The notes under the pieces: model-generated
The model's database searches: none
Told to the model about the DNA's origin: nothing
Seen by the model: only the letters and a program-made list of their open reading frames with translations
Source of the DNA: Mesorhizobium sp. ZC-5
GTDB lineage: Bacteria > Pseudomonadota > Alphaproteobacteria > Rhizobiales > Rhizobiaceae
Assembly (NCBI RefSeq): GCF_025753855.1
Contig: NZ_JAOWPT010000018.1
Location: 36,290-100,289 of the forward strand
DNA length: 64,000 nt
Direction: 5' to 3'
In this document: positions 1 through 64,000 of the stretch, piece after piece
Layout of the letters: each line of letters begins with the position of its first letter
How positions within the stretch are numbered: position 1 is the first letter of the stretch
Translations under genes and position numbers: made by a program

Positions 1-876
<876 letters not shown>

Positions 877-899
877 TTATTCCTGTCCGGTCCGCCGCA

Positions 900-1766
900 T
901 CAATTGCCGGCGGCCGCCACGTTCCGGTTGCCGTCGACTGCCGCCATCAGCGCCTTGTTGGCGCCGTTGAGATCGGTCTTGGCCGCGGTGAACCAGGTAT
1001 TGTACTGCGCATCCGAAACGACCCGGATCGCGATCGGCATATAAGCGTGGTCCTTGCCGCACAGCTCGGAGCACTGGCCGTAATAGAGGCCTTCCTTCTT
1101 AGCCTTGAACCAGATTTCGTTGACGCGGCCCGGCACCGCATCGGTCTTCACGCCGAAGGCGGGCATCGCGAACGCATGCATCACGTCGGCCGCTGTCACC
1201 AGAACGCGCACGGTCGTGTCGACCGGCACGACGACTTCGTTGTCGACGGCCAGCAGCCGTGGAAAGACACCGAGGTCTTCCTTTCCGGCAGCGGCGCGAG
1301 CGTCGTCAGCAAGCAGCGCCGAATTGAAGGAAAGCGGCTCCTCGACCTGGTATTCGTAGTCCCAGTTCCACTGGTTGCCGGTCGCCTTGATCGTCAGCTT
1401 GGGCTCTTCCGGCGGCGTGTACTGCGCGGTCAGCAGCTGGAAGGACGGAATGGCGAGGAACAGCAGGATGACCACCGGTCCGACCGTCCAGATCACCTCG
1501 ATCAGGGTGTTGTGGCTGGTCCGGGAGGGGACGGGATTGACGCTCGCGCGAAACCTGAAAATGCACCAGCCAAGCAGCGCCAGCACCAGTAGCGTGATCG
1601 GAATGATGAACCAGAGCGTGTAGCGCTCGAACCACTCGATCTGTTCCATGATGCCGGTGGCGGCCTCCTGGAAACGCCACTGCCATGGCCTCGGCTGGTC
1701 GGCAAAGGCAACAGCGGTCGTGAAGAACGCGGCTAGAGCAGTGGCGCCAGCAAAGATTTTCTTCAT
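900..1766 (-). CDS. ctaC: Cytochrome c oxidase subunit II
   Basis: Subunit II takes electrons from cytochrome c through its periplasmic CuA centre and passes them to subunit I. The 288-residue product has a signal peptide (MKKIFAGATALAAFF...), two membrane helices near residues 45-110, and a cupredoxin domain with the CuA site GQCSELCGKDHAYM (Cys232, Cys236, His240, Met243) plus an upstream His in ADVMHAFAMP. The frame stays open farther upstream, but I chose the ATG at 1766 because AGAGGG sits just before it and the signal peptide starts there; an ATG four codons earlier is possible. It is followed by ctaD. Confidence 0.95.
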   Translation of the reverse strand: MKKIFAGATALAAFFTTAVAFADQPRPWQWRFQEAATGIMEQIEWFERYTLWFIIPITLLVLALLGWCIFRFRASVNPVPSRTSHNTLIEVIWTVGPVVILLFLAIPSFQLLTAQYTPPEEPKLTIKATGNQWNWDYEYQVEEPLSFNSALLADDARAAAGKEDLGVFPRLLAVDNEVVVPVDTTVRVLVTAADVMHAFAMPAFGVKTDAVPGRVNEIWFKAKKEGLYYGQCSELCGKDHAYMPIAIRVVSDAQYNTWFTAAKTDLNGANKALMAAVDGNRNVAAAGN

Positions 1767-2143
1767 CGCCCTCTTCATCTCCCAATTCAACGCGGCGAAA
1801 CGTACCCGCGAACGTGGAATGACACCGGAACGGGAATCCCGGAGCCTGTTGCGGCGTTCAAACCATACTCTCTTTCCGACCGCAAGAAAGGAGCGGCGGA
1901 AACCATGCGGCATTTTTGCGCGCGAGGCCGTCGCTTGACGAAAGCACGAGGGCGCCCATCTCTGCCGCGGCGGGCAGGCATGCCGCCGTCGTGGCGCCGA
2001 GCCGCTGGATTTGGCCGCAATTCAGGCGGATTTTCGTGACGAATGTCGTGGAAACTCGCCATTTGCACAGGCTTCTGTCGATTGCCTGTTCTTTCACTTG
2101 CCATGGTCGCGGTCTAGAGTGCCGTGATTCGCACGGAGCCACC
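1767..2143. other. Divergent intergenic region between ctaC and the ialB-like gene
   Basis: About 377 bases with no convincing gene. It must hold the promoters of both divergent neighbours, but I could not pick out clear -35/-10 pairs. Frames extending ctaC and the ialB-like gene into this region are rich in Arg and Pro and look like chance high-GC translation. Confidence 0.5.
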
Positions 2144-2662
2144 ATGAAATTCAGGCTTTTTAGATCGTCGGCAGCAGCCGTTCTCCTTGCCGCAACCACC
2201 GCGCTGGCGTTTCCCGCCCATGCGCAGCAGCAGACCGGCACGGTAAAGTCCACGCATGGAGCGTGGTCGATCATCTGCGACACGCCGGCCGGAGCGACAG
2301 CCGAGCAATGCGCGATGATGCAGAATGTGGTCGCCGAGGACCGTCCCGAAATCGGCCTGTCGGTCGTCGTCCTGCGTACAGCCGACAACAAGGCGGAAAT
2401 CCTGCGCGTGCTGGCGCCGCTCGGCGTGCTTTTGCCCAACGGACTTGGCCTGAACGTTGACGGCAAGGACATCGGCCGCGCCTATTTCGTGCGCTGCTTT
2501 GCCGACGGCTGCTACGCCGAGGTCATCCTCGAGAAACCGCTGCTCGACACGCTGAAGACCGGCAAGGCCGCCACCTTCATCGTCTTCCAGACGCCCGAGG
2601 AAGGCGTCGGCATCCCCGTCGACCTCAACGGTTTCGGCCCAGGTTTCGAAGCGCTGCCGTAA
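2144..2662 (+). CDS. IalB-family (invasion-associated locus B) exported protein
   Basis: 172-residue protein with a clear signal peptide (MKFRLFRSSAAAVLLAATTALAFPAHAQ), then the compact IalB-like domain. Typical features are the opening HGAWSIICDT with its Cys, a second Cys in AEQCAMMQ, and the pair FVRCFADGCYAEV that probably forms a disulfide. IalB was named for red-cell invasion in Bartonella, but many non-pathogenic rhizobia encode this family and its biochemical role is unclear. GGAG lies seven bases before the ATG. The frame is open farther upstream; that extension is rejected because the signal peptide begins here. Confidence 0.88.
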   Translation: MKFRLFRSSAAAVLLAATTALAFPAHAQQQTGTVKSTHGAWSIICDTPAGATAEQCAMMQNVVAEDRPEIGLSVVVLRTADNKAEILRVLAPLGVLLPNGLGLNVDGKDIGRAYFVRCFADGCYAEVILEKPLLDTLKTGKAATFIVFQTPEEGVGIPVDLNGFGPGFEALP

Positions 2663-2739
2663 GCAGTTGCCCCATCGCGGCAACCGGGAATTCCGGTTTC
2701 GACGGCTCGCATCCCATCTCAAGATCACGGAGATATCTG

Positions 2740-3279
2740 ATGACTGACATCTGGCTGCGCACCGGCGAAGCGACCGTACTGGCTGCCGAGGGCCAGGCCA
2801 CCGATGCCATGCCCGAGGTCGTGATCGGCTCGATCCGCGGGCCGGTCGGCCAGGCGTTTGCCTCGATGATGGGCCAGGTGAAGGGCCACACGCGCATGTT
2901 CGTCGTGCGCGACCTCAATCAGGCGGTCAAGCCGGCGACGATGATGACCACCAAGGTCACCATCAAGAACATGGCCTATGCCGAACTGCTCGGAGGCGTT
3001 GTGCAGGCAGCCATGGGCGACGCGATCGTCGACTGCCTGGCGGAAGGCATCCTGCCGCGCGATCAGACGGACGAGCTGTGCATGATCATCACCGTCTGGC
3101 TCGATCCGCGCTGCGCCGACGACGAAAACCTCGACCGGAAGGATCTCTACCGGACCAATTACGATGCCACGAAGCTCGCCATTTCCCGCGCCATGAAGGG
3201 TGAGCCGACCGTCGATGAACTGATCGCCAACCGCAAGACGGTGAAGCATTACGCTCTGGACGGCGTGATCGACTATTGA
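2740..3279 (+). CDS. Formaldehyde-activating enzyme (Fae)-like protein
   Basis: 179 residues. Fae condenses formaldehyde with tetrahydromethanopterin in methylotrophs. Family blocks visible here are IG-x-x-RGP-x-x-QAF (about 30-40), QVKGHT, a KPATMM..KVTIKN block, GDAIVDCLAEGILP, and YDATKLAISRAMKGEP near the C-terminus. From memory of the Methylorubrum Fae sequence, the proposed catalytic His (in AHIDLIIGPRG) lines up with Met here (AMPEVVIGSIRG), so this may be a Fae paralogue with another role. No methanopterin-pathway gene lies in the window. GGAG precedes the ATG at 2740. Confidence 0.8.
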   Translation: MTDIWLRTGEATVLAAEGQATDAMPEVVIGSIRGPVGQAFASMMGQVKGHTRMFVVRDLNQAVKPATMMTTKVTIKNMAYAELLGGVVQAAMGDAIVDCLAEGILPRDQTDELCMIITVWLDPRCADDENLDRKDLYRTNYDATKLAISRAMKGEPTVDELIANRKTVKHYALDGVIDY

Positions 3280-3724
3280 GACGCCCGGCATTTTTGCTCG
3301 GAAGTTCAGAGCGGCGGCCTGAACCACGCCCTGTTTCGAACCTCTCCATTTAACCCCTCTCCGTCTCGCTGACGGCGGCTTTGCCGCTGGGCTCGACACC
3401 TCTCCCCAGAGGGGCAGTGCAATCGCATATGGAAACTTCGCTATTCAGTAGCAACAGCCACCAAGGCCGCATTCGACCTCATTGTTGTCGTTCACCCAGC
3501 TGCACCAATCACCCGCATCCAGCATAGCCGCAACTCAATATGGGCGATCGGAACGGAGCTACACGGGCATCATGACCAGGGATTGCGTCCTGGCAGAATT
3601 GCCCTGGTACGCGCCTGAACTTGAAATCAGCCATTCGAAAATCCGTTGTTTGAGTACGAGCTACGGCTGGCCATATTTGCGGAAGTGAGAGTACATCTGG
3701 GAAAGGGTCGCGCGGAGTGAGTAC
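3280..3724. other. Gene-poor stretch starting the accessory island
   Basis: About 445 bases between the fae-like gene and an orphan membrane protein. It contains a degenerate palindromic repeat near 3353-3416 (CCCCTCTCC ... GGCGGCTTTGCCGC ... CCTCTCCCCAGAGGGGC). After about 3430 the base composition becomes visibly less GC-rich than in the flanking genes. A 68-codon open frame at 3482-3688 has no recognisable protein features, so I do not call it. Confidence 0.5.
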
Positions 3725-4336
3725 ATGTGTATGCTAGATCATCGATCGAGGTGGAGTGTCCTGCGGCGATTAGGAAACTCGCCCGTTGCTACGGCGACTA
3801 TTGCGGTGCCCTTGGTAGGTTACCTCCTGCTCTTCAACGCGGAAATCGTAAAATATCTTAGCCTACATACTGATTTTTGCCGGGCGGCCAATTGTGCTCC
3901 ATCGCTGCGGCTTCTGTTGCTCTATCTCGGCGCCTGTTCGATCGCGATAGGTGCGGCGCTGTACGGCCTGAGATGTCCGTCACTCATTAAAAAGTACGAT
4001 TCGGCCGCCGCGTTTTTTGACGCTGAGAAAGCCTATTTCAGCCAACCTCGAAACCACGACTATCTGCTAAAACTAATCAAATTAGGAACTGAGACCGAGC
4101 CGCTTGCTAACGACGCGCCGGAATTTAGCTACGACGGCGCAAGACGGGATATCGATCCGAATAGCTTGGCGGATCCAATGGGAGAGCTATACCGGCTCCT
4201 CAATGTCTCGCATCCGAAAAGCAGGCGGGCCGTACTCCTATCCTATAGCCTCGGCATCTTGTTGCTTCTTGTCCCCAGCGTGATGACGTTCGGCCAGGTG
4301 TTAGCGGCCTTCAATTGGGGCAGATCAGCCTTGTAG
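3725..4336 (+). CDS. Orphan membrane protein, unknown function
   Basis: 203 residues, not recognised. Two hydrophobic segments lie near the N-terminus (about 24-44 and 65-85) and one near the C-terminus (about 170-192), with a polar middle (about 90-165) carrying charged residues and DPMGELYRLLNVSHP. This suggests a membrane protein with a cytoplasmic loop and both ends anchored. GGAG lies a few bases before the ATG. Codon use is less GC-biased than in neighbours (many AAA, TTA and ATA codons), suggesting acquired DNA. It sits alone between repeats and the IS1595-type element. Confidence 0.6.
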   Translation: MCMLDHRSRWSVLRRLGNSPVATATIAVPLVGYLLLFNAEIVKYLSLHTDFCRAANCAPSLRLLLLYLGACSIAIGAALYGLRCPSLIKKYDSAAAFFDAEKAYFSQPRNHDYLLKLIKLGTETEPLANDAPEFSYDGARRDIDPNSLADPMGELYRLLNVSHPKSRRAVLLSYSLGILLLLVPSVMTFGQVLAAFNWGRSAL

Positions 4337-4507
4337 CTTCCGGTATGTTCGATCTGGTCGTTAACTGAATGGCCGCTTCCCCAACTTAGGCGCTTAGAAG
4401 CAGCCCAGCAGGAATCCACCCCATTGCGGCCATTGGCTGACCGTGATGCAGACCTGGTAGCGGCTGCTACCTAATGGCGGGAAACTTGAAGCTCGCGGTC
4501 GGCTTCA

Positions 4508-4642
4508 TACCCCCACCCCTCCCCTCAAGGGGGAGGGGGACTGTTAACCGCCGTTTCGATCGGAAACCTCCAAGGTTGGCGGTGTAAGGACAGCCCGCCA
4601 AGTCCCGCTCCCCCTTGAGGGGAGGGGTTAGGGGTGGGGGTA
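4508..4642. repeat. Palindromic repeat, family A, copy 1
   Basis: About 135 bases with long inverted arms: it opens with TACCCCCACCCCTCCCC-TCAAGG and closes with CCTTGAGG-GGAGGGGTTAGGGGTGGGGGTA. The middle is less symmetric. A second copy with the same ends is at 57371-57513. Such elements are common between genes in rhizobia and presumably move or spread without their own enzyme. Confidence 0.85.
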
Positions 4643-4698
4643 AATTCCTGACCAAGGGGCGAGGAACCCAGGTTGGACCAGCGCTTGCGTTTCAGAAC

Positions 4699-4750
4699 TG
4701 GAGTTTCTCGCCCTTTGGGGCGAGGTGGCCCGAAGGGTCGGAGAGGGGTC
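4699..4750. repeat. Palindromic repeat, family B, short copy
   Basis: Sequence of the type CTCGCCC-TTTGG-GGCGAG followed by GTGGCCCGAAGGGTCGGAGAGGGG. Related wording occurs near 3353-3416 and 38268-38392. It lies just left of the transposable element. Confidence 0.55.
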
Positions 4751-4788
4751 ATAGCAAGCAGACCGGCTCGATATGTCGGCATCCCGTC

Positions 4789-4823
4789 AGGAATAATTTC
4801 CTAATTATATACGTGACAAAGTA
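4789..4823 (+). repeat. Left end of the IS1595-type element: direct repeat plus inverted repeat
   Basis: Positions 4789-4802 read AGGAATAATTTCCT, nearly palindromic, and recur as GGGAATAATTTCCT at 7577-7590 on the same strand. Positions 4803-4823 begin AATTATATAC and end GACAAAGTA; their reverse complement is found at 7556-7576 with one mismatch (G at 4813 against T). Confidence 0.88.
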
Positions 4824-4939
4824 TGGGTGATTCGGTTAGAGTGGCATTTGCGTGACAGGCCGGGTTTTTGGAATTGGAGTATGCGTTTTCGCCTAATTGG
4901 CGGTTCACAAATTTGCGGACTCGCATATTGTGGAAAGAA

Positions 4940-5009
4940 TGGAGACGGTGGGGATCGAACCCACGGGAGCAAGGTCGGAAATCTAGCCGCCCGTAACCAT
5001 ACCGTCCCC
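4940..5009 (-). other. tRNA-like sequence, probably degenerate or unusual
   Basis: On the minus strand the sequence from 5009 begins GGGGACG and ends at 4941 with CGTCTCC followed by A. These seven-base arms pair fully (one G-U). Directly before the 3' arm is a perfect T-arm: stem GTGGG, loop TTCGATC, stem CCCAC. The middle 38 bases do not give a standard D-arm or a clean five-pair anticodon stem; a CGG-loop-CCG hairpin around CTAGATTT is the best seen. It could be a decayed tRNA, a tRNA mimic, or a highly divergent tRNA. A hairpin (CTGCCCCG/CGGGGCAG) lies just upstream, near 5017-5040. Confidence 0.45.
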
Positions 5010-5240
5010 AATACGACTGCCCCGCGATGGATCGGGGCAGAAGGCACCCGCAAAGTTGCCGGGTACGCCAGCCAGCGAGCCGATTGGGCGGGTGTGTGCG
5101 CCGTAGGAAGTGATCGCACCCCTCCATCGCGCTGGCCTAACAACCAAAGGCGACTCGTTTTGGTGCGTCAAGGATTCGTTTCTGGTAAGAAACGTGACCC
5201 CAATATCTTGTGTGTCACTAATGTGGATAACGGGTAGAAC

Positions 5241-5390
5241 ATGCCGGAATCCGACGAAAAGAAGTTCAACGAGACGCTAAAGCGGATGCTTAAGACGCCG
5301 CCGACGCCGCACGCTGAAGGCGCAAAATCAAAAAAGGGAAAAGCTACACCGAAAAAGAAGAAGCCCGCACGTGGCGGGCTTCAAGGCTAA
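5241..5390 (+). CDS. Small basic protein, unknown function
   Basis: 49 residues starting MPESDEKKFNETLKRMLKTP with a Lys-rich tail (KGKATPKKKKPARGG). I recall similar small proteins with a KF-x-ETLKRML-x-TPP-x-PH core as common in Rhizobiales, which supports a real gene; function is unknown. It reads toward the antitoxin-like gene on the other strand, and the two coding ends overlap by four bases (5387-5390). It lies inside the IS1595-type element. No strong ribosome-binding site was seen. Confidence 0.6.
   Translation: MPESDEKKFNETLKRMLKTPPTPHAEGAKSKKGKATPKKKKPARGGLQG
5361..5381 (-). terminator. Candidate Rho-independent terminator in the overlapping 3' ends
   Basis: Perfect 8-bp stem AAGCCCGC/GCGGGCTT with a five-base loop. 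On the minus strand it is followed by CTTCTTTTTC, so it fits termination of the toxin-antitoxin transcript. It lies within the last codons of the small plus-strand gene. Confidence 0.65.
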
Positions 5391-5887
5391 GCGCATAACC
5401 GCGCTTCTTTGTGATGTTCATCCTCCAAAGCGGCATTTGTGTCGCGAAGGATTTCGGCCTGACGAACAACCTCATCCGAGATTTGTTTTCGCCCACGCAA
5501 CCATTTAGCAACGTTGGTCCAATCCCAAAGAGGACTGTCTGTCGTCACTCGCGCTATGGGCAGGGGAAAGTCCTTGCCCCTTTCGCCCTTAGCGTACTGC
5601 GTAATTGCAGCGCGCGTCAGTCCGGCCCGCTCGGCTATCTCGGAAAGGCTAACGAGATAGTCTGGCTCGACACGTTCCACAGATGCTCCGGCAGCCTTAA
5701 CGTTCTCCACAGCCGAGTTTACAGCATCCACTAGCGTTTCCGCTTGGCGCGCAAACTGGAGAATGATGGCGCCTCGCGCAAAAGCGATGGTCGCATCATC
5801 ACAACCGGCTTCGAAAAACCGGTCTTCGAAATCGTCCGCCTCATGGTCTAGTCCCGAGGCTACAATCGAAAATTCAAACGTCTTCAT
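5387..5887 (-). CDS. Antitoxin-like protein with helix-turn-helix domain (HicB-like role)
   Basis: 166 residues. The N-terminal ~70 (MKTFEFSIVASGLDHEADDF...) form a small alpha/beta domain reminiscent of HicB-like partners. Residues ~80-110 hold a helix-turn-helix, LSEIAERAGLTRAAITQYAKG, and the tail contains SPLWDWTNVAKWLRGRK. The upstream gene overlaps its start by four bases (ATGA), so the two are translationally coupled. By analogy with HicAB, this protein would bind the toxin and repress the operon. The assignment rests on architecture and pairing; a plain regulator is the alternative. Confidence 0.65.
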   Translation of the reverse strand: MKTFEFSIVASGLDHEADDFEDRFFEAGCDDATIAFARGAIILQFARQAETLVDAVNSAVENVKAAGASVERVEPDYLVSLSEIAERAGLTRAAITQYAKGERGKDFPLPIARVTTDSPLWDWTNVAKWLRGRKQISDEVVRQAEILRDTNAALEDEHHKEARLCA

Positions 5888-6135
5888 TCTTCGCCTCCTT
5901 CCTTAACGTGAGCGCATCGTTTCCCGTGGCCAATCAATTGCTTTGCATGGTCTTCCGGCATTTTGGGTGTAGACCAAACCGATACCTGGCAACCGGATCG
6001 ATCGTGTTGTGCACACAGCATTCGACCCCACGCATGGGCACTTTTGCCGGGCTTTTTCCATGACCATCCAAGGCTTTCAAGATGAGATACAGCGGCCTCA
6101 ATTTCCTTATTAGGATGCTTGGGGCGGGCACTCAT
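5884..6135 (-). CDS. HicA-like toxin candidate
   Basis: 83 residues, starting MSARPKHPNKEIEAAVSHLE, then GWSWKKPGKSAHAWGRMLC. The opening helix, GW turn, basic strand and a single central His (HAWGR) resemble the dsRNA-binding-like fold of HicA mRNA interferases, where one His is catalytic. The rest (STPKMPEDHAKQLIGHGKRC) is less typical. It is the first gene of a two-gene unit with a four-base overlap, the classical toxin-first HicAB order. Toxicity is inferred, not shown. Confidence 0.6.
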   Translation of the reverse strand: MSARPKHPNKEIEAAVSHLESLGWSWKKPGKSAHAWGRMLCAQHDRSGCQVSVWSTPKMPEDHAKQLIGHGKRCAHVKEGGEE

Positions 6136-6147
6136 TCGACCGTCACC

Positions 6148-6176
6148 AAAATGGTACGACTGTTAACGGATGTCAA
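6148..6176 (-). promoter_or_regulatory. Candidate promoter of the toxin-antitoxin pair
   Basis: On the minus strand TTGACA (6176-6171) is followed after 17 bases by CATTTT (6153-6148), 12 bases before the toxin ATG, so the transcript would have a very short leader. The -35 is perfect, the -10 weak. Confidence 0.35.
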
Positions 6177-6221
6177 CACTATAGGTTCCGATTCGTGAAT
6201 TTAGCGTGAATTGTCTTTGGG

Positions 6222-6482
6222 TCAGTCAGACAAAAATGGCTTTCCTTGACCCGTAAATTTACTGAATCCGGTGAGGTATTCCCTTGTCCAAGATAGCAAC
6301 TCCAATTCTTGAATCACGTCCCCCTCGGTGTTGTCGCGAAGCTCAGAATATGCCCGGCGTAGCCGTTCTAAAAAACGCTCTTCAAAGGATGGATCTGATT
6401 CATTTAGAGTTTGAACGACGCAAGCAGCGAGGATTGCCACCCCCCTCTTTGCACGATGTAGATCAGTTGTTTGGCCGGTCAT
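6222..6482 (-). CDS. Small unknown protein carried by the element
   Basis: 86 residues, MTGQTTDLHRAKRGVAILAACVVQTL..., mostly predicted helical, with an acidic middle (ESDPSFEERFLERLRRAYSE). No family recognised. The ATG at 6482 is chosen because GGAGGGG lies eight bases upstream; a GTG at 6515 in frame is less likely. It lies between the transposase and the toxin-antitoxin pair, all on the same strand, inside the element. Confidence 0.55.
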   Translation of the reverse strand: MTGQTTDLHRAKRGVAILAACVVQTLNESDPSFEERFLERLRRAYSELRDNTEGDVIQELELLSWTREYLTGFSKFTGQGKPFLSD

Positions 6483-6557
6483 AAAACAGTCCCCTCCAGT
6501 TTTTCGAAGGGACACTAGCTCTTTTTTCGCAGCCTTAGGAGTCGGCGTGCTTTTTGT

Positions 6558-7514
6558 TTAGGCGTGATCGGCTTCACCAATCCGCCGATAGGTCAAACGC
6601 TTTCCTTCGATCATGGCAAGCAACTGGTCGTGGCGCTCGTTGTCTGACACTTTGAGAGCCGTGCGGCGATTGTAGCGGAAATCGAACTCGGCAAGGTAGC
6701 GATGCAAATGTGCTTCGCCGCAATGCTGATAAACGCCGATCATGCCACGCTTGAAAACTGAAAACACGCCTTCAATCGTATTGGTATGGACAACGCGGTC
6801 TGCCTCGTAGCGAACGTATTCGCCGCCAGTGTGCTTGACGGTGGCGTGGTCCGCGAACTCTTTGCCGGTGAAGGTGTAGAAATTGGACTCATCGGTGAAG
6901 AGCGTGGATTTGCGGTCGGCGTTGCGCACCAGAACATCGCGAACAGACGCCGTGGTAGCGCGGTCGACATGGAACATACGGGCTTTGCCGCCACGCTCAA
7001 CCAGAGCCACGATTGAGCGCTTGGAAGAGTTGGAAGGCTTGCCGCGAATGGTTCGTTTCTTAACCGTATCCTTGGGTCCGAAATAGGTTTCGTCGGCTTC
7101 GACGGTTTTGCCTTCGCCACCCAAAGGACCGGCTGACTTCACGTCCTCCTTCATGGCTTCGCGGATGCGATGAGCCATGAACCAAGCGGTTTTGTAGGTG
7201 ACGCCCAACATGCGGTGGAGCTGGTGCGAGGACATGCCTTTCTTTGACGAGGAAAGCAGGAATGTCGCCAGCAACCACTTGTTCAAGGCAATCTTGGAAC
7301 GCTCGAACACGGTGCCAACGGTAACGGTGAACTGTTCACGGCACTCCATGCAGTTGTACAGGCCGGGGCGATGAGCCTTGCCTTCCATCTTAGTGATGCG
7401 GGTTGCGTCGGCGTTGCCGCAATGCGGGCAGTTAGGGCCATGCGGCCAACGCTGCGCTTCAAGATGAATGCGGGCTGCGTCTGCGTCCTGAAAGATTGCG
7501 TGGTCGAGGTTCAT
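6558..7514 (-). CDS. IS1595-family transposase (ISXO2-like)
   Basis: 318 residues. An N-terminal zinc ribbon is visible as CPHCGNAD...CMECREQF (CxxC pairs near residues 29-58), followed by a helix-turn-helix-like segment (SSHQLHRMLGVTYKTAWFMAHR) and the ISXO2 catalytic domain: VEADETYFG (first acidic residue), LFTDESNFY (second), and HTNTIEGVFSVFKRG (Asn/Glu position). It appears intact from ATG (CGGAG upstream) to stop, so the element could be active. It sits near the right inverted repeat. Confidence 0.93.
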   Translation of the reverse strand: MNLDHAIFQDADAARIHLEAQRWPHGPNCPHCGNADATRITKMEGKAHRPGLYNCMECREQFTVTVGTVFERSKIALNKWLLATFLLSSSKKGMSSHQLHRMLGVTYKTAWFMAHRIREAMKEDVKSAGPLGGEGKTVEADETYFGPKDTVKKRTIRGKPSNSSKRSIVALVERGGKARMFHVDRATTASVRDVLVRNADRKSTLFTDESNFYTFTGKEFADHATVKHTGGEYVRYEADRVVHTNTIEGVFSVFKRGMIGVYQHCGEAHLHRYLAEFDFRYNRRTALKVSDNERHDQLLAMIEGKRLTYRRIGEADHA

Positions 7515-7555
7515 TGAAGTTCGCTCCGTTGTCCTTTTTATCGGACATTCGGGCG

Positions 7556-7590
7556 TACTTTGTCAAGTATATAATTGGGAATAATTTCCT
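7556..7590 (-). repeat. Right end of the IS1595-type element: inverted repeat plus direct repeat
   Basis: Positions 7556-7576 are the inverted copy of 4803-4823 (20/21). Positions 7577-7590 are the direct-repeat partner of 4789-4802. The transposase start codon is 42 bases inside this end. Confidence 0.88.
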
Positions 7591-7655
7591 CAAATCAATC
7601 CACCCCCTCTCGGCCTCCCTCATAATAAACGCCATGTAACCGGAGCGAGGCGGAG

Positions 7656-8132
7656 ATGGACTGGAGCGCGGCGATCGAGAGGGAAAGGCAGGTGCTGAAG
7701 CGCATCGTCGCACTGTTCTGCGCCCTCGCCGCCCTGTGCGACCGCATCTGCACCCGGTCGCGTCCGGCGCGGCGCCTTGTCCTGTGGATTTTGCGACCGG
7801 CCGAAGCCGCCGCGCTGGAGCGCATCGCCGAGGCCGGGCCGGCGCCTTTGGCCCTGCTGTGGCAGCGCGGCGACAGTCTCGCCGAGGCCAGGCGGCTTTC
7901 CCGCTGCTTCCGGGCGGCGGCGCGTGCGGTGAAGCGCGAAATCGAGGCACTGGACAGGTGCGGGGCCGGCGCCATGCGCCGCGGCTGCGCGGCTTTATTC
8001 GGAGCTTCGTTCGGCCGCCGCTTCGCCGGCCGCGATCGTCCGCTCCGCAACCTCGCCCCGGCAACAGCCGGGCTGTCGCGCTACCCTTCCGCACCTGGGC
8101 CGCCGATGCCGGAACGCCTCGACACGTCCTGA
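7656..8132 (+). CDS. Conserved hypothetical protein of Rhizobiales
   Basis: 158 residues, rich in Arg and Ala: MDWSAAIERERQVLKRIVALFCALAALC, then two helical segments and RRLVLWILRPAEAAALERI. I recall similar MDW-start proteins in rhizobia, but no function. GGAG sites precede the ATG. The right end of the IS1595-type element lies 65 bases upstream, so the insertion may have altered this gene's promoter. Confidence 0.6.
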   Translation: MDWSAAIERERQVLKRIVALFCALAALCDRICTRSRPARRLVLWILRPAEAAALERIAEAGPAPLALLWQRGDSLAEARRLSRCFRAAARAVKREIEALDRCGAGAMRRGCAALFGASFGRRFAGRDRPLRNLAPATAGLSRYPSAPGPPMPERLDTS

Positions 8133-8327
8133 TCGAGGCCGGATTCCGAAAGGTCGCCTCCAAATCCGCTCCGCACAGCCGTGTCGGCGCGCGTTGGCGC
8201 ATGGGCGGCCGACTCACCCACATCCTGTCCAATGCAATACGGCTTAATTTCGAGATTTTGCGCCGCCGATCTGGAAGCGGAAGAGAATGGGACATAGATT
8301 ACTGGCTTCCACAAACATGAGAGCCGG

Positions 8328-9743
8328 ATGACCCCTTCCCTCACCGCCCAATTCGATATTTCCGACGACCGCATCCGCCGTATCGTTGCCGACACGATCA
8401 ACGGTGCCGACGATGGCGAACTCTATCTGGAATCCAGCCAGAGCGAGTCGCTGATGTTCGACAACGGTCGCCTGAAAACCGCGAACTTCAATACGGACCA
8501 GGGGTTTGGACTGCGGGCGGTGGCCGGCGAGGCCACCGGTTATGCGCATTCGAGCGAATTGTCGGAAGCCGCATTGTTGCGCGCTTCGGACGCGGTTTCC
8601 GCCGTCAAGGGCGGCTATTCGGGAACGCTTGCCGCGGCCCCCGCACGCACCAACCGCCATCTCTATGGCGAGGAAAACCCGATCGGTTCACCGTCCTTCG
8701 AGGAAAAAGCCAGGCTTTTGCAGGAAATCGACGCCTTCCTGCGCGGCAAGGATCCGCGCGTCCGCCAGGTTACCGCCTCGCTCGCTTCATCATGGCAGCA
8801 CATCGAGATCCTGCGCGCCGACGGACAGGTGGTGCGCGACGTGCGTCCGTTGGTGCGCATGAATGTCGCAGTGGTCGTCGGCGACGGCGACCGCCAGGAG
8901 ACCGGCTCCCACGGCATGGGCGGACGCAAGGGTTTCGGCGAGTTCGTCGCCGAGGATTCCTGGAAATTCGCCGCCGACGAGGCGTTGCGTCAGGCGCTGG
9001 TCAATCTCGAGGCCATCCCCGCCCCCGCCGGCACGTTCGACATCGTTCTGTCGGCAGGCTGGCCCGGCGTCATGCTGCACGAGGCGGTCGGACACGGGCT
9101 GGAGGGCGACTTCAACCGCAAAAAGACCTCCGCCTTCGCCGGACTGCTCGGCCAACAGGTCGCATCGAAGGGCGTGACGGTCGTCGACGACGGGACCATC
9201 AACGAGCGGCGCGGCTCGCTCACCATCGACGACGAGGGCACGCCGACCAATCGCACCGTGCTGATCGACGACGGCAAGCTCGTCGGTTACATGCAGGACC
9301 GCCAGAACGCCCGGCTGATGGGCATGGACCCGACCGGCAACGGCCGCCGCGAATCCTATGCGCACCAGCCGATGCCGCGGATGACCAACACCTACATGAC
9401 CTCCGGCGACAAGACGCCCGAAGAAATCATCGCGTCGGTGCAGAAAGGCATCTACGCGGTTTCCTTCGGCGGTGGTCAGGTCGACATCACTTCGGGCAAA
9501 TTCGTCTTCGGCTGCACCGAGGCCTACATGATCGAGAACGGCAAGGTCACGCAGCCGATCAAGGGGGCCATGCTGATCGGCAACGGACCTGATGCCATGC
9601 ACCGTGTCTCGATGATCGGCAACGACATGAAGCTCGACACCGGCATCGGCATGTGCGGCAAGGCCGGACAGGGCGTGCCGGTTGGAGTCGGCCAGCCGCA
9701 TCTGCGCATGAATCAGATGACAGTCGGCGGCACGCGGGCCTAG
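8328..9743 (+). CDS. tldD: TldD metalloprotease
   Basis: 471 residues, full length for TldD, which with TldE (PmbA) forms a heterodimeric zinc protease that matures modified peptides and degrades unfolded ones. The zinc site HEAVGHGLEGD is at residues 251-261, and the second-half motif FGCTEAYMIENG carries the conserved Cys near the active site. An intact partner gene is not in the window. It is near ctaC in many rhizobia; here the accessory island intervenes. Confidence 0.96.
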   Translation: MTPSLTAQFDISDDRIRRIVADTINGADDGELYLESSQSESLMFDNGRLKTANFNTDQGFGLRAVAGEATGYAHSSELSEAALLRASDAVSAVKGGYSGTLAAAPARTNRHLYGEENPIGSPSFEEKARLLQEIDAFLRGKDPRVRQVTASLASSWQHIEILRADGQVVRDVRPLVRMNVAVVVGDGDRQETGSHGMGGRKGFGEFVAEDSWKFAADEALRQALVNLEAIPAPAGTFDIVLSAGWPGVMLHEAVGHGLEGDFNRKKTSAFAGLLGQQVASKGVTVVDDGTINERRGSLTIDDEGTPTNRTVLIDDGKLVGYMQDRQNARLMGMDPTGNGRRESYAHQPMPRMTNTYMTSGDKTPEEIIASVQKGIYAVSFGGGQVDITSGKFVFGCTEAYMIENGKVTQPIKGAMLIGNGPDAMHRVSMIGNDMKLDTGIGMCGKAGQGVPVGVGQPHLRMNQMTVGGTRA

Positions 9744-9776
9744 ATACCCTTTCGGTGATTCACCGGGAGCTTAGAG

Positions 9777-10166
9777 ATGACCGCTTCGCCCTTGATCGAC
9801 CAGCGTTTTGTCGCCGGTTTTTTACTTGGCCCGCTGCTCGGCGCCTTTCTCTATGCGGCGATCGTCGGCGTCTTCGCGGGTAGCGGTTCGGAGGGGTTCT
9901 GGTTCTACCTGGCGACGTCGCTCGCCTATGGCTACGCCGCCAGCCTGCTCATGCTTTTGCCGGCTTTCCTGCTGCTCAGGCAGTTCCGGCTCGACAACTG
10001 GCTGACCTGCGCCGCGGTGGGGCTGGTCGCCGGCTTCATCTTCTATCTGATCGTCTTCCACCTGCCGGCGACGTCTTCCAACTTGAACGCGCTGATGCTT
10101 TTCGGGGTCATGCCTTTCCTGTTCATCGCCTGCTCCATCCGGTTGATCGCGGGCAAGCGGGTTTGA
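9777..10166 (+). CDS. Small integral membrane protein, unknown function
   Basis: 129 residues with four hydrophobic helices (about 13-33, 40-65, 75-97, 102-125). No family recognised. Its stop overlaps the TTG start of the sirtuin gene, so the two are coupled in one operon behind tldD. Confidence 0.75.
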   Translation: MTASPLIDQRFVAGFLLGPLLGAFLYAAIVGVFAGSGSEGFWFYLATSLAYGYAASLLMLLPAFLLLRQFRLDNWLTCAAVGLVAGFIFYLIVFHLPATSSNLNALMLFGVMPFLFIACSIRLIAGKRV

Positions 10167-10870
10167 GGCGGTTCGAACGGATTGTCGTGCTCACCGGTGC
10201 CGGCATTTCGGCCGAATCGGGCGTCGATACGTTCCGCGACAAAGACGGCATCTGGTCGAAGATCGACTATCGCGACGTGGCGACACCACAAGGTTTCGAG
10301 CGAAACCCCGGCCTGGTGCACGATTTCTACAATCAGCGAAGACGCGGCATGGCCGGCGTCGAGCCGAACGCCGCCCACTTCGCCCTGGCAGAGCTGGAGC
10401 GAGAGTTTCATGCGCATTTCCTGCTGGTCACGCAGAACATCGACGATCTGCACGAACGCGCCGGCTCGCGCCAACTCATCCACATGCACGGCGAACTGGC
10501 CAAGGCGCTGTGCATGAATTGCGGCAGCCGCCATGAATGGCGCGACGACCTTTCGACTTCGGTGCCCTGCCCGGCCTGCCACCACACCGGCCTGATGCGC
10601 CCCGATGTCGTCTGGTTCGGCGAGTTCCCCTATCAAATGGACGAGATCGAGGCTGCTCTCGGTACTTGCGACCTGTTCGTCTCGATCGGCACCAGCGGCA
10701 ACGTCTATCCGGCTGCGGGCTTCGTCGAGGAGGCACGCAGCGCCGGCGCCTACACCGTCGAACTCAACCTCGAACCTTCCGGAGGGCGCAACCTGTTCGC
10801 CGAGGCGATCCATGGCCGCGCAACCGAGATCGTCCCGGCTTTCGCAAAACAACTGCTCGGATCGGGATAG
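10163..10870 (+). CDS. cobB: NAD-dependent protein deacylase of the Sir2 family
   Basis: 235 residues. Sirtuins remove acyl groups from lysines using NAD. Visible are the NAD-binding GAGIS (about 12-16) with FRDKDGIW, the catalytic His in IHMHGEL, and the zinc site Cys117/Cys120/Cys136/Cys139 (CMNC...CPAC). The YNQR motif in FYNQRRRG matches the Tyr-x-x-Arg pair that lets CobB/SIRT5-type enzymes accept succinyl groups. The start is TTG, overlapping the stop of the previous gene. Confidence 0.93.
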   Translation: MRRFERIVVLTGAGISAESGVDTFRDKDGIWSKIDYRDVATPQGFERNPGLVHDFYNQRRRGMAGVEPNAAHFALAELEREFHAHFLLVTQNIDDLHERAGSRQLIHMHGELAKALCMNCGSRHEWRDDLSTSVPCPACHHTGLMRPDVVWFGEFPYQMDEIEAALGTCDLFVSIGTSGNVYPAAGFVEEARSAGAYTVELNLEPSGGRNLFAEAIHGRATEIVPAFAKQLLGSG

Positions 10871-10876
10871 AAACGC

Positions 10877-12118
10877 TCAGCGTCTTTTCCGCGGTTTCTC
10901 CAGCAGCGCCACGGCCTCGACATGCGGCGACCACAAGAACTGGTCGACCGGCGTCACGCTTTTGAGCCGGTAACCGCCGCCGATCAGGATAGCGAGGTCC
11001 CGGGCCAGCGTTGCCGGGTTGCACGAAACCGCCGCCACCAGGGGAATATCCGAGCGGGCGATCTGTTTCGACTGGTCTTCGGCGCCGGCACGCGGCGGAT
11101 CGAACACCAGCCCGTCGAAGGCGTTCAGTTCCTTGAAGGTCAGCGGCCGGCGGAACAGATCACGCCGCTCGGCGATCACGCGTTTCAGACCCGTTCCAAA
11201 GCGGAAACCGCGATCGAGCGCGGCAAGGGCGGCGCCATCGCCCTCCACCGCGTGCACCTCCGCCTTTTTCGCCAGCCGCAGCGCAAAGGCGCCGGAACCG
11301 GCAAACAGGTCGGCGATCTTTTTGGCTTTGGCGAGATGGCCGGCGACAAGTTCCACCATCGCGTTTTCCGCAGCCGCGACCGCCTGCAGGAACCCGCCCG
11401 GCGGCGGCGAAACCGATACGTCCCCGAAAAAGACCGCCGGCTTCCTCGGTTCGACGATGATCTCGCCATCGACCGAGAGCCTGGCCAGACCTTCGCGCGC
11501 GACGAAATCCGACGCCATTATGCGGGCAGCGCCGACAAGCTCGCCCGAATCCGTTGCGGCGATATCGAGGCCGGACGCTGTCTGCGTCACCGACAGATGG
11601 AACGGCTTCGCCGTCTTGCAGATCAGCCCGCCCAGCGCCTTCAGCGTCCCGAGTGCGGCGACGATCTCCGGCACGGCGATCGGGCACTCCTCGATGTCGG
11701 TGATCGTATGAGAATGGGCACGGTTGTAACCGAGTTGCATGCCGGTCTCGGTGCGGCGCGCCGAAAGAGTGACACGCCGCCGCGACGCCGGCGGGCATGG
11801 GATCGTCGCGGCGACATCCGCCTCGATCCGCTCGCGCTTGAGCGCTTCGACGACCTTGTCGCGTTTCCAGTCATTGTACGCGCCCGCTTCCAGGTGCTGA
11901 ACCGCACAGCCACCGCATTCGCCGAAATGACGGCAGGCCGGCTCGACCCGCAGCGGCGACGGCTCCAGCACGGCCATCAGCGTGGCGCGATCCTTCTCGC
12001 GCGCCGCGGTCACCACTTCGCCCGGCAGCGTGAACGGCACGAAGACCGGACCGGTTTCGGTGTTGGCGATACCGTCACCCTGCGCGCCGAAGCGGTCGAT
12101 GGTGAAACGGCTGCTCAT
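10877..12118 (-). CDS. TrmA/RlmD-type SAM-dependent RNA 5-methyluridine methyltransferase
   Basis: 413 residues: N-terminal TRAM-like RNA-binding part, an iron-sulfur cysteine cluster (ACRHFGECGGCAVQH near residues 62-76), a SAM-binding domain (DLFAGSGAF), and the C-terminal catalytic motif VSCNPATLARD with its nucleophilic Cys. The target could be U747 or U1939 of 23S rRNA; sequence alone does not decide. Its start overlaps the stop of tlyA by four bases. Confidence 0.9.
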   Translation of the reverse strand: MSSRFTIDRFGAQGDGIANTETGPVFVPFTLPGEVVTAAREKDRATLMAVLEPSPLRVEPACRHFGECGGCAVQHLEAGAYNDWKRDKVVEALKRERIEADVAATIPCPPASRRRVTLSARRTETGMQLGYNRAHSHTITDIEECPIAVPEIVAALGTLKALGGLICKTAKPFHLSVTQTASGLDIAATDSGELVGAARIMASDFVAREGLARLSVDGEIIVEPRKPAVFFGDVSVSPPPGGFLQAVAAAENAMVELVAGHLAKAKKIADLFAGSGAFALRLAKKAEVHAVEGDGAALAALDRGFRFGTGLKRVIAERRDLFRRPLTFKELNAFDGLVFDPPRAGAEDQSKQIARSDIPLVAAVSCNPATLARDLAILIGGGYRLKSVTPVDQFLWSPHVEAVALLEKPRKRR

Positions 12119-12879
12119 CGGTCCTTGATCCCGGCAAGGAGGAATTCGCGGTTGCCGTCGCCGCCTTCGATCGGCGACGAACTAATGCCAAGCGCACGCC
12201 AGCCCGGAAACGCATCGAGCCACTGTCGCCGTTCCTCCGCGATTCTTGGGCCCTCGGCGGGATCGCGCAGCAGCCCTCCCTTGCCGATGGCGTCACGCCC
12301 GGCCTCGAACTGCGGCTTGACCAGGAAGATCCCGCGCGCACCTTGTGCGGCGAGGTCGAGCGCTGGCGGCAATGCCAGCGTCAGCGAGATGAAGCTGACA
12401 TCGGAAACCAGCAAGTCCGGCCGTCGGCCAACAAGATGATCCAAGCTCAAGTCGCGGGCGTTCAGGCCTTCGATACAGGTGACGCGGGGATCTGCCTTCA
12501 ACGCCGCATCCAACTGACCGTGGCCGACGTCGAGCGCTACGACATACGCGGCGTCGCGCTCCAGCAAAACCTGCGTGAACCCTCCAGTGGAGGCGCCGAT
12601 GTCAAGCGCACGGCAGCCGGCAGGATCGAAACCGAAATGATCGAGCCCGGCGATCAGCTTCAGCGCGGCGCGCGACACATAGCCTTGCGCCGGGTCATCA
12701 ACGGCAATCGCAGCCGTCGCCGCGACCGCCTGTCCCGGCTTGGCGGCGGCACGGCCGTCGACCGTGACGGTGCCGCGCTCAACCGCGTCGCGGGCGCGAG
12801 ACCGGCTGGCGAAGAGGCCACGGCTTACGAGCAATTCGTCAAGTCTCAGGCGCTGGTTAGTGGATTGGCCGGCTTTCAT
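12115..12879 (-). CDS. tlyA: TlyA-family rRNA 2'-O-methyltransferase
   Basis: 254 residues: an S4 RNA-binding domain at the N-terminus (RLDELLVSRGLFASRSRARDAVERG) and an FtsJ/RrmJ-like methyltransferase domain with SAM motif ALDIGASTGGFTQVLL. The family methylates the ribose of 16S and/or 23S rRNA cytidines; the haemolysin name is historical. It is translationally coupled to the downstream RNA methyltransferase, giving an rRNA-modification operon. Confidence 0.93.
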   Translation of the reverse strand: MKAGQSTNQRLRLDELLVSRGLFASRSRARDAVERGTVTVDGRAAAKPGQAVAATAAIAVDDPAQGYVSRAALKLIAGLDHFGFDPAGCRALDIGASTGGFTQVLLERDAAYVVALDVGHGQLDAALKADPRVTCIEGLNARDLSLDHLVGRRPDLLVSDVSFISLTLALPPALDLAAQGARGIFLVKPQFEAGRDAIGKGGLLRDPAEGPRIAEERRQWLDAFPGWRALGISSSPIEGGDGNREFLLAGIKDR

Positions 12880-12921
12880 CGGCCTTCATTGAAGAAAGCC
12901 GGCGGCGAATGCAAGAAGCCC

Positions 12922-13215
12922 TCAGTAAGTGCTTGCGGCCAGCCGCAGCGGCAGGGGTGCCGTCATCAGGCTGCTTGCCGCGGCATTCCAGGCACGTTCA
13001 TTATCCAGGGCAACCAGCAGCGGGCCGACATCCGCCTTCAACGGCCCCCTGATATCGCCGATCCTGCCCGCAACGATGCGCATAACCGCCTGCTCCAGCT
13101 TGCGGTCGTAGGATGGACGCTCGAAAATATCGATCTTCCTGCGCGGCATTTCACCAGCCAACACCGGCGTGGCCGCGCAAGACGCGATCAGCGCGAACAT
13201 CGCCGGTTTTCTCAT
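12922..13215 (-). CDS. Small exported protein, unknown function
   Basis: 97 residues with a signal peptide ending at ...TPVLAG and a mature part of about 75 residues starting EMPRRKIDIFERPSYDRKLEQAVMRIVAG. Not recognised. GGGAG lies upstream of the ATG. It precedes tlyA on the same strand with a 42-base gap. Confidence 0.6.
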   Translation of the reverse strand: MRKPAMFALIASCAATPVLAGEMPRRKIDIFERPSYDRKLEQAVMRIVAGRIGDIRGPLKADVGPLLVALDNERAWNAAASSLMTAPLPLRLAASTY

Positions 13216-13350
13216 GCCGCAGTGCTCCCTTGCCCGGAAGCACTATTACGTACCGCCAGCTAAGGAACGACCAAGAGAAACGGTAAGCAAACCGCCAAAA
13301 TTCAGCGTAAACAAAGTTTTAGAACCGACAACTTGGAGCAATCCATAGGC

Positions 13351-13845
13351 TTAACCTGCAGCCCACTCCGAACGGAGGATGGACATGATCAGTTCGTCGC
13401 GGTGGCGGCCGCCAAAATAGGCGCTGCCGCGAGCCACGCCTTCAGCCCCGAAGCCAGCGGCTTCATAGGCGCGGCGACCGCGAACGTTTTCTGGAAACAC
13501 GCCAAGCCACAGGCGATAGGCATCCGTTCCGTTGAAGACGGCTTCTACCAGTGCGCCAAGCAGCGCCCGACCATGACCACGGTTCGGATCGCACACGGCA
13601 ACGCGTTTGATGAGCGTCATTTTCTCCGGTGACGCCCAATCACGAACAATGGCGAATCCTACGGGCTGATCCGCAATCCTCGCGATGAAATAGGCGTGAC
13701 GTCCATCCGACAAGGCCGCCCGGTGACGCGCTTCATCCCAGCGTCCCACCAGTTCCTCATAGCCCTCCAGCCGCTCCGTCGCCATGACGAACGGCAGTTC
13801 GACCTCAGTCGCCCTGAAGAGCTCGAGGCTGGAATCGGCTGCCAT
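13351..13845 (-). CDS. GNAT-family N-acetyltransferase
   Basis: 164 residues with the GNAT acetyl-CoA site as CDPNRGHGRALLGALVEAVF (R-G-x-G type, residues ~90-108) and the C-terminal ENVRGRRAYEAAGF. Substrate unknown. It lies 18 bases beyond the dxs stop on the same strand and may share its transcript. Confidence 0.85.
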   Translation of the reverse strand: MAADSSLELFRATEVELPFVMATERLEGYEELVGRWDEARHRAALSDGRHAYFIARIADQPVGFAIVRDWASPEKMTLIKRVAVCDPNRGHGRALLGALVEAVFNGTDAYRLWLGVFPENVRGRRAYEAAGFGAEGVARGSAYFGGRHRDELIMSILRSEWAAG

Positions 13846-13863
13846 GGTGGGGGTCTCGCGAAA

Positions 13864-15777
13864 TTACGCCCTGACGGCCTGTGCCGAACTGCCGAGCGCG
13901 GCAAATACCGAGCGCACGATGCCGGCGGCGTCGAGCCCGGCATCGGCATACATCTTTTCGGGCTTGGCATGGTCGGTGAAGGCGTCCGGCAATACCAGCG
14001 GCCGCACCTTCAGGCCACTGTCGAGCAGGCCCTCCGTCGCCAGGAATTGCAGCACATGGCTGGCAAAACCGCCGACGGAGCCTTCCTCGACGGTGACCAG
14101 CACCTCATGCGACCGCGCCAGCCGGCGGATCAGGTCCTCGTCCAGCGGCTTGGCGAAGCGGGCATCGGCAACTGTCGCGGAAAGCCCGGCAGCATCGAGT
14201 TCCTCGGCCGCGATCAAGCAATCCTGCAGTCGCGTGCCGAAGGACAGGAGCGCGACCTTGGTGCCTTCCTTGACGATGCGGCCCTTGCCGATCTCGAGCA
14301 CCGAGCCGCGTTCCGGCATCTCGACGCCGACGCCGTTGCCGCGCGGGTAGCGGAAGGCGATCGGGCCGTCGTCATAGGCGCTAGCGGTACGAACCATATG
14401 GCGGAGTTCGGCCTCGTCGGCCGCCGCCATCACTACGAAACCGGGCAGCGAGGCGAGGTAGGTGGTGTCGAAGGCCCCGCAATGGGTCGGCCCGTCTGCC
14501 CCGACGAAACCGGCGCGGTCGATCGGGAAACGCACCGGCAGCTTCTGGATCGCCACGTCGTGGACGACCTGGTCGTAGGCGCGCTGCAGGAAGGTCGAAT
14601 AGATCGCGGCGAACGGCTTGTAGCCTTCGGTCGCCAGTCCCGCGGCGAAAGTCACCGCGTGTTGTTCGGCAATACCGACATCGAAGGTGCGTTCCGGAAA
14701 CGCCTCGCCGAAGAAATCGAGCCCGGTACCCGAGGGCATCGCGGCGGTGATTGCCACGATCCTGTCGTCCTCGCGTGCTTCCTGGATCAGGCTGTCGGCG
14801 AAAACCTTGGTGTAGCTCGGTGCATTCGCCGGCGCCTTGGCCTGCGCACCGGTGATAACGTCGAACTTGTTGACGCCGTGGTACTTGTCGGCCGAAGCCT
14901 CGGCCGGGCCGTAACCCTTGCCTTTCTGCGTCACGACATGGATCAGCACCGGTCCGTCGATCGTGTCGCGCACATTCTTCAGCACCGGCAGCAGGTGCTC
15001 CAGATTGTGGCCGTCGATCGGGCCGACATAATAAAAGCCGAGTTCCTCGAACAGCGTGCCGCCGGTCCAGAAACCGCGCGCGAACTCTTCCGAACGGCGG
15101 GCCTTTTCCTCCAAGAATTTCGGCAGCCGCTTGGCCAGTTGCTTGGCCGTTTCGCGCAGCGAACGGTAGGTCTTGCCGGAAACCAGCCGAGCCAGATAGG
15201 CGCTCATGGCGCCGGCAGGCGGTGCGATCGACATGTCGTTGTCGTTGAGGATGACGATCAGCCGCGCATCGAGCGCGCCGGCATTGTTCATCGCCTCGTA
15301 GGCCATGCCGGCAGACATGGCACCGTCGCCGATCACCGCGATCACATTGTTCTTGCCGCCGGAAAGGTCGCGGGCGACCGCCATGCCGAGGCCGGCCGAA
15401 ATCGATGTCGAGGAATGCGCCGCACCGAATGGGTCGTATTCGCTCTCGGCCCGCTTGGTGAAGCCGGAAAGGCCGTCTTCCTGGCGCAGCGTGCGCATGC
15501 GGTCGCGGCGCCCGGTCAAAATCTTGTGCGGATAGGCCTGGTGGCCGACATCCCAGATCAGCCGGTCGTCCGGCGTGTTGAACACGTGGTGTAGCGCGAC
15601 CGTCAGTTCGATGACGCCCAGCCCGGCGCCGAGATGGCCGCCGGTATTCGAAACGATATCGATCAGATCGGCCCGCAGTTCACTGGCGAGCTGCGGCAGA
15701 TCGCTCTCTGGCAGTTTGCGCAGGTCCGCCGGAATGTGGATCTTGTCCAGAAGCGGTGTTTTCGAAGGCTGATTCAC
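13864..15777 (-). CDS. dxs: 1-deoxy-D-xylulose-5-phosphate synthase
   Basis: First enzyme of the MEP isoprenoid pathway: condenses pyruvate with glyceraldehyde 3-phosphate using thiamine diphosphate. From the GTG at 15777 the product is 637 residues, the usual length. Visible are GGHLGAGLG, the ThDP motif [16 protein letters not shown] ... LNDNDMS, and the transketolase middle domain with [15 protein letters not shown]. The frame is open far upstream over the pirin gene, but that extension is not DXS-like. The product feeds the ispB quinone side chain made by genes later in the window. Confidence 0.95.
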
Positions 15778-15880
15778 AATAAAGAAGCCTGCTTGCTCGG
15801 CCAAATCCTTTCCGGGATAGAACCTCCCCTCCGGAAAGTAAATGTGCACTGGTGACGCGCCCCAATCGGCGCCAAAGGCG

Positions 15881-16801
15881 TCAATATTCGGGCAGTGGAA
15901 TGAATTCCTCCTCGTCGCCCGGAACGATGTCGAAGCGGCCGGTCTTCCATTCCTCCTTGGCCTGTTCGATGCGTTCCTTCGACGAAGACACGAAATTCCA
16001 CCAGATATACCGTTTGGAACCAAGCGAAGCACCTCCGAAGAGCATGAAATGGGCACCGTTTTCAGACGAGACGACGATTTCGTCACCGGGGCGGAACACC
16101 AGCAGCCGGTCTGGATGGAAGCGGTCGCCTGAAATCGTCACCGCGCCCTCGAGGATATAGATCGCGCGCTCCTCGGCATCGGCTGGAATCCGGACACGCG
16201 AGCCCGGCGCCAACGCGATATCGGCGTAAAGCGTGTCGCTGGCGGTGGTGACCGGCGAACGCACCCCATCGAACTGTCCGATCACGACGCGGCCCGAGAC
16301 CCCATCCGCATCGAGCTTGGGTAGCGCCGAGTGACCGGTGTTCTCGAACACCGGCGCGACCTCTTCCTTGTCGTCGGGCAGAGCCAGCCAGGTCTGCAGC
16401 CCGGAAATCGACAGAGGGTTGCCGCGCAACTCCTCCGGCGAGCGCTCGGAATGCACGATGCCGCGGCCCGCTGTCATCAGGTTCACGTCGCCGGGCTCGA
16501 TCACCATCTCGGTACCAAGCGAATCGCGGTGCCTGATCTTGCCGTCGAACAGATATGTCACCGTCGCCAGCCCGATATGCGGGTGCGGACGGACATCCAG
16601 CGCCTGGCCAGCCCGCAGGATCGCCGGTCCCATGCGATCGAAGAAGATGAACGGGCCGACAAGGCGCCGCTTCGCGGTCGGCAACGCGCGCCGTACCTCG
16701 AAGCCGCCGATGTCCTTCGCGTTGGCGATCACCATCAGCTCGATGGCATCGCAAGAAAAGGCGTCGCCGGGTTCGGGATCACGTGCGGGAAAGAAGCTCA
16801 T
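15881..16801 (-). CDS. Pirin family protein
   Basis: 306 residues, two cupin domains. The N-terminal metal site is recognised by [17 protein letters not shown] and VHSERSP (His/His/His/Glu type). The longer C-terminal cupin and basic tail are typical of rhizobial pirins. Some bacterial pirins show quercetinase activity or modulate metabolism; the role here is unknown. The ATG at 16801 begins [13 protein letters not shown]. Confidence 0.9.
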
Positions 16802-16844
16802 GTCGCATCCTAAAGCGATATGAGCGCCTCTGTCATCAATTGCG

Positions 16845-17117
16845 TTAGGCGCTGGCGAACCGCAGCGCCGAACGCGCCTTGGCCTTGGCGGCTTCTTCCT
16901 CGCGGTTGCGCGGGTGCTGGTGCGTTTCCATCGAATGCAGCAGTTCGTGCGCCGTTTCGGCGATCTGGTCGACGGCGCGGTAGAAGGCTTCCTCGTTCTT
17001 TTTCGACGGCCTGGTCGTGCCGCTCAGCTTGCGGACAAACTGCAGCGCGGCGTCGCGGATTTCGTCATGCGTTGCCGGCGGATCGAAATTGAACAGTGTC
17101 TTGATGTTACGGCACAT
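16845..17117 (-). CDS. DUF2277 family protein
   Basis: 90 residues beginning MCRNIKTLFNFDPPATHDEI and containing FVRKLSGTTRPSKKNEEAF, the signature of DUF2277, a small widespread family of unknown function, probably an all-helical DNA- or nucleotide-associated protein. Confidence 0.9.
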   Translation of the reverse strand: MCRNIKTLFNFDPPATHDEIRDAALQFVRKLSGTTRPSKKNEEAFYRAVDQIAETAHELLHSMETHQHPRNREEEAAKAKARSALRFASA

Positions 17118-17186
17118 TGGCTGCTCCCGGGTTTCCGTTACCGTTTGCTGGCCTCTTAACTGGGCAGAAAGTGTCGCAAGGTCAAG

Positions 17187-17438
17187 TTATTCGCCGTCCA
17201 GCGGCTCCGTCGCGACAGGCTTGCCGTCGCGCGACAGCCTGATCTTCTCCACCTTGTCCTCCGCCGCCTTCAGCAGGCGGTCGCAATGCGCCTTCAGCGC
17301 CTCGCCGCGCTCGTAGATACGTATCGACTGGTCGAGCGGCACGTCGCCGCGCTCGAGATCATCGACGATCGCTTCCAGCGCGGCAAGCGCCTGCTCGAAG
17401 CTCATGGCCTTGATGTCCTCGTTCAATTCATCGGCCAT
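17187..17438 (-). CDS. xseB: Exodeoxyribonuclease VII small subunit
   Basis: 83 residues with the XseB coiled-coil core [27 protein letters not shown] (given in part) and [12 protein letters not shown]. It assembles on XseA to degrade single-stranded DNA. xseA is not in the window. The HDAC-like gene ends three bases upstream, so the two form one operon. Confidence 0.93.
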
Positions 17439-17441
17439 CGC

Positions 17442-18368
17442 CTATCCTTTCATCAGTCTTTTGACGTGGGCACCGACCGAGAAAGCCAGGCCCTGCAGGT
17501 CGTAGCCGCCTTCCAGCAGGCTGACCACCCGGTTGTTCGAAAACTGCGTCGCGCGGCCCATCAATTGCCCCGTCGCCCAGTCGAAATCCTCTTCGGTCAG
17601 ATTGATCTCGGCGAGCGGGTCGCGGTGATGCGCGTCGAAGCCGGCCGAAATGATGACCAGGTCGGGCCGGAAATTGTCGATCGCCGGCAGCACGCGCGAC
17701 AGAAACGCGTCGCGGAAAGTGTCGCTGCCGGTCCGCGGTGCCAGCGGCGCGTTGACGATGTTGCCGGCGCCGGTCTCGTTCTTCGCACCGGTTCCGGGAT
17801 AAAGCGGCATCTGGTGCGTCGAGCAGTAGAGCACCGACGGATCGTCCCAGAAAATGTCCTGCGTGCCGTTGCCGTGATGCACGTCCCAGTCGACGACCGC
17901 CACCCGCTCCGCGCCATGACGCCGTTGCGCATAACGCGCCGCGATGGCCGCGTTGTTGAACAGGCAGAAGCCCATCGCGGTTGTCTTTTCCGCGTGATGT
18001 CCCGGCGGACGCGAGGCGACGAAAACGTTGTCCGCTGCCCCCGAAAAAACGTCGTCGACGGCAGCGTTGGCGGCACCGATCGCCGTGAGCGCGGCTTCCC
18101 AGCTTTTCGGACTGACCGACGTATCCGCGTCGACGCTGACAATGCCTTCCTCGGGGATCGACCTGCGCACCTTTTCGACGAATTCCTCGGGATGCGCGTA
18201 GAGGATCGTCGCCTCGTCGCCCAGCGGCGCCTCGATGCGGTCGAGCTTCGCGAAAGCCTCGTCCTCGAGTACACGGGCAACGGCCCGCAAGCGGTCCGGC
18301 CGCTCGGGATGGCCGGGCGGCGTCAAATGTTCGAGATAGATCGGATGCGAATAGAGCCGTGTCGTCAT
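17442..18368 (-). CDS. Histone-deacetylase-family amidohydrolase
   Basis: 308 residues of the class II HDAC/acetylpolyamine amidohydrolase fold. Zinc and catalytic motifs are visible: PPGHHAEKTTAMGFCLFNN, VDWDVHHGNGTQDIF, and ISAGFDAHHRDPL (Asp/His/Asp zinc ligands). Bacterial members act on acetylated small amines or proteins; the substrate here cannot be told. Operon with xseB. Confidence 0.93.
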   Translation of the reverse strand: MTTRLYSHPIYLEHLTPPGHPERPDRLRAVARVLEDEAFAKLDRIEAPLGDEATILYAHPEEFVEKVRRSIPEEGIVSVDADTSVSPKSWEAALTAIGAANAAVDDVFSGAADNVFVASRPPGHHAEKTTAMGFCLFNNAAIAARYAQRRHGAERVAVVDWDVHHGNGTQDIFWDDPSVLYCSTHQMPLYPGTGAKNETGAGNIVNAPLAPRTGSDTFRDAFLSRVLPAIDNFRPDLVIISAGFDAHHRDPLAEINLTEEDFDWATGQLMGRATQFSNNRVVSLLEGGYDLQGLAFSVGAHVKRLMKG

Positions 18369-18489
18369 TCCACCAGTCTAAACAGCTATGGCGGCTTAAG
18401 CCACGCCAGCCGGCCCGATGGCTGGGGAAATCGTCGTCCGGGAAGCCTGAGCGGTCGCATATGGAGTGGCTTTCGCCGCCGCAGGCCGT

Positions 18490-18665
18490 AGGGTGGCGTT
18501 GCTAGGTGCCCGCGGCAACGCGGGAGAATCGGGAACACGGTGAAAATCCGTGGCGTGCCCAACGCTGTAGGAGGGACTGCGCCGGCATACGTCACTGCTT
18601 CCTGGAGAAGCGGGAAGACGCCGGCCGCAGGACGATCTCGAGCCAGAAGACCGGCCCGGCAAGCC
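18490..18665 (+). promoter_or_regulatory. Cobalamin (adenosylcobalamin-type) riboswitch
   Basis: Conserved elements in order: AGGTGCCC at ~18504, the hairpin CCCGCGGCAACGCGGG, GGGAACACGGTGAAAATCCG, ACTGC after GTAGGAGG, GGGAAGACGCCGGCC, and the B12 box GAGCCAGAAGACC at ~18639-18652. The leader ends ~55 bases before bluB, whose ribosome-binding site (AAGGGG) could be masked when cobalamin is bound. This fits feedback on lower-ligand synthesis. Confidence 0.9.
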
Positions 18666-18722
18666 TTGTCATCCGCATGGTCAGGCGGCGTGACGCCATT
18701 CAGAATCGCAAGGGGACACGCG

Positions 18723-19442
18723 ATGCCGGCCGTTCATGCCATTTCGGACAATTCCTTCGACACCACCGCGCGCGATGCCGTCTACCGCGCGATCTTCACG
18801 CGCCGCGACGTGCGCAGCCATTTTCGCCCCGAACCGCTCGACGACGCGGTACTCGCCCGGCTGCTGCTTGCCGCTCATCACGCGCCATCGGTCGGCTTCA
18901 TGCAGCCGTGGAATTTCATCGTCATCCGCGACCGCGAGCGGCGCAGGAAGGTCCGCGATCTGTTTTTCGACGCGCGCCGGCAGGAGGCCGAGACCATCGC
19001 CGGCGACAGGCAGGCGCTCTACCGCAAGCTGAAGTTGGAAGGCATTCTTGAGAGCCCGCTCAATCTCTGCATCACCTGCGACCGCAGCCGCAGCCAAAAC
19101 TCGCCGCTCGGGCGCTCGCACAATCCCGAGATGGACCTCTACAGCACTGTCTGCGCTGTACAGAATTTCTGGCTGGCGGCGCGCGCCGAAGGCATCGGCG
19201 TCGGCTGGGTCAGCATCCTGGACAGCGGCGCGCTGAAAAGCCTGCTCGGCATTCCCGACCATGTCGTACCGGTGGCTTATCTGTGTGTCGGCCGGGTTTC
19301 CGAATTTGCCCCCGTGCCCGATCTCGAAACGCATGGCTGGGGCCGGCGGCTGCCGCTGCCCGACCTCATCATGAGCGAGATTTTCGCCGGTGCCGGCGAG
19401 GAAAGCCTCAAATCGGCGGCACGGCATCCATCGCCACGGTAA
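18723..19442 (+). CDS. bluB: 5,6-dimethylbenzimidazole synthase
   Basis: 239 residues of the nitroreductase-like fold. BluB cleaves reduced FMN with oxygen to make the lower ligand of vitamin B12. Visible are FTRRDVRSHFRPEPL, HHAPSVGFMQPWNF, and GWVSILD near the C-terminus, close to characterised rhizobial BluB. The start ATG at 18723 follows AAGGGG, and a cobalamin riboswitch lies upstream. No other cob genes are in the window. Confidence 0.95.
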   Translation: MPAVHAISDNSFDTTARDAVYRAIFTRRDVRSHFRPEPLDDAVLARLLLAAHHAPSVGFMQPWNFIVIRDRERRRKVRDLFFDARRQEAETIAGDRQALYRKLKLEGILESPLNLCITCDRSRSQNSPLGRSHNPEMDLYSTVCAVQNFWLAARAEGIGVGWVSILDSGALKSLLGIPDHVVPVAYLCVGRVSEFAPVPDLETHGWGRRLPLPDLIMSEIFAGAGEESLKSAARHPSPR

Positions 19443-19487
19443 TGACAGTCCCGGCAAGCGGCCGGAGCACCGTCATGCGTAAGATTC

Positions 19488-19724
19488 CTAGATCGCCGCG
19501 CCGAACAGAAGCAGCACGGCGCCGAATGCCATCAAGGCCAGTCCCGGCCAGTTGCTGGCCAGCCCGAGGAAACGCAGGCCGCGATGCTGCGGTTCGAGCG
19601 TGCCGTCCCTCACATCGGCTGGCGCCTCTCTTGTACCGCTCAGCCGACCGCGGTCGAGCGCCGCCTTCGCTAGGAAGATCACACCGGCGATGACCAGAAA
19701 GGCGCCCAGCCAGATGACCAGCAT
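19488..19724 (-). CDS. Small membrane protein, unknown function
   Basis: 78 residues with a hydrophobic helix at each end (MLVIWLGAFLVIAGVIFLAKA and LALMAFGAVLLLFGAAI) and a short polar middle. The ATG at 19724 follows GGGAGG; a longer frame to 19790 adds Cys-rich residues with no signal and is less likely. Two residues in the middle (LASNWPG) mark the second helix start. Confidence 0.65.
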   Translation of the reverse strand: MLVIWLGAFLVIAGVIFLAKAALDRGRLSGTREAPADVRDGTLEPQHRGLRFLGLASNWPGLALMAFGAVLLLFGAAI

Positions 19725-19840
19725 TTCCTGCCTCCCATCACATTTGCGGCATTCGCCGCATTTCCGGCCATCTAGGGCAGGCGCCGCCATTTTCCAGCCT
19801 TCGGCGGCCTCCTATTGTTAGCAAATGCTAGGAGGCGCTT

Positions 19841-21094
19841 ATGCTGAAATCGGTCCGGCCCGGAATTGCGGCGATCCTGCTTCTCGTCGGCGGCACGTTC
19901 GGTGCCCAGGCGGCCGAGCCGCCGAAATCCGGAAACCGGGTGTTCGACCGTGCCGTCGAACTGGTCTACAAAAATTTCCACGACGCTTCGGCGCTCGACC
20001 GTTTCGGTGAAGCGGTGCGGCGCGAGGTCCAGGACCCGAAGGCGCCGGTGTCGGCCACAAGCCAGGCTGCCCGCGTCGACGCGGCGATCGGTGCCGTTCT
20101 CGCCAGCCTGCAGGCCTCCCATACCGGGCATTTCCGACCCGATACGATCGACTATTTCGAACTGGCGGATGTGTTCCGTTTCGCTATCCGCGACGATCTG
20201 CGGCGGCTGTTCCCGCCGGATGGTGACGTGCGTTATCCCGGCATCGGCATGGTGGCGCGGCAAGGCAACGGGCTGTGGTTCGTCACCGACGTCTACGACG
20301 GATCTCCCGCCTCCCGTGCCGGCATCCTCACCGGCGACGAGGTCCTTTCCGTCGACGGCGCACCCTATCACCAGATCACCTCCTTCCGCGACAAGGCCGG
20401 CAAACAGGTCGAGGTGAAGCTGCGCCGGCGGCCTGACGCGGAGCCGATGACGGTCAAGGTCCAGGTGGAATCGCTGCGGCCGCTGCCGATGTTCGAAAAG
20501 GCGATCGCCGACAGCGCCGCGGTCGTCGAGCACGACGGCCGCAAGATCGGTTACATCCGTCTGTGGACGCTGGCAGCCCGCAATTCGATGGGCGCCGTTG
20601 CCGAAGCGCTGGCCGAGGGCAAGCTGAAGGACGCGGACGGGCTGGTGCTCGACTTGCGCGGCCGCTGGGGCGGCGGCAGTTCGGATGCCGCCGAGATGTT
20701 CGTCGGCGATACGCCGCCGTTCCGACTGATCGACCGCGACGGCGAGGCGATGCTCGCCAATGTCCGCTGGAACAAGCCGGTGGTGGCGATCATCGACGAA
20801 GGCTCGCGCAGCGGCCTGGAGGTCTTCGCCTATGCGCTCAAGGTCAATGACATTCCGCTGGTCGGCACGCGCACCGCCGGTGCTTTGCTTGCCGGCCGCG
20901 CCTATCTGCTGCCCGACGACAGCCTGCTGGAGATCGCGGTCTCCGACGCGGTGATCGGCGACGACATCCGCCTCGAAGGCAGCGGTGTGCAGCCCGACGT
21001 CCCGGTGCCGTTCAGCCTGCCTTACGCCGCCGGCGCCGACCCGCAGCGCGAAGCGGCCATCGAGGAGATGCGACGGATCCTGGAGCGGGGATGA
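19841..21094 (+). CDS. S41-family peptidase with PDZ domain (C-terminal processing protease-like)
   Basis: 417 residues: signal peptide to ...TFGAQA, a helical region, a PDZ domain around residues 135-205 (VTDVYDGSPASRAGILTGDEVL), then the S41 core with VLDLRGRWGGGS and EGSRSGLEVFAYALK, where the first or second Ser fits the nucleophile. The usual Lys in GxxTFGKG is replaced: here the segment is VGTRTAGALLAG. Other S41 subfamilies use a different base, so activity may remain. Periplasmic location is predicted. Confidence 0.85.
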   Translation: MLKSVRPGIAAILLLVGGTFGAQAAEPPKSGNRVFDRAVELVYKNFHDASALDRFGEAVRREVQDPKAPVSATSQAARVDAAIGAVLASLQASHTGHFRPDTIDYFELADVFRFAIRDDLRRLFPPDGDVRYPGIGMVARQGNGLWFVTDVYDGSPASRAGILTGDEVLSVDGAPYHQITSFRDKAGKQVEVKLRRRPDAEPMTVKVQVESLRPLPMFEKAIADSAAVVEHDGRKIGYIRLWTLAARNSMGAVAEALAEGKLKDADGLVLDLRGRWGGGSSDAAEMFVGDTPPFRLIDRDGEAMLANVRWNKPVVAIIDEGSRSGLEVFAYALKVNDIPLVGTRTAGALLAGRAYLLPDDSLLEIAVSDAVIGDDIRLEGSGVQPDVPVPFSLPYAAGADPQREAAIEEMRRILERG

Positions 21095-21107
21095 ACCGCC
21101 GGATTTG

Positions 21108-21962
21108 CTAGATTTCCGGCGCCACCTCGACATTGTCGATCAGCCGGACGTCGCCAAGCCAGGCTGCGGCGAGGAGGCGCGCCTTGCGGTCGGCTCGCGG
21201 CAGCAGCGTCAGATTGTCGTCTGCCCTGAGTTCGAGATATTCGACGGAACGGTAGCCGACATCGATGATGGCTGCCTTGGCTTCCTCGATGACAGGCGCC
21301 GCGTCGGCACCTCCGGCGAGCTTGCGCGCGGCTCCGAAAAGGGTGGCCGCGAGTTTCGGCGCGGCCGCCCGGTCGGCGGGCGATAGCCGGACATTTCGCG
21401 ACGACAGCGCCAACCCGTCCGGCTCGCGCACGGTCGGGCAACCTATGATCCGGATCGGAATATCCAGATCCTTCGCCATGCGCCGAACCACATGCAGTTG
21501 CTGGAAATCCTTCTCGCCGAAAAACGCGACATCGGCGCCAGTCTGCAGGAACAACTTGGAGACGACGGTCGCGACACCGTCGAAATGGCCAGGCCGGCCA
21601 GCCCCGCACAATCCCTCGCTGACGCCGCTCACCGAAACGGTGGTCGCAAAGCCGTCGGGATAGATCTCTTCCGCGTTCGGAACATAGAGCAGGTGCGCGC
21701 CGGTTGGCGCCAGCTTGGCGGCATCCTCGTTTTCGGTGCGCGGGTAAGCGGCAAGGTCGGCCGCATTGTTGAACTGCTTAGGGTTGACGAAGAGCGTGAC
21801 GATCACCCGGCCGCTGTGCGCCAGCGCAGCCTCGACAAGGCTCAGATGCCCCTGATGCAACGCCCCCATGGTAGGCACGACGCCGACTTTCGCTCCTTCG
21901 CGGCGCCAGCCGGCAACGATAGACCGCAGTTCCGCTAACGTGCGGACGATCGGCACGCTCAT
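21108..21962 (-). CDS. panC: Pantothenate synthetase (pantoate-beta-alanine ligase)
   Basis: 284 residues. It joins pantoate to beta-alanine with ATP in the last step to pantothenate. Visible are [15 protein letters not shown] (HIGH-type nucleotide site), [14 protein letters not shown], and [14 protein letters not shown] (KMSKS-like loop). Coupled to panB by a four-base overlap at 21959-21962. Confidence 0.96.
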
Positions 21963-22804
21963 GCCGCGGTGCCACCCTTGACGGCCTTCGGCACATCGCC
22001 GAACACATGATCCGGTCCCGGGAAACGCCGCTCGCGCACGTCGTCGGCGTAGGCCGCGATCGCGGCATCCATCCGGTCGCCGAGTTCGGCGTAACGTTTG
22101 ACGAATTTCGGCCGGAATGCGGAAAACATGCCGAGCATATCGTCAACCACCAGGATCTGGCCATCGCAAGCAGCGGACGCACCGATGCCAATGGTCGGAA
22201 TGCCGATCTTCTTCGCGATCCGGCGTGCGAGCGGCTCCGCGACCTTTTCCAGCACCACGGAAAAGGCGCCGGCCTCCGCAACGGCGACCGCGTCCTGCAG
22301 GATGCGATCGGCGTCATGGCCCCGCCCCTGCACCTTGTAGCCGCCGAAGACATTGACCGACTGCGGCGTCAACCCGACATGGGCCATCGCCGGAATGCCG
22401 CGGCCGGTGAGGAAGCGGATTGTCTCGGCCATGGTTTTGCCGCCTTCGAGCTTGACCGCGGCGCAGCCGGTTTCTGCCATGATCCTTGCTGCATTGCGGA
22501 AGGCCTGCTCCGGCCCTTCCTCGTAGGATCCGAACGGCATGTCGACAACAATCAGCGCCCGCTCGACGCCGCGGCGGACGGCCTTGCCATGGAGGATCAT
22601 CATGTCGAGCGTCACGCCGAGCGTGGACGGCAGGCCATGCAGCACCATGCCGACGCTGTCGCCGACCAGCACCACGTCGCAATGGCGGTCGACAAGACGC
22701 GCCATCGGCGTCGTATACGCTGTCAGGCAGACGATCGGCGTGCCGTTCTTTCGCCCGACGATGTCAGGCGGGGTCAGCGTCCTGATCTCGGTGGACGCGC
22801 TCAT
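21959..22804 (-). CDS. panB: Ketopantoate hydroxymethyltransferase
   Basis: 281 residues. It adds a hydroxymethyl group from methylene-tetrahydrofolate to alpha-ketoisovalerate. Visible: [32 protein letters not shown] and a conserved catalytic Glu region EKVAEPLA. First gene of the panB-panC unit. Confidence 0.96.
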
Positions 22805-22952
22805 CTTGCTTCTCCCTCAACGCGTTCGGGGAACCTTTGCATGATTTTTGTGCAGTGCGAAAGAAAAATGAGCGGGCTTGACCTCAACTGCACTTGAACT
22901 CGTAGCGTCTGTCAAACCGCAGACAGAGTAAGGGCCTTGAGGGGATCAACGC

Positions 22953-23282
22953 ATGACCGAAAGCCAGCGCGACTCATCATCCGTCTACCGAATCAACAAG
23001 TTCGAGGTGCAGGCCTCGGGACGGGACGAATTCGTCGATCTGCTTGAAAGCACGCATGCCGTCATCCGAGTTCAGCAGGGTTTCGTCCGCGACGTCATCG
23101 TGGAGCGGAAGTCCGATGCCGATCAAGTCAGCTTCGTTGCGCTCATCGAACTTGCGGAAGCCGGAGCGATCGAGCGCGTTCGACTGGCGATCGCCCAGCA
23201 TGACACGGCGGTCGGGCTGGATCGGCAGAAGGTTGCGTCCCGGCTCGGCATAAAGTTCGCAAGCTGGGTTCTGGCGGCTTGA
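22953..23282 (+). CDS. Antibiotic-biosynthesis-monooxygenase-like (dimeric alpha-beta barrel) protein
   Basis: 109 residues, starting MTESQRDSSSVYRINKFEVQ, then a ferredoxin-like barrel with FVRDVIVER and SFVALIELAEAG. The fold is shared by ABM and related small oxygenases and unrelated stress proteins, so the reaction is unknown. It is convergent with the TetR gene. Confidence 0.7.
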   Translation: MTESQRDSSSVYRINKFEVQASGRDEFVDLLESTHAVIRVQQGFVRDVIVERKSDADQVSFVALIELAEAGAIERVRLAIAQHDTAVGLDRQKVASRLGIKFASWVLAA

Positions 23283-23290
23283 TCCACGAC

Positions 23291-23902
23291 CTATTGTCCG
23301 CCCCGCTCCCTCAGAAGCCCTTCGAGCAACACGGTGAACGCTTTCACCGCCCGTTTCGAGGTCGCCTCGGGATCATCGGAATTCGCGATCCACAGCGCCG
23401 CGTGGAGCGACGCGCCGCTGATCAGCCGCGCCGCGGCCTCCGGATCGATGCTGGAGATCAGTCCCTCTTTCTGGAGCTTTTCCAGACTGCCCGTCATCGC
23501 GCGAATGCAGGCATTCTGCGTCGGCCACGACCATGGATCGCCGAGCACGGACGGCCCGTCCCGATGCACGATGCGCTGAATTTCCGGCTCGACCGCCATC
23601 TCGATATAGGCGACGCACTCGTCGACGAATCCCTGCCAGTGATTCTCAGCTCTGGCGGACACCACAGTCAGCCGTTGCGACATCTCAGCGTCTATTTCGG
23701 CAATCACGGCCTGGAGCAATCCCTTCTTGTCGCCGAAATGGTGATAGAGCGCGCCGCGCGTCAGCCCCGCGGCGGCGGTGAAATCGTCCATCGAGGCATC
23801 CGCATAGCCGACGGTGCCAAAGGCCTGGCGTGCCGAGGCGACAAGCTTGGCCCGGGTTTCCATGATCATTTCGCTACGCGGCTTATGCGCCGTTTTCATC
23901 AT
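23291..23902 (-). CDS. TetR-family transcriptional regulator
   Basis: 203 residues. Helix-turn-helix at ~12-60: ARQAFGTVGYADASMDDFTAAAGLTRGALYHHFGDKKG is the canonical TetR reading head (quoted in parts). The C-terminal half is a ligand-binding/dimer domain. It faces an MFS exporter across a region with four matching palindromes, the classical arrangement for an efflux pump regulated by its substrate. AAGGA precedes the start. Confidence 0.93.
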   Translation of the reverse strand: MMKTAHKPRSEMIMETRAKLVASARQAFGTVGYADASMDDFTAAAGLTRGALYHHFGDKKGLLQAVIAEIDAEMSQRLTVVSARAENHWQGFVDECVAYIEMAVEPEIQRIVHRDGPSVLGDPWSWPTQNACIRAMTGSLEKLQKEGLISSIDPEAAARLISGASLHAALWIANSDDPEATSKRAVKAFTVLLEGLLRERGGQ

Positions 23903-23915
23903 TCATCCTTTTTTT

Positions 23916-24006
23916 CATACGCGACGTATATTTTTTCGCATACGCCGCGTATACTAATTGACATACGCCTCGTATGCAACTATTTCGATTGCATACGCCA
24001 CGTATG
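23916..24006. promoter_or_regulatory. Four operator palindromes shared by the TetR gene and the MFS gene
   Basis: 15-bp sites of the form CATACG-CNN-CGTAT(A/G) start at 23916, 23939, 23962 and 23992; spacings are 23, 23 and 30 bases. Spacing of 23 (about two helical turns) would place dimers on one face of the DNA. The first site is 14 bases from the regulator's start; the last ends 35 bases before the exporter ATG. Confidence 0.88.
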
Positions 24007-24041
24007 TAAGTGGCGCTCCTCGCAAAATCCAGGAGTGCGTT

Positions 24042-25262
24042 ATGCCTAATCCCTATCGTGAAATCTTCAAGGCGCCAGGAGCCAAGGGCTTCGCCTCCGC
24101 GGGATTCGTCGCCCGCATGCCGATGGCCATGGCGCCGATCGGCATCGTCGCCATGCTGTCACAGACGCACGGTGAATATTGGCTGGCCGGCGCGGTTTCC
24201 GCGACTTACGCGCTGACCAACGCGCTTGTAGCGCCGCAGGTCTCGCGGTTGATCGACCGGGTCGGGCAGAGCCTCGTCGTGGTGCCGACGACGATTGTTT
24301 CGGTCGTCGCCTTCATCGCTCTTTTGGCCGCCACCCATTGGAATTGGCCTGTGTGGACGCTGTTCCTGTCGGCGCTGCTTGCGGCGGCGATGCCGAGCAT
24401 CCCGGCGATGGTGCGGGCGCGCTGGACCGAAATATTTCGTGACCGGCCCGAGCTCAACACCGCCTTCGCCTTCGAATCGGCGGCGGACGAACTCGTCTAC
24501 ATCGCCGGAGCGTCGGTTTCGGTAGGCCTCAGCGTCGCGCTATTTCCCGAAGCCGGAATACTGGCAAGCACGTTGTTCCTCGCGGTAGGGTCGGCCGCCT
24601 TCATCCTGCAGCGTTCGACGGAGCCGGCAATCAGGCCAGTAGCGCATGGGACGCGTGGCTCTGCCATCATGCTGCGCCCGGTCCAGATCATTACCTTCGC
24701 CTTGATCTTCATCGGTGCGATCTTCGCGACGGCGGAGGTGAGCGCGGTGGCGATCACCAAGGAACTCGGCCAGCCCAACGCGGCAAGCCTCGTCATCGGT
24801 GTCTATGCCGTCGGCTCGTTCGTCGTCGGCCTGATCGTCGGCGCGCTGAACCTGACCATGCCGCTGCAGCGCCAGTTGGCCATCGCTGTCGCCATCATCG
24901 CGCTCACCTCGGTTCCGCTGCTGTTTGCCGATACGGTTCCGCTGCTGGCGCTTGCCGTCTTCGTCAGCGGCGTGGCCATCTCGCCAACCTTCATCACCGC
25001 CTTCGGCCTGATCGAGCGCCGGGTGCCCGAATCGATGCTGACCGAGGGCGTCACCTGGGTGATGACCGGTATCGGTATCGGCATGGCCCTGGGCGCGTTC
25101 GTTTCGGGATGGGTGATCGACAATTTCGGCGCCCGCAACGGCTTCTGGGTGTCGGTGGCCGCTGGAACGATCTCGCTGCTGACCGTGTTGATCGGCCAGA
25201 AGACACTCGCCGGGCAGAGGGACAGGTCGCCATCCGGGGCGTTGCCGCAGCCGGCCGAGTGA
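24042..25262 (+). CDS. MFS transporter, probable drug/small-molecule exporter
   Basis: 406 residues with about 12 hydrophobic helices. The loop 2-3 signature appears as APQVSRLIDRVGQ and the C-half counterpart near VSGWVIDNFGARNG. The ATG at 24042 follows AGGAG; an in-frame extension upstream runs through the operator sites and is rejected. The pairing with TetR suggests an inducible exporter; the ligand is unknown. Confidence 0.9.
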   Translation: MPNPYREIFKAPGAKGFASAGFVARMPMAMAPIGIVAMLSQTHGEYWLAGAVSATYALTNALVAPQVSRLIDRVGQSLVVVPTTIVSVVAFIALLAATHWNWPVWTLFLSALLAAAMPSIPAMVRARWTEIFRDRPELNTAFAFESAADELVYIAGASVSVGLSVALFPEAGILASTLFLAVGSAAFILQRSTEPAIRPVAHGTRGSAIMLRPVQIITFALIFIGAIFATAEVSAVAITKELGQPNAASLVIGVYAVGSFVVGLIVGALNLTMPLQRQLAIAVAIIALTSVPLLFADTVPLLALAVFVSGVAISPTFITAFGLIERRVPESMLTEGVTWVMTGIGIGMALGAFVSGWVIDNFGARNGFWVSVAAGTISLLTVLIGQKTLAGQRDRSPSGALPQPAE

Positions 25263-25349
25263 AGCTGCGAACCGGTTGAGACAGTCGCAACATTCACTGG
25301 GTCACGCATCGTGCGTGGCCCAGTTCGATTGCAGATCAGGAGGATCGCC

Positions 25350-26231
25350 TTGCGGGTTCTGGTGTTGGGTGGGACGGGATCGATCGGCTCGGCGGTGCTC
25401 TCCGAATTTTTGGCCGCAGGGCATGACGTGCTGGCACTGGCGCGCTCGGAGCGTTCCGCCACCTTGATGGAGGCGCGCGGCGCGAAAATCCTTCGCGGCG
25501 ACATACGCAATCCGGCCGGCTGGGTGTTGTCGGTGCCTGAGATCGATGCCGTGATCCACGCGGCAACGGACTTTTCCAACCAGATGGACGCCATCGACCG
25601 TCGGCTGCTCGATGCACTCCTGCCGATGCTCGGCGCGATGCCCCGTCGCGTGCGCCTCGTCTACACCGGCGGTTGCTGGCTCTACGGTGAGACCGGGGCG
25701 CGCATCGCCACGGAAACCACACCGTTCGACCCCCTGCCCGCCTTCGAATGGTCGGTGCCGACCATCGGGCGCGTACTCGCAGCGCCGGAAATCGATGCGC
25801 TGATCATTCATCCCGCCATGGTCTATACCCACGATGGCGGTGTCTTTTCCTCGTTCGTCGAGGACGCCCGTACCGGCGGCCCAATCACGATCGTTGGCGG
25901 CGAGCATGTCCACTGGCCGCTCGTGCATGCCGACGATCTGGCGGTGCTCTACCGGCTGGCACTGGAACGTGGTGTAGCCGGCGCCAGTTACAACGGCGCT
26001 GCCGTCGCCGGTCTGCTGGTCGGCTCGATCGTGCGTTCCATCGCGCGCCGCTTCGGCCTGGCGGCGCCAGAGTTACGGACGGTCCGCGCCAACACCATCG
26101 CCGCCGAAAAAGGCGAATGGGCACGCGGCTACGCGCTCGACCAGCGGATGAGCGGCGACAAGGCAAGGCGTGAACTCGGCTGGCGGCCGGCGCATGGCGA
26201 TCCGCTGCGCGAACTCGCCGAACCGGGCTGA
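25350..26231 (+). CDS. NAD-dependent epimerase/dehydratase-family protein
   Basis: 293 residues of the extended SDR/atypical SDR type, with LVLGGTGSIGSAV at the N-terminus and TGGCWLYGE in the position of the active-site segment. The TTG at 25350 is preferred because AGGAGG lies seven bases before it. It follows the MFS gene by 87 bases on the same strand. Confidence 0.85.
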   Translation: MRVLVLGGTGSIGSAVLSEFLAAGHDVLALARSERSATLMEARGAKILRGDIRNPAGWVLSVPEIDAVIHAATDFSNQMDAIDRRLLDALLPMLGAMPRRVRLVYTGGCWLYGETGARIATETTPFDPLPAFEWSVPTIGRVLAAPEIDALIIHPAMVYTHDGGVFSSFVEDARTGGPITIVGGEHVHWPLVHADDLAVLYRLALERGVAGASYNGAAVAGLLVGSIVRSIARRFGLAAPELRTVRANTIAAEKGEWARGYALDQRMSGDKARRELGWRPAHGDPLRELAEPG

Positions 26232-26247
26232 ATTCCCCGGGTTAAGC

Positions 26248-27348
26248 CTACAGTATTTCGGTCTTGGCGATCCTGATACCGAAACCCTCGAGGCCGACAT
26301 AGTGGCGCTCGCGCGAGGCGATGAGGTTGATCGACGATATGCCGAGATCTTTCAGGATCTGCGCGCCGAGGCCGATTTCGCGCCACTCGCTTTCGCGCCG
26401 CCTGGCCTCCTCGTGATCCTCGCGGTCGCCCGCAGCCGGACGGTTGCGACCCTGATGGGCAACACCCACGGAGCCCTCACGCAGATAGACGATGACGCCG
26501 CGCTTGCGCTCGCCCATCGACTTCATGATGTCGTGCAGCTGGTATTCGGTGCCGAATACATCGGTCACGACGTCTTCCGAATGCAGGCGGACCGGAATTT
26601 CCTCGCCGTCGCGGATGTCGCCGAAGACGATGGCGAGATGGTGCATGACGTCCCACGGCAGCGTGTAGGTGTATGCCCTGGCCTTGCCGCCCGGCGTCTC
26701 CATGTCGAAACACTCGACGCGCTCGATCAACGTCTCCTGGCGCTGGCGGTAAGCGATGAGGTCGGCGACCGAGACCTGCTTGAGCCCATTCTTTTCGGCA
26801 AAGGACGTCACCTGCGGGCCGCGCATCACCGAGCCGTCGTCGTTGACGAGTTCGCAGATCACGCCGATCGGCGGCAGGCCAGCGAGCTTGCAGAGATCGA
26901 CGGCGGCTTCCGTATGGCCGGACCGCATCAGGACACCACCCTCGCGCGCCACCAGCGGAAAGATATGGCCCGGACGGACGAAATCCGCCGCGCCGACATT
27001 GCCGTTGGCAAGGTTGCGCACGGTCAGCGTGCGGTCGTCGGCGGAAATGCCGGTCGTGGTGCCGTGCTTGAAATCGACGCTGACGGTGAATGCGGTACCA
27101 TGCGGGGCATCGTTGTCGGCCACCATCGGCGCCAGGTTGAGGCGCCGCGCCTCTTCGCGCGGCATCGGCGCGCAGACGATGCCGGAGGTGTGGCGGACGA
27201 TAAACGCCATTTTCTCCGGCGTGCAGTGGACGGCGGCAACGATCAGGTCGCCCTCGTTCTCGCGCCCGTCATCGTCCATGACGACGACGATCTCGCCATT
27301 CTCGAAGGCGCGCAGGGCTTCGACTATTTTTTTTTGGTCATATGCCAT
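26248..27348 (-). CDS. ribB: 3,4-dihydroxy-2-butanone 4-phosphate synthase (RibBA-type, degenerate RibA half)
   Basis: 366 residues. The N-terminal ~205 residues are a complete RibB domain making the four-carbon precursor of riboflavin from ribulose 5-phosphate: DDDGRENEGD, TSGIVCAPM, GHTEAAVDLC and CELV are visible. The C-terminal half is homologous to GTP cyclohydrolase II, but where the zinc site C-x8-C-x-C is expected the sequence reads VRLHSEDVVTDVFGTEYQ, with no cysteines. The second activity is probably absent. Eight bases separate it from the upstream gene. Confidence 0.92.
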   Translation of the reverse strand: MAYDQKKIVEALRAFENGEIVVVMDDDGRENEGDLIVAAVHCTPEKMAFIVRHTSGIVCAPMPREEARRLNLAPMVADNDAPHGTAFTVSVDFKHGTTTGISADDRTLTVRNLANGNVGAADFVRPGHIFPLVAREGGVLMRSGHTEAAVDLCKLAGLPPIGVICELVNDDGSVMRGPQVTSFAEKNGLKQVSVADLIAYRQRQETLIERVECFDMETPGGKARAYTYTLPWDVMHHLAIVFGDIRDGEEIPVRLHSEDVVTDVFGTEYQLHDIMKSMGERKRGVIVYLREGSVGVAHQGRNRPAAGDREDHEEARRRESEWREIGLGAQILKDLGISSINLIASRERHYVGLEGFGIRIAKTEIL

Positions 27349-27356
27349 GTTCGAGC

Positions 27357-27773
27357 TCAGCCTCGGCCAGATACATCAGAGAAAAGGGTGGTCGATCGAG
27401 CAACAAAAGCCTCCACCGACTCTTTCGGATAGCCGAGAAGCATGCCTTCAAGCCTTGCAAGGTCCGCCGTCGTAAACACGCTGTGAGCCGTGCCTTCGCG
27501 GCACATACGCGCAATGAACTGACCCAACCTGGCGCGCCATTCTTCCGTGGGAAGACAGTAGCGGTAGGTTTCGATAGAAGTCTCGGGATCGAAGTCCACG
27601 AACTTCAGTATTCGCCCCTGGGATACATACTCCTCGAAACCCGCATCGCCGACGTCCTCAGCATTCATTCCAGGTTCTAGCCAGAAAAGCGCCATCGGCT
27701 TAGCCCCACTCAGCATAAGCTCAAGTTCTCTTTCGCTGTGTGGTCCAATGTGGAGAGATGACTCAATCTGCAT
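27357..27773 (-). CDS. Hypothetical protein between aroC and ribB
   Basis: 138 residues, not recognised. Hydrophilic with Glu-rich helices (HSERELELMLSGAKPMALFWLE) and two Cys. It starts nine bases after the aroC stop and ends eight bases before the ribB start, so the three genes are probably one operon. The start M QIESSLHIGPH is the only good one. Confidence 0.65.
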   Translation of the reverse strand: MQIESSLHIGPHSERELELMLSGAKPMALFWLEPGMNAEDVGDAGFEEYVSQGRILKFVDFDPETSIETYRYCLPTEEWRARLGQFIARMCREGTAHSVFTTADLARLEGMLLGYPKESVEAFVARSTTLFSDVSGRG

Positions 27774-27782
27774 GGTATTGCC

Positions 27783-28883
27783 TTAGACGCGTCCCGTCTG
27801 TCCTCGATGGCGCAGATAGTGGTCGGCAATGGCACAGGCAACCATCGCCTCGCCGATCGGCACCGCGCGGATACCGACGCACGGGTCATGGCGTCCCTTG
27901 GTCATGACGTCGACATTGTTGCCGTCGACGTCGATCGACTGGCGCGGCGTCAGGATCGACGAGGTCGGCTTGACGGCGAAGCGCGCGACGATCGCCTGGC
28001 CGGTCGAGATGCCGCCGAGAATGCCGCCGGCGTTGTTGGACAGGAAGATCGGCTTGTCGTCGTTGCCCATGCGCATCTCGTCGGCGTTCTGCTCGCCGGT
28101 GATCCTCGCCGCCTCGAAGCCGTTGCCGATCTCGACGCCCTTGACGGCATTGATCGACATCAGGTTCGAAGCGATATCCTGGTCGAGCTTGGCGTAGATC
28201 GGCGCGCCAAGGCCGGCCGGCACACCTTCGGCGACGATCTCGATCACCGCGCCGACCGAGGAGCCCGCCTTGCGGATGCCGTCGAGGTAATCCGCAAACA
28301 CCGGTACCGACGCGCGATCCGGCGTGAAGAACGGGTTTTCGGCATCGCCGATAAAATTCCAGTCCCAGTTGGCGCGGTCTATCTGCTTTTCGCCCATCGA
28401 GATCAGCGCACCGCGCACCGTCATCTCCGGCAACAGCTTGCGCGCCAGCGCACCGGCGGCAACGCGGGCCGCGGTTTCGCGGGCCGATGAACGGCCGCCG
28501 CCGCGATGATCGCGGATGCCGTATTTCATGTGGTAGGTGTAGTCGGCATGGCCGGGACGGTACTGCCTGGCGATCTCGCCATAGTCCTTGGAACGCTGGT
28601 CGACGTTCTCGATCATCATCGAGATCGGCGTGCCGGTCGAGATCATGGTCGTGCCGTCGCCGTCCAGCACGAAGCCCGAGAGCACCTTCACCTCGTCGGG
28701 TTCGCGGCGCTGTGTCACAAAACGTGACTGGCCGGGGCGGCGCTTGTCCAGTTCGGCCTGAATTTCGCCCTGTGTGAAGCGTATTCTCGGCGGACAGCCA
28801 TCAATGACGCAGCCCAGCGCTGCGCCATGGCTTTCACCCCAGGTGGTGACGCGGAACAGATGTCCGAACGTGTTGTGCGACAT
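27783..28883 (-). CDS. aroC: Chorismate synthase
   Basis: 366 residues. Makes chorismate from 5-enolpyruvylshikimate 3-phosphate with reduced FMN, last step of the shikimate pathway. Signatures: [37 protein letters not shown], the [15 protein letters not shown] block, and [16 protein letters not shown] near the end. Confidence 0.96.
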
Positions 28884-29061
28884 TATCGTTTTGTCCCGAT
28901 CCGGGCGGCAGCCGGATGCTCCGCTGCCTTCTATTGGCGTTTTCTGTGGGGGTCAAACCGTCCGTGAGGGTTTTAGTTTTGACATATTCGGGTTGTTTCT
29001 GTTCTCTTCACCCGCCCGTCCAACGTGCCCCCCGCCAAGCGAGCGAAAAAGGAAAAGACGA

Positions 29062-29313
29062 ATGAATCGTAGACTGATTGGCGCTGCCGCCGCCTTGCTG
29101 ATGATTTCCGGTGCCGCCATAGCTGCCGAGGCCGAGGGCCAGATCCAGTCGATCGACACCGAGGCGCTGACGATAACCCTCAACGACGGAAAATCCTACA
29201 AATTGCCCGGCGAATTCGACACCACGGCCCTCAAGGAAGGCATGGACGTAATTCTCGCCTATGACGAGGTTGGTGGTGAGAACCTGATCACCGATATGGA
29301 ACTGTCGCAATAG
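29062..29313 (+). CDS. DUF1344 family exported small protein
   Basis: 83 residues with signal peptide MNRRLIGAAAALLMISGAAIAAEA and a single small beta domain (GQIQSIDTEALTITLNDGKSYKLP) typical of DUF1344, common in rhizobia. Function unknown. The frame is open upstream for long; the ATG at 29062 follows GGAAAA. Confidence 0.85.
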   Translation: MNRRLIGAAAALLMISGAAIAAEAEGQIQSIDTEALTITLNDGKSYKLPGEFDTTALKEGMDVILAYDEVGGENLITDMELSQ

Positions 29314-29328
29314 AGGGCGAAAGCCCGT

Positions 29329-29916
29329 TCACAGCCACTCCAGGACATCATCCTTCAACCTGAGCACGCGATCCTGCGGCACATGCAGGTTCGCGGATTC
29401 GCGTTCCGGCAGCTTGGCGATGGTCCGGAACAGCACCCGCAGGATGCCGCCATGGGTGACGCACACTGTTGGCTGCGTCAGGCCGTCGAGCCACGGCAAC
29501 ACCCGCAGCTTCAGCATCTCGTAGCTCTCGCCGGCTGAGCCCGGCGGCTGGAAATTCCACTTGTTGCGGCGGCGCGCCTTCGTCGAGCCGGGCGCCAGCG
29601 CCTCGACCTCGGCATAGGTCGAACCCTGCCAGTCGCCGAAATGCACTTCGATCAGCCGCGCATCGGTTTGGTAGTCCATGGGATCGAGGCCCATGGCGGT
29701 GCGCACCCGTTCCATCGTTTCGCGGGTGCGCCGCATGGGGCTGGCGACAAAATCGAAACCTTCGGCCTTGCCGAGCAGGCCAGCCAGAAACCGGCCGTTT
29801 TGGTCGGCCTGACGGCGGCCCAGCGCATTGATGTCGGTGTCGGCCTGACCCTGCAGCCGGCCCTCGGCATTCCAGTCGGTCTCGCCATGGCGCAGGAAAT
29901 AGACGAGCGGATACAT
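29329..29916 (-). CDS. Histidine phosphatase family protein (phosphoglycerate-mutase-like)
   Basis: 195 residues with the catalytic LRHGETDWN near residue 8, a second acid/base and His region, and CVTHGGILRVL near 155. The family includes mutases and phosphatases; this gene is more likely a phosphatase. It lies 34 bases beyond fabI on the same strand. Confidence 0.9.
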   Translation of the reverse strand: MYPLVYFLRHGETDWNAEGRLQGQADTDINALGRRQADQNGRFLAGLLGKAEGFDFVASPMRRTRETMERVRTAMGLDPMDYQTDARLIEVHFGDWQGSTYAEVEALAPGSTKARRRNKWNFQPPGSAGESYEMLKLRVLPWLDGLTQPTVCVTHGGILRVLFRTIAKLPERESANLHVPQDRVLRLKDDVLEWL

Positions 29917-29950
29917 GGCAGCCGATCTGTGCGGGGTGAAGGCCGGACTG

Positions 29951-30769
29951 TCAGTCCTTGACCGTTGAGATATCCGGGGCGTCGACCGCTTTCATGCCGA
30001 CGACGTGGTAGCCCGAATCGACATGATGCACTTCGCCGGTGACACCCCGCGACAGGTGCGACAGCAGATAGAGCGCCGAATCGCCGACCTCCTCGACCGT
30101 CACCGTGCGCTTCAGCGGCGAGTTGTATTCGTTCCAGCGCAGGATGTAGCGGAAATCGCCGATACCGGAGGCGGCCAGCGTCTTGATCGGACCGGCTGAA
30201 ATCGCGTTGACGCGGATGTTGCTGGCACCGAGATCGACGGCAAGGTAACGGACGCTCGCTTCGAGTGCCGCCTTGGCGACGCCCATGACGTTGTAATGCG
30301 GCATGACCTTTTCGGCGCCGTAATAGGTCAGCGTCAAAAGCGAACCGCCATCCGCCATCAGCTTTTCGGCGCGCTTGGCGACGGTGGTGAAGGAATAGAC
30401 GGAAATGTCCATGGTGCGCAGGAAATTGTCGCGCGTCGTTTCGACATAACGGCCGTCGAGTTCCTCCTTGTCTGAGAAGGCGATCGCATGGACGAGGAAA
30501 TCGAGCTTGCCGAACTTCTTTTCGACATTGTCGAAAACGGCGTCCAGCGTTTCGCTCTCGGTCACGTCGCAATGACCGGCGACGTAGGCGCGAAGCTCGG
30601 CCGCCAGCGGCTCGACACGCTTCTTGAACGCTTCGCCCTGATAGGTCAGCGCCAGTTCGGCGCCCTGGTCGGCACACGCCTTCGCGATGCCCCAGGCGAT
30701 CGACCGGTTGTTGGCGACGCCCAGGATAAGGCCGCGCTTCCCGGCCATCAGGCCATTTCCACCTGCCAT
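29951..30769 (-). CDS. fabI: Enoyl-[acyl-carrier-protein] reductase [NADH]
   Basis: 272 residues. Final reduction in each fatty-acid elongation cycle. Motifs: GVANNRSIAWGIAKA (cofactor binding) and Y-x6-K in HYNVMGVAKAALE. The ATG at 30769 follows GGAG; the longer frame upstream is not needed. Tail VDAPDISTVKD is usual for alphaproteobacterial FabI. Confidence 0.95.
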   Translation of the reverse strand: MAGGNGLMAGKRGLILGVANNRSIAWGIAKACADQGAELALTYQGEAFKKRVEPLAAELRAYVAGHCDVTESETLDAVFDNVEKKFGKLDFLVHAIAFSDKEELDGRYVETTRDNFLRTMDISVYSFTTVAKRAEKLMADGGSLLTLTYYGAEKVMPHYNVMGVAKAALEASVRYLAVDLGASNIRVNAISAGPIKTLAASGIGDFRYILRWNEYNSPLKRTVTVEEVGDSALYLLSHLSRGVTGEVHHVDSGYHVVGMKAVDAPDISTVKD

Positions 30770-30948
30770 ATGACGTTTCTCCGCAGAAAATTTGCTTGGG
30801 CAGCCTATCGCACAGGCAAAACGCCGCTTCAAGCAAAGATGGGAGCAACCGGCTGTGCGTGATTGCTGACACGTCGAGAGGAACCCAAGGCCATTTGTCA
30901 GGTTAAGCCTGGATATGGTTACCCTGTCGCCACCGAACGGAGCACCGC

Positions 30949-31320
30949 ATGGAAAACGACCCGATCTCAGTTGCCCGCAAGAGCTACCGGGCTTACGTCG
31001 ACAAGGACCGATCGGCGATCGAAGCCGTCATCGCCGACGATTTCCACTTCACCAGTCCGCTCGACAACCGCATCGACCGCAAGGCCTATTTCGATCGCTG
31101 CTGGCCCAACAGCGGGACGATTACCGGGTTCGAGTTCATCAACCTGGTCGCCGATGGCGAGCGGGTGTTCGTGACATATGAAGGACGGCGCCCCGACGGC
31201 AAGGGCTTCCGCAACACCGAAGTCCTGACCATCAGAAATGGAAAAATCGTCGAGGCGGAGGTCTATTTCGGCTGGTCGCTGCCGCACGAGGCTTCCGCCG
31301 GGGGCTCCGTCAATCCGTAA
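30949..31320 (+). CDS. NTF2-like (SnoaL-type) protein
   Basis: 123 residues with the cone-shaped NTF2 fold: YRAYVDKDRSAIEAVIADDFHF, then FEFINLVADGERVFVTYEGR and VLTIRNGKIVEAEVYFGW. Such proteins are isomerase-like or ketosteroid-binding; the ligand is unknown. Confidence 0.85.
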   Translation: MENDPISVARKSYRAYVDKDRSAIEAVIADDFHFTSPLDNRIDRKAYFDRCWPNSGTITGFEFINLVADGERVFVTYEGRRPDGKGFRNTEVLTIRNGKIVEAEVYFGWSLPHEASAGGSVNP

Positions 31321-31323
31321 AGC

Positions 31324-31785
31324 TCAGAAGAGCTTGCGATAGCTGACGAATCCGGAATGATCGGCAACCTTGTCGTAGAGCTTCATCGCCGTGTGGTTGG
31401 TCTGGTGGGTCAGCCAGTAGACGCGCTTCGAGCCGGCGGCCGACGCCCGCTCGTAAACGCCCTCGATCAGCGCCCTGCCGACGCCCTTGCCGCGCGATCC
31501 CGCGCTGGTGAACAGGTCCTGCAGGTAGCAGTTCGGTTCGATCGCCGTGGTAGTCCGGTGATAGAGATAATGCACCAGCCCGAGAAGCTCGCCCTCGTGC
31601 TCGGCGACAAGCGCATGCACCGGCTCATAGGCGTCGAAAAACCGCGACCAGGTCATCCCGGTGATTTCAGGAGCAAGTGCGGTATCGCCGGAGCGGCCGT
31701 AGAAGGCGTTGTAGCCGTCCCACAGAGGCAGCCAGCGCTCGAAGTCCTGGCGAACCACCGGACGGATCGTCATCGGAAGCGGCAT
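31324..31785 (-). CDS. GNAT-family N-acetyltransferase
   Basis: 153 residues with the acetyl-CoA motif SAGSRGKGVGRALIEGVYERA and NHTAMKLYDKVA. The start is at MPLPMTIRPVV (31785). Its stop lies three bases from the stop of the convergent NTF2-like gene. Confidence 0.87.
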   Translation of the reverse strand: MPLPMTIRPVVRQDFERWLPLWDGYNAFYGRSGDTALAPEITGMTWSRFFDAYEPVHALVAEHEGELLGLVHYLYHRTTTAIEPNCYLQDLFTSAGSRGKGVGRALIEGVYERASAAGSKRVYWLTHQTNHTAMKLYDKVADHSGFVSYRKLF

Positions 31786-31920
31786 TTGTTTGCTCCAGGC
31801 TGAAGCGGCCCGTTACGTCTCGGCGCATGAAGCGTTATCAGTAATTACCGCCCGCGCGCGCCTCAATGGACAGCCTGGCCATGTTCATGGCGCAGAGGTG
31901 AGCCCATCCGGCCCTGGCCG

Positions 31921-32850
31921 TCACCCGCCCTGCTTTTTCATCAGCGCCTCGAGTTCCGGATCGCCGCCTTCCGGCAGCATGACGCGGACGTGGGCATAGA
32001 GGTCGCCATGGCCGCCTGCCTTTTCCGGCAGGCCGCGGCCCTTCAGCCGCAACACCTTGTCCGAACTCGACCAGGCCGGCACGTTGACGGCAAGCCGCCC
32101 GGTGGGCGTTTCGACCGCCACCTTGGCGCCCAGCACGGCGTCGCGCAGTGGCACCGGCAGGTCGGCATGCAGGTCGCGGCCCTCGATCCGGTAGCGCTGG
32201 TTCCTGCGGATGTGGATCGTCACCAGCGCGTCGCCAGGCTCGCCACCCAGAAGTTGCTCGCCCTGGCCCTTCAGGCGGATCACCTGGCCATCCTCGACAT
32301 AGACTGGCAGCTTGACGGCGATGCGGCGACCATCCGGGAAAACCGCATTGACCTTTGCCGCAGTCGCCGCCTCCTCGATGCCGATTTCGAGCGTCGCGTT
32401 TATGTCCGATCCCTTGGCGGCACGCTGGCGCCCGCCCGGCCTGCCGCCCGGTCGCTGCGAAAAGGCGTCGCCGAAAATCTGGTTGAAAATGTCGTCGCCG
32501 ACCCCCTCGCCCCCGGGACCACCTGACCTGAACTCGAAACGCGAACCGCCCGGCCCATGCTGGGCGCGGCGGAACGCGGCGAACGGATCGCCGCCGCTCT
32601 GGGCGCCTTCGAAACCCTGGAACCGCTGCTTGCCCTCGCCGTCGATCTCGCCGCAGTCGAAGGCGGCGCGTTTCTTCTCGTCGCCGACGATCTCGTAGGC
32701 CTGGTTGGCCGCGGCGAACCTTTCCTTCGCCTTCGGGTCGTCCGGGTTCTGGTCCGGATGGTATTTCTTGGCCAGCTTGCGGAACGCCGACTTTATATCT
32801 TTCGCCGACGCGCCTTTGGCGACGCCGAGAACGTCATAGGGATCGCGCAT
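31921..32850 (-). CDS. DnaJ-class molecular chaperone (CbpA-like)
   Basis: 309 residues: J domain at 1-65 ([22 protein letters not shown] and HPDQNPDD, so the HPD triad is intact), a Gly-rich linker, and a DnaJ C-terminal substrate domain without the zinc finger. It probably delivers substrates to DnaK in the cytoplasm. It lies beside pdxH in many rhizobia. Confidence 0.93.
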
Positions 32851-32973
32851 TTGGACTCACTGACGACAGGGGCAGGATTCTTCGTCCTATATATGCGTCG
32901 TGCTAGGAAGAGATTCCAGCCCATTGAAGCGCCAGGCAGCCGTTTGGACACGTAAAGGGCCATGCAAGGCCGC

Positions 32974-33441
32974 TTATAGTGCGTTGAAAGCCCGCATCCG
33001 CCAGGCGCCCGCCGTTACCAGGCAGGCATCGCCGCTGAACATCGCCACGCCGTCGAAACGTTCGCGGCTCGCCTGGAAGCGGCGGCAAAGCGCTCCCTTG
33101 TCCTTGTATTCCACGACGTCGGTGATCGAACCGCGCGAACCGGTGTCGGAGTTCGCCCAGGCAAGCGGCTGCGCGCCCACCTCTTCGACATCCGCCGACG
33201 AGATTGCGTTGCGGATGGTGGCGACATCGGAAAGTTCGGTGGAATCCATCTCGCCGCCGCCGGGATCGGCCTGAACCGCGCTGGTATAGAGCGTCTTGTC
33301 GACTTCCGCCTTGGAGAGATCGAGGCCGGACGCACAGGCGCAAAGCGGCAGCAGGGCAGCAAGGACGAATAGCACTTTCGGGCATTTCGACCGGCTGGAC
33401 CACGCATCGCTCTTCCCAAACGCTTGCGCTCCACGCGACAA
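32974..33441 (-). CDS. Lipoprotein of the RT0821/Lpp0805 surface-protein type
   Basis: 155 residues if the TTG at 33441 is used (GGGGAG eight bases upstream). A lipobox-like LLPLCACASG lies near residue 36, so the mature protein starts at a Cys and is likely lipid-anchored. The mature part (~120 residues) ends DGVAMFSGDACLVTAGAWRM. The family is common in rhizobia with unknown role. Divergent from pdxH. Confidence 0.75.
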   Translation of the reverse strand: MSRGAQAFGKSDAWSSRSKCPKVLFVLAALLPLCACASGLDLSKAEVDKTLYTSAVQADPGGGEMDSTELSDVATIRNAISSADVEEVGAQPLAWANSDTGSRGSITDVVEYKDKGALCRRFQASRERFDGVAMFSGDACLVTAGAWRMRAFNAL

Positions 33442-33483
33442 TCGGCAATCTCCCCGGCAGGCAGTCCATTCGAAGTGTAAATT

Positions 33484-34101
33484 ATGAATGAAAACGGGTT
33501 AACAGAGGGTGACTTTACTGAGCATGCCGAACCGTTCCGGCTGTTTTCGGAATGGCTCGCCGACGCGACCAAAAGCGAGCCGAACGATCCGAACGGCGTG
33601 GCGCTGGCGACCGTCGACACCGACGGCATGCCGGACGTGCGCATGGTGCTTCTGAAGGGTTTCGACGAGCAGGGTTTTGTCTTCTACACCAATTTCGAGA
33701 GTGCCAAGGGCCGCGAGATCCTGGCCACGATGAAGGCGGCGATGTGCTTCCACTGGAAGTCGCTGCGGCGGCAGGTGCGCATACGCGGTCCGGTCGAGAT
33801 CGTCAGCGACGCCGAGGCCGACGCCTATTTCGCGACAAGGCCGCGCGGCAGCCGCATCGGCGCCTGGGCCTCGAAACAGTCGCGGCCGCTGGAAAGCCGC
33901 TTTGCGCTGGAAAAAGCGGTCGCCGAATACACGGCCCGACACGCGATCGGCGAAATTCCGCGGCCGGCGCACTGGTCGGGTTTCCGCATCGTGCCGCAAG
34001 CGATCGAGTTCTGGCACGACCGGCCCTTCCGGCTGCACGACCGCATCGTCTTCAGCCGGACAGCCGACGGCGGCTGGGAGAAAAGCCGGCTTTATCCGTA
34101 G
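33484..34101 (+). CDS. pdxH: Pyridoxamine 5'-phosphate oxidase
   Basis: 205 residues. FMN enzyme oxidising PNP or PMP to pyridoxal 5'-phosphate. Motifs: [31 protein letters not shown], the [11 protein letters not shown] block and the C-terminal [15 protein letters not shown]. Confidence 0.95.
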
Positions 34102-34122
34102 CAGGCCTTTATTGCAGCCGCG

Positions 34123-35127
34123 TCAGGGCTGGCGGCTTTCCGGGCGCGAGCGCATGACCCATCGCAAGCCCGCCGCGAAGGCCAGGGCGAGCAGCGGCCA
34201 GACGGCCCAGAACTCGCCGTGGAAGGACAAAAGATTGATCCCCACGATGCCGAGCCCGATGACACCCAGCACGGCGATGCTGGGATCGAAGCGCCTGTTG
34301 GTCCTCGCCCAGCCAAGACCCTTGAGGACGGCATAGGCCAACAGCGGCCACGCTGCCCAGAAGGTTCCCTCGAACGTCAGCAGGTTGATGGCAATCAGGC
34401 CGAGCATGACGACCGTCAGGATGCCGAATTTGCGATCGGCCACCGGCTTCAGCACGGAAGCGAAGACACCCAGACCAGGCACGGCCGATGCCCCGGGCGC
34501 CGGTTTTGGCCTCGCAGCGGTTTCCTGCTCGGCATTGCGCCCGAAATGCTGCGCGGCAGCGACCGCGGGCGCTTCGACCTCCGCCGCGCCGATGCGCACG
34601 GCGTAGCTTGGCACGCCCTCGTCGATGTTCTTCACCGCCAGCGCGCCGAGGAAATCGAAACCGACCGCCACCTTGTTGCGGACCTGGTCGTAGACGGTGC
34701 TGGAGATGACGATGCCGCCCGGCGCGGCGGACGTCTGCAGGCGCGCGGCGATGTTGACGCCGTCGCCGTAGATGTCGTCGCCCTCCGCGATGACATCGCC
34801 TAGATTGATGCCGATGCGGAACAGCATGCGGGCTTCACTCGCACGGCTTTCGTTGCGCTGGGCAAGTTCGCTCTGCACGTCCACCGCGGCACGCACCGCC
34901 TCGACCACGCTTGGAAATTCGCCGATCAGCCCGTCGCCCCAGGTGTTGACGACGCGGCCGCCATGCGCGTCGATCAGCCGCCCCATGGCATCGCGGTAGT
35001 CCTTGAGCGTGGCGAGCGTACCCTCCTCGTCGGCCTCCATCAGTCGCGTATAGCCCTGGACATCGGCGGAAAAGATAGTGGTCAGCTTGCGGCGTGTCGC
35101 CGACATGGTGGTTTGGCCCTCGTTCAT
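34123..35127 (-). CDS. Class III adenylate/guanylate cyclase with membrane tail
   Basis: 334 residues. Residues ~15-175 are a class III cyclase domain: FSADVQGYTRLMEADEEGT and NTWGDGLIGEF carry the two metal-binding Asp residues, and the transition-state region reads GDGVNIAARLQ. Unusually the cyclase comes first; a linker follows, then about four hydrophobic helices arranged as two copies of a helix pair (INLLTFEGTFWAAWPLLAYA and INLLSFHGEFWAVWPLLALA). Start may be 35127 or the Met eight codons in. Product (cAMP or cGMP) unknown. Confidence 0.88.
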   Translation of the reverse strand: MNEGQTTMSATRRKLTTIFSADVQGYTRLMEADEEGTLATLKDYRDAMGRLIDAHGGRVVNTWGDGLIGEFPSVVEAVRAAVDVQSELAQRNESRASEARMLFRIGINLGDVIAEGDDIYGDGVNIAARLQTSAAPGGIVISSTVYDQVRNKVAVGFDFLGALAVKNIDEGVPSYAVRIGAAEVEAPAVAAAQHFGRNAEQETAARPKPAPGASAVPGLGVFASVLKPVADRKFGILTVVMLGLIAINLLTFEGTFWAAWPLLAYAVLKGLGWARTNRRFDPSIAVLGVIGLGIVGINLLSFHGEFWAVWPLLALAFAAGLRWVMRSRPESRQP

Positions 35128-35342
35128 GCTCAGCCGCCCGACTTTTAAACCAGCCGGCCCCCCGGCGCCAGCACGAGGTCGCTACCGACTTCGTATGAAG
35201 TCCGCATACAACCCTGGCTGGATACCGCATATGGGGTGCCTAACCCGAATGAGGTAGATCACGGGAAACCTGTTTTCGATTTTTTTCACCGCGGCGATGA
35301 TGCTGGCCGTTTTCGCCGCTGCGGCGCCACCGAAGCAACCCT

Positions 35343-36098
35343 TCAGCCCGCCTTCTTGCGGCCCATGAAGGCGATGAACGCGTTGCGCGCTTCCTCGGAT
35401 TTCAGCCGGGCGCGGAAATGCGCACCTTCTTCCTTGATGCGGGCGACAAGCGTCTCGCGGCTGCCCAGCATCAGGTCGCGGGCGATCTTCAGGGCCTCCG
35501 GCGGCTTTGCCGCGATTGCCGCCGCTGCCGCAAACACCGCCGTCTCCAGCGTGTCCTCCGCGACGACATCGTAGACCAGCCCGGCAGCCTTGGCGCGCTC
35601 GGCCGAAAAGCCTTCGCCGAGGCCGAGCAGCGCAAACGCCTGCTGGCGGCCGAGCACGGCCGGCGCGAGCAGGCTGGAGCCAGCCTCGGGCACCAGCCCA
35701 AGGTCGACGAACGGCGTCCGGAACTCGGTGCGCGGCGTCGCAAAGGTGAGGTCGCAGTGCAGGTTGATCGTCGTGCCGATGCCGACCGCGATGCCATCGA
35801 CGCCGGAGACGATCGGCTTCTCCGCCTCGGCCAGCGCGATCAGGAAATCGTACACCTCCATGCCGCCTTCGCCGCCAGTGGCGATCGCCATGAAGTCGGC
35901 GAGATCGTTGCCCGATGAGAACGCGCCCGGTACGCCAAGGACGACATGGACGCGCACGCTTGCATCTGCATCGCCTTCCCGCAGCGCTGCCGCCATCGAA
36001 GCATACATGGCGCGGGTGATGGCGTTCTTCTTGTCGGGCCGGTTCATCCGGATGACCTGGATGGCATCGCGGCGTTCGAGAATGATGTGTTCGCTCAT
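35343..36098 (-). CDS. Enoyl-CoA hydratase/isomerase family protein
   Basis: 251 residues with crotonase motifs GAFSSGNDLADF (oxyanion hole) and IAVGIGTTINLHCDLTFA, and a Glu at EAGSSLLAP in the position of the catalytic acid. It acts on acyl-CoA and lies 21 bases after the acyl-CoA dehydrogenase, suggesting joint beta-oxidation or a related pathway. Confidence 0.92.
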   Translation of the reverse strand: MSEHIILERRDAIQVIRMNRPDKKNAITRAMYASMAAALREGDADASVRVHVVLGVPGAFSSGNDLADFMAIATGGEGGMEVYDFLIALAEAEKPIVSGVDGIAVGIGTTINLHCDLTFATPRTEFRTPFVDLGLVPEAGSSLLAPAVLGRQQAFALLGLGEGFSAERAKAAGLVYDVVAEDTLETAVFAAAAAIAAKPPEALKIARDLMLGSRETLVARIKEEGAHFRARLKSEEARNAFIAFMGRKKAG

Positions 36099-36119
36099 CG
36101 TCTGGAATCCCTCATCGCC

Positions 36120-37895
36120 TCAGCCATGCACCAGTGTTTTTGCCGCGGCGGCCAGGCTTTCCGCTCCGCCCGTCACCCGGTCGGCCAGCGCCCGCGTCTC
36201 GCCGAGCAGGTTCTCGGCGAAGAAGCGACAGAGCGGGGTCCGCTCCTCGCCGCCTTCGGCCAGCGCGCCGCGCGCCAGGTAGGCGGCTCCCGCGGTCAGG
36301 GCAAACAGCCGGAGATAAGGTGTCGCACCTGCCAGCGCATCGTCGATTTTTCCATCGGCGAGGCGCTGCTGGAGGTAGCGTGTCGACCTGGTCAGGCAGT
36401 CGAGCGCCTGCTCGAGGTAGAGGGCGGTTTGCCCGAAGCCCATCCGATTCGAAGCGGCAACCGCATTCGCGATCTCGTCGAGTTCCCTGATGTAGTCGAT
36501 CACATGCTCGCCACCCGCCTGCGGCAGCTTGCGCGTCACCAGGTCGATCGCCTGGATGCCGTTGGTGCCTTCGTAGATCGGCGCGATGCGAGCGTCGCGG
36601 TAGAGGCTCGCCGCGCCGGTCTCCTCGATGAAACCCATGCCGCCATGCACCTGGACGCCGATCGATGCGACCTCGACGCCGACATCGGTGGAAAACGCCT
36701 TGGCAACCGGGGTGAGCAGGTTGGCACGCTCCTGCCAGTGTTTTGCCGCCTCGCCGCCGGCGCGCGCCATGTCGGTGGCATGCGCGCAGGAATAGGCGAT
36801 GGCGCGGGCTATTCCCGTCAGCGCCTTCATGGTCAGCAGATTGCGCTGCACGTCGGGATGATGGACGATCGGCGCCATGCCCTCGCCGGAAAAGTCGGCC
36901 GCCTTGCCCTGGCGCCGCTCGTTGGCATAGGCGAGCGCCATCTGGGTGGCGGTTTCGGCGATCGCCACGCCCTGCATGCCGACCGCGAGCCGCGCATTGT
37001 TCATCATGGTGAACATGCAGGCGAGGCCCCTGTTCTCCTCGCCGATCAGCCAGCCGACGGCGCCTGGGGCGCCATCCTTGGCGAAGCCGTCGCCATAGAT
37101 CATCGTGCAGGTCGGCGAGGCATGGATGCCGAGCTTGTGTTCGATCGATAAGCAGAACACGTCGTTGCGCGCGCCGAGGCTGCCGTCTTCCTCGACGAAG
37201 AACTTCGGCACCAGGAACAGCGAGATGCCGCGCGTACCGGCCGGCGCATCGGGCAGCCGCGCCAGCACCAGATGCACGATATTGTCGGTGAAATCATGCT
37301 CGCCATAGGTGATGAATATCTTCTGGCCGAAGATGCGGTAGGTACCGTCACCCACCGGTTCGGCCCGCGCGCGCAATGCCGCGAGATCGGAGCCGGCCTG
37401 CGGCTCCGTCAGGTTCATCGTGCCCATCCACTCGCCGGAAACGAGCTTCTCCAGATATTTTGCCTTCAGATCGTCCGAGGCGTGTTTTTCGATCGCCTCG
37501 ACGGCGCCCATGGTCAGCGTCGGGCCGATGCCGAACGCCATCGAGCCTGAGTTCCACATTTCCAGCGCGGCGACGCCAAGCATCGTCGGCAGTCCCTGCC
37601 CGCCGAATTCTTCCGGCCCCGACAGCGCATTCCAGCCGCCGTCGATCCAGCGGCGGTAGAGATCCTTCCAGCCCGGCGGCATGGTCACCGCGGCGTCCTT
37701 CAGGACCGCGCCATGCTCGTCGCCAATCTTGTGCAAGGGAGCCACTTCCTCGCTGGCGAAGCGGCCCGCCTCGTGGAGGATGGCGTCGACCAGATCTTCC
37801 GTGAGGTCGCCGAGCGAACCGGCGTCGATTGCTGCCTGCAGCCCGGCGACGTGTTTCAGCGTGAAGGCGATCTCGTCGACAGGTGCGCGGTACAT
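36120..37895 (-). CDS. Acyl-CoA dehydrogenase
   Basis: 591 residues from the ATG at 37895 (GGAG upstream), with the extra C-terminal domain of the long ACAD class. Motifs include TEPQAGSDLAAL, a FITYGEHD block, and the C-terminal YEGTNGIQAIDLV with the catalytic Glu region. The length and YEGTNGIQ put it with DmdC-like or long-chain-type ACADs; the substrate is not decided. Upstream frame to 37976 is rejected. Confidence 0.93.
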   Translation of the reverse strand: MYRAPVDEIAFTLKHVAGLQAAIDAGSLGDLTEDLVDAILHEAGRFASEEVAPLHKIGDEHGAVLKDAAVTMPPGWKDLYRRWIDGGWNALSGPEEFGGQGLPTMLGVAALEMWNSGSMAFGIGPTLTMGAVEAIEKHASDDLKAKYLEKLVSGEWMGTMNLTEPQAGSDLAALRARAEPVGDGTYRIFGQKIFITYGEHDFTDNIVHLVLARLPDAPAGTRGISLFLVPKFFVEEDGSLGARNDVFCLSIEHKLGIHASPTCTMIYGDGFAKDGAPGAVGWLIGEENRGLACMFTMMNNARLAVGMQGVAIAETATQMALAYANERRQGKAADFSGEGMAPIVHHPDVQRNLLTMKALTGIARAIAYSCAHATDMARAGGEAAKHWQERANLLTPVAKAFSTDVGVEVASIGVQVHGGMGFIEETGAASLYRDARIAPIYEGTNGIQAIDLVTRKLPQAGGEHVIDYIRELDEIANAVAASNRMGFGQTALYLEQALDCLTRSTRYLQQRLADGKIDDALAGATPYLRLFALTAGAAYLARGALAEGGEERTPLCRFFAENLLGETRALADRVTGGAESLAAAAKTLVHG

Positions 37896-38037
37896 GCTTT
37901 TCTCCGGACTTGAACGAAATCGGACCGAAGCGCATGGCCCGCTTTCGTTCCTGCTTTTTACGTAAACGTCAAACACGATGATGTTGCCGTTGCCGACGCT
38001 CTATTTCAAGCTAGAATGCGGGGCAAGGAGACAAAAG

Positions 38038-38256
38038 ATGCTCGCCCGGCCGGAAAAACATCGCTGCATCGAGTGCGGAACGCCCTTCGGCGCGGTGACC
38101 TTCTGGTATCATCAGGGCGATATCCACAACGGCCCGGCCTACTGGTGCGACCGCGGCATCCTCTGCTCACCCGCATGTTCACTGGCGCATAACCGGAAAC
38201 GTGTGGCGGATGGCACCTTGCCCGACCATCCCGCAACGAACCCGTTCGACATTTGA
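38038..38256 (+). CDS. Small Cys-rich protein, possible zinc finger
   Basis: 72 residues. Four to five Cys arranged as CIECG...WCDRGILCSPAC suggest a zinc-binding site. AGGAG lies before the ATG at 38038. I recall similar short proteins in rhizobia; no function is known. Confidence 0.6.
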   Translation: MLARPEKHRCIECGTPFGAVTFWYHQGDIHNGPAYWCDRGILCSPACSLAHNRKRVADGTLPDHPATNPFDI

Positions 38257-38267
38257 TCGCTTCCTTC

Positions 38268-38392
38268 CCGTTTGCTGGGAGAAGGTGGCCCTAAGGGCCG
38301 GAAGAGGGGCAGAACCAACTGCACGGTTGACCGCTCCTCCCTCATCTGGCTGCGGCATCTTCTCCCCGCAGAACGGGGGAAGAGAATTGGCA
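38268..38392. repeat. Palindromic repeat, family B, long copy
   Basis: Left arm CCCGTTTGCTGGGAGAAGGTG and right arm CATCTTCTCCCCGCAGAACGGGG are inverted, enclosing GGCCCTAAGGGCCGGAAGAGGGGC. Related pieces are at 4699-4750 and ~3353-3416. Confidence 0.75.
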
Positions 38393-38449
38393 GCAATTCG
38401 TTAACCACGATCCCGCAGGATATCCGTCTGATCCCTCGGAGTTCCTGTC

Positions 38450-39673
38450 TTGCATCGCCCGGCGCCTCGCCTCCTTCGCAGTTTCTGGCTGGCGCTCGCC
38501 GTGGCGGCGGGCATGGCGCCGTCCGACGCCGGTGCGTCCGACTTCTCGCAGCCATGGCTGCGCTCCGATCGTGCGTTGGTCATTGACGCGTACGAATACA
38601 ATCCGATCGACTGGCAGAAGCTCTCGACCGACAAGCGCATCGCCGGCTTCATCAACAAGGCGTCCGACGGTCTCCCCCCACCTTATGCCTGCAGCGGCAA
38701 CGAGACCGAGACCAGGCTCTGCAAGGCGCTGTGGAAGCGCCATGCGGTGGCGCGCGAGCTTTTCCATACGCGGAAAATGCTGGCCAAGTCGCTCGGCCTC
38801 AAATGGGGCGCCTATCACCTGGCGCGGCCGGGCAACCCGGTCGACCAGGCCAACAACTTCATCGATTTCGCCGAGCCCGGACCGGACGACCTTATTGCGC
38901 TCGACATCGAGGAGAACGATCCCACCAAGTGGATGTCGCTGGAGGACGCCGAGGAGTTTGCCCGCCACATCCAGCGGCGCATCGGCCGCTTTCCGGTTCT
39001 ATACACCAACGGCACGACGGCCCAGTACATCGCCGACAATCGCGACAGATATCCGCTGCTGTCACGGCTGCCGCTCTGGTACGCCCGTTACAAACCGGAG
39101 ATCGGCATGCATTTCCCGAAAGGCAACTGGCAGCGCTACACGCTCTGGCAGTTTGCCTCGCAAGCCAATTGCAACGACCGAAGCTGTCCTTACCGCGTGC
39201 CCGGCACGCGAAACGACATCGACGTCAACGTCGCCTCGATGGATGCCGAGGAATTGCGCAAGGCGTGGCCGTTCAGCGCGCTGCTCGACGTCCCGACCGA
39301 AATGATCGCTTCCGTGCCGGTGCCGGTGACGCGCCAGGCCGGCCTCGCCGGCGACGTCACGCTGTCCTATGCGCCGGTGGAGAAGGCGAGCGCCATCCTG
39401 GCACTTGCCGGCGCCTTCCATGCGGGCGGCCAGCAATATCCCGGCCGCTACGGCGCAGCGCCCGAACGCAGCCCCGGCCCGATCGAGCCAAGCGTCGTCA
39501 GCAGCGTCGTGGCCGAAGCGGATGTATATCCGGACAGCGACGACCCATCGTTCCTCCAGACCATCGCCGGCTACCTGACGGATTTCAGCGACCGCCTGTT
39601 CGCCTGGGCGGGAGACTCGCCGGGCATCGATCCGACAACCACGGCGACGGTGCCGGGAAAGACCGAGCGCTAA
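38450..39673 (+). CDS. Exported GH25 (lysozyme/muramidase-family) protein
   Basis: 407 residues. Signal peptide to ...SDAGAS, then the GH25 barrel: [15 protein letters not shown] with the first Asp, [19 protein letters not shown], and [10 protein letters not shown] with the Asp-x-Glu pair. A long C-terminal part (~270-407) is low in recognisable motifs and Ala/Pro rich. GH25 enzymes cleave the sugar backbone of peptidoglycan, so a role in wall remodelling, competition, or host contact is possible. The start is TTG with CGGAG upstream. Its stop overlaps the purD stop. Confidence 0.85.
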
Positions 39674-40947
39674 GCCTTCGCCTCCCGCTCCACCGCGCGC
39701 CAGCCAATGTCGCGGCGGCAAAAACCTTCCGGCCAGCCAATCTTGTCGACCGCCGCATAGGCGTTGGCCTGCGCTTCGGCCACCGTCTTGCCCATTGCCG
39801 TTACATTGAGCACACGGCCACCATTGGCGACCAGTTCGCCGTCGCGCAAAGCGGTACCCGCGTGGAAAATCTCGGCGCCGGTCGCGGCGGCTTCGTCGAG
39901 ACCCCGAATGACCGAGCCTTTTTGCGGCGTGCCGGGATAGCCCTTTGCCGCCATCACCACGGTCAGTGCAGGCTCATCACGCCAGCGCGCCGAGACATGC
40001 GCCAACTGGCCGTCGGCGGCGGCGTTGAGCAGCACCAGAATATCCTCCTTCAGCCGCATCATCAGCACCTGGCATTCCGGATCACCGAAGCGGGTGTTGA
40101 ACTCGATCAGCTGCGGACCATCCTTCGTGATCATCAGCCCGGTGAACAGCACACCGGAAAACGGCGCGCCGATCTCCGCCATGCCGCGCATGGTCGGCTC
40201 GACGATTTCCTTCATCGTGCGCTCGACGAGTTCCGGCGTCATAACCGGGGCCGGCGAATAGGCGCCCATGCCGCCGGTGTTGGGGCCGGTGTCGCCATCA
40301 CCGACGCGCTTGTGGTCCTGCGCGGTGCCGAAGGGCAGCGCTGTCTTGCCGTCGCACAGGCAGAAGAAACTCGCTTCCTCGCCGTCGAGGAAGGCCTCGA
40401 CCACGACTTCCGCGCCCGCCCCGCCGAAAGCCCCGTCGAAACAGGCGTCGATCGCCGCAAGCGCTTCCTCGACGGTCATCGCCACCGTAACGCCCTTGCC
40501 AGCGGCAAGCCCGTCCGCCTTGACGACGATCGGCGCGCCCTCGCCCCTTACATAGGCTTTGGCGCTTTCCGCGTCGGTGAAGCGCCGGTAGGCGCCGGTC
40601 GGAATGTTCTGGCGGGCGCAAAGATCCTTGGTGAAACCCTTCGAGCCCTCGAGCTGCGCCGCCGCCTTCGACGGGCCGAAGACACGGAAGGCGGCTGCCC
40701 TCAGATCATCGGCTATGCCGGCGACCAGCGGCGCTTCCGGACCGACCACGACGAGATCGATCTTCTTGTCCCGGCAGAAAGCAACAATCGCAGCGTGGTC
40801 CAAAATGTCGAGCGCCATGCATTCGGCTTCCTGGGCGATGCCCGGGTTGCCGGGCGCGGCATAAAGCTTGGTCAGCATCGGCGAGGCGGCGATCTTCCAG
40901 GCCAGCGCATGCTCGCGGCCGCCGGAGCCGATAAGAAGAACATTCAT
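39670..40947 (-). CDS. purD: Phosphoribosylamine-glycine ligase
   Basis: 425 residues. Adds glycine to phosphoribosylamine in the second step of purine synthesis; an ATP-grasp enzyme. [31 protein letters not shown], and the [11 protein letters not shown] block are visible. The ATG at 40947 starts the family's N-terminus. Its stop overlaps that of the GH25 gene in the four bases CTAA. Confidence 0.96.
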
Positions 40948-41104
40948 GAATCGCGCCTCGCCGAGAACCATCGGATGAGGCTCCTCCGCTAGTGGCGATG
41001 GCGCGGCAGGTCAAGGCGGGATGATAGACAAGCGGCGACCGGGCTTGGCCAGTTGGCCGGGCCGACGTCGGCTCCTACGAAAGACCGGGATGCGATCCTT
41101 GATG

Positions 41105-42022
41105 TCACTCCGGAAAAGGCGATTGTCCGGAAGGCACGCCGTATTCGTCCGCTATCAGCATCAGCTTCGCATTGGTCCTGTCGTTCAGGAGTTCGCCGTT
41201 GAGCTGACGGGAGATCACCAGTGCATTGCTGTACTCGTTCGTGCCGCAAGGACAGCCGATGCTATCCTTTCGCGGAACGATGTGGTGGATTTCGGCGTCG
41301 GTGGGGCGGTTCTGCCCGGGCAGCTTGTCGGTCAGGAATTCGGGATCGCCAGTTCCGACAATCCGGTGCGCATCGGATCTGGGCGGATTGGCAGAGGGCG
41401 GCAGGCTGTCGGGAAGCGGGTTGGGAATAGCCTCGCCCCGGTTTTTGAACCTGATTCTCATCTTCTGCATGCCGAGAAAATCATTGGGCTGGAGTTTCCC
41501 CAGCTTGGCGAGAAATTCATCGAAACCCTTCGGCCTGTCCGGATCGCCAACCGGCGGCCTGGTGCGGCTGTACGGCCCGCTGACCGTGTAATAACAGCAT
41601 GGATCACGGTCCCCGAGCGTCGGCTCGGCCCGGACTATATTCGTTCCCCCGGTAAGCCCTCCCGTCACCACCGATTTGTACCGGCAACGGAAGGTGTCCG
41701 CGTCGATTGGCTCAAGGACGATCGTGATCTGATCCCAATCGCCCCCGTATTTCGCGGTTATGATACAGGCAACCCACGGTGAATCCTGGTATTTTTGGCG
41801 TTTGTACTTGGCGTATTGCGGTGTCAGCCGCTTGTTCAGCAACTCGCACCCGGTTTCGCTATTATTGTTCGCCTTGGCGCAGTCGATGTTGGCCGCATGC
41901 CATTTCAGGCAGGGTTCCGTCACTTGCGCATATGCCGGCACGCTGAACAAGCTAAAACTTAATATATGTGAAACTTTCCGATAGTTAAAATTCAAAAATT
42001 TCTTTATCGTCAGCGAATACAT
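41105..42022 (-). CDS. Secreted HNH/DUF1524-like nuclease candidate
   Basis: 305 residues. A signal-like N-terminus (SHILSFSLFSVPAYAQ) is followed by a Cys-rich unknown domain (~35-180) and a C-terminal segment with EIHHIVPRKDS (His245/His246), CPCGTNEYSNALVIS and RQLNGELLNDRTNAKLM. The spacing of HH, N, LN and N-x-K matches HNH-type nucleases of the GmrSD-C/DUF1524 kind, where Asn replaces the last His. Codons in the first ~45 residues are AT-rich and the upstream 180 bases are strongly AT-rich, unlike the neighbours. No immunity gene is obvious. AGG precedes the ATG. Confidence 0.6.
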   Translation of the reverse strand: MYSLTIKKFLNFNYRKVSHILSFSLFSVPAYAQVTEPCLKWHAANIDCAKANNNSETGCELLNKRLTPQYAKYKRQKYQDSPWVACIITAKYGGDWDQITIVLEPIDADTFRCRYKSVVTGGLTGGTNIVRAEPTLGDRDPCCYYTVSGPYSRTRPPVGDPDRPKGFDEFLAKLGKLQPNDFLGMQKMRIRFKNRGEAIPNPLPDSLPPSANPPRSDAHRIVGTGDPEFLTDKLPGQNRPTDAEIHHIVPRKDSIGCPCGTNEYSNALVISRQLNGELLNDRTNAKLMLIADEYGVPSGQSPFPE

Positions 42023-42203
42023 ACTGACCTACTCTATCCTTATGTTAATCACAATAAGAGATAGCCTCTGAAATTCAAAGTAATATTTCTCGACAGACTT
42101 TCTTCAGATCTTCTCGTGTTCCAGCTATATTCTCCCGAGTTCATAAGTTCCTGCTTCCCGATGTCGCCTTGACGACCGGCCTCTCCACTGCCACTCCACG
42201 CCG

Positions 42204-43187
42204 ATGGAAACCATTCAATCCAGAACCGGTCAGGGCCGCGTCGCCGACGCGCCGAGCGGCCACTGGGTCTACCGCGTGCTGCCGCGCGGATTGTGGCCCT
42301 ACGCGCAGCTTGCCCGCTGGGACCGGCCGATCGGCTGGCAGTTGCTGCGCTGGCCTTGCTGGTGGTCGGCGGCACTGGCGGCGACCGCCTATGCGCGCCC
42401 CGGCGACAGCCTGCTCTCGCTGCTGCCGTCGCCCTGGCATCTCGTGCTCTTCCTGATCGGCGCCATGGCCATGCGCGGTGCGGGCTGCACTTACAACGAC
42501 ATCGTCGACGAAGAGATCGACAACAAGGTCGAGCGCACCCGCTCGCGGCCGCTGCCGTCCGGCCAGGTCAGCCGCCGCCAGGCCTGGATCTTCCTCGTCA
42601 TCCAGGCGCTTGCGGGTCTGCTGGTGCTCTTGCAGTTCAACGGCTTCGCCATTCTGCTCGGCCTCGCTTCGCTGGCCATCGTCGCCATCTACCCCTTCAT
42701 GAAGAGAATCACCGACTGGCCGCAACTCGTTCTGGGGCTTGCGTTTTCCTGGGGCGCGCTGATGGGCTGGGCGGCAGCCTTCGGCGACATCGACGGGCCG
42801 GCGGTGCTGCTCTATTTCGGTTCCATCATGTGGGTGATCGGCTACGACACCATCTACGCCGTCCAGGACAGGGAAGACGACGCCATCGTCGGCGTGCGCT
42901 CGACAGCGCGGTTGTTCGGCGACAGCACCAAGTCGTGGCTGGTCGGCCTTTACGGCGGCGCGCTGATCCTCTTCGCCAGCGCCTACGCGGCAGCGGAAGT
43001 GCCGATACCTGCACTCGCCGGGCTGCTGGCTGCCGGCGCCCACATGGCGCGGCAGATCTGGGCGCTCGACCTCGACAATCCCGACCAGTGCCTGCGGCTG
43101 TTCAAGTCCAACAACGTGGTCGGCTGGCTGATCTTCCTCGGCCTGATCGGCGGCGGCCTGTGGATCGCGCTGAAGCCGATGGTATAA
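42204..43187 (+). CDS. ubiA: 4-hydroxybenzoate polyprenyltransferase
   Basis: 327 residues, ~8 membrane helices. Both Asp-rich motifs are visible: YNDIVDEEIDNKVERTRSRPL and the second around DTIYAVQDREDD. It attaches the polyprenyl tail to 4-hydroxybenzoate in ubiquinone synthesis. The tail donor would come from the polyprenyl diphosphate synthase gene at 54257-55273. Confidence 0.95.
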   Translation: METIQSRTGQGRVADAPSGHWVYRVLPRGLWPYAQLARWDRPIGWQLLRWPCWWSAALAATAYARPGDSLLSLLPSPWHLVLFLIGAMAMRGAGCTYNDIVDEEIDNKVERTRSRPLPSGQVSRRQAWIFLVIQALAGLLVLLQFNGFAILLGLASLAIVAIYPFMKRITDWPQLVLGLAFSWGALMGWAAAFGDIDGPAVLLYFGSIMWVIGYDTIYAVQDREDDAIVGVRSTARLFGDSTKSWLVGLYGGALILFASAYAAAEVPIPALAGLLAAGAHMARQIWALDLDNPDQCLRLFKSNNVVGWLIFLGLIGGGLWIALKPMV

Positions 43188-43321
43188 CTTCGCTGAGTTC
43201 ACCGAAATTCAGTTTGACGAGTCATATGCTGGTGCTTTCGAGAACCGGAGCGCAGCGGACATATGGTCCGTGAGCACCGGAAGCGGAGAAAGCGCCTCCA
43301 GGTGGCCGTCGGATCGAATTT

Positions 43322-43888
43322 TTACCCCCTGGCGATGATCTCCTCGCCGTTGACGACCAGCCTCAGGCCGAGGTCGCCGGTCTTGCGGCGGGCAAGGAAG
43401 CGCGGGCGGCGCTGCATCGAGACGCGGCCCTTGCGGCGGTCCTTCGAGCGGGCGGCTTCGATCGCCGCGCCAAGCGACTCCTCGAGCGTGCGGGCGACAC
43501 CGTCGGCCTCGATCAGCAGCATCGGCAGCCGGTAGGCATCAGCCCAGGCGCGCCAGTCGGCGGCGACATCCTCGAGATCGTGCGCCACCAGAAGCGGCAC
43601 CGACAGCATCGGATCGTTGTGCAGCAGTTCCAGCGTCACCGTGACATTGCCGAATTCGTCCTCCAGCGCGCGCGCCGCCACACCGCGGAACGCTTTTCCG
43701 GGCAAAGCCACGGTCACCGGCAAGCCGCTCATTTCGAGCACGCGGCGGATAATCGCGCCGCGCTGGTCTATGGTGAAGCTCACATCGCCGTAATCGTCGC
43801 GGGTCGCGTAGCTCACCATCTGGGGCAGGCGGAACGGGTCGAGCCGCATGTCGCGACCCGCCCAGACTGGCTTCAGTCCGGTTTTCAT
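43322..43888 (-). CDS. DUF6101 family protein
   Basis: 188 residues beginning MKTGLKPVWAGRDMRLDPFRLPQ, which I recognise as DUF6101, a conserved rhizobial family of unknown function. Basic C-terminus (SKDRRKGRVSMQRRPRF). Confidence 0.75.
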   Translation of the reverse strand: MKTGLKPVWAGRDMRLDPFRLPQMVSYATRDDYGDVSFTIDQRGAIIRRVLEMSGLPVTVALPGKAFRGVAARALEDEFGNVTVTLELLHNDPMLSVPLLVAHDLEDVAADWRAWADAYRLPMLLIEADGVARTLEESLGAAIEAARSKDRRKGRVSMQRRPRFLARRKTGDLGLRLVVNGEEIIARG

Positions 43889-44113
43889 GAAATGCCTTCC
43901 TGTTTCTCCTGAGAGCCGGTTTTCCGGTCTTCTCGCGGACCGTTTTTTCCGGTCTCGTTATGTCAGGAAGGCTAGCCCCCGCTCCTTACCGCCGCACTTA
44001 AGAAGTTCGGTTAAATTTTTCTGATCTTCTGCATGGTTATCGCTTTGCGACCACCTGTAACGGTCGGGAAAGCTGTCTGAACAACAACTTAACTCCACCC
44101 GCAAAATCGAAGA
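43889..44113. other. Non-coding leader of the DUF6101 gene
   Basis: 225 bases with repeated CCGGTTTTCCGG-type words around 43915-43960, possibly a structured leader or terminator of the FAD-dehydrogenase side. No ORF. Confidence 0.3.
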
Positions 44114-45541
44114 TCAAATCACTTTACCGGGGTTCATAATTCCGGCGGGGTCGAACGCGGCCTTGACGCGCCGCATCAGGTCGATTGCCGTCGGCGGCGC
44201 GGTGGCGAGCAGCTCGTCGCGTTTCAGCTGGCCGATGCCGTGCTCGGCCGAGATCGAGCCGTCGAGGTCGCGCACGATGTCGTGCACCACCTTGTTCATG
44301 GGGCGATAGAGCGCCAGGAACGCCTCGGCATCGCCGCCGACCGGCTGCGACACGTTGTAATGCAGGTTGCCGTCGCCCAGATGGCCGAAGCAGGCGACAC
44401 GCGCTCCCGCCGACACCGCTTCGACGGCCTTGCCGGCGCGTTCGATGAATTCGGGAATGGATGCCACCGGCACCGAGATATCGTGCTTGATCGAAGCGCC
44501 TTCCGGCCGCTGCGTGTCGGAGAGCGCTTCGCGGATTGCCCAGAACGCGGCGCCCTGCGCGAGGTTCGCCGCGATCACGACATCGCCCGCCAGGCCGGCT
44601 TCCAGCCCTTCCGAGAGGATGTGCTCGGCGAGATCCCTGGCGTCCTCCGCCGAGCGGCCCGACGAGATTTCCATCAGCACGTACCACGGCCATTTGTCCG
44701 CCAGCGGCCGTATCGTGCCTGGAGCATGTTTTTCGGCAAAGCTCAGCGGCATCTCGGCGATCAGTTCGAAGGCGGTCAAGCTGCCGCCGGCACGGTCGGA
44801 TGCGAGGCCGAAAAGCTCGAGTGCTGCGCGTGGCGATTCCAGGCCGACCCACGCCACCTCCCTGCCCTTCGGCTTCGGGACAAGCTTCAGCACGGCGGCG
44901 GTGATGACGCCAAGCGTGCCTTCGGCGCCGACGAACAGGTTTTTCAGGTCGTAGCCGGTATTGTCCTTCTTCAGCTTGCGCAGGTCGTCGAAGATCTCGC
45001 CGGTCGGCAGGACAACCTCGACGCCAAGGCAGAGTTCGCGCGCGTTGCCGTAGGCGAGCACCCCGGTGCCGCCGGCGTTCGACGAAAGGTTGCCGCCGAT
45101 CTGCGCCGACCCTTGCGAGCCGAGCGACAATGGAAACAGACGGTCGACTTCATCGGCGGCCTTGTGCAGGTTTTCCAGGATCACGCCGGCTTCCGCCGTC
45201 ACCGTGTTCGACAGCGGGTCGATCTCGCGGATGCGGTTCAGCCGCGACAGCGACAGCAGGATTTCGCTGCCCGAGGCGTCCGGCACCTGGCCGCCGACCA
45301 GTCCAGTGTTGCCGCCCTGCGGCACCACCGGGGTGCGCGTCTCGGTCGCCAGCTTAAGGATGGCACTTATCTCCTCGACGCTGCCCGGCCGCAGCACCAG
45401 CGGCGTCTTGCCGTGCCACAGGCCGCGCCGCTCGGTGATGTAGGGGGAAATATCGTCGCGGTCGCGCACCGCATATCTGTCGCCGACAATGGCTGCGAAG
45501 CGGTCAAGCAGGGCGACGTCGGGGGGAACGGGAGAATCCAT
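44114..45541 (-). CDS. FAD-binding oxidoreductase, GlcD / D-2-hydroxyglutarate dehydrogenase type
   Basis: 475 residues of the PCMH-type FAD family: VVPQGGNTGLVGGQ, GGNLSSNAGGTGVLAYGN and the C-terminal HLGDGNLHYNV (metal/active-site His) with SAEHGIGQLKRDEL. Likely oxidises a D-2-hydroxyacid such as D-lactate or D-2-hydroxyglutarate. Confidence 0.93.
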   Translation of the reverse strand: MDSPVPPDVALLDRFAAIVGDRYAVRDRDDISPYITERRGLWHGKTPLVLRPGSVEEISAILKLATETRTPVVPQGGNTGLVGGQVPDASGSEILLSLSRLNRIREIDPLSNTVTAEAGVILENLHKAADEVDRLFPLSLGSQGSAQIGGNLSSNAGGTGVLAYGNARELCLGVEVVLPTGEIFDDLRKLKKDNTGYDLKNLFVGAEGTLGVITAAVLKLVPKPKGREVAWVGLESPRAALELFGLASDRAGGSLTAFELIAEMPLSFAEKHAPGTIRPLADKWPWYVLMEISSGRSAEDARDLAEHILSEGLEAGLAGDVVIAANLAQGAAFWAIREALSDTQRPEGASIKHDISVPVASIPEFIERAGKAVEAVSAGARVACFGHLGDGNLHYNVSQPVGGDAEAFLALYRPMNKVVHDIVRDLDGSISAEHGIGQLKRDELLATAPPTAIDLMRRVKAAFDPAGIMNPGKVI

Positions 45542-45605
45542 GGCCGAAGCTTAGACGATGATCCCGGGAAGTTGCACCCGGTTTTCGGAGAAGATCACGG
45601 CCGTG

Positions 45606-46574
45606 TCAGCCGAGCGGCATGTCGCGGGGTGCCGCGGCGCGGGACAGCCGGTCGTTGATCGCCTCGCCGAGCCCTTGCTGCGGGATGGGCTCGACAGCAA
45701 TAGTCGCTGTGCCGCTGCGGTCGAGTTCCATCAGATGCGAGAACAGGTTGGCGGCGGCTTCGCGCAAATCGCCGGCCGGCGACAGGTTGAGCTCGGCGGC
45801 GGCACGGTAAGAATGCGCCGCCCGTTCGGGTCCGAACGCCAGCAGCGCTTCTCCGGGCATCACCTCTGTTGCGTTCAGCCGCACCGCGGCGCCCGGCGCA
45901 TAGTGCGAGGCCAGCATGCCCGGTGCTTCCACGCCGGCCTTGCCGCCGCGTTGCAGTTCCACGCCGGCAATCGCCTCGATCTCTTCGGCGGCAATGCCGC
46001 CCGGCCGCAACAGGCGCAAGCGTCCGTCCTCCGCCTTGACGATGGTCGATTCCAACCCGACCGGCGTCGGCCCGCCGTCGACGATCAGCGGTATCCTTGC
46101 CCCGAGGTCGCCGGCCACCGCCTGCGCCGTGGTAGCGCTGATGCGGCCGGAGGAATTGGCGCTGGGTGCTGCCAGCGGGTGGCCGAGCCGGGCGATCAGC
46201 TCGCCGCCAAAGCCTCTCGGCATCCTCAGCGCGATGGTGTCCAGCCCCGCGGTCGCCAGCGGGTGGATGGATGATTTGGCAAGAAGCGACAGCACCAGTG
46301 TCAGCGGCCCCGGCCAGAACTTTTCCGCAAGTTTTCGCGACAGCGGGTCGAAGCCCGCGATCTGCGCGGCCATCGCCATGTCGGCGACATGGGCGATCAG
46401 CGGGTTGAAGCGCGGGCGGCCCTTGGCCTCGAAGATGCGGGCGACCGCGCCGCCATTGGTGGCGTCGCCGGCCAGCCCATAGACGGTCTCCGTCGGGATG
46501 GCGACGATTTCGCCGGCCCCAAGCAGCGCCAGCGCCCGCTGCATCGCATCTCCGGTTGCGAGGATTTCCGCCAT
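45606..46574 (-). CDS. tsaC: L-threonylcarbamoyladenylate synthase (Sua5/TsaC)
   Basis: 322 residues: YrdC domain (AIPTETVYGLAGDATN, KGRPRFNPLIAHV, PSANSSGRIS) plus a Sua5 C-terminal domain, hence the longer Sua5 form. Makes threonylcarbamoyl-AMP for tRNA t6A37. The ATG at 46574 is chosen; the upstream extension to 46631 lacks motifs. Confidence 0.94.
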   Translation of the reverse strand: MAEILATGDAMQRALALLGAGEIVAIPTETVYGLAGDATNGGAVARIFEAKGRPRFNPLIAHVADMAMAAQIAGFDPLSRKLAEKFWPGPLTLVLSLLAKSSIHPLATAGLDTIALRMPRGFGGELIARLGHPLAAPSANSSGRISATTAQAVAGDLGARIPLIVDGGPTPVGLESTIVKAEDGRLRLLRPGGIAAEEIEAIAGVELQRGGKAGVEAPGMLASHYAPGAAVRLNATEVMPGEALLAFGPERAAHSYRAAAELNLSPAGDLREAAANLFSHLMELDRSGTATIAVEPIPQQGLGEAINDRLSRAAAPRDMPLG

Positions 46575-46753
46575 GGTCGTCCGTTCGTTCTGCACGCACC
46601 CGTGACTATAGAGCCGGGCAATCCACCGCAAGTCTGCCCCTCCATCCCCGTCACCACATTCTTAATCGCTAAAATGCTAGGTTTTGCAGCAAGCCGACAT
46701 CAATTCCGGGCTGCTAGGCTCGGTTGTGGTTGTCTTGAGGGGCGGTATTTTCG

Positions 46754-47197
46754 ATGAGAACTTTCGCGGCATTGCTTGCATTGGGCTGCCTGCTGCCGGG
46801 CGCGGCGCAGGCGTCGTCGATCCTGGTTCTTGGCGACAGCACGGCCGATCCGTCGATCGTCACGCTGGGGGCCGCTTCCGGCGCGCCGTCGATCGTCGCG
46901 ATGGGAACCGCCGGCCACGCTGGCAGCCCATCCATCATCGCGTTGGGCAGGGAACCCGGCGTCGCTTACGAGAACGTCGCTGCGATCGGAGACGACGCCG
47001 CGAAATCCAAAACCCGACGCAACGATCCGATGATGGTGATCCGTGGCGGCATCGTCGGCGATGCCTTCACACGCGGCTCGGGAATGCCGGCTTCCCCGGT
47101 GCCCTCGAAGATGGTTCCGATTGCCGACACGCCAGCACAACAACCGCAGTCTGCCGCCGCGAAGCAGCCCGAGGAGCCGGAACAGGAGCTGAGGTAA
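46754..47197 (+). CDS. Small exported protein with SI-x-x-LG repeats
   Basis: 147 residues. Signal peptide to ...GAAQAS, then four short repeats: SILVLGD, SIVTLGA, SIVAMGT, SIIALGR, each separated by DPS/AP/SP turns, like rungs of a small beta structure. The C-terminal ~70 residues are polar and Pro/Gln rich. I recall a rhizobial family with these repeats; function unknown. Confidence 0.7.
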   Translation: MRTFAALLALGCLLPGAAQASSILVLGDSTADPSIVTLGAASGAPSIVAMGTAGHAGSPSIIALGREPGVAYENVAAIGDDAAKSKTRRNDPMMVIRGGIVGDAFTRGSGMPASPVPSKMVPIADTPAQQPQSAAAKQPEEPEQELR

Positions 47198-47206
47198 TCG
47201 CAGCTT

Positions 47207-49786
47207 CTATCCCGCGATCTTCGAGAAATCGGCGACCTGTCCGGTCGCCGCGCGAATGCGCGACAAGAGCGCCAGCCGGTTGGCGCGCACAGCGGCGTCT
47301 TCATCATTCACGAGAACGCCTTCAAAGAATGAATCAACTGGTTCACGCAATGCGCTAAGCGCCAGCATGGCGGCGGAAAAGTCTTCAGTCTGAATCGCTT
47401 GGCCCGCTTGGCTCTCAGCCTGTTTCACCGCGGCAAACAGCTTTTTCTCGGCATCTTCCCTGAAAAGCCCGGCGTCGACCGCGTCAGCGATGGCCGTGCC
47501 TTTCTTCTCCTCGGCGGCCAGAATGTTGGCGGCGCGCTTGGTCCCGGCCAGCAGATTCTTGCCGTCGTCGCTATCGAGAAACTTCCCCAGCGCCTCGACC
47601 CGGCGGACGATGGTGAGCAGGTCGTCGTTGGACGACGGAGTAATCTCCCCCCTTGTGGGGGAGATGCCCGGCAGGGCAGAGGGGGGCAACGTAGAGCTCT
47701 GCGCTTCGGGTTGAGAGGTTGGCGGGACAGCGCCCCCCTCTGTCGGCTTCGCCGACATCTCCCCCACAAGGGGGGAGATTGGCGTCGCGCCACTCGCCAG
47801 CACCGCATCGATCAGATCGTGCCGCGCACCCTGGTCGCGGAGATAGACCTTCAGGCGATCGTGGAAGAAGGAAAGGAGGTCCAGTGACCAATCGACCTCC
47901 GAGTTCAGTTCTGGAACCTCAAACCTGTTGATCGCAAGCGCAGCGGATGTTCTGTGCGCCAGGGCCAAAGGCTTGGCTTCGGAGGCTTGGTCCGCCAACT
48001 CTCGCACTGCTCGTGCAGAAGTCGCCAACTGTTCGGCATCCGCTCTCAACAATTGCGCTATGAGGCCACGAGCAGACCACACGAGATGGCCAAATAACGG
48101 AAGCCTCACCCCATTCTCAACCAATATCCTCACCACTCCCAGCGCCGCCCTCCGCAGCGCGAACGGATCCTTCGACCCCGTCGGCTTCTCATCGATTGCC
48201 CAGAAGCCGACCAGCGTATCCAGCTTGTCCGCCAGAGCCACGGCGATCGACACCGGATCGCTCGGCACGCGATCCGCCGGGCCTTGCGGCTTCCAGTGTT
48301 CCTCGATCGCGGCGGCGACAGACCCGTCCTCGCCCTGCAAGAGAGCGTACTTCCGCCCCATCGTTCCCTGCAATTCCGGGAACTCGCCGACCACTTCGGT
48401 CTGCAGGTCGGCCTTGGCCAGCACGGCGGCGCGAGCCGCCTGTACCGGATCGGCACCGACCCACGGCGCCAGTTCCTCGGCGAGCCACGCAATCCGCTCC
48501 ACGCGCTCGCCCTGAGTGCCCAGCTTGGCGTGGAAGGTGACGTTCAGATGGTCGAGCCGCGCCATGCGCTGGTCGAGCGGTTTTTTCAGGTCGAGCCCGA
48601 ATTTCTCCGCCGATGCCTCCAGTTCGCCGAGGTCGGGCACGTCCGCCTGGTCGGTCTTCCAGAAATAGAGCGCGTCGGAAAGCCTCGCCCGCACCACCTT
48701 GCCGTTGCCGTGCGCGATCTCCCTGCCGCCGTCGCTCGCGTCGATGTTGGCGGTGAGCAGGAAGTGATTGGACAGTGCGTCCTTCGAGGCTCGCTCCGCT
48801 CGCACCTTAGGATGAGGACCGTCGTGCTGCCCTCCCTCATCCTGAGGTGCCGGCGAAGCCGGCCTCGAAGAACGCACGACAAAACACTTCTGGTTCGCCC
48901 TGATGGTCAGCCGGATCACCTCGGCGGGGATCTCGAGGAAATCCTGCTCGAACTCGCCCATCAGCACCACCGGCCACTCGACCAGCCCGGAAACCTCCTC
49001 CAGCAGCGCCTCGTCCTCGACCAGTTCCAGCCCGCCGGCGAAGGCGAGGTTCTTCGCATCGGCGAGGATGATCTCCTTGCGACGGTCGGCGTCGACGATG
49101 ACCTTGGCCGCCTCCAGCTTCGCCGCATAATCCTCGAAACGGCGCACGGTGATGGCGCCCGGCGCGTGGAAGCGGTGGCCGTAGGTGACATTGCCGGCGC
49201 GAATGCCGTCGACCTCGAAATCGACCACCACCGGTTCCTCGGTCTCCGGCCCGAAGGTGCAGACGATGGATTGCAGCGGCCTCACCCAGCGCAGCGTCTC
49301 GCCGCCCCTGCCCTCGACCTTGCCGTAACGCGTGCCCTTCGGCCCCGACGCCGCACCCCAGCGCATCTCCTTCGGCCACGGAAAGGTGCGGATCACCCCG
49401 GGCACGAGTGCGGCGATGATGTCCTCGGCCGCCCGGCCCGGCTTCGAGATATGGGCGACGTAGAAATCGCCCTTCTTCGGGTCGGAATGCACATGCGCTT
49501 CGTCGACCGAGGAAAGGCCGGCGGCGCGCAGAAAACCCTGGATCGCCTGTTCCGACGCCTTGGTCGACGGCCCCTTGCGCTCCTCGTGCACGTCGCGCGA
49601 GCGCGCGGTGACGCCACGGATATCGAGCGTCAGGCGGCGCGGCGTCCAGTATTCGCGCGCGCCCTCATAGGTCAGTCCGGCCTCGACCAGACCGTCGGTG
49701 ACTATCTTCCTCAGGTCGCCCGCCGCCTTGCGCTGCATGCGGGCGGGGATTTCTTCGGAGCGAAGTTCGAGCAACAGGTCGGGCAT
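47207..49786 (-). CDS. glyS: Glycyl-tRNA synthetase beta subunit with two repeat-derived insertions
   Basis: 859 residues from the ATG at 49786 ([17 protein letters not shown]). The beta subunit binds tRNA-Gly through its DALR-like C-terminal region and HD-like domains. Two in-frame insertions sit inside: residues ~304-337 (encoded by 48775-48878, read as [15 protein letters not shown]...) and ~669-715 (encoded by 47642-47780, read as [15 protein letters not shown]... through SPTRGEITP). Both lengths fit inverted repeats absorbed in frame. Without them the protein would be ~779 residues. glyQ is upstream, separated by two small genes. Confidence 0.93.
47642..47780. repeat. Palindromic repeat, family D, inside glyS
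   Basis: Ends read AATCTCCCCCCTTGTGGG... and ...CACAAGGGGGGAGATT, inverted over 25 bases; inside lie CAGAGGGGGG and CCCCCCTCTG plus a GGCTTCGCC hairpin. It is translated in frame as residues ~669-715 of GlyS. Confidence 0.9.
48775..48878. repeat. Palindromic repeat, family E, inside glyS
   Basis: Left end GTGCGTCCTTCGAGGCTCG; right end GGCCTCGAAGAACGCAC, inverted. Inner inverted words ACCTTAGGATGAGG and CCTCATCCTGAGGTG. The full-length relative at 51758-52026 lies just upstream of glyQ. Translated in frame as GlyS residues ~304-337. Confidence 0.9.
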
Positions 49787-50001
49787 TTCGGGCATTCCCA
49801 CGGAAAGGTCAGGCGCGGGCAATAGCAAGCCGGGCTGCTGCTGTCACCCTTTCCGGCGCGCCGCAAGCGGCATGCGAAAAAAATTCCCGCGCATGTCGGG
49901 CCGCGAATGCATTGTCCGTCCTTTGGGCACAACCCTTTGAACCAAACCGGACGCTAAAGCGACAGACGCTGCAGACAGGGAATTCTTGACTGCGAACGAC
50001 C

Positions 50002-50184
50002 ATGAAAACGGCATCCACTCTTCTCCAGATCCTCGCACTCGGCGCATGCTTCGCCATGCAGGTCGCGGCAGCCGGCGAATTCAGGATGCCGGGCGTCCGC
50101 CGCGCCATGCAGACCATGGCGGGCACCACCAGCCAGCCGGTTGTTCAGGAAATGCCGTGGATCGTCGCGTCCGAGGTCTGCTGA
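50002..50184 (+). CDS. Small exported protein, unknown function
   Basis: 60 residues with a signal peptide (MKTASTLLQILALGACFAMQVAAAG) and a 35-residue mature part ending VPWIVASEVC-like. Lies between glyS and the kinase on the opposite strand. Coding potential is modest. Confidence 0.45.
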   Translation: MKTASTLLQILALGACFAMQVAAAGEFRMPGVRRAMQTMAGTTSQPVVQEMPWIVASEVC

Positions 50185-50192
50185 TCCGGGTC

Positions 50193-50741
50193 TCAGGACG
50201 CCTTGGCCAGCCGCCGCGCGATTTCCGCTGCGGCCTCCTCCGCGCTCAACGCGGTGACGTCGAGCCCGACAATCTCGCAATCCTTTGGCCGCAGCAGGAG
50301 GTGCTTTGCCCGCAGGCCTGACACTATGTCGGGGTTGACGAGCTTCAGCCGCTCGGCGCGAGCAGGCAGCACCAGCCGGCGCAGGTTTTCTTCCTCCGAG
50401 CAATCCAGCACGACAGCCACCAGCCGTGCGTTGCGCCGCCCGGCAAGCTCGCGGTAGGCCTCGAACTGCCGCGTGTCGTAGTCGTCGTCCGACAGCGCAT
50501 CGGTGAAGATGAAGGTCGCCGCCACGTCAGCCCGCGCGATATGATCGAAGACCAGCGTGCGGATTTCGCCGCGCAGCGAACGGTAGAGCGGGTCGCGGCG
50601 CGAAAACAGCATTTCCGCCGGGTTGATCAGCGTATGGTTGTCGACCAGCTTCGCGCCGAGCAACGGTGCCAGCAGCCGGGCAATTGTCAGCTTGCCGGTG
50701 CCCGGCCAGCCGTTGATATGCACGATGGTGTTTGCGCTCAC
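50193..50741 (-). CDS. P-loop NTPase/kinase-like protein coupled to glyQ
   Basis: 182 residues from a GTG at 50741 that overlaps the glyQ stop in GTGA. Walker A is [20 protein letters not shown] near residue 9; the rest resembles small AAA/shikimate-kinase-like phosphotransferases ([28 protein letters not shown]). Substrate unknown. Translation is probably coupled to glyQ. Confidence 0.78.
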
Positions 50742-51682
50742 GCAGCCAGGCCGCCGGCATCCGTCAGCAGGAACGCCTCGCCGCACCGCTTGGCGAGGTC
50801 CCGTACCCGACCGATGTAGCGCGCCCGCTCGGTCGGCGAGATGACGCCGCGCGCGTCGAGCAGGTTGAAGGCGTGGCTGGCCTTGATGCACTGGTCGTAG
50901 GCCGGCAGCACCATCTTGTGCATCGGCGAGTTGTCGCCCGGCGCCGGCGCGCCGGCCTTCAGCAGCGCCTCGCATTCGGCTTCCGCGTCCTCGAAGTGCC
51001 GGAGCAGCGTGGCCGTGTTGGCGTGCTCGAAATTGTGCCTGGAATATTCCTGCTCGGCCTGCAGGAAGACGTCGCCATAGGTGACCTTCTCGTCGCCCTC
51101 GCGGCCGTTGAAATTGAGATCGTAGACGCTGTCGACGCCCTGCACATACATGGCGAGCCGCTCCAGCCCATAGGTCAGTTCGCCCGAAACCGGCGCGCAT
51201 TCGATGCCGCAGACCTGCTGGAAATAGGTGAACTGCGACACTTCCATACCGTCGCACCAGCATTCCCAGCCGAGCCCCCAGGCGCCCAGAGTCGGGCTTT
51301 CCCAATCGTCCTCGACGAAGCGGATGTCATGCAGCAGCGGGTCGACGCCGATGGCGGCCAGCGAGCCGAGATACAGCTCCTGCAAATTCGGCGGGTTCGG
51401 CTTCAGGATCACCTGGTACTGGTAATAATGCTGCAGCCGGTTGGGGTTCTCGCCATAGCGACCGTCCTTCGGCCGCCGCGACGGCTGCACATAGGCCGCG
51501 TTCCAGGCTTTGGGTCCGAGCGCGCGCAGCGTGGTGGCGGGGTGGAAGGTACCGGCGCCAACTTCCATGTCGTAGGGCTGCAGAACCACGCAGCCATAGG
51601 CCGCCCAGTAGTTGTGCAGCGTCAGGATCAGCCCCTGGAACGAGCGCTTGGGGTCGAGAAGCGTGGAAGGAACGTCAGTCAC
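50738..51682 (-). CDS. glyQ: Glycyl-tRNA synthetase alpha subunit
   Basis: 314 residues. Catalytic subunit of the heterotetrameric bacterial Gly[33 protein letters not shown] (motif region), [22 protein letters not shown] and [12 protein letters not shown] are diagnostic. Its stop overlaps the downstream kinase start. Confidence 0.96.
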
Positions 51683-51757
51683 GAGCGGGCCTCTGCGGTG
51701 GACGGGTTCGTCCTAGTGGGCAGGAGAAAGGCGGTCAAGCCGCTCCACGCAGGTATA

Positions 51758-52026
51758 GGTGCGTCCTTCGAGGCTCGCCCGCGAGTATCCGCGTTTCAAC
51801 TTTCATCCGATTACGAGGGCTCGCACCTCAGGATGAGGAAGGTTGGCGTTCGTCGCCCAACTCCTGAGACCCAGGTGTATTCATTGGCACCTAGCGACAA
51901 TCACCGAAAGTTTAGCGCTTCAGTAGGTGGCTATCGGCACTAACGACCCCCATCCTGAGGTGCGAGCCTTCACCAAGGTCCAGGATTAGACGTAAACCTC
52001 AATGGGCGAGCCTCGAAGGACGCACC
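51758..52026. repeat. Palindromic repeat, family E, full copy
   Basis: Outer arms of 23 bp (51758-51780 and 52004-52026) are perfectly inverted, beginning GGTGCGTCCTTCGAGGC. Nested inner arms GCTCGCACCTCAGGATG (near 51820) and CATCCTGAGGTGCGAGC (near 51951) are also inverted. The core between them is unique. It fills the gap between the TPR gene and glyQ. Confidence 0.92.
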
Positions 52027-52042
52027 ACATTATCGGCAACCC

Positions 52043-54046
52043 TCAATCCACCGGCCCTGGCAATTTCAGTTCCTGGCCGGGCACGATGCGGCCCGGGTCG
52101 CCCTGCAGTTGCGGGTTGAGGTTGAGGATCTCGATGTAGCGGTTGCCGCTGCCGAGCTGGTCGACGGCGATCGACCACAACGACTGGCCGCGCTGCACCT
52201 TGTAGGCGGCCGGAACGATCGCCGCCGTGGCAGGCTGCGTTGCCGGCGTCTCCAGTTCCGTCCGTTTCTCGGTCGCCGGCGCTTCCGGTTTCACCTCCGG
52301 CGCGACGACCGGCGCATCGAGCGCCGCCTTCGGGTCGACCGGCGGCAGGCCTTCGGCGAGCTTCTTCTGCACGCTGGCCAGCACGTCCGGCTCAGGCTTC
52401 ATGTCGCGGGCATGCGTCCACTGGAACGTCGCTTCCAGCTTGCGGCCGGCGCGCCAGTAGGCGTCGCCGAGATGGTCGTTGAGCACCGGATCGTCCGGCT
52501 TCAACGAGACGGCGCGCTCCAGTTCGCGCACCGCATCCTCATATTTGCCGAGACGATAATGCGCCCAGCCGAGCGAATCGACGATGTAGCCGTCGCTGGG
52601 GCGCAGATCGACGGCCTTCTGGATCATCTTCAGGCCTTCGTCGAGGTTCATGTTCATGTCGACCCACGAGTAGCCGAGATAATTCATGACCTGCGGCTGG
52701 TCCGGGAAGAGTTCCAGCGCCTTGCGGAAGTTCGGCTCGGCCTTCGGCCATTGCTTCAGCCGCTCATAGGCGATGCCGCGCTGATAGAAGATGCTCCAGT
52801 TTTCCACGGTCGGGTTGGGCAGCCGCGCCACCGCCTTGTCGTAGAGTTCGGCGGCGGATTTGTAATCCTCCTTCGAGGCATAGACGCCGCCAAGCGCCAG
52901 ATAGCCGCGCATGTCGTCGGGCGCGGCCTCGAGCAGCGTCTTCAGCTGGGTGATCGCCTCGTCGTGCCGCTTCAGGTCGGCGAGGTTGAGCCCGCGCTGC
53001 AGTTCGGCGACCCGCTTCAGAGACGAACCCTGGCTGATCTTGCCGTAAAGCTTGATCGCCTCTTCTGGCCGGTCCTGCTGTTCGGCAACCGAAGCGAGCT
53101 GCATCAGCACGATGTCGCTTTTCGGCTGCAGGGCCAGCGCATATTGCAGGTAGAGGCGCACGAAGGCCTCGCCCCCGCCGCGATTAAGCGCGGTGCCGAG
53201 GTTGAGGAAGATTTCCGTCGCCCCTTCGTTCGGGCCCTGGACCAGCGGCGGTATAGGCACGCCCTTGTCGATGTCGGCGCGCAGTTCCGCGACCGCCGGG
53301 CGACCAACCGAAAATTCGTCCGACTTGTCGAGCACTTTGAGGGCTTCGTCCTTCTTGCCCTCGCGGGCCAGGAAACCGGCATACGCCTCGGCTGTGCGCA
53401 GCCAGGTTTCGGGCGCCCCGCTGCCTGCGGCAACATCGTCGAGGGTGGCGGCATAGGCCTTGCCGGCCTCGTCCTTCATGCCGGCCCCTTCGGCGATCAG
53501 CGCGCGGTGGTAGCCGACGAAAACCTTGTACCATTCGGGACCGTTCATCTTGTCCAGATAGGCCAGCGCATCCTTTGCGTCGCCGCTGCCGGCTTGCGCC
53601 CAGGCCGTCATCAGGCCGGTTATCAGCTTGTCGAGATCGGATTCCAGCGACAGCTTCAGCCAGTATTCAGCCTTGGTGTAGTCCTTCTTCTTGAAGCTAT
53701 CGACAGCGAGCGCCAGCCGCGAGAAGCGCTCGACATCCGGCACTTCCTTCAGCTTGTCCGCATAGGGCAGCGCTTCGTCGAAACGCCCCTCGGAGATCAG
53801 GCCAAGCATCAGGCTCTGCTGCAGTTGCTGGTTGCCGGGATCGAAGGAGAGCGCGCGCTTGTAATAGGCGATCGCGCCATTCAGGTCATTGTCGACCTCG
53901 GCGACGCGTGCGGCCAGGAAGGCGCCCGAGAACGAGCTGATGTCCACAGGCCCGGCCGGATTTTCCTTGGCAAAGGCCGGCTGGTTGGCGAGCACGATGC
54001 CCGCGACAGCGAGGCCGGCAAGCCAGTTTCTGTTGTTGAGCGGCAT
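52043..54046 (-). CDS. TPR-repeat periplasmic/envelope protein with C-terminal LysM domain
   Basis: 667 residues: signal peptide (LAGLAVAGIVLANQPAFA), many tetratricopeptide repeats from ~45 to ~560 (for example GAIAYYKRALSFDPGNQ and YEDAVRELERAVSLKPDD), a Pro/Ala-rich linker, and a LysM domain at the end (YKVQRGQSLWSIAVDQLG...). LysM binds peptidoglycan glycans, so the protein probably scaffolds partners at the wall. The ATG at 54046 follows GGAAGGGAAGT; an ATG six codons upstream is in frame. Confidence 0.88.
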   Translation of the reverse strand: MPLNNRNWLAGLAVAGIVLANQPAFAKENPAGPVDISSFSGAFLAARVAEVDNDLNGAIAYYKRALSFDPGNQQLQQSLMLGLISEGRFDEALPYADKLKEVPDVERFSRLALAVDSFKKKDYTKAEYWLKLSLESDLDKLITGLMTAWAQAGSGDAKDALAYLDKMNGPEWYKVFVGYHRALIAEGAGMKDEAGKAYAATLDDVAAGSGAPETWLRTAEAYAGFLAREGKKDEALKVLDKSDEFSVGRPAVAELRADIDKGVPIPPLVQGPNEGATEIFLNLGTALNRGGGEAFVRLYLQYALALQPKSDIVLMQLASVAEQQDRPEEAIKLYGKISQGSSLKRVAELQRGLNLADLKRHDEAITQLKTLLEAAPDDMRGYLALGGVYASKEDYKSAAELYDKAVARLPNPTVENWSIFYQRGIAYERLKQWPKAEPNFRKALELFPDQPQVMNYLGYSWVDMNMNLDEGLKMIQKAVDLRPSDGYIVDSLGWAHYRLGKYEDAVRELERAVSLKPDDPVLNDHLGDAYWRAGRKLEATFQWTHARDMKPEPDVLASVQKKLAEGLPPVDPKAALDAPVVAPEVKPEAPATEKRTELETPATQPATAAIVPAAYKVQRGQSLWSIAVDQLGSGNRYIEILNLNPQLQGDPGRIVPGQELKLPGPVD

Positions 54047-54256
54047 TACTTCCCTTCCCGCCATGAAACGTCGGTCCGCGAGCGGACTCAGGTCGGACCA
54101 TGATCGGCCAAAGCATGGCCTTTTTGGGGTCTCTGTTCAACAGGCACCCCGGTCACGATACGGTCACCGGCCATCCGAGCCGATTCCGGTTAACAAAGCA
54201 CTGTCAGCCGCGAACCTGTTCAATTCCGTCCGGAAACCGTCGACAGGCAGAAGATA

Positions 54257-55273
54257 TCACGCAACCCGGCTGATGCAGAAGTCTATCACTTCCAGCAGTG
54301 CCGCCTTTTGCGGCGTCGCCTTCAGCGGCGCCAGCGCGTCGCGGGCGATCTCGCCGAAATGGCGGGCACGGCCGATCGTGTCGGCGATCGCCGCATGGCG
54401 GGTCAACAGCCCGGTCGCCTTCTCCAGCGCGGCATCGTCGCTTTCATTGTCCTCGATCGCCTTCTTCCAGAATTCGCGCTCCGCTGCCGTGCCGCGCCGG
54501 TAGGCGAGGATGACCGGCAGCGTCACCTTGCCCTCGCGAAAATCGTCGCCGACATTCTTGCCGAGATCCTTCGAGGAGCCGCCATAATCCAGCGCGTCGT
54601 CGATCAGCTGGAAGGCCAGGCCGAGATTCATGCCGTAGGAGCGGAGAGCGGCGCGGTCGGTCCTGGTCGCCCCGGCGATCACCGGCCCCACCTCGGCGGC
54701 AGCCGAAAACAGCGCCGCGGTCTTGGCTTTGATTACCGCGAAATACTCGTCCTCGGTGGTTTCGAGGTTTTTGGCAGCCGAAAGCTGCATCACCTCGCCC
54801 TCGGCGATGATCGAGGCGGCGGTCGAGAGGATGTCCAGTGCATCCAGCGAGCCGACATCGACCATCATGCGAAATGCCTGACCGAGCAGGAAGTCGCCGA
54901 CCAGCACGCTTGCCTGGTTGCCCCAGATCATGCGCGCCGTCTTCTTGCCGCGCCGCATGCCGCTCTCGTCGACGACGTCGTCATGCAGCAGTGTCGCGGT
55001 GTGCATGAACTCGACGCTGGTCGCCAGCTTCACATGGCCGTCGCCGGCATAACCGAACATCTGGGCGGCGGCGAGCGTCACCATCGGGCGCAGGCGCTTG
55101 CCGCCCGACGAGATCAGGTGATTGGCGACCTCGGGGATCATCTCGACGTCCGAGCCGGCCTTCGACAGGATGAGTTCGTTGACACGGCCCATGTCGGCCG
55201 CCGTCAGGTCGACCAGATCCTGGATCGACGCGGCAACCCGCTTCCCGTCTTCGAGATTGAGAACGACGCCCAC
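54257..55273 (-). CDS. ispB: Polyprenyl (octaprenyl/decaprenyl) diphosphate synthase
   Basis: 338 residues with both Asp-rich motifs: HDDVVDESGMRRG and QLIDDALDYGG. Makes the isoprenoid tail of ubiquinone from IPP supplied by the MEP pathway (dxs in this window). Chain length is not decided by inspection. Starts at GTG 55273 with GGGAG upstream. Confidence 0.94.
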   Translation of the reverse strand: MGVVLNLEDGKRVAASIQDLVDLTAADMGRVNELILSKAGSDVEMIPEVANHLISSGGKRLRPMVTLAAAQMFGYAGDGHVKLATSVEFMHTATLLHDDVVDESGMRRGKKTARMIWGNQASVLVGDFLLGQAFRMMVDVGSLDALDILSTAASIIAEGEVMQLSAAKNLETTEDEYFAVIKAKTAALFSAAAEVGPVIAGATRTDRAALRSYGMNLGLAFQLIDDALDYGGSSKDLGKNVGDDFREGKVTLPVILAYRRGTAAEREFWKKAIEDNESDDAALEKATGLLTRHAAIADTIGRARHFGEIARDALAPLKATPQKAALLEVIDFCISRVA

Positions 55274-55452
55274 TACGCACTCCCGTCCTTGACGCGCCCA
55301 TGGCGCATCCTTGTCCTATCGGGGAATCTAGCGGCGTGGCAAGGCCGGGCAAGCGGCGAATTGGCGCGGCGCCGACATGACGCAGCTTGCAGCTTCCTTC
55401 TTGCCGGCATGCCTGTTAGGGCTTTGCCGCAAAATCACGACAGCAGGGTGCC

Positions 55453-56247
55453 ATGGAAAACGATCTCGACCGCCGCCTCGACTTCACGATCGCGCTCGCC
55501 CGGCGCGCCGGCGAGCTCGGCATGATGTTCTTTCGCGAGATCGACAAGCTGACCATCGAGAGCAAGGGGCATCAGGATCTGGTGTCGAACGGCGACCGCG
55601 AGGTCGAGCTGTTCATCCGCGCAGCACTTGCGAAGGAATATCCCGACGACGGCATCGTCGGCGAGGAACATGCCGCTGTTCAAGGCTCCTCCGGCTACAC
55701 CTGGGTGATCGATCCGATCGACGGCACCGCCAATTTCGTGCGCGGCATCCCGGCATGGACTGTCGTCATCGCCTGCATGAAGGAAGGCTCGACCGTGGTC
55801 GGCGTCGTCCATGAGCCGGCAACCGGCGAGACTTTTTCCGCCCGGCGTGGCGGCGGCGCCTTCGTGAACGGCCGGCCCATCGCGGCGGCAAGCGCCGAGA
55901 GCATCACCGAAGGTTCGATCGGCGTCGGCTTCAACAATCGCACCGAGGCCAGCAAGGTCGTGCCGCTGGTCGCGTCCATCATCGAAGGCGGCGGCGTGTT
56001 CTATCGCAACGCCTCCGGCGCCCTGATGCTTGCCTATGTCGCGTCCGGACGGCTGATCGGCTACAGCGAAGAGCACATGAATGCCTGGGACTGCGTCGCC
56101 GCCATGCTGATCATCGAGGAAGCCGGCGGCATCGTCGAGCCGTTCAACCGCGGCGACGTGCTTGCCAACGGCACCATCGCGATCGCCGGCGGCAAGGGCG
56201 TGTTCGGCAAGATCCGCGAGATGTCGGCCGCCGCCTTCGGCTTCTGA
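55453..56247 (+). CDS. Inositol monophosphatase family protein
   Basis: 264 residues with the metal motif DPIDGTANFVRGIP, GEEHA, and WDCVAAMLIIEEAGG. May hydrolyse inositol phosphates, histidinol phosphate or 3'-phosphoadenylate; the family does not settle it. Divergent from ispB, convergent with the ABC ATPase. Confidence 0.93.
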   Translation: MENDLDRRLDFTIALARRAGELGMMFFREIDKLTIESKGHQDLVSNGDREVELFIRAALAKEYPDDGIVGEEHAAVQGSSGYTWVIDPIDGTANFVRGIPAWTVVIACMKEGSTVVGVVHEPATGETFSARRGGGAFVNGRPIAAASAESITEGSIGVGFNNRTEASKVVPLVASIIEGGGVFYRNASGALMLAYVASGRLIGYSEEHMNAWDCVAAMLIIEEAGGIVEPFNRGDVLANGTIAIAGGKGVFGKIREMSAAAFGF

Positions 56248-56253
56248 GCGCGT

Positions 56254-57330
56254 TCAGCCGGTGATCAGCACCGGCCCGCGCTCGGCAAATCCCACACCCA
56301 CCGCCTGCCCCGGCTCGAACGGTGCGTCGACATCTGGGGAAACGGCGAACACCGTGCCGAATTCGGTGTCGACGATGAATTCCAGGTGGCTGCCGACATA
56401 GGTCACCTTCTCCAGTGTACCTGGAACGGTCCTGGCGGCGCCCGCCTTGCGGATGTCGATGCGGCTCGGTCGCACCGCGAGCTTCGCTTTGCCCGGCCGA
56501 TGGCCGCGCGCCGGCAGCTTCAGCGAGATAGCGCCGATTTCCACCATCGCGACATCCTTCTTCACGTCGCTCACCTCGCAGTCGAAGATGTTCGCCTCGC
56601 CGATGAAATCGGCAACGAAGGCATTCGACGGCGCATCGTAGAGGTCGCGCGGGGTGCCGTCCTGCGCGATCACCGCGTTGTTCATGACGATGATGCGGTC
56701 CGAAACGGCGAGCGCTTCCTCCTGGTCGTGGGTGACGTAGACCACAGTCAGGCCGAGCTTTTGCTGGATCTCGCGGATTTCCTCGCGCACATGGCGCCGG
56801 AGCTTGGCATCGAGGTTGGAGAGCGGCTCGTCGAACAACAGCACCTGCGGCTCCAGCACCAGGGCCCGCGCCACCGCGACGCGCTGCTGCTGGCCGCCGG
56901 AAAGCTCACTCGGCAGCCGGTCGCCGAAACCGGCAAGGCCGACCAGTTCAAGACCGGCCTTCGCTTTGTCGACAGTGTCCTTCTTGTCGAAACCGGAGAA
57001 TTTCAGCCCGTACTCGACGTTCTCGCGCACCGTCATGTGCGGAAACAGCGCATAGGACTGGAACACCATCGAGACGTCGCGATCCGTCGCCGGCAGCCGC
57101 GTCACGTCGGCGCCGCCGATCAGAATCTGGCCTGCGGTCGCCAGTTCCAGGCCGGCGATCATGCGCAGCGTCGTCGTCTTGCCGCAGCCCGAGGGCCCGA
57201 GCAGTGTCACCAGCTTGCCCGCCTCGATGAACAGCGAAATATCGTTGACCGCCGGCACCTTGCTCTTGCCGTAGATCTTGGTGACGTTCTTGAATTCCAC
57301 CGAGGCGGCGTTGCTTTTGATCTCAGCCAT
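56254..57330 (-). CDS. ABC transporter ATP-binding protein (ferric-iron/polyamine-type importer)
   Basis: 358 residues: Walker A GPSGCGKTT, signature LSGGQQQRVAVARAL, Walker B LLFDEPLSNLDA, H-loop, and a TOBE domain after ~235. Energises the permease encoded upstream. Confidence 0.94.
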   Translation of the reverse strand: MAEIKSNAASVEFKNVTKIYGKSKVPAVNDISLFIEAGKLVTLLGPSGCGKTTTLRMIAGLELATAGQILIGGADVTRLPATDRDVSMVFQSYALFPHMTVRENVEYGLKFSGFDKKDTVDKAKAGLELVGLAGFGDRLPSELSGGQQQRVAVARALVLEPQVLLFDEPLSNLDAKLRRHVREEIREIQQKLGLTVVYVTHDQEEALAVSDRIIVMNNAVIAQDGTPRDLYDAPSNAFVADFIGEANIFDCEVSDVKKDVAMVEIGAISLKLPARGHRPGKAKLAVRPSRIDIRKAGAARTVPGTLEKVTYVGSHLEFIVDTEFGTVFAVSPDVDAPFEPGQAVGVGFAERGPVLITG

Positions 57331-57370
57331 CAGTGGTTCCTCGTGGATTTCAGATGGCCAGATACGACCT

Positions 57371-57513
57371 TACCCCCACCCCTAACCCCTCCCCACAAGG
57401 GGGAGGGGGACGCGGCAATCGGCTCTGCCCGACTTTGGCTCTCGCGGAAACGCATGCCGATGGACTCGAACAAGTCTCCCTCCCCCTTGTGGGGAGGGGT
57501 TAGGGGTGGGGGT
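57371..57513. repeat. Palindromic repeat, family A, copy 2
   Basis: Starts TACCCCCACCCCTAACCCC and ends with the inverted GGGGTTAGGGGTGGGGGT; arms of ~37 bases including CCCCTCCCCACAAGGGGGAGG and its inverse. It lies between the ATPase and permease genes of one operon. Confidence 0.9.
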
Positions 57514-57535
57514 GTCAGTCGCGCCATCGCTTCTA

Positions 57536-59809
57536 CTACCCTGCTCCGGAGATTGCTGGCGGGCCCTGGGGCAGGCTGACATTGGTGCGCGATTGTCCAA
57601 GATCGCCTTCGCTCCCGCGGCGGCCGATGTTGCGGCTGCCGACGGCAAGTTGCATCAGGCCGATGACGGCCAGCATGACGACGATCAGCACCGTCGAATA
57701 GGCGATGGCGATGCCGTATTCGTTGTTCTCGACACGGCCGACGATGTAGCTGGTCGACATGTCATATTGCGCGCTGACCAGGAAGATAATCGCGCTGATC
57801 GCCGTCATGGCGCGCACGAAGGAATAGACCAGCGCCGCGAGGATCGCCGGCCTCAGCAGCGGCAGCACCACCTTGCGAAACGTCTGCCACGAATTGGCGC
57901 CCAGCGTCAGCGACGATTCGTCGAGGCTGCGGTCGATCTGCGACATCGAGGCGACGCCTGCCCGCACGCCGACCGGCATGTTGCGGAAGATGAACGACAG
58001 CACCAGGATGATGCCGGTTCCGGTCAATTCGATCGGCGGCACGTTGAAGGCGATCACATAGCTGACGCCGATCACCGTGCCTGGGATGGCGAAGGACAGC
58101 ATGGTGCCGAACTCGAAGGCGTCCTTGCCGCGGAAATTCTGCCGCACCAGGAGATAGGCGGTGAGCAGCCCGATCGCCGCCGTCAGCGGCGCCGAGATCA
58201 GCGCGATCTGCATCGTCGTCCAGAACGAACTCCAGGCAGCACCCCGCCAGTGGAGGCCGAACTGGTTCCAGCTGACCGCGAAGGACTTCACGTAGTGGTC
58301 GAAGGTCAGCGAGAAATCGACGCCCCACAGCTTGACGAAGCTGCCGTAGAAGATCGTCACATAGATCAAAAGCGTGAACAGCGTCCAGAACCCGGCGATG
58401 CCGTAGACCACATTGCGGAACCCGGCCGGCAGATGCGGGTGCATGCCGGCATCGCCCTTGCCCGAAACCGTGGTGTAGGACTTCTTCCCCAGCCAGAAGC
58501 GCTGCGCGTAAAAGGCGCCGAGCGTGAAGAACAGAAGCACAAGGGCAAGGATCGCCGCCTGTGCCTGGTCGTATTGCGCGCCGACGATGGCGAAGAAGAT
58601 TTCCGTCGACAGCACGTCGAAATTGCCGCCGAGCACCAGCGGGTTGCCGAAATCCGCCATCGATTCGATGAAGCCGAGCAGGAAGGCGTTGGCGAGGCCC
58701 GGCCGCATCAAGGGCAGCGACACCGTGACGAAGGTCTGCCAGCGGTTGGCGCGCAAGGTCTGCGCCGCCTCCTCCATCGACGGGCTGACGCCCTCGACGA
58801 CGCCGATCATCACCAGGAAGGCAATCGGCGTGAAGGCCAGCACCTGGGCGATCAGCAGGCCGGGCAGCCCGTAGACCCAGCGGGTCGGCTGGATGCCGAA
58901 CAGTTCGGAGAACCCTTGCGTGATGACACCCGACAGGCCGAACAGCAGGATGATGGCAAGGCCGATGACGAAGGGCGGCGTGATGATCGGCAGCACGGTC
59001 AGCGCCCGCAGCAGCGCGCCGTAGCGAAAGCCGGTGCGGGTGACCACCAGCGCGAAGACGAGGCCGAGCCCGGTGGTCAGCACGCCGACGAGGATGGCAA
59101 GGAACAGCGAGTTCCAGGCGACGCCGCAGCGCGGCCCGCCGGAAATGCAGCCCAGTCCCCACAGCCTGCTCGAGAACAGCTTGGTGAAGAACACGCTCAG
59201 CGAATAGCTGCCCTCCTGTGTGACCAGCGCACTGCCCAGCATCTGCAGGATCGGCATGAAGATGAAGATGCCGACGACCGCGACGATGAAGCCGATCGAA
59301 CCGACGACAAACTCGTCGCCGCCCACCGCGCCGCGCGCCGCCAATCCCAGCGTGAAGAGGAACAGGAAGGCACCGCCGGCCAGCAGCGCGCCCCAGCCCA
59401 TGCCGAACTGGCGGTCGTCCAGTTCCCCGAACAGGCTGGTCAGCCATTGCCACTGGAAGCCGCGCAGCCCGATACCGAAGCCCTGCAGCAGGAAGTACGC
59501 GAAACCCACGGCGCCGACGACGATGAGCAGGGTGCCGAACAACGGCTCCCCCTTCTTGCGTCCCCATAGGAGAAGCGGCGCCAGCAGCAGCGCGCCGAGC
59601 GGCGCCAGCCAGAGCTTCTGCCCCTGCAGCACAAGGAACAGCGCCGGCGCCACGTCGTCGTCGAACGGATAGCCGTCGAACAGCCAGGACAGCGTGAAAA
59701 AATTGTCGCGCAGCCCGTACCAGGGCAGCAGCGCGAAACCGATCAGGCCGACCACCGTCCACAGGAGGACGGTCGGATGGAGGGAAGCGGTGCGGGTTTT
59801 AGGGCGCAT
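57536..59809 (-). CDS. ABC transporter permease, two fused permease halves (FbpB-like)
   Basis: 757 residues with ~16 hydrophobic helices. An N-terminal block of ~5 helices precedes two binding-protein-dependent permease domains, each with an EAA-like loop (GVSPSMEEAAQTLRANRWQTF and QIDRSLDESSLTLGANSWQTF). A single chain therefore forms the whole membrane channel. The EAA loops dock onto the ATPase. Confidence 0.93.
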   Translation of the reverse strand: MRPKTRTASLHPTVLLWTVVGLIGFALLPWYGLRDNFFTLSWLFDGYPFDDDVAPALFLVLQGQKLWLAPLGALLLAPLLLWGRKKGEPLFGTLLIVVGAVGFAYFLLQGFGIGLRGFQWQWLTSLFGELDDRQFGMGWGALLAGGAFLFLFTLGLAARGAVGGDEFVVGSIGFIVAVVGIFIFMPILQMLGSALVTQEGSYSLSVFFTKLFSSRLWGLGCISGGPRCGVAWNSLFLAILVGVLTTGLGLVFALVVTRTGFRYGALLRALTVLPIITPPFVIGLAIILLFGLSGVITQGFSELFGIQPTRWVYGLPGLLIAQVLAFTPIAFLVMIGVVEGVSPSMEEAAQTLRANRWQTFVTVSLPLMRPGLANAFLLGFIESMADFGNPLVLGGNFDVLSTEIFFAIVGAQYDQAQAAILALVLLFFTLGAFYAQRFWLGKKSYTTVSGKGDAGMHPHLPAGFRNVVYGIAGFWTLFTLLIYVTIFYGSFVKLWGVDFSLTFDHYVKSFAVSWNQFGLHWRGAAWSSFWTTMQIALISAPLTAAIGLLTAYLLVRQNFRGKDAFEFGTMLSFAIPGTVIGVSYVIAFNVPPIELTGTGIILVLSFIFRNMPVGVRAGVASMSQIDRSLDESSLTLGANSWQTFRKVVLPLLRPAILAALVYSFVRAMTAISAIIFLVSAQYDMSTSYIVGRVENNEYGIAIAYSTVLIVVMLAVIGLMQLAVGSRNIGRRGSEGDLGQSRTNVSLPQGPPAISGAG

Positions 59810-59840
59810 GTCGGAACCGCAAAGGCTTTGGCGAGCGATG

Positions 59841-59980
59841 TCGCCCCCTCCCCCGCCTTCGGCGGTCGCCCTCCCCCGCTTCGCAGGGGAGGATCCTCAA
59901 CGCGACCTGGATCCTCCCCCTCCTGACCTTGCCGAAGGAACGGGGGAGGGGAACCATGCGAAGCATGGTGGAGGGGGCGA
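59841..59980. repeat. Palindromic repeat, family C
   Basis: Ends are exactly inverted: TCGCCCCCTC at 59841 and GAGGGGGCGA ending at 59980; inside are GCCTTCGGC and GGATCC hairpins. It separates the permease from the binding-protein gene. Confidence 0.85.
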
Positions 59981-60018
59981 AACCCGACGGGATTGCTCGC
60001 ACTGACAGCGGCCGAGCC

Positions 60019-61047
60019 TTACTGAGGCAGCGTCGAGACCTCGGTGTCCCACTTCGACAACAGGCGCTTGCGCTCGTCGCTCGACCCGTACTTCTTGAAG
60101 TCGTAGTCGATGAGCTTGATCGTCGACAGGTCGGGCGTCAGTTCCGACACCGCCGCGGTCTTGTTGGATGGAAGCTGGAACGACTTCACGTCCTTGGCCT
60201 TGCCCTGCATGTCGGCGGTCAGCGCCCAGTCGTAGAACTGCTTGGCCGCTTCCGGGTTGCGCGCGCCCTTGATCAGCGACATCGAGCCGATCTCGTAGCC
60301 GGTGCCTTCGCACGGCGCCACGGTGACGATCGGGAAGCCGGCGGCACTTTGCGCCACCGCGTCGTGCATGAAGACGATGCCGATGGTGGTCTCGCCGAGA
60401 CCGGCCGCCTTGATCGGCGCGGAGCCCGACTTGGTGTACTGGTTGATGTTGGCGTGCAGCGCCTTCAGATATTCGAAGCCCTTGTCCTCGCCCATCAGCT
60501 GCACCATCGTCGCCAGCATGGTATAGGCGGTGCCCGATGAGTTCGGGTTGGCCATCTGGATCTGGCCCTTGTATTCGGGCTTGGTCAGGTCGGCCCAGCA
60601 TTTCGGCTCGGGCAGGTTGTTCTTAGCCAGCAAATCTTTGTTGTAGCCGAAGCCGAGCGCGCCGGAATAAACGCCGATCGTCTTGTTGCCGGCGGCCTCC
60701 GCCTGACTGATCGCCCAGTCGTGCAGTTCGCCGCGCATCGGCGAGACATATTCCTCGGTCAGGCCTTCCTCGGCCGCCTGCAGATGCGGATCGCCGGTGC
60801 CGCCCCACCAGACGTCGCCCTTGGGATTGCCGGCTTCGGCGCGCAGCTGCGCATAGGTCTCGCCCGAACTCTTGCGGGTCATGTCGACGGTGATGCCGGT
60901 CTTCTCCTCGAAGCCGGTCTTGATCTGCTGACACCATGCCTCGTCGGCCGCGCAGTAAAGGGTCAGGCTGTCGGCGCTGGCGCCGGAAACGCCGGCCATC
61001 ATCGTCAGGGCCACAGCGGCCCCGCCCAGCAAACGATATCGTGTCAT
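60019..61047 (-). CDS. ABC transporter periplasmic substrate-binding protein (Fe3+/phosphonate/sugar-phosphate class)
   Basis: 342 residues; signal peptide to ...GVSGASA, then SLTLYCAADEAWCQQIKTGFEEKTG at the N-terminal lobe. The family includes FbpA-type iron carriers and binders of phosphonates or sugar phosphates; I could not see the tandem Tyr of true FbpA, so the ligand is open. Start ATG 61047 follows GGGAGG. Operon: binding protein, permease, ATPase. Confidence 0.9.
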   Translation of the reverse strand: MTRYRLLGGAAVALTMMAGVSGASADSLTLYCAADEAWCQQIKTGFEEKTGITVDMTRKSSGETYAQLRAEAGNPKGDVWWGGTGDPHLQAAEEGLTEEYVSPMRGELHDWAISQAEAAGNKTIGVYSGALGFGYNKDLLAKNNLPEPKCWADLTKPEYKGQIQMANPNSSGTAYTMLATMVQLMGEDKGFEYLKALHANINQYTKSGSAPIKAAGLGETTIGIVFMHDAVAQSAAGFPIVTVAPCEGTGYEIGSMSLIKGARNPEAAKQFYDWALTADMQGKAKDVKSFQLPSNKTAAVSELTPDLSTIKLIDYDFKKYGSSDERKRLLSKWDTEVSTLPQ

Positions 61048-61373
61048 GAGAACCTCCCGCTTGTTTTGCCGTCTTACGAATGCGGCTTGCGGCAGATTGG
61101 GTAATTTCGAACCAAATTGCAATCAGGGGAATCGCAGGTGGCGATTGGTGCCTGGTTGCGGGCGCGCTAACGCTGCTTGCGGAAGGGCTGGACTGCTGAT
61201 CGACCGGGGCAAAGAGCCTGTCGATCTCGTTCGGAGGCCTACGGCTTGCGAGCCGACGGCAAGGCCGATGAACGGCCTGAACGCAGACGTTTGCCTGCGG
61301 TGCCGATTTGCCGGGTCGGTATCAAAACCGACCCAAGCTACCAATTTAGCCGCCCTTCAAACTTGCGTCCGGC

Positions 61374-63341
61374 TCACTGCGCCGGTGTGTACCAGATCGG
61401 CGATGTGTAGGCGCGCTCCTGCAGTTCCATCGGGGCTTCCGGCGGCACCTCAATGCCGTAATACTTGGCGTCGTGAGCAGTCCAGCGCGGCGTCGGGATC
61501 TCCAGCACGCGGCCATAGTAGAAGGCGCTCTGCGCGGCGTCGAATTCCGGGTCGGTCCAAACGGCGACCAGTTCCGGCGCTCCGATCGTGTTCTTCCAGG
61601 TGGCGTTGGCGACGTCGACCGTGCTGCCCACCGCCGGCAGCTTGCCGTCGGCGCCGGGTTTGCGGTCGTCTGACCACGCGACGTCGTACACCTTTTCATG
61701 CACCTCGCCGGCCGCGTCGAGCCAGCCCTTGACGATCTGGTAGCGGTCGAGATTCGCCCCGATCGGATCCTTCAGCGCCGCCACCAGGAAGGTCGGCGCC
61801 TTGCCTTCGGGCGCAGCCGCCAGGTCGCCGCCCATCGGCACACCCTTGGTGTAACCGGCAATGGCCGGATTTCGGGTGTTGGCGTCGTCGGCGGTGAACT
61901 CCCATCCGCCGAACAGCCGCACCGCCATGCGCGGGCCAGTCGACGCATAGGTTTCACGCCTCTCCATCGCATCCCATATGGACTCACGCGTGTTTTCCAT
62001 TGCCCAGACCGCCGCGTAGCCCGACGCGGAAACCTCCCAGTCCATGATCTTCACGCCGGTTTGCTTGTTGTCGACGAACGCGGCTTTCGTGCGTTCCGGG
62101 CTTGGCTCCTGGGGCACCGTCTTGCCAAAGAAATTGTCTTCCTCCAGCGCGCTCAACGAGTTGTGCGCGTCGCTGCTGCCGACCAGTCCGAACTTGTAGG
62201 GATTGGCCCCGAGCTGCTTTTCAAGCTTCAAGCCGTTTTTCAGCGCAGAGCGCGCATATTCGAACTCGAGCATATCGTTGGCCTTCTTGACGCTGCCGTC
62301 CAGATTTCCCTTGTCCCAGATTTCGAAATTGGCGAACTCGTCGTTGGGCGAGAGGAAAGGATGCGCTTCGCTCGTCCCCTTGGTTTGCGTTGCCTCATAG
62401 AGCCGCTCCCACTTCAGGCGGGTCTCGGCGTACTGGCTGTCCAATTTCTTCCCGAAAGCATCGACGATCGGAAACATCGTTCCGTTGCTCAGATTGCCGT
62501 TGTGAGCGATGGCCAGCACGTTGCCGCCGGTCTTGTTCTCGTAGGCCTCCATCCACTTCCACAGGTCGACCGGATTGTCGCTGCCCATGGGCGGATAGAC
62601 CGTAAAAGGTTCAACCTGGCTCGCCTTGTCGCCATTGTCGCGGAAGATCACATTGCGATGCAGGTTGTTGCCACCGGTATTCGACGTCCATTCGTAACCG
62701 ATGAAGGCGGTGAAACGACCCGGATCGTTGTATTCTTCGGCGGCACCAATCGTCTCCTGCCAGGCGCCGCGGTAGGCGTCCGTACCGGGGAAATACATAA
62801 GATCCTTGGGGAAGGTTCCGTGTGAGAAGGCGACGATGATCTCAATCGCTGCGTCTGCCCCCTTACCCGATTGCATCATGTCATACCATTTGCGGCCGGT
62901 CGGATCGGCAAGCAGAGCGGGCTTTCCTGCAAACAGGTCCGGGAAGAAGCCCATATTGTCGGAATGATCCGCAACGACGAGGAAGTCGAGCGGTCGCGAC
63001 AACTTCGCCGGCTGGCCGGTGGAGGATGTGACCTCCTCGCCCCTGGCGAAGCGATAGGCGTCCTTTGGTCCAAGCCGGGCGCCAAAGGCGCCAGCGTCCA
63101 TTGAGAAGGATGTGTGAAGGTGCGTGTCGCCGAACAGCGGCTTGGTCGGGAAATTCCGGCCCGCATACGGAGAGTATGGTCTCTTTACCGGAAACAGCTT
63201 CCCTGCTTTCGCGGCGTCGATGTCGCCCAAATCCGTGTGAACGGCCTCTTGCGCGGCGGCCGGCAGGGAACACGCGACGGCCATGAGAACTGCGAGCGCC
63301 GAATTGCGCCGAAGCGTCGGTTTGAGCGAGGTAGACTCCAT
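61374..63341 (-). CDS. DUF3604 domain-containing exported protein
   Basis: 655 residues. Signal peptide (SALAVLMAVACSLPAAAQ) then a long DUF3604 domain with FGDTHLHTSFSMDAG, VVADHSDNMGFF, and HNGNLSN motifs resembling a PHP-like metal phosphoesterase site. Usually annotated as hypothetical; likely a periplasmic metal hydrolase. The ATG at 63341 follows GGAGG. Confidence 0.85.
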   Translation of the reverse strand: MESTSLKPTLRRNSALAVLMAVACSLPAAAQEAVHTDLGDIDAAKAGKLFPVKRPYSPYAGRNFPTKPLFGDTHLHTSFSMDAGAFGARLGPKDAYRFARGEEVTSSTGQPAKLSRPLDFLVVADHSDNMGFFPDLFAGKPALLADPTGRKWYDMMQSGKGADAAIEIIVAFSHGTFPKDLMYFPGTDAYRGAWQETIGAAEEYNDPGRFTAFIGYEWTSNTGGNNLHRNVIFRDNGDKASQVEPFTVYPPMGSDNPVDLWKWMEAYENKTGGNVLAIAHNGNLSNGTMFPIVDAFGKKLDSQYAETRLKWERLYEATQTKGTSEAHPFLSPNDEFANFEIWDKGNLDGSVKKANDMLEFEYARSALKNGLKLEKQLGANPYKFGLVGSSDAHNSLSALEEDNFFGKTVPQEPSPERTKAAFVDNKQTGVKIMDWEVSASGYAAVWAMENTRESIWDAMERRETYASTGPRMAVRLFGGWEFTADDANTRNPAIAGYTKGVPMGGDLAAAPEGKAPTFLVAALKDPIGANLDRYQIVKGWLDAAGEVHEKVYDVAWSDDRKPGADGKLPAVGSTVDVANATWKNTIGAPELVAVWTDPEFDAAQSAFYYGRVLEIPTPRWTAHDAKYYGIEVPPEAPMELQERAYTSPIWYTPAQ

Positions 63342-63415
63342 ATTCTTTCCTCCGGTTTCGCGGCCGATTGACGGTTCCGCGCATGCTTTTTTGATCTGTC
63401 GGATCGAGCGTCTCG

Positions 63416-64000
63416 TCATCCGGACGCCCGCAACATGGCGTCGAGACGTTCAACGCCCCAGAACGCGGCCATCGTGCCGATCCCATATGCAGATGCGATG
63501 ACGGCTTGCCGAGGGATGGTGAAAAGCTGCCTCGCCGCGGTGACGATCACGAGAATGGCCGCGATGAACATCAACTGCCCAAGCTCGACCCCGACATTGA
63601 AGGAGAACAGCGCAAGCGGGATATCGCCGCGGGGCAGCCCTACATCGACCAGCGCGCCAGCGAAACCGAAGCCGTGCAGGAGCCCAAACACGAAAGCAAC
63701 CACCCAGGGCCAGGTGATGGTCAGGCTGGTTTCGCCGCGTTCCATCCGGATAATTTCCGCCCCGACAAGCACGATGCTGAACGCAATCATCACTTCGACG
63801 GGTGCGGAGGGAAGCGTCGCCCATCCGAGCGTGGCGAAAGTGAGCGTTATCGAATGCGCCACAGTGAATGCCGTGACCGTCTTCACCAGCATGCGCCAGT
63901 CCCGGACGATCAGCATCAGGGAGGCGACGAACAGCAGATGGTCGAAGCCGAAAAGGATATGCTCAATGCCGCTGACGATATAGGTCCGCGCCACGGTCCA
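63416..64000 (-). CDS. HupE/UreJ-family membrane protein (N-terminus beyond the right edge)
   Basis: At least 194 residues, open to the edge. Begins ...ARTYIVSGIEHILFGFDHLLFV, the first HupE/UreJ-like segment, followed by five or six helices and a histidine in GLLHGFGFAGA, which may bind metal. HupE members transport nickel; longer family-2 members carry an N-terminal extracellular domain, likely lost off the edge. A start at 63994 (GTG) is possible but reading continues past it. Confidence 0.75.
   Translation of the reverse strand, partial: WTVARTYIVSGIEHILFGFDHLLFVASLMLIVRDWRMLVKTVTAFTVAHSITLTFATLGWATLPSAPVEVMIAFSIVLVGAEIIRMERGETSLTITWPWVVAFVFGLLHGFGFAGALVDVGLPRGDIPLALFSFNVGVELGQLMFIAAILVIVTAARQLFTIPRQAVIASAYGIGTMAAFWGVERLDAMLRASG

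Follow-up and report, generated by a model that had tools for sequence, protein, structure and literature searches.

A complete IS1595-family transposon of Mesorhizobium carrying a structured RNA with a tRNA-like domain

In the window, the 64,000-nucleotide stretch of Mesorhizobium sp. ZC-5 DNA that was analyzed, positions 4800 to 7579 are a complete IS1595-family transposon of 2,780 bp with 24-bp inverted ends. Its most unusual part is a tRNA-like RNA. Covariation and conservation among aligned copies show that the predicted RNA consists of two domains, a 5′ one with a pseudoknot and a 3′ tRNA-like one that bears the alanine identity set. Apparently, a folded tRNA-like RNA on a transposon has not been described so far. 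From sequence comparisons, we consider it probable that the transposon represents a Mesorhizobium-centered IS1595 clade with a conserved transposase, a small basic protein, an alanine-type tRNA-like RNA, and exchangeable cargo. The features are as follows.

4789..4791: outer target bases AGG
4792..4799: target duplication, left copy, 8 bp, AATAATTT
4800..7579: whole IS1595-family element, 2,780 bp
4800..4823, plus strand: left terminal inverted repeat, 24 bp, CCTAATTATATACGTGACAAAGTA
4938..5138, minus strand: structured RNA, ~200 nt, with the 5′ end placed at ~5138 and the tRNA-like domain at the 3′ end
4940..5009, minus strand: tRNA-like domain, G1 to A73, with U-1 at 5010
5136-5130 with 5077-5071 (P1), P2, 5069-5043 (P3), and 5040-5017 (P4), minus strand: RNA helices
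5130-5123 with 5031-5024, minus strand: RNA pseudoknot, preceding the tRNA-like domain
5146..5239: segment between the RNA and the small open reading frame (ORF), with 91% identity to sequence upstream of this genome's nrdJ
5241..5390, plus strand: 49-aa basic protein with motif DEKKFNETLKRMLKTPP and a Lys-rich tail, a core component of the element group
5387..5887, minus strand: 166-aa helix-turn-helix (HTH) protein, PDC-M06B; also matches phrog_2620 (excisionase/regulator)
5884..6135, minus strand: 83-aa protein, PDC-M06A component match
6222..6515, minus strand: 97-aa ORF without an informative match
6558..7514, minus strand: IS1595-family transposase, 318 aa, zinc ribbon plus DDE domain
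7556..7579, minus strand: right (transposase-side) terminal inverted repeat, 24 bp, 22/24 identical to the left, starting CCC inwards
7580..7587: target duplication, right copy, 8 bp, AATAATTT
7588..7590: outer target bases CCT

The element and its target

IS1595 members carrying passenger genes exist, and the initial annotation had correctly read this region as a delimited element of that kind. The intact ISXO2/IS1595 transposase that it named was confirmed at 6558 to 7514 on the minus strand by matches to PF12762 (2.3e-31), PF12760 (8.2e-12), and NF033547 (9.5e-55). The 21-bp sequences that it took as the ends (4803 to 4823 and 7556 to 7576) indeed match in inverted orientation at 20 of 21 positions; in 30 mononucleotide shuffles of positions 4501 to 7900, the best inverted 21-mer reached only 16 to 19 matches. 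The true ends, however, extend 3 bp beyond these on both sides, to 4800 and 7579. The family traits present are an IS1595-type DDE domain, an N-terminal zinc ribbon, terminal inverted repeats, and an 8-bp target duplication, the last being the value given for IS1595 in two published studies (PMC8101967, PMC12561309). To these common features, the element adds a conserved small basic protein, the structured tRNA-like RNA, and a target that mirrors its ends.

The length of the duplication was determined by comparing 24 complete elements, including that in the window. The duplicated 8-mers are identical in 22 elements, match at 7 of 8 positions in one, and are absent from one (L006, the same as L035), in which AGG is still found at the element end. 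Across the 23 elements that have a duplication, that of the window included, mismatches number 1 in 184 positions for the central 8-mers and 12 in 138 for the 3+3 bases next to them (Fisher P = 2e-4). This comparison of aligned insertions shows that the target is AGG-N8-CCT with an 8-bp duplication and that it mirrors the CCT/AGG ends of the element itself. Direct repeats of 14 bp (4789 to 4802 and 7577 to 7590) do flank the initially proposed ends and match at 13 of 14 positions, but a 14-bp target duplication was rejected in favor of the ordinary 8 bp. The explanation offered for it, a near-palindromic target, came close, since AGG-N8-CCT mirrors the ends, but the long duplication itself had been misread.

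The duplicated 8-mers of the element group are mostly A+T rich. Within one genus, the same 8-mer is filled in one genome (G030) and uninterrupted in three others (G129, G195, and G298). For the insertion in the window, no orthologous empty site was found in two other genomes of the genus that were examined, in which the surrounding region differs. Terminase genes of the gene-transfer-agent type adjoin 22 of 38 related insertions. Elements of the group have inserted repeatedly at a single conserved site that lies upstream of gene-transfer-agent-type clusters; a pattern search allowing three mismatches did not find this site in the genome that contains the window.

The structured RNA and its tRNA-like domain

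We compared 15 aligned copies of the RNA. The alignment was fitted to a covariance model, R1, that was built in the same analysis, and by this count 96.4% of 614 cells are paired; shuffles gave 80.7%, with none of 500 reaching the observed value, and slid controls gave 41 to 57%. Both sides have changed in 23 of 41 pairs, and the cells of the pseudoknot are 100% paired. No pair of P3 has changed on both sides, and P2 as initially placed did not hold for several copies. The window copy, itself a member of R1, scores 202.6 bits. A tRNA-like sequence had been annotated as one passenger among several; it is present, but as the 3′ domain of this larger RNA. Protein coding of 4938 to 5138 was rejected, because 8 of the 15 copies have another triplet (ACG in 7 and GCG in 1) at the ATG of the window copy (in GCGATGG) and because copy lengths differ by non-multiples of three.

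The tRNA-like domain has a 7-bp acceptor with G3.U70, a D-arm, and a T-arm but lacks a canonical anticodon arm. U-1 is found in all 16 copies and G3.U70 and A73 in 15 of 16 each, which is the alanine set of tmRNA; the exceptions are G3-C70 in L033 and G73 in the decayed L044. U-1/G1 is invariant in the 15 aligned copies. Acceptor pairs 5 and 6 have changed on both sides in 7 and 6 cells, respectively. Positions 74 and 75 are encoded as CC in 11 of 15 copies and a full CCA is encoded only in L115; CCA addition is therefore assumed. One study (PMC3985003) describes a G-U at the third acceptor pair as invariant in tmRNA and as a strong determinant for alanyl-tRNA synthetase (AlaRS).

A tRNA proper was rejected, given the lack of a canonical anticodon arm and of any ARAGORN call in the window. 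With default settings, ARAGORN calls overlapping the RNA were obtained for two other copies (tRNA-Leu in L006 and tRNA-Gly in L009). When folded on its own, the tRNA-like stretch is not exceptionally stable (z score, −1.2; 23 of 200 shuffles were at least as low), and the fold predicted as best differs from a cloverleaf. By eye, the acceptor helix GGGGGCG/CGCCTCC of the host's own tmRNA is common to L042, L043, L045, L138, and L139. A pairing of GTCGTA with the CCGAC loop of the domain, also proposed by eye, was dropped, as L032, L115, and L139 lack it.

Distribution and possible role of the RNA

The RNA recurs in related transposons of soil-type bacteria. It was found in 16 elements, 15 of them in or near the window's family; Mesorhizobium strains NFR06, YM1C-6-2, and WSM3626 are among the hosts of RNA-bearing elements. 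The remaining copy, from another family, has the complete alanine set and lies inside an element with an IS1595-type transposase, an end, and a small ORF. Some copies sit in decayed elements (L044 and L139). R1 gave 11 clear matches in 395 genomes; the next best start at 39.8 bits, and many matches from there down cover only model positions 122 to 203, which is what ordinary tRNAs should produce. In a set of 31 transposases, the RNA occurs in a single clade (10 of 16 rows) and in none of the other 15 rows. Neither the RNA nor the 49-aa protein had a match in plasmid or phage collections, and a relative of the transposase found on a plasmid (H1, L193) is accompanied by both ends of the element and by the small ORF but by no R1 match. 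RNA-less relatives have protein-coding ORFs in its place. Since RNA-less members keep intact ends and duplications, the RNA is not needed for transposition. Nor is it tied to one cargo, because the genes beside it differ: PDC-M06, a SocA/Panacea antitoxin domain, unknown genes, or a single 159-aa ORF (L138). Within one transposase clade, the RNA looks like a conserved part of the element rather than an extra.

We propose that the core of the element comprises the transposase and a basic protein of ~50 to 75 aa, joined in one transposase clade by an RNA of ~200 nt that is encoded divergently, and that other cargo, here the candidate defense pair PDC-M06, is exchanged between elements. The RNA would be transcribed from a divergent promoter, and host tRNA enzymes would process it at the U-1/G1 and A73 junctions. 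We infer that host enzymes also alanylate it: CCA would be added, and AlaRS would then charge the RNA with alanine. As the RNA has neither a normal anticodon arm nor a tag frame, we expect it not to decode or to tag; a charged form would be an alanine acceptor without either activity. Most likely, the RNA would benefit the element by acting either at the ribosome or on the machinery of alanyl-RNA, EF-Tu, and rescue, perhaps together with the small basic protein. Only tentatively do we suggest a new class of selfish RNA: an alanine-charged mimic of tmRNA, encoded by a transposon and devoid of a normal anticodon arm and a tag frame, which would enter or compete in host ribosome-rescue/alanyl-RNA traffic with a dedicated basic protein partner in order to protect or time the element.

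Likeness to tmRNA (RF00023 and RF01849) extends to the alanine identity set, the T-arm, and the missing anticodon. A reduced tmRNA still performing trans-translation would account for these and for a full-length Rfam tmRNA match of 40.0 bits (E value, 7.5e-14), with two more copies at 40.8 and 24.6 bits. However, the window copy falls below the gathering score of 47, has 21 nt where tmRNA has 316, and shows no conserved reading frame between its tRNA-like halves; the D-arm has a stem, a separate pseudoknot domain lies 5′, the RNA lies inside a transposon, and the host has its own alpha-tmRNA. We therefore rejected tmRNA proper, and a reduced but active form is very improbable. In Rfam 15, no family exceeded its threshold for the RNA, tmRNA matches being subthreshold only. 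We found no comparable structured RNA on an insertion sequence in the literature searched, which included few subscription papers. Equally improbable is a captured host tRNA decaying without function. Such a relic could lack an ARAGORN call and a canonical anticodon arm, fold no better than usual as a single sequence, and turn up in decayed elements, but it should not show compensatory changes across 15 copies, a coconserved upstream domain, or retention in much of one transposase clade.

Two further explanations grant the RNA a function. In eukaryotic MALAT1, a tRNA-like domain is cut by RNase P to make the 3′ end. Likewise, the domain here might serve only to make a 3′ end, RNase P cutting before G1 so that the 5′ domain with its pseudoknot would be released as the functional RNA, with alanine identity a by-product of origin. 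The position of the domain, 3′ of a compact 5′ domain, and the invariant U-1/G1 fit this. RNase P should not require G3.U70 and A73, yet each of these is kept in 15 of 16 copies, even as both sides of acceptor pairs 5 and 6 have changed, and we regard this explanation as rather unlikely. Somewhat less doubtful, though still short of an even chance, is that this is an ordinary IS1595 element whose RNA is one more passenger, protecting or regulating the cargo. Passenger-bearing IS1595 elements are known, and RNA-less relatives have protein-coding ORFs at the same place; against this, the RNA accompanies different cargo and is not bound to any single kind.

Cargo genes and the small basic protein

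Our proposed element group is a compact transposon that swaps toxin-antitoxin- or defense-like cargo. In the initial annotation, the finding of the same ends without this cargo would have counted against its reading of the element; this is partly the case, as the relatives have the same ends enclosing other cargo, and the gene pair is thus exchangeable. That pair had been called HicAB-like, a claim that is unproven: it resembles HicAB in combining a small protein with an HTH protein, but neither gene has a Pfam HicA or HicB match. Both components of the PADLOC candidate defense system PDC-M06 match instead (2.6e-21 and 1.6e-29) and adjoin, here inside a transposon; a role in phage defense is predicted. 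For the 83-aa protein, a weak single-sequence model (pLDDT, 58) has the order helix-3 strands-helix and gave no PDB fold match at an E value of 0.001; a viral scan gave six pattern matches, none confirmed.

The 49-residue ORF, annotated as a passenger, is present but looks like a conserved core part; basic proteins of ~50 to 75 aa with the FNETLKRMLKTPP motif belong to the conserved parts of the clade. Upstream of it, segment 5146 to 5239 is likely a divergent promoter, a putative assignment; GAATC and GAGTC lie around TTGACG, as read by eye. Cargo varies among related elements, and the PDC-M06 pair is present also in L051, L190, and L191.

Ends and target duplication of the element

In profile searches, the 318-amino-acid transposase was of the IS1595 type (PF12762, 2.3e-31; NF033547, 9.5e-55). 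Siguier 2009 is reportedly the founding paper on this family of elements. The full-length element had one match in its own genome (6.34 Mb, 68 contigs), and some part of it was matched in 133 of 395 genomes of the bacterial family (E 0.001). We took 20 loci named by this 395-genome search for comparison and later added others; 24 complete, distinct elements were among them, the window element included.

The inverted ends claimed by the initial annotation proved real on sequence comparison. The 8 bases outside CC[T/C]AATTATATAC were the same on both sides in 22 of the 24 elements. At L132 the flanking 8-mers differ at one base; at L006, which is the same as L035, the 8-mer is not duplicated and a second element adjoins. 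Across the 23 elements with a duplication, the 8-mer had mismatches at 1 of 184 positions and the neighbouring 3+3 bases at 12 of 138 (p 2e-4). On these counts we concluded that the usual ends are CCTAATT..., that the target duplication is 8 bp, and that the target has the form AGG-N8-CCT, with the outer AGG present in 20 of 23 and the outer CCT in 21 of 23. Two papers give 8 bp as usual for the IS1595 family (PMC8101967, PMC12561309). The duplication had been annotated as 14 bp, and looks so by eye because the target mirrors the element ends.

4800-7579: window element (end comparison of the 24 complete elements)
4792-4799 and 7580-7587: 8-bp duplication AATAATTT (same comparison)

Immediately outside the element lies a G/C-rich inverted repeat pair (4508-4642; 33 nt, 91%), perhaps a dispersed repeat. 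The start (7650-7706) of a 158-aa ORF at 7656-8132 is resembled at 12 more places in the genome, and this ORF probably belongs to a multicopy gene family.

A structured RNA with a tRNA-like domain

The structured RNA lies on the minus strand, from 5138 to 4938. Its Rfam match was to tmRNA, at 40.0 bits against a gathering threshold of 47; a 316-nt part of the model is represented by 21 nt. A search of 11 copy-holding loci gave two matches at E 0.01, both to tmRNA and below threshold; since the window copy went unreported there, the filters of that search lose such matches. We built a covariance model (R1) on an alignment of 9 copies. Among the 395 family genomes R1 had 11 matches at 66.9-202.6 bits, the next listed being at 39.8 (stricter filters). 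Pattern scans returned 55 stretches from the GTDB genomes and 4 from IMG/VR; scored with R1, these 59 sources yielded 8 clear matches, 4 of them known copies and 4 new:

L115: Chelativorans multitrophicus
L132: Mesorhizobium WSM3626
L138 and L139: IMG/VR

A ninth match (L101) scored 16.8 bits. In 397 genomes of the order, R1 gave four matches at 1e-12, of which one, G633 from another family (82.6 bits), was new; this brings the total to 16 copies. The transposase adjoins 12 of the 16, and element ends alone are found at three (L043, L044, and L045); the L139 copy is a remnant without recognised ends. The copy at L045:2807-3101 has roughly 90 additional nt between helix P4 and the tRNA-like domain. 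A literature search that covered few subscription papers found no RNA of this kind described.

We fitted 15 copies to R1, in an alignment (A3) that favours the R1 helices. Of the 614 cells scored over 41 pairs of 7 helices, 96.4% were paired; shuffles gave 80.7% (none of 500 reached the observed value) and slid controls 41-57%. Both-sided changes occurred at 23 pairs (98 cells). A pseudoknot absent from R1, joining the GCGAYGG strand to the P4 loop, was 100% paired, with one pair divided between C-G and U-A, 8 to 7. Helix P3 showed no covariation (0 pairs changed on both sides; 86.7% paired), its unpaired cells arising partly from a misaligned bulge. This count took in neither the main P2 stem nor the D and C arms, whose first placements failed in several copies. 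D and C arms chosen and assigned by hand pair throughout; of 2000 shuffles, 8 reached the same level for the D arm and none for the C arm. Folded alone, the tRNA-like stretch was not unusually stable (z -1.2). At the level of comparison among copies, the fold is established.

In the tRNA-like domain of 15 copies (printed arms), U-1 was present in 15, A73 in 14, and G3.U70 in 14; G633 has all three. We concluded from this comparison that the copies share an alanine identity set. The T-loop is TTCRANY or near, and the D-loop has GG. The place of the anticodon arm is taken by a short stem and a large loop (by eye, some 14-21 nt); most copies have TTCCGAYC there. ARAGORN (default) called tRNA-Leu in L006 and tRNA-Gly in L009, each overlapping the RNA of its element, and no tRNA in the nine remaining loci scanned; such disagreement is expected, because the domain lacks a canonical anticodon arm. 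According to PMC3985003, tmRNA keeps G-U, an AlaRS determinant, at the third acceptor pair. The alpha-tmRNA of the host genome has the acceptor TGGGGGCG...CGCCTCCACCA, which by eye is the acceptor helix of five RNA copies. L044 combines a tRNA-like domain of the window type with an L032-like 5' domain, and RNA domains seem to have been exchanged between copies. The RNA would be transcribed, processed by RNase P and at its 3' end, given CCA, and alanylated, and its action is likewise inferred.

Between the RNA and the small ORF, a 94-bp segment (5146-5239) has 91% identity to DNA upstream of nrdJ (named by PF08471) on another contig of this genome. Many relatives have similar matches; nrdJ was seen as the neighbour in the host genome. 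By eye, the segment contains TTGACG flanked by GAATC and GAGTC. We infer a CcrM-linked divergent promoter; the element has likely captured a promoter here.

Transposase clade, small basic protein, and cargo

In a midpoint-rooted tree of 31 transposases whose bootstrap had not settled, the RNA-bearing rows all belonged to a single clade (support 100/99), of which they make up 10 of 16 rows; none of the 15 rows outside it bears the RNA. L037 starts within its element, and the L189 transposase fragment was left out. This distribution required 3 changes, whereas shuffles required 8.5 and none of 500 went as low as 3. As judged by this comparison, the RNA is restricted to the clade. It therefore seems to be an old component that one transposase clade has mostly kept, not a chance passenger.

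We compared ORFs of 15 RNA-bearing stretches, setting aside clusters that overlap the transposase or RNA. One protein recurred, in 14 of 15: basic, mostly 49-74 aa, and divergent from the RNA. It lies inside a longer frame in L035, is shortened in L044, and is a remnant (by eye) in L139. A search of 390 genomes found it in 23 (E 0.001), and it was present in 8 of 8 RNA-less elements or element ends checked. In L034 its TPP motif forms the end of a trypsin-like protein (L034:2822-3913; PF13365), which has weak LmuA and PDC-S45 matches.

Other cargo varies between the elements compared. The window element carries PDC-M06A/B (2.6e-21 and 1.6e-29), L035 a SocA/Panacea antitoxin domain (2.9e-17), and L138 a single 159-aa ORF; L039 and L132 have an uncharacterised pair in common, and L042 and L115 a 159/173-aa protein. 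PADLOC, run on 10 cargo proteins of the other elements, matched the L034 protein alone, and weakly.

Insertion upstream of gene-transfer-agent-type genes

A terminase homologue lies in the stretch at 22 of 38 distinct insertion loci, several others having short flanks. L138 has gene-transfer-agent-type genes, including TIGR02217 (Rcc01695 family) and TIGR02218. The motif CCGTNACGGYGTCAAGG-N8-CCTAT (≤1 mismatch) was found in 135 of 390 genomes, some filled sites counted, with control columns at zero; 12 of 12 motif loci returned had a terminase homologue downstream. Within genera, the same 8-mer was filled in G030 versus uninterrupted in G129, G195, and G298, and likewise in G214 versus G152. 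From these comparisons we concluded that the transposon group inserts most often at this conserved dyad, which lies upstream of terminase genes of the gene-transfer-agent type. The window element is not at such a site. The dyad is possibly a gene-transfer-agent promoter element.

The PDC-M06 pair carried by the window element also occurs in a congener (L051:3491-4223), within a gene-transfer-agent-type cluster and with terminase and portal genes on either side; a transposase was looked for in that stretch and none found. Loci with the target CCGTNACGGYGTCAAGG-N8-CCTAT include L032, L039, L042, L044-L050, L115, L138, and L139.
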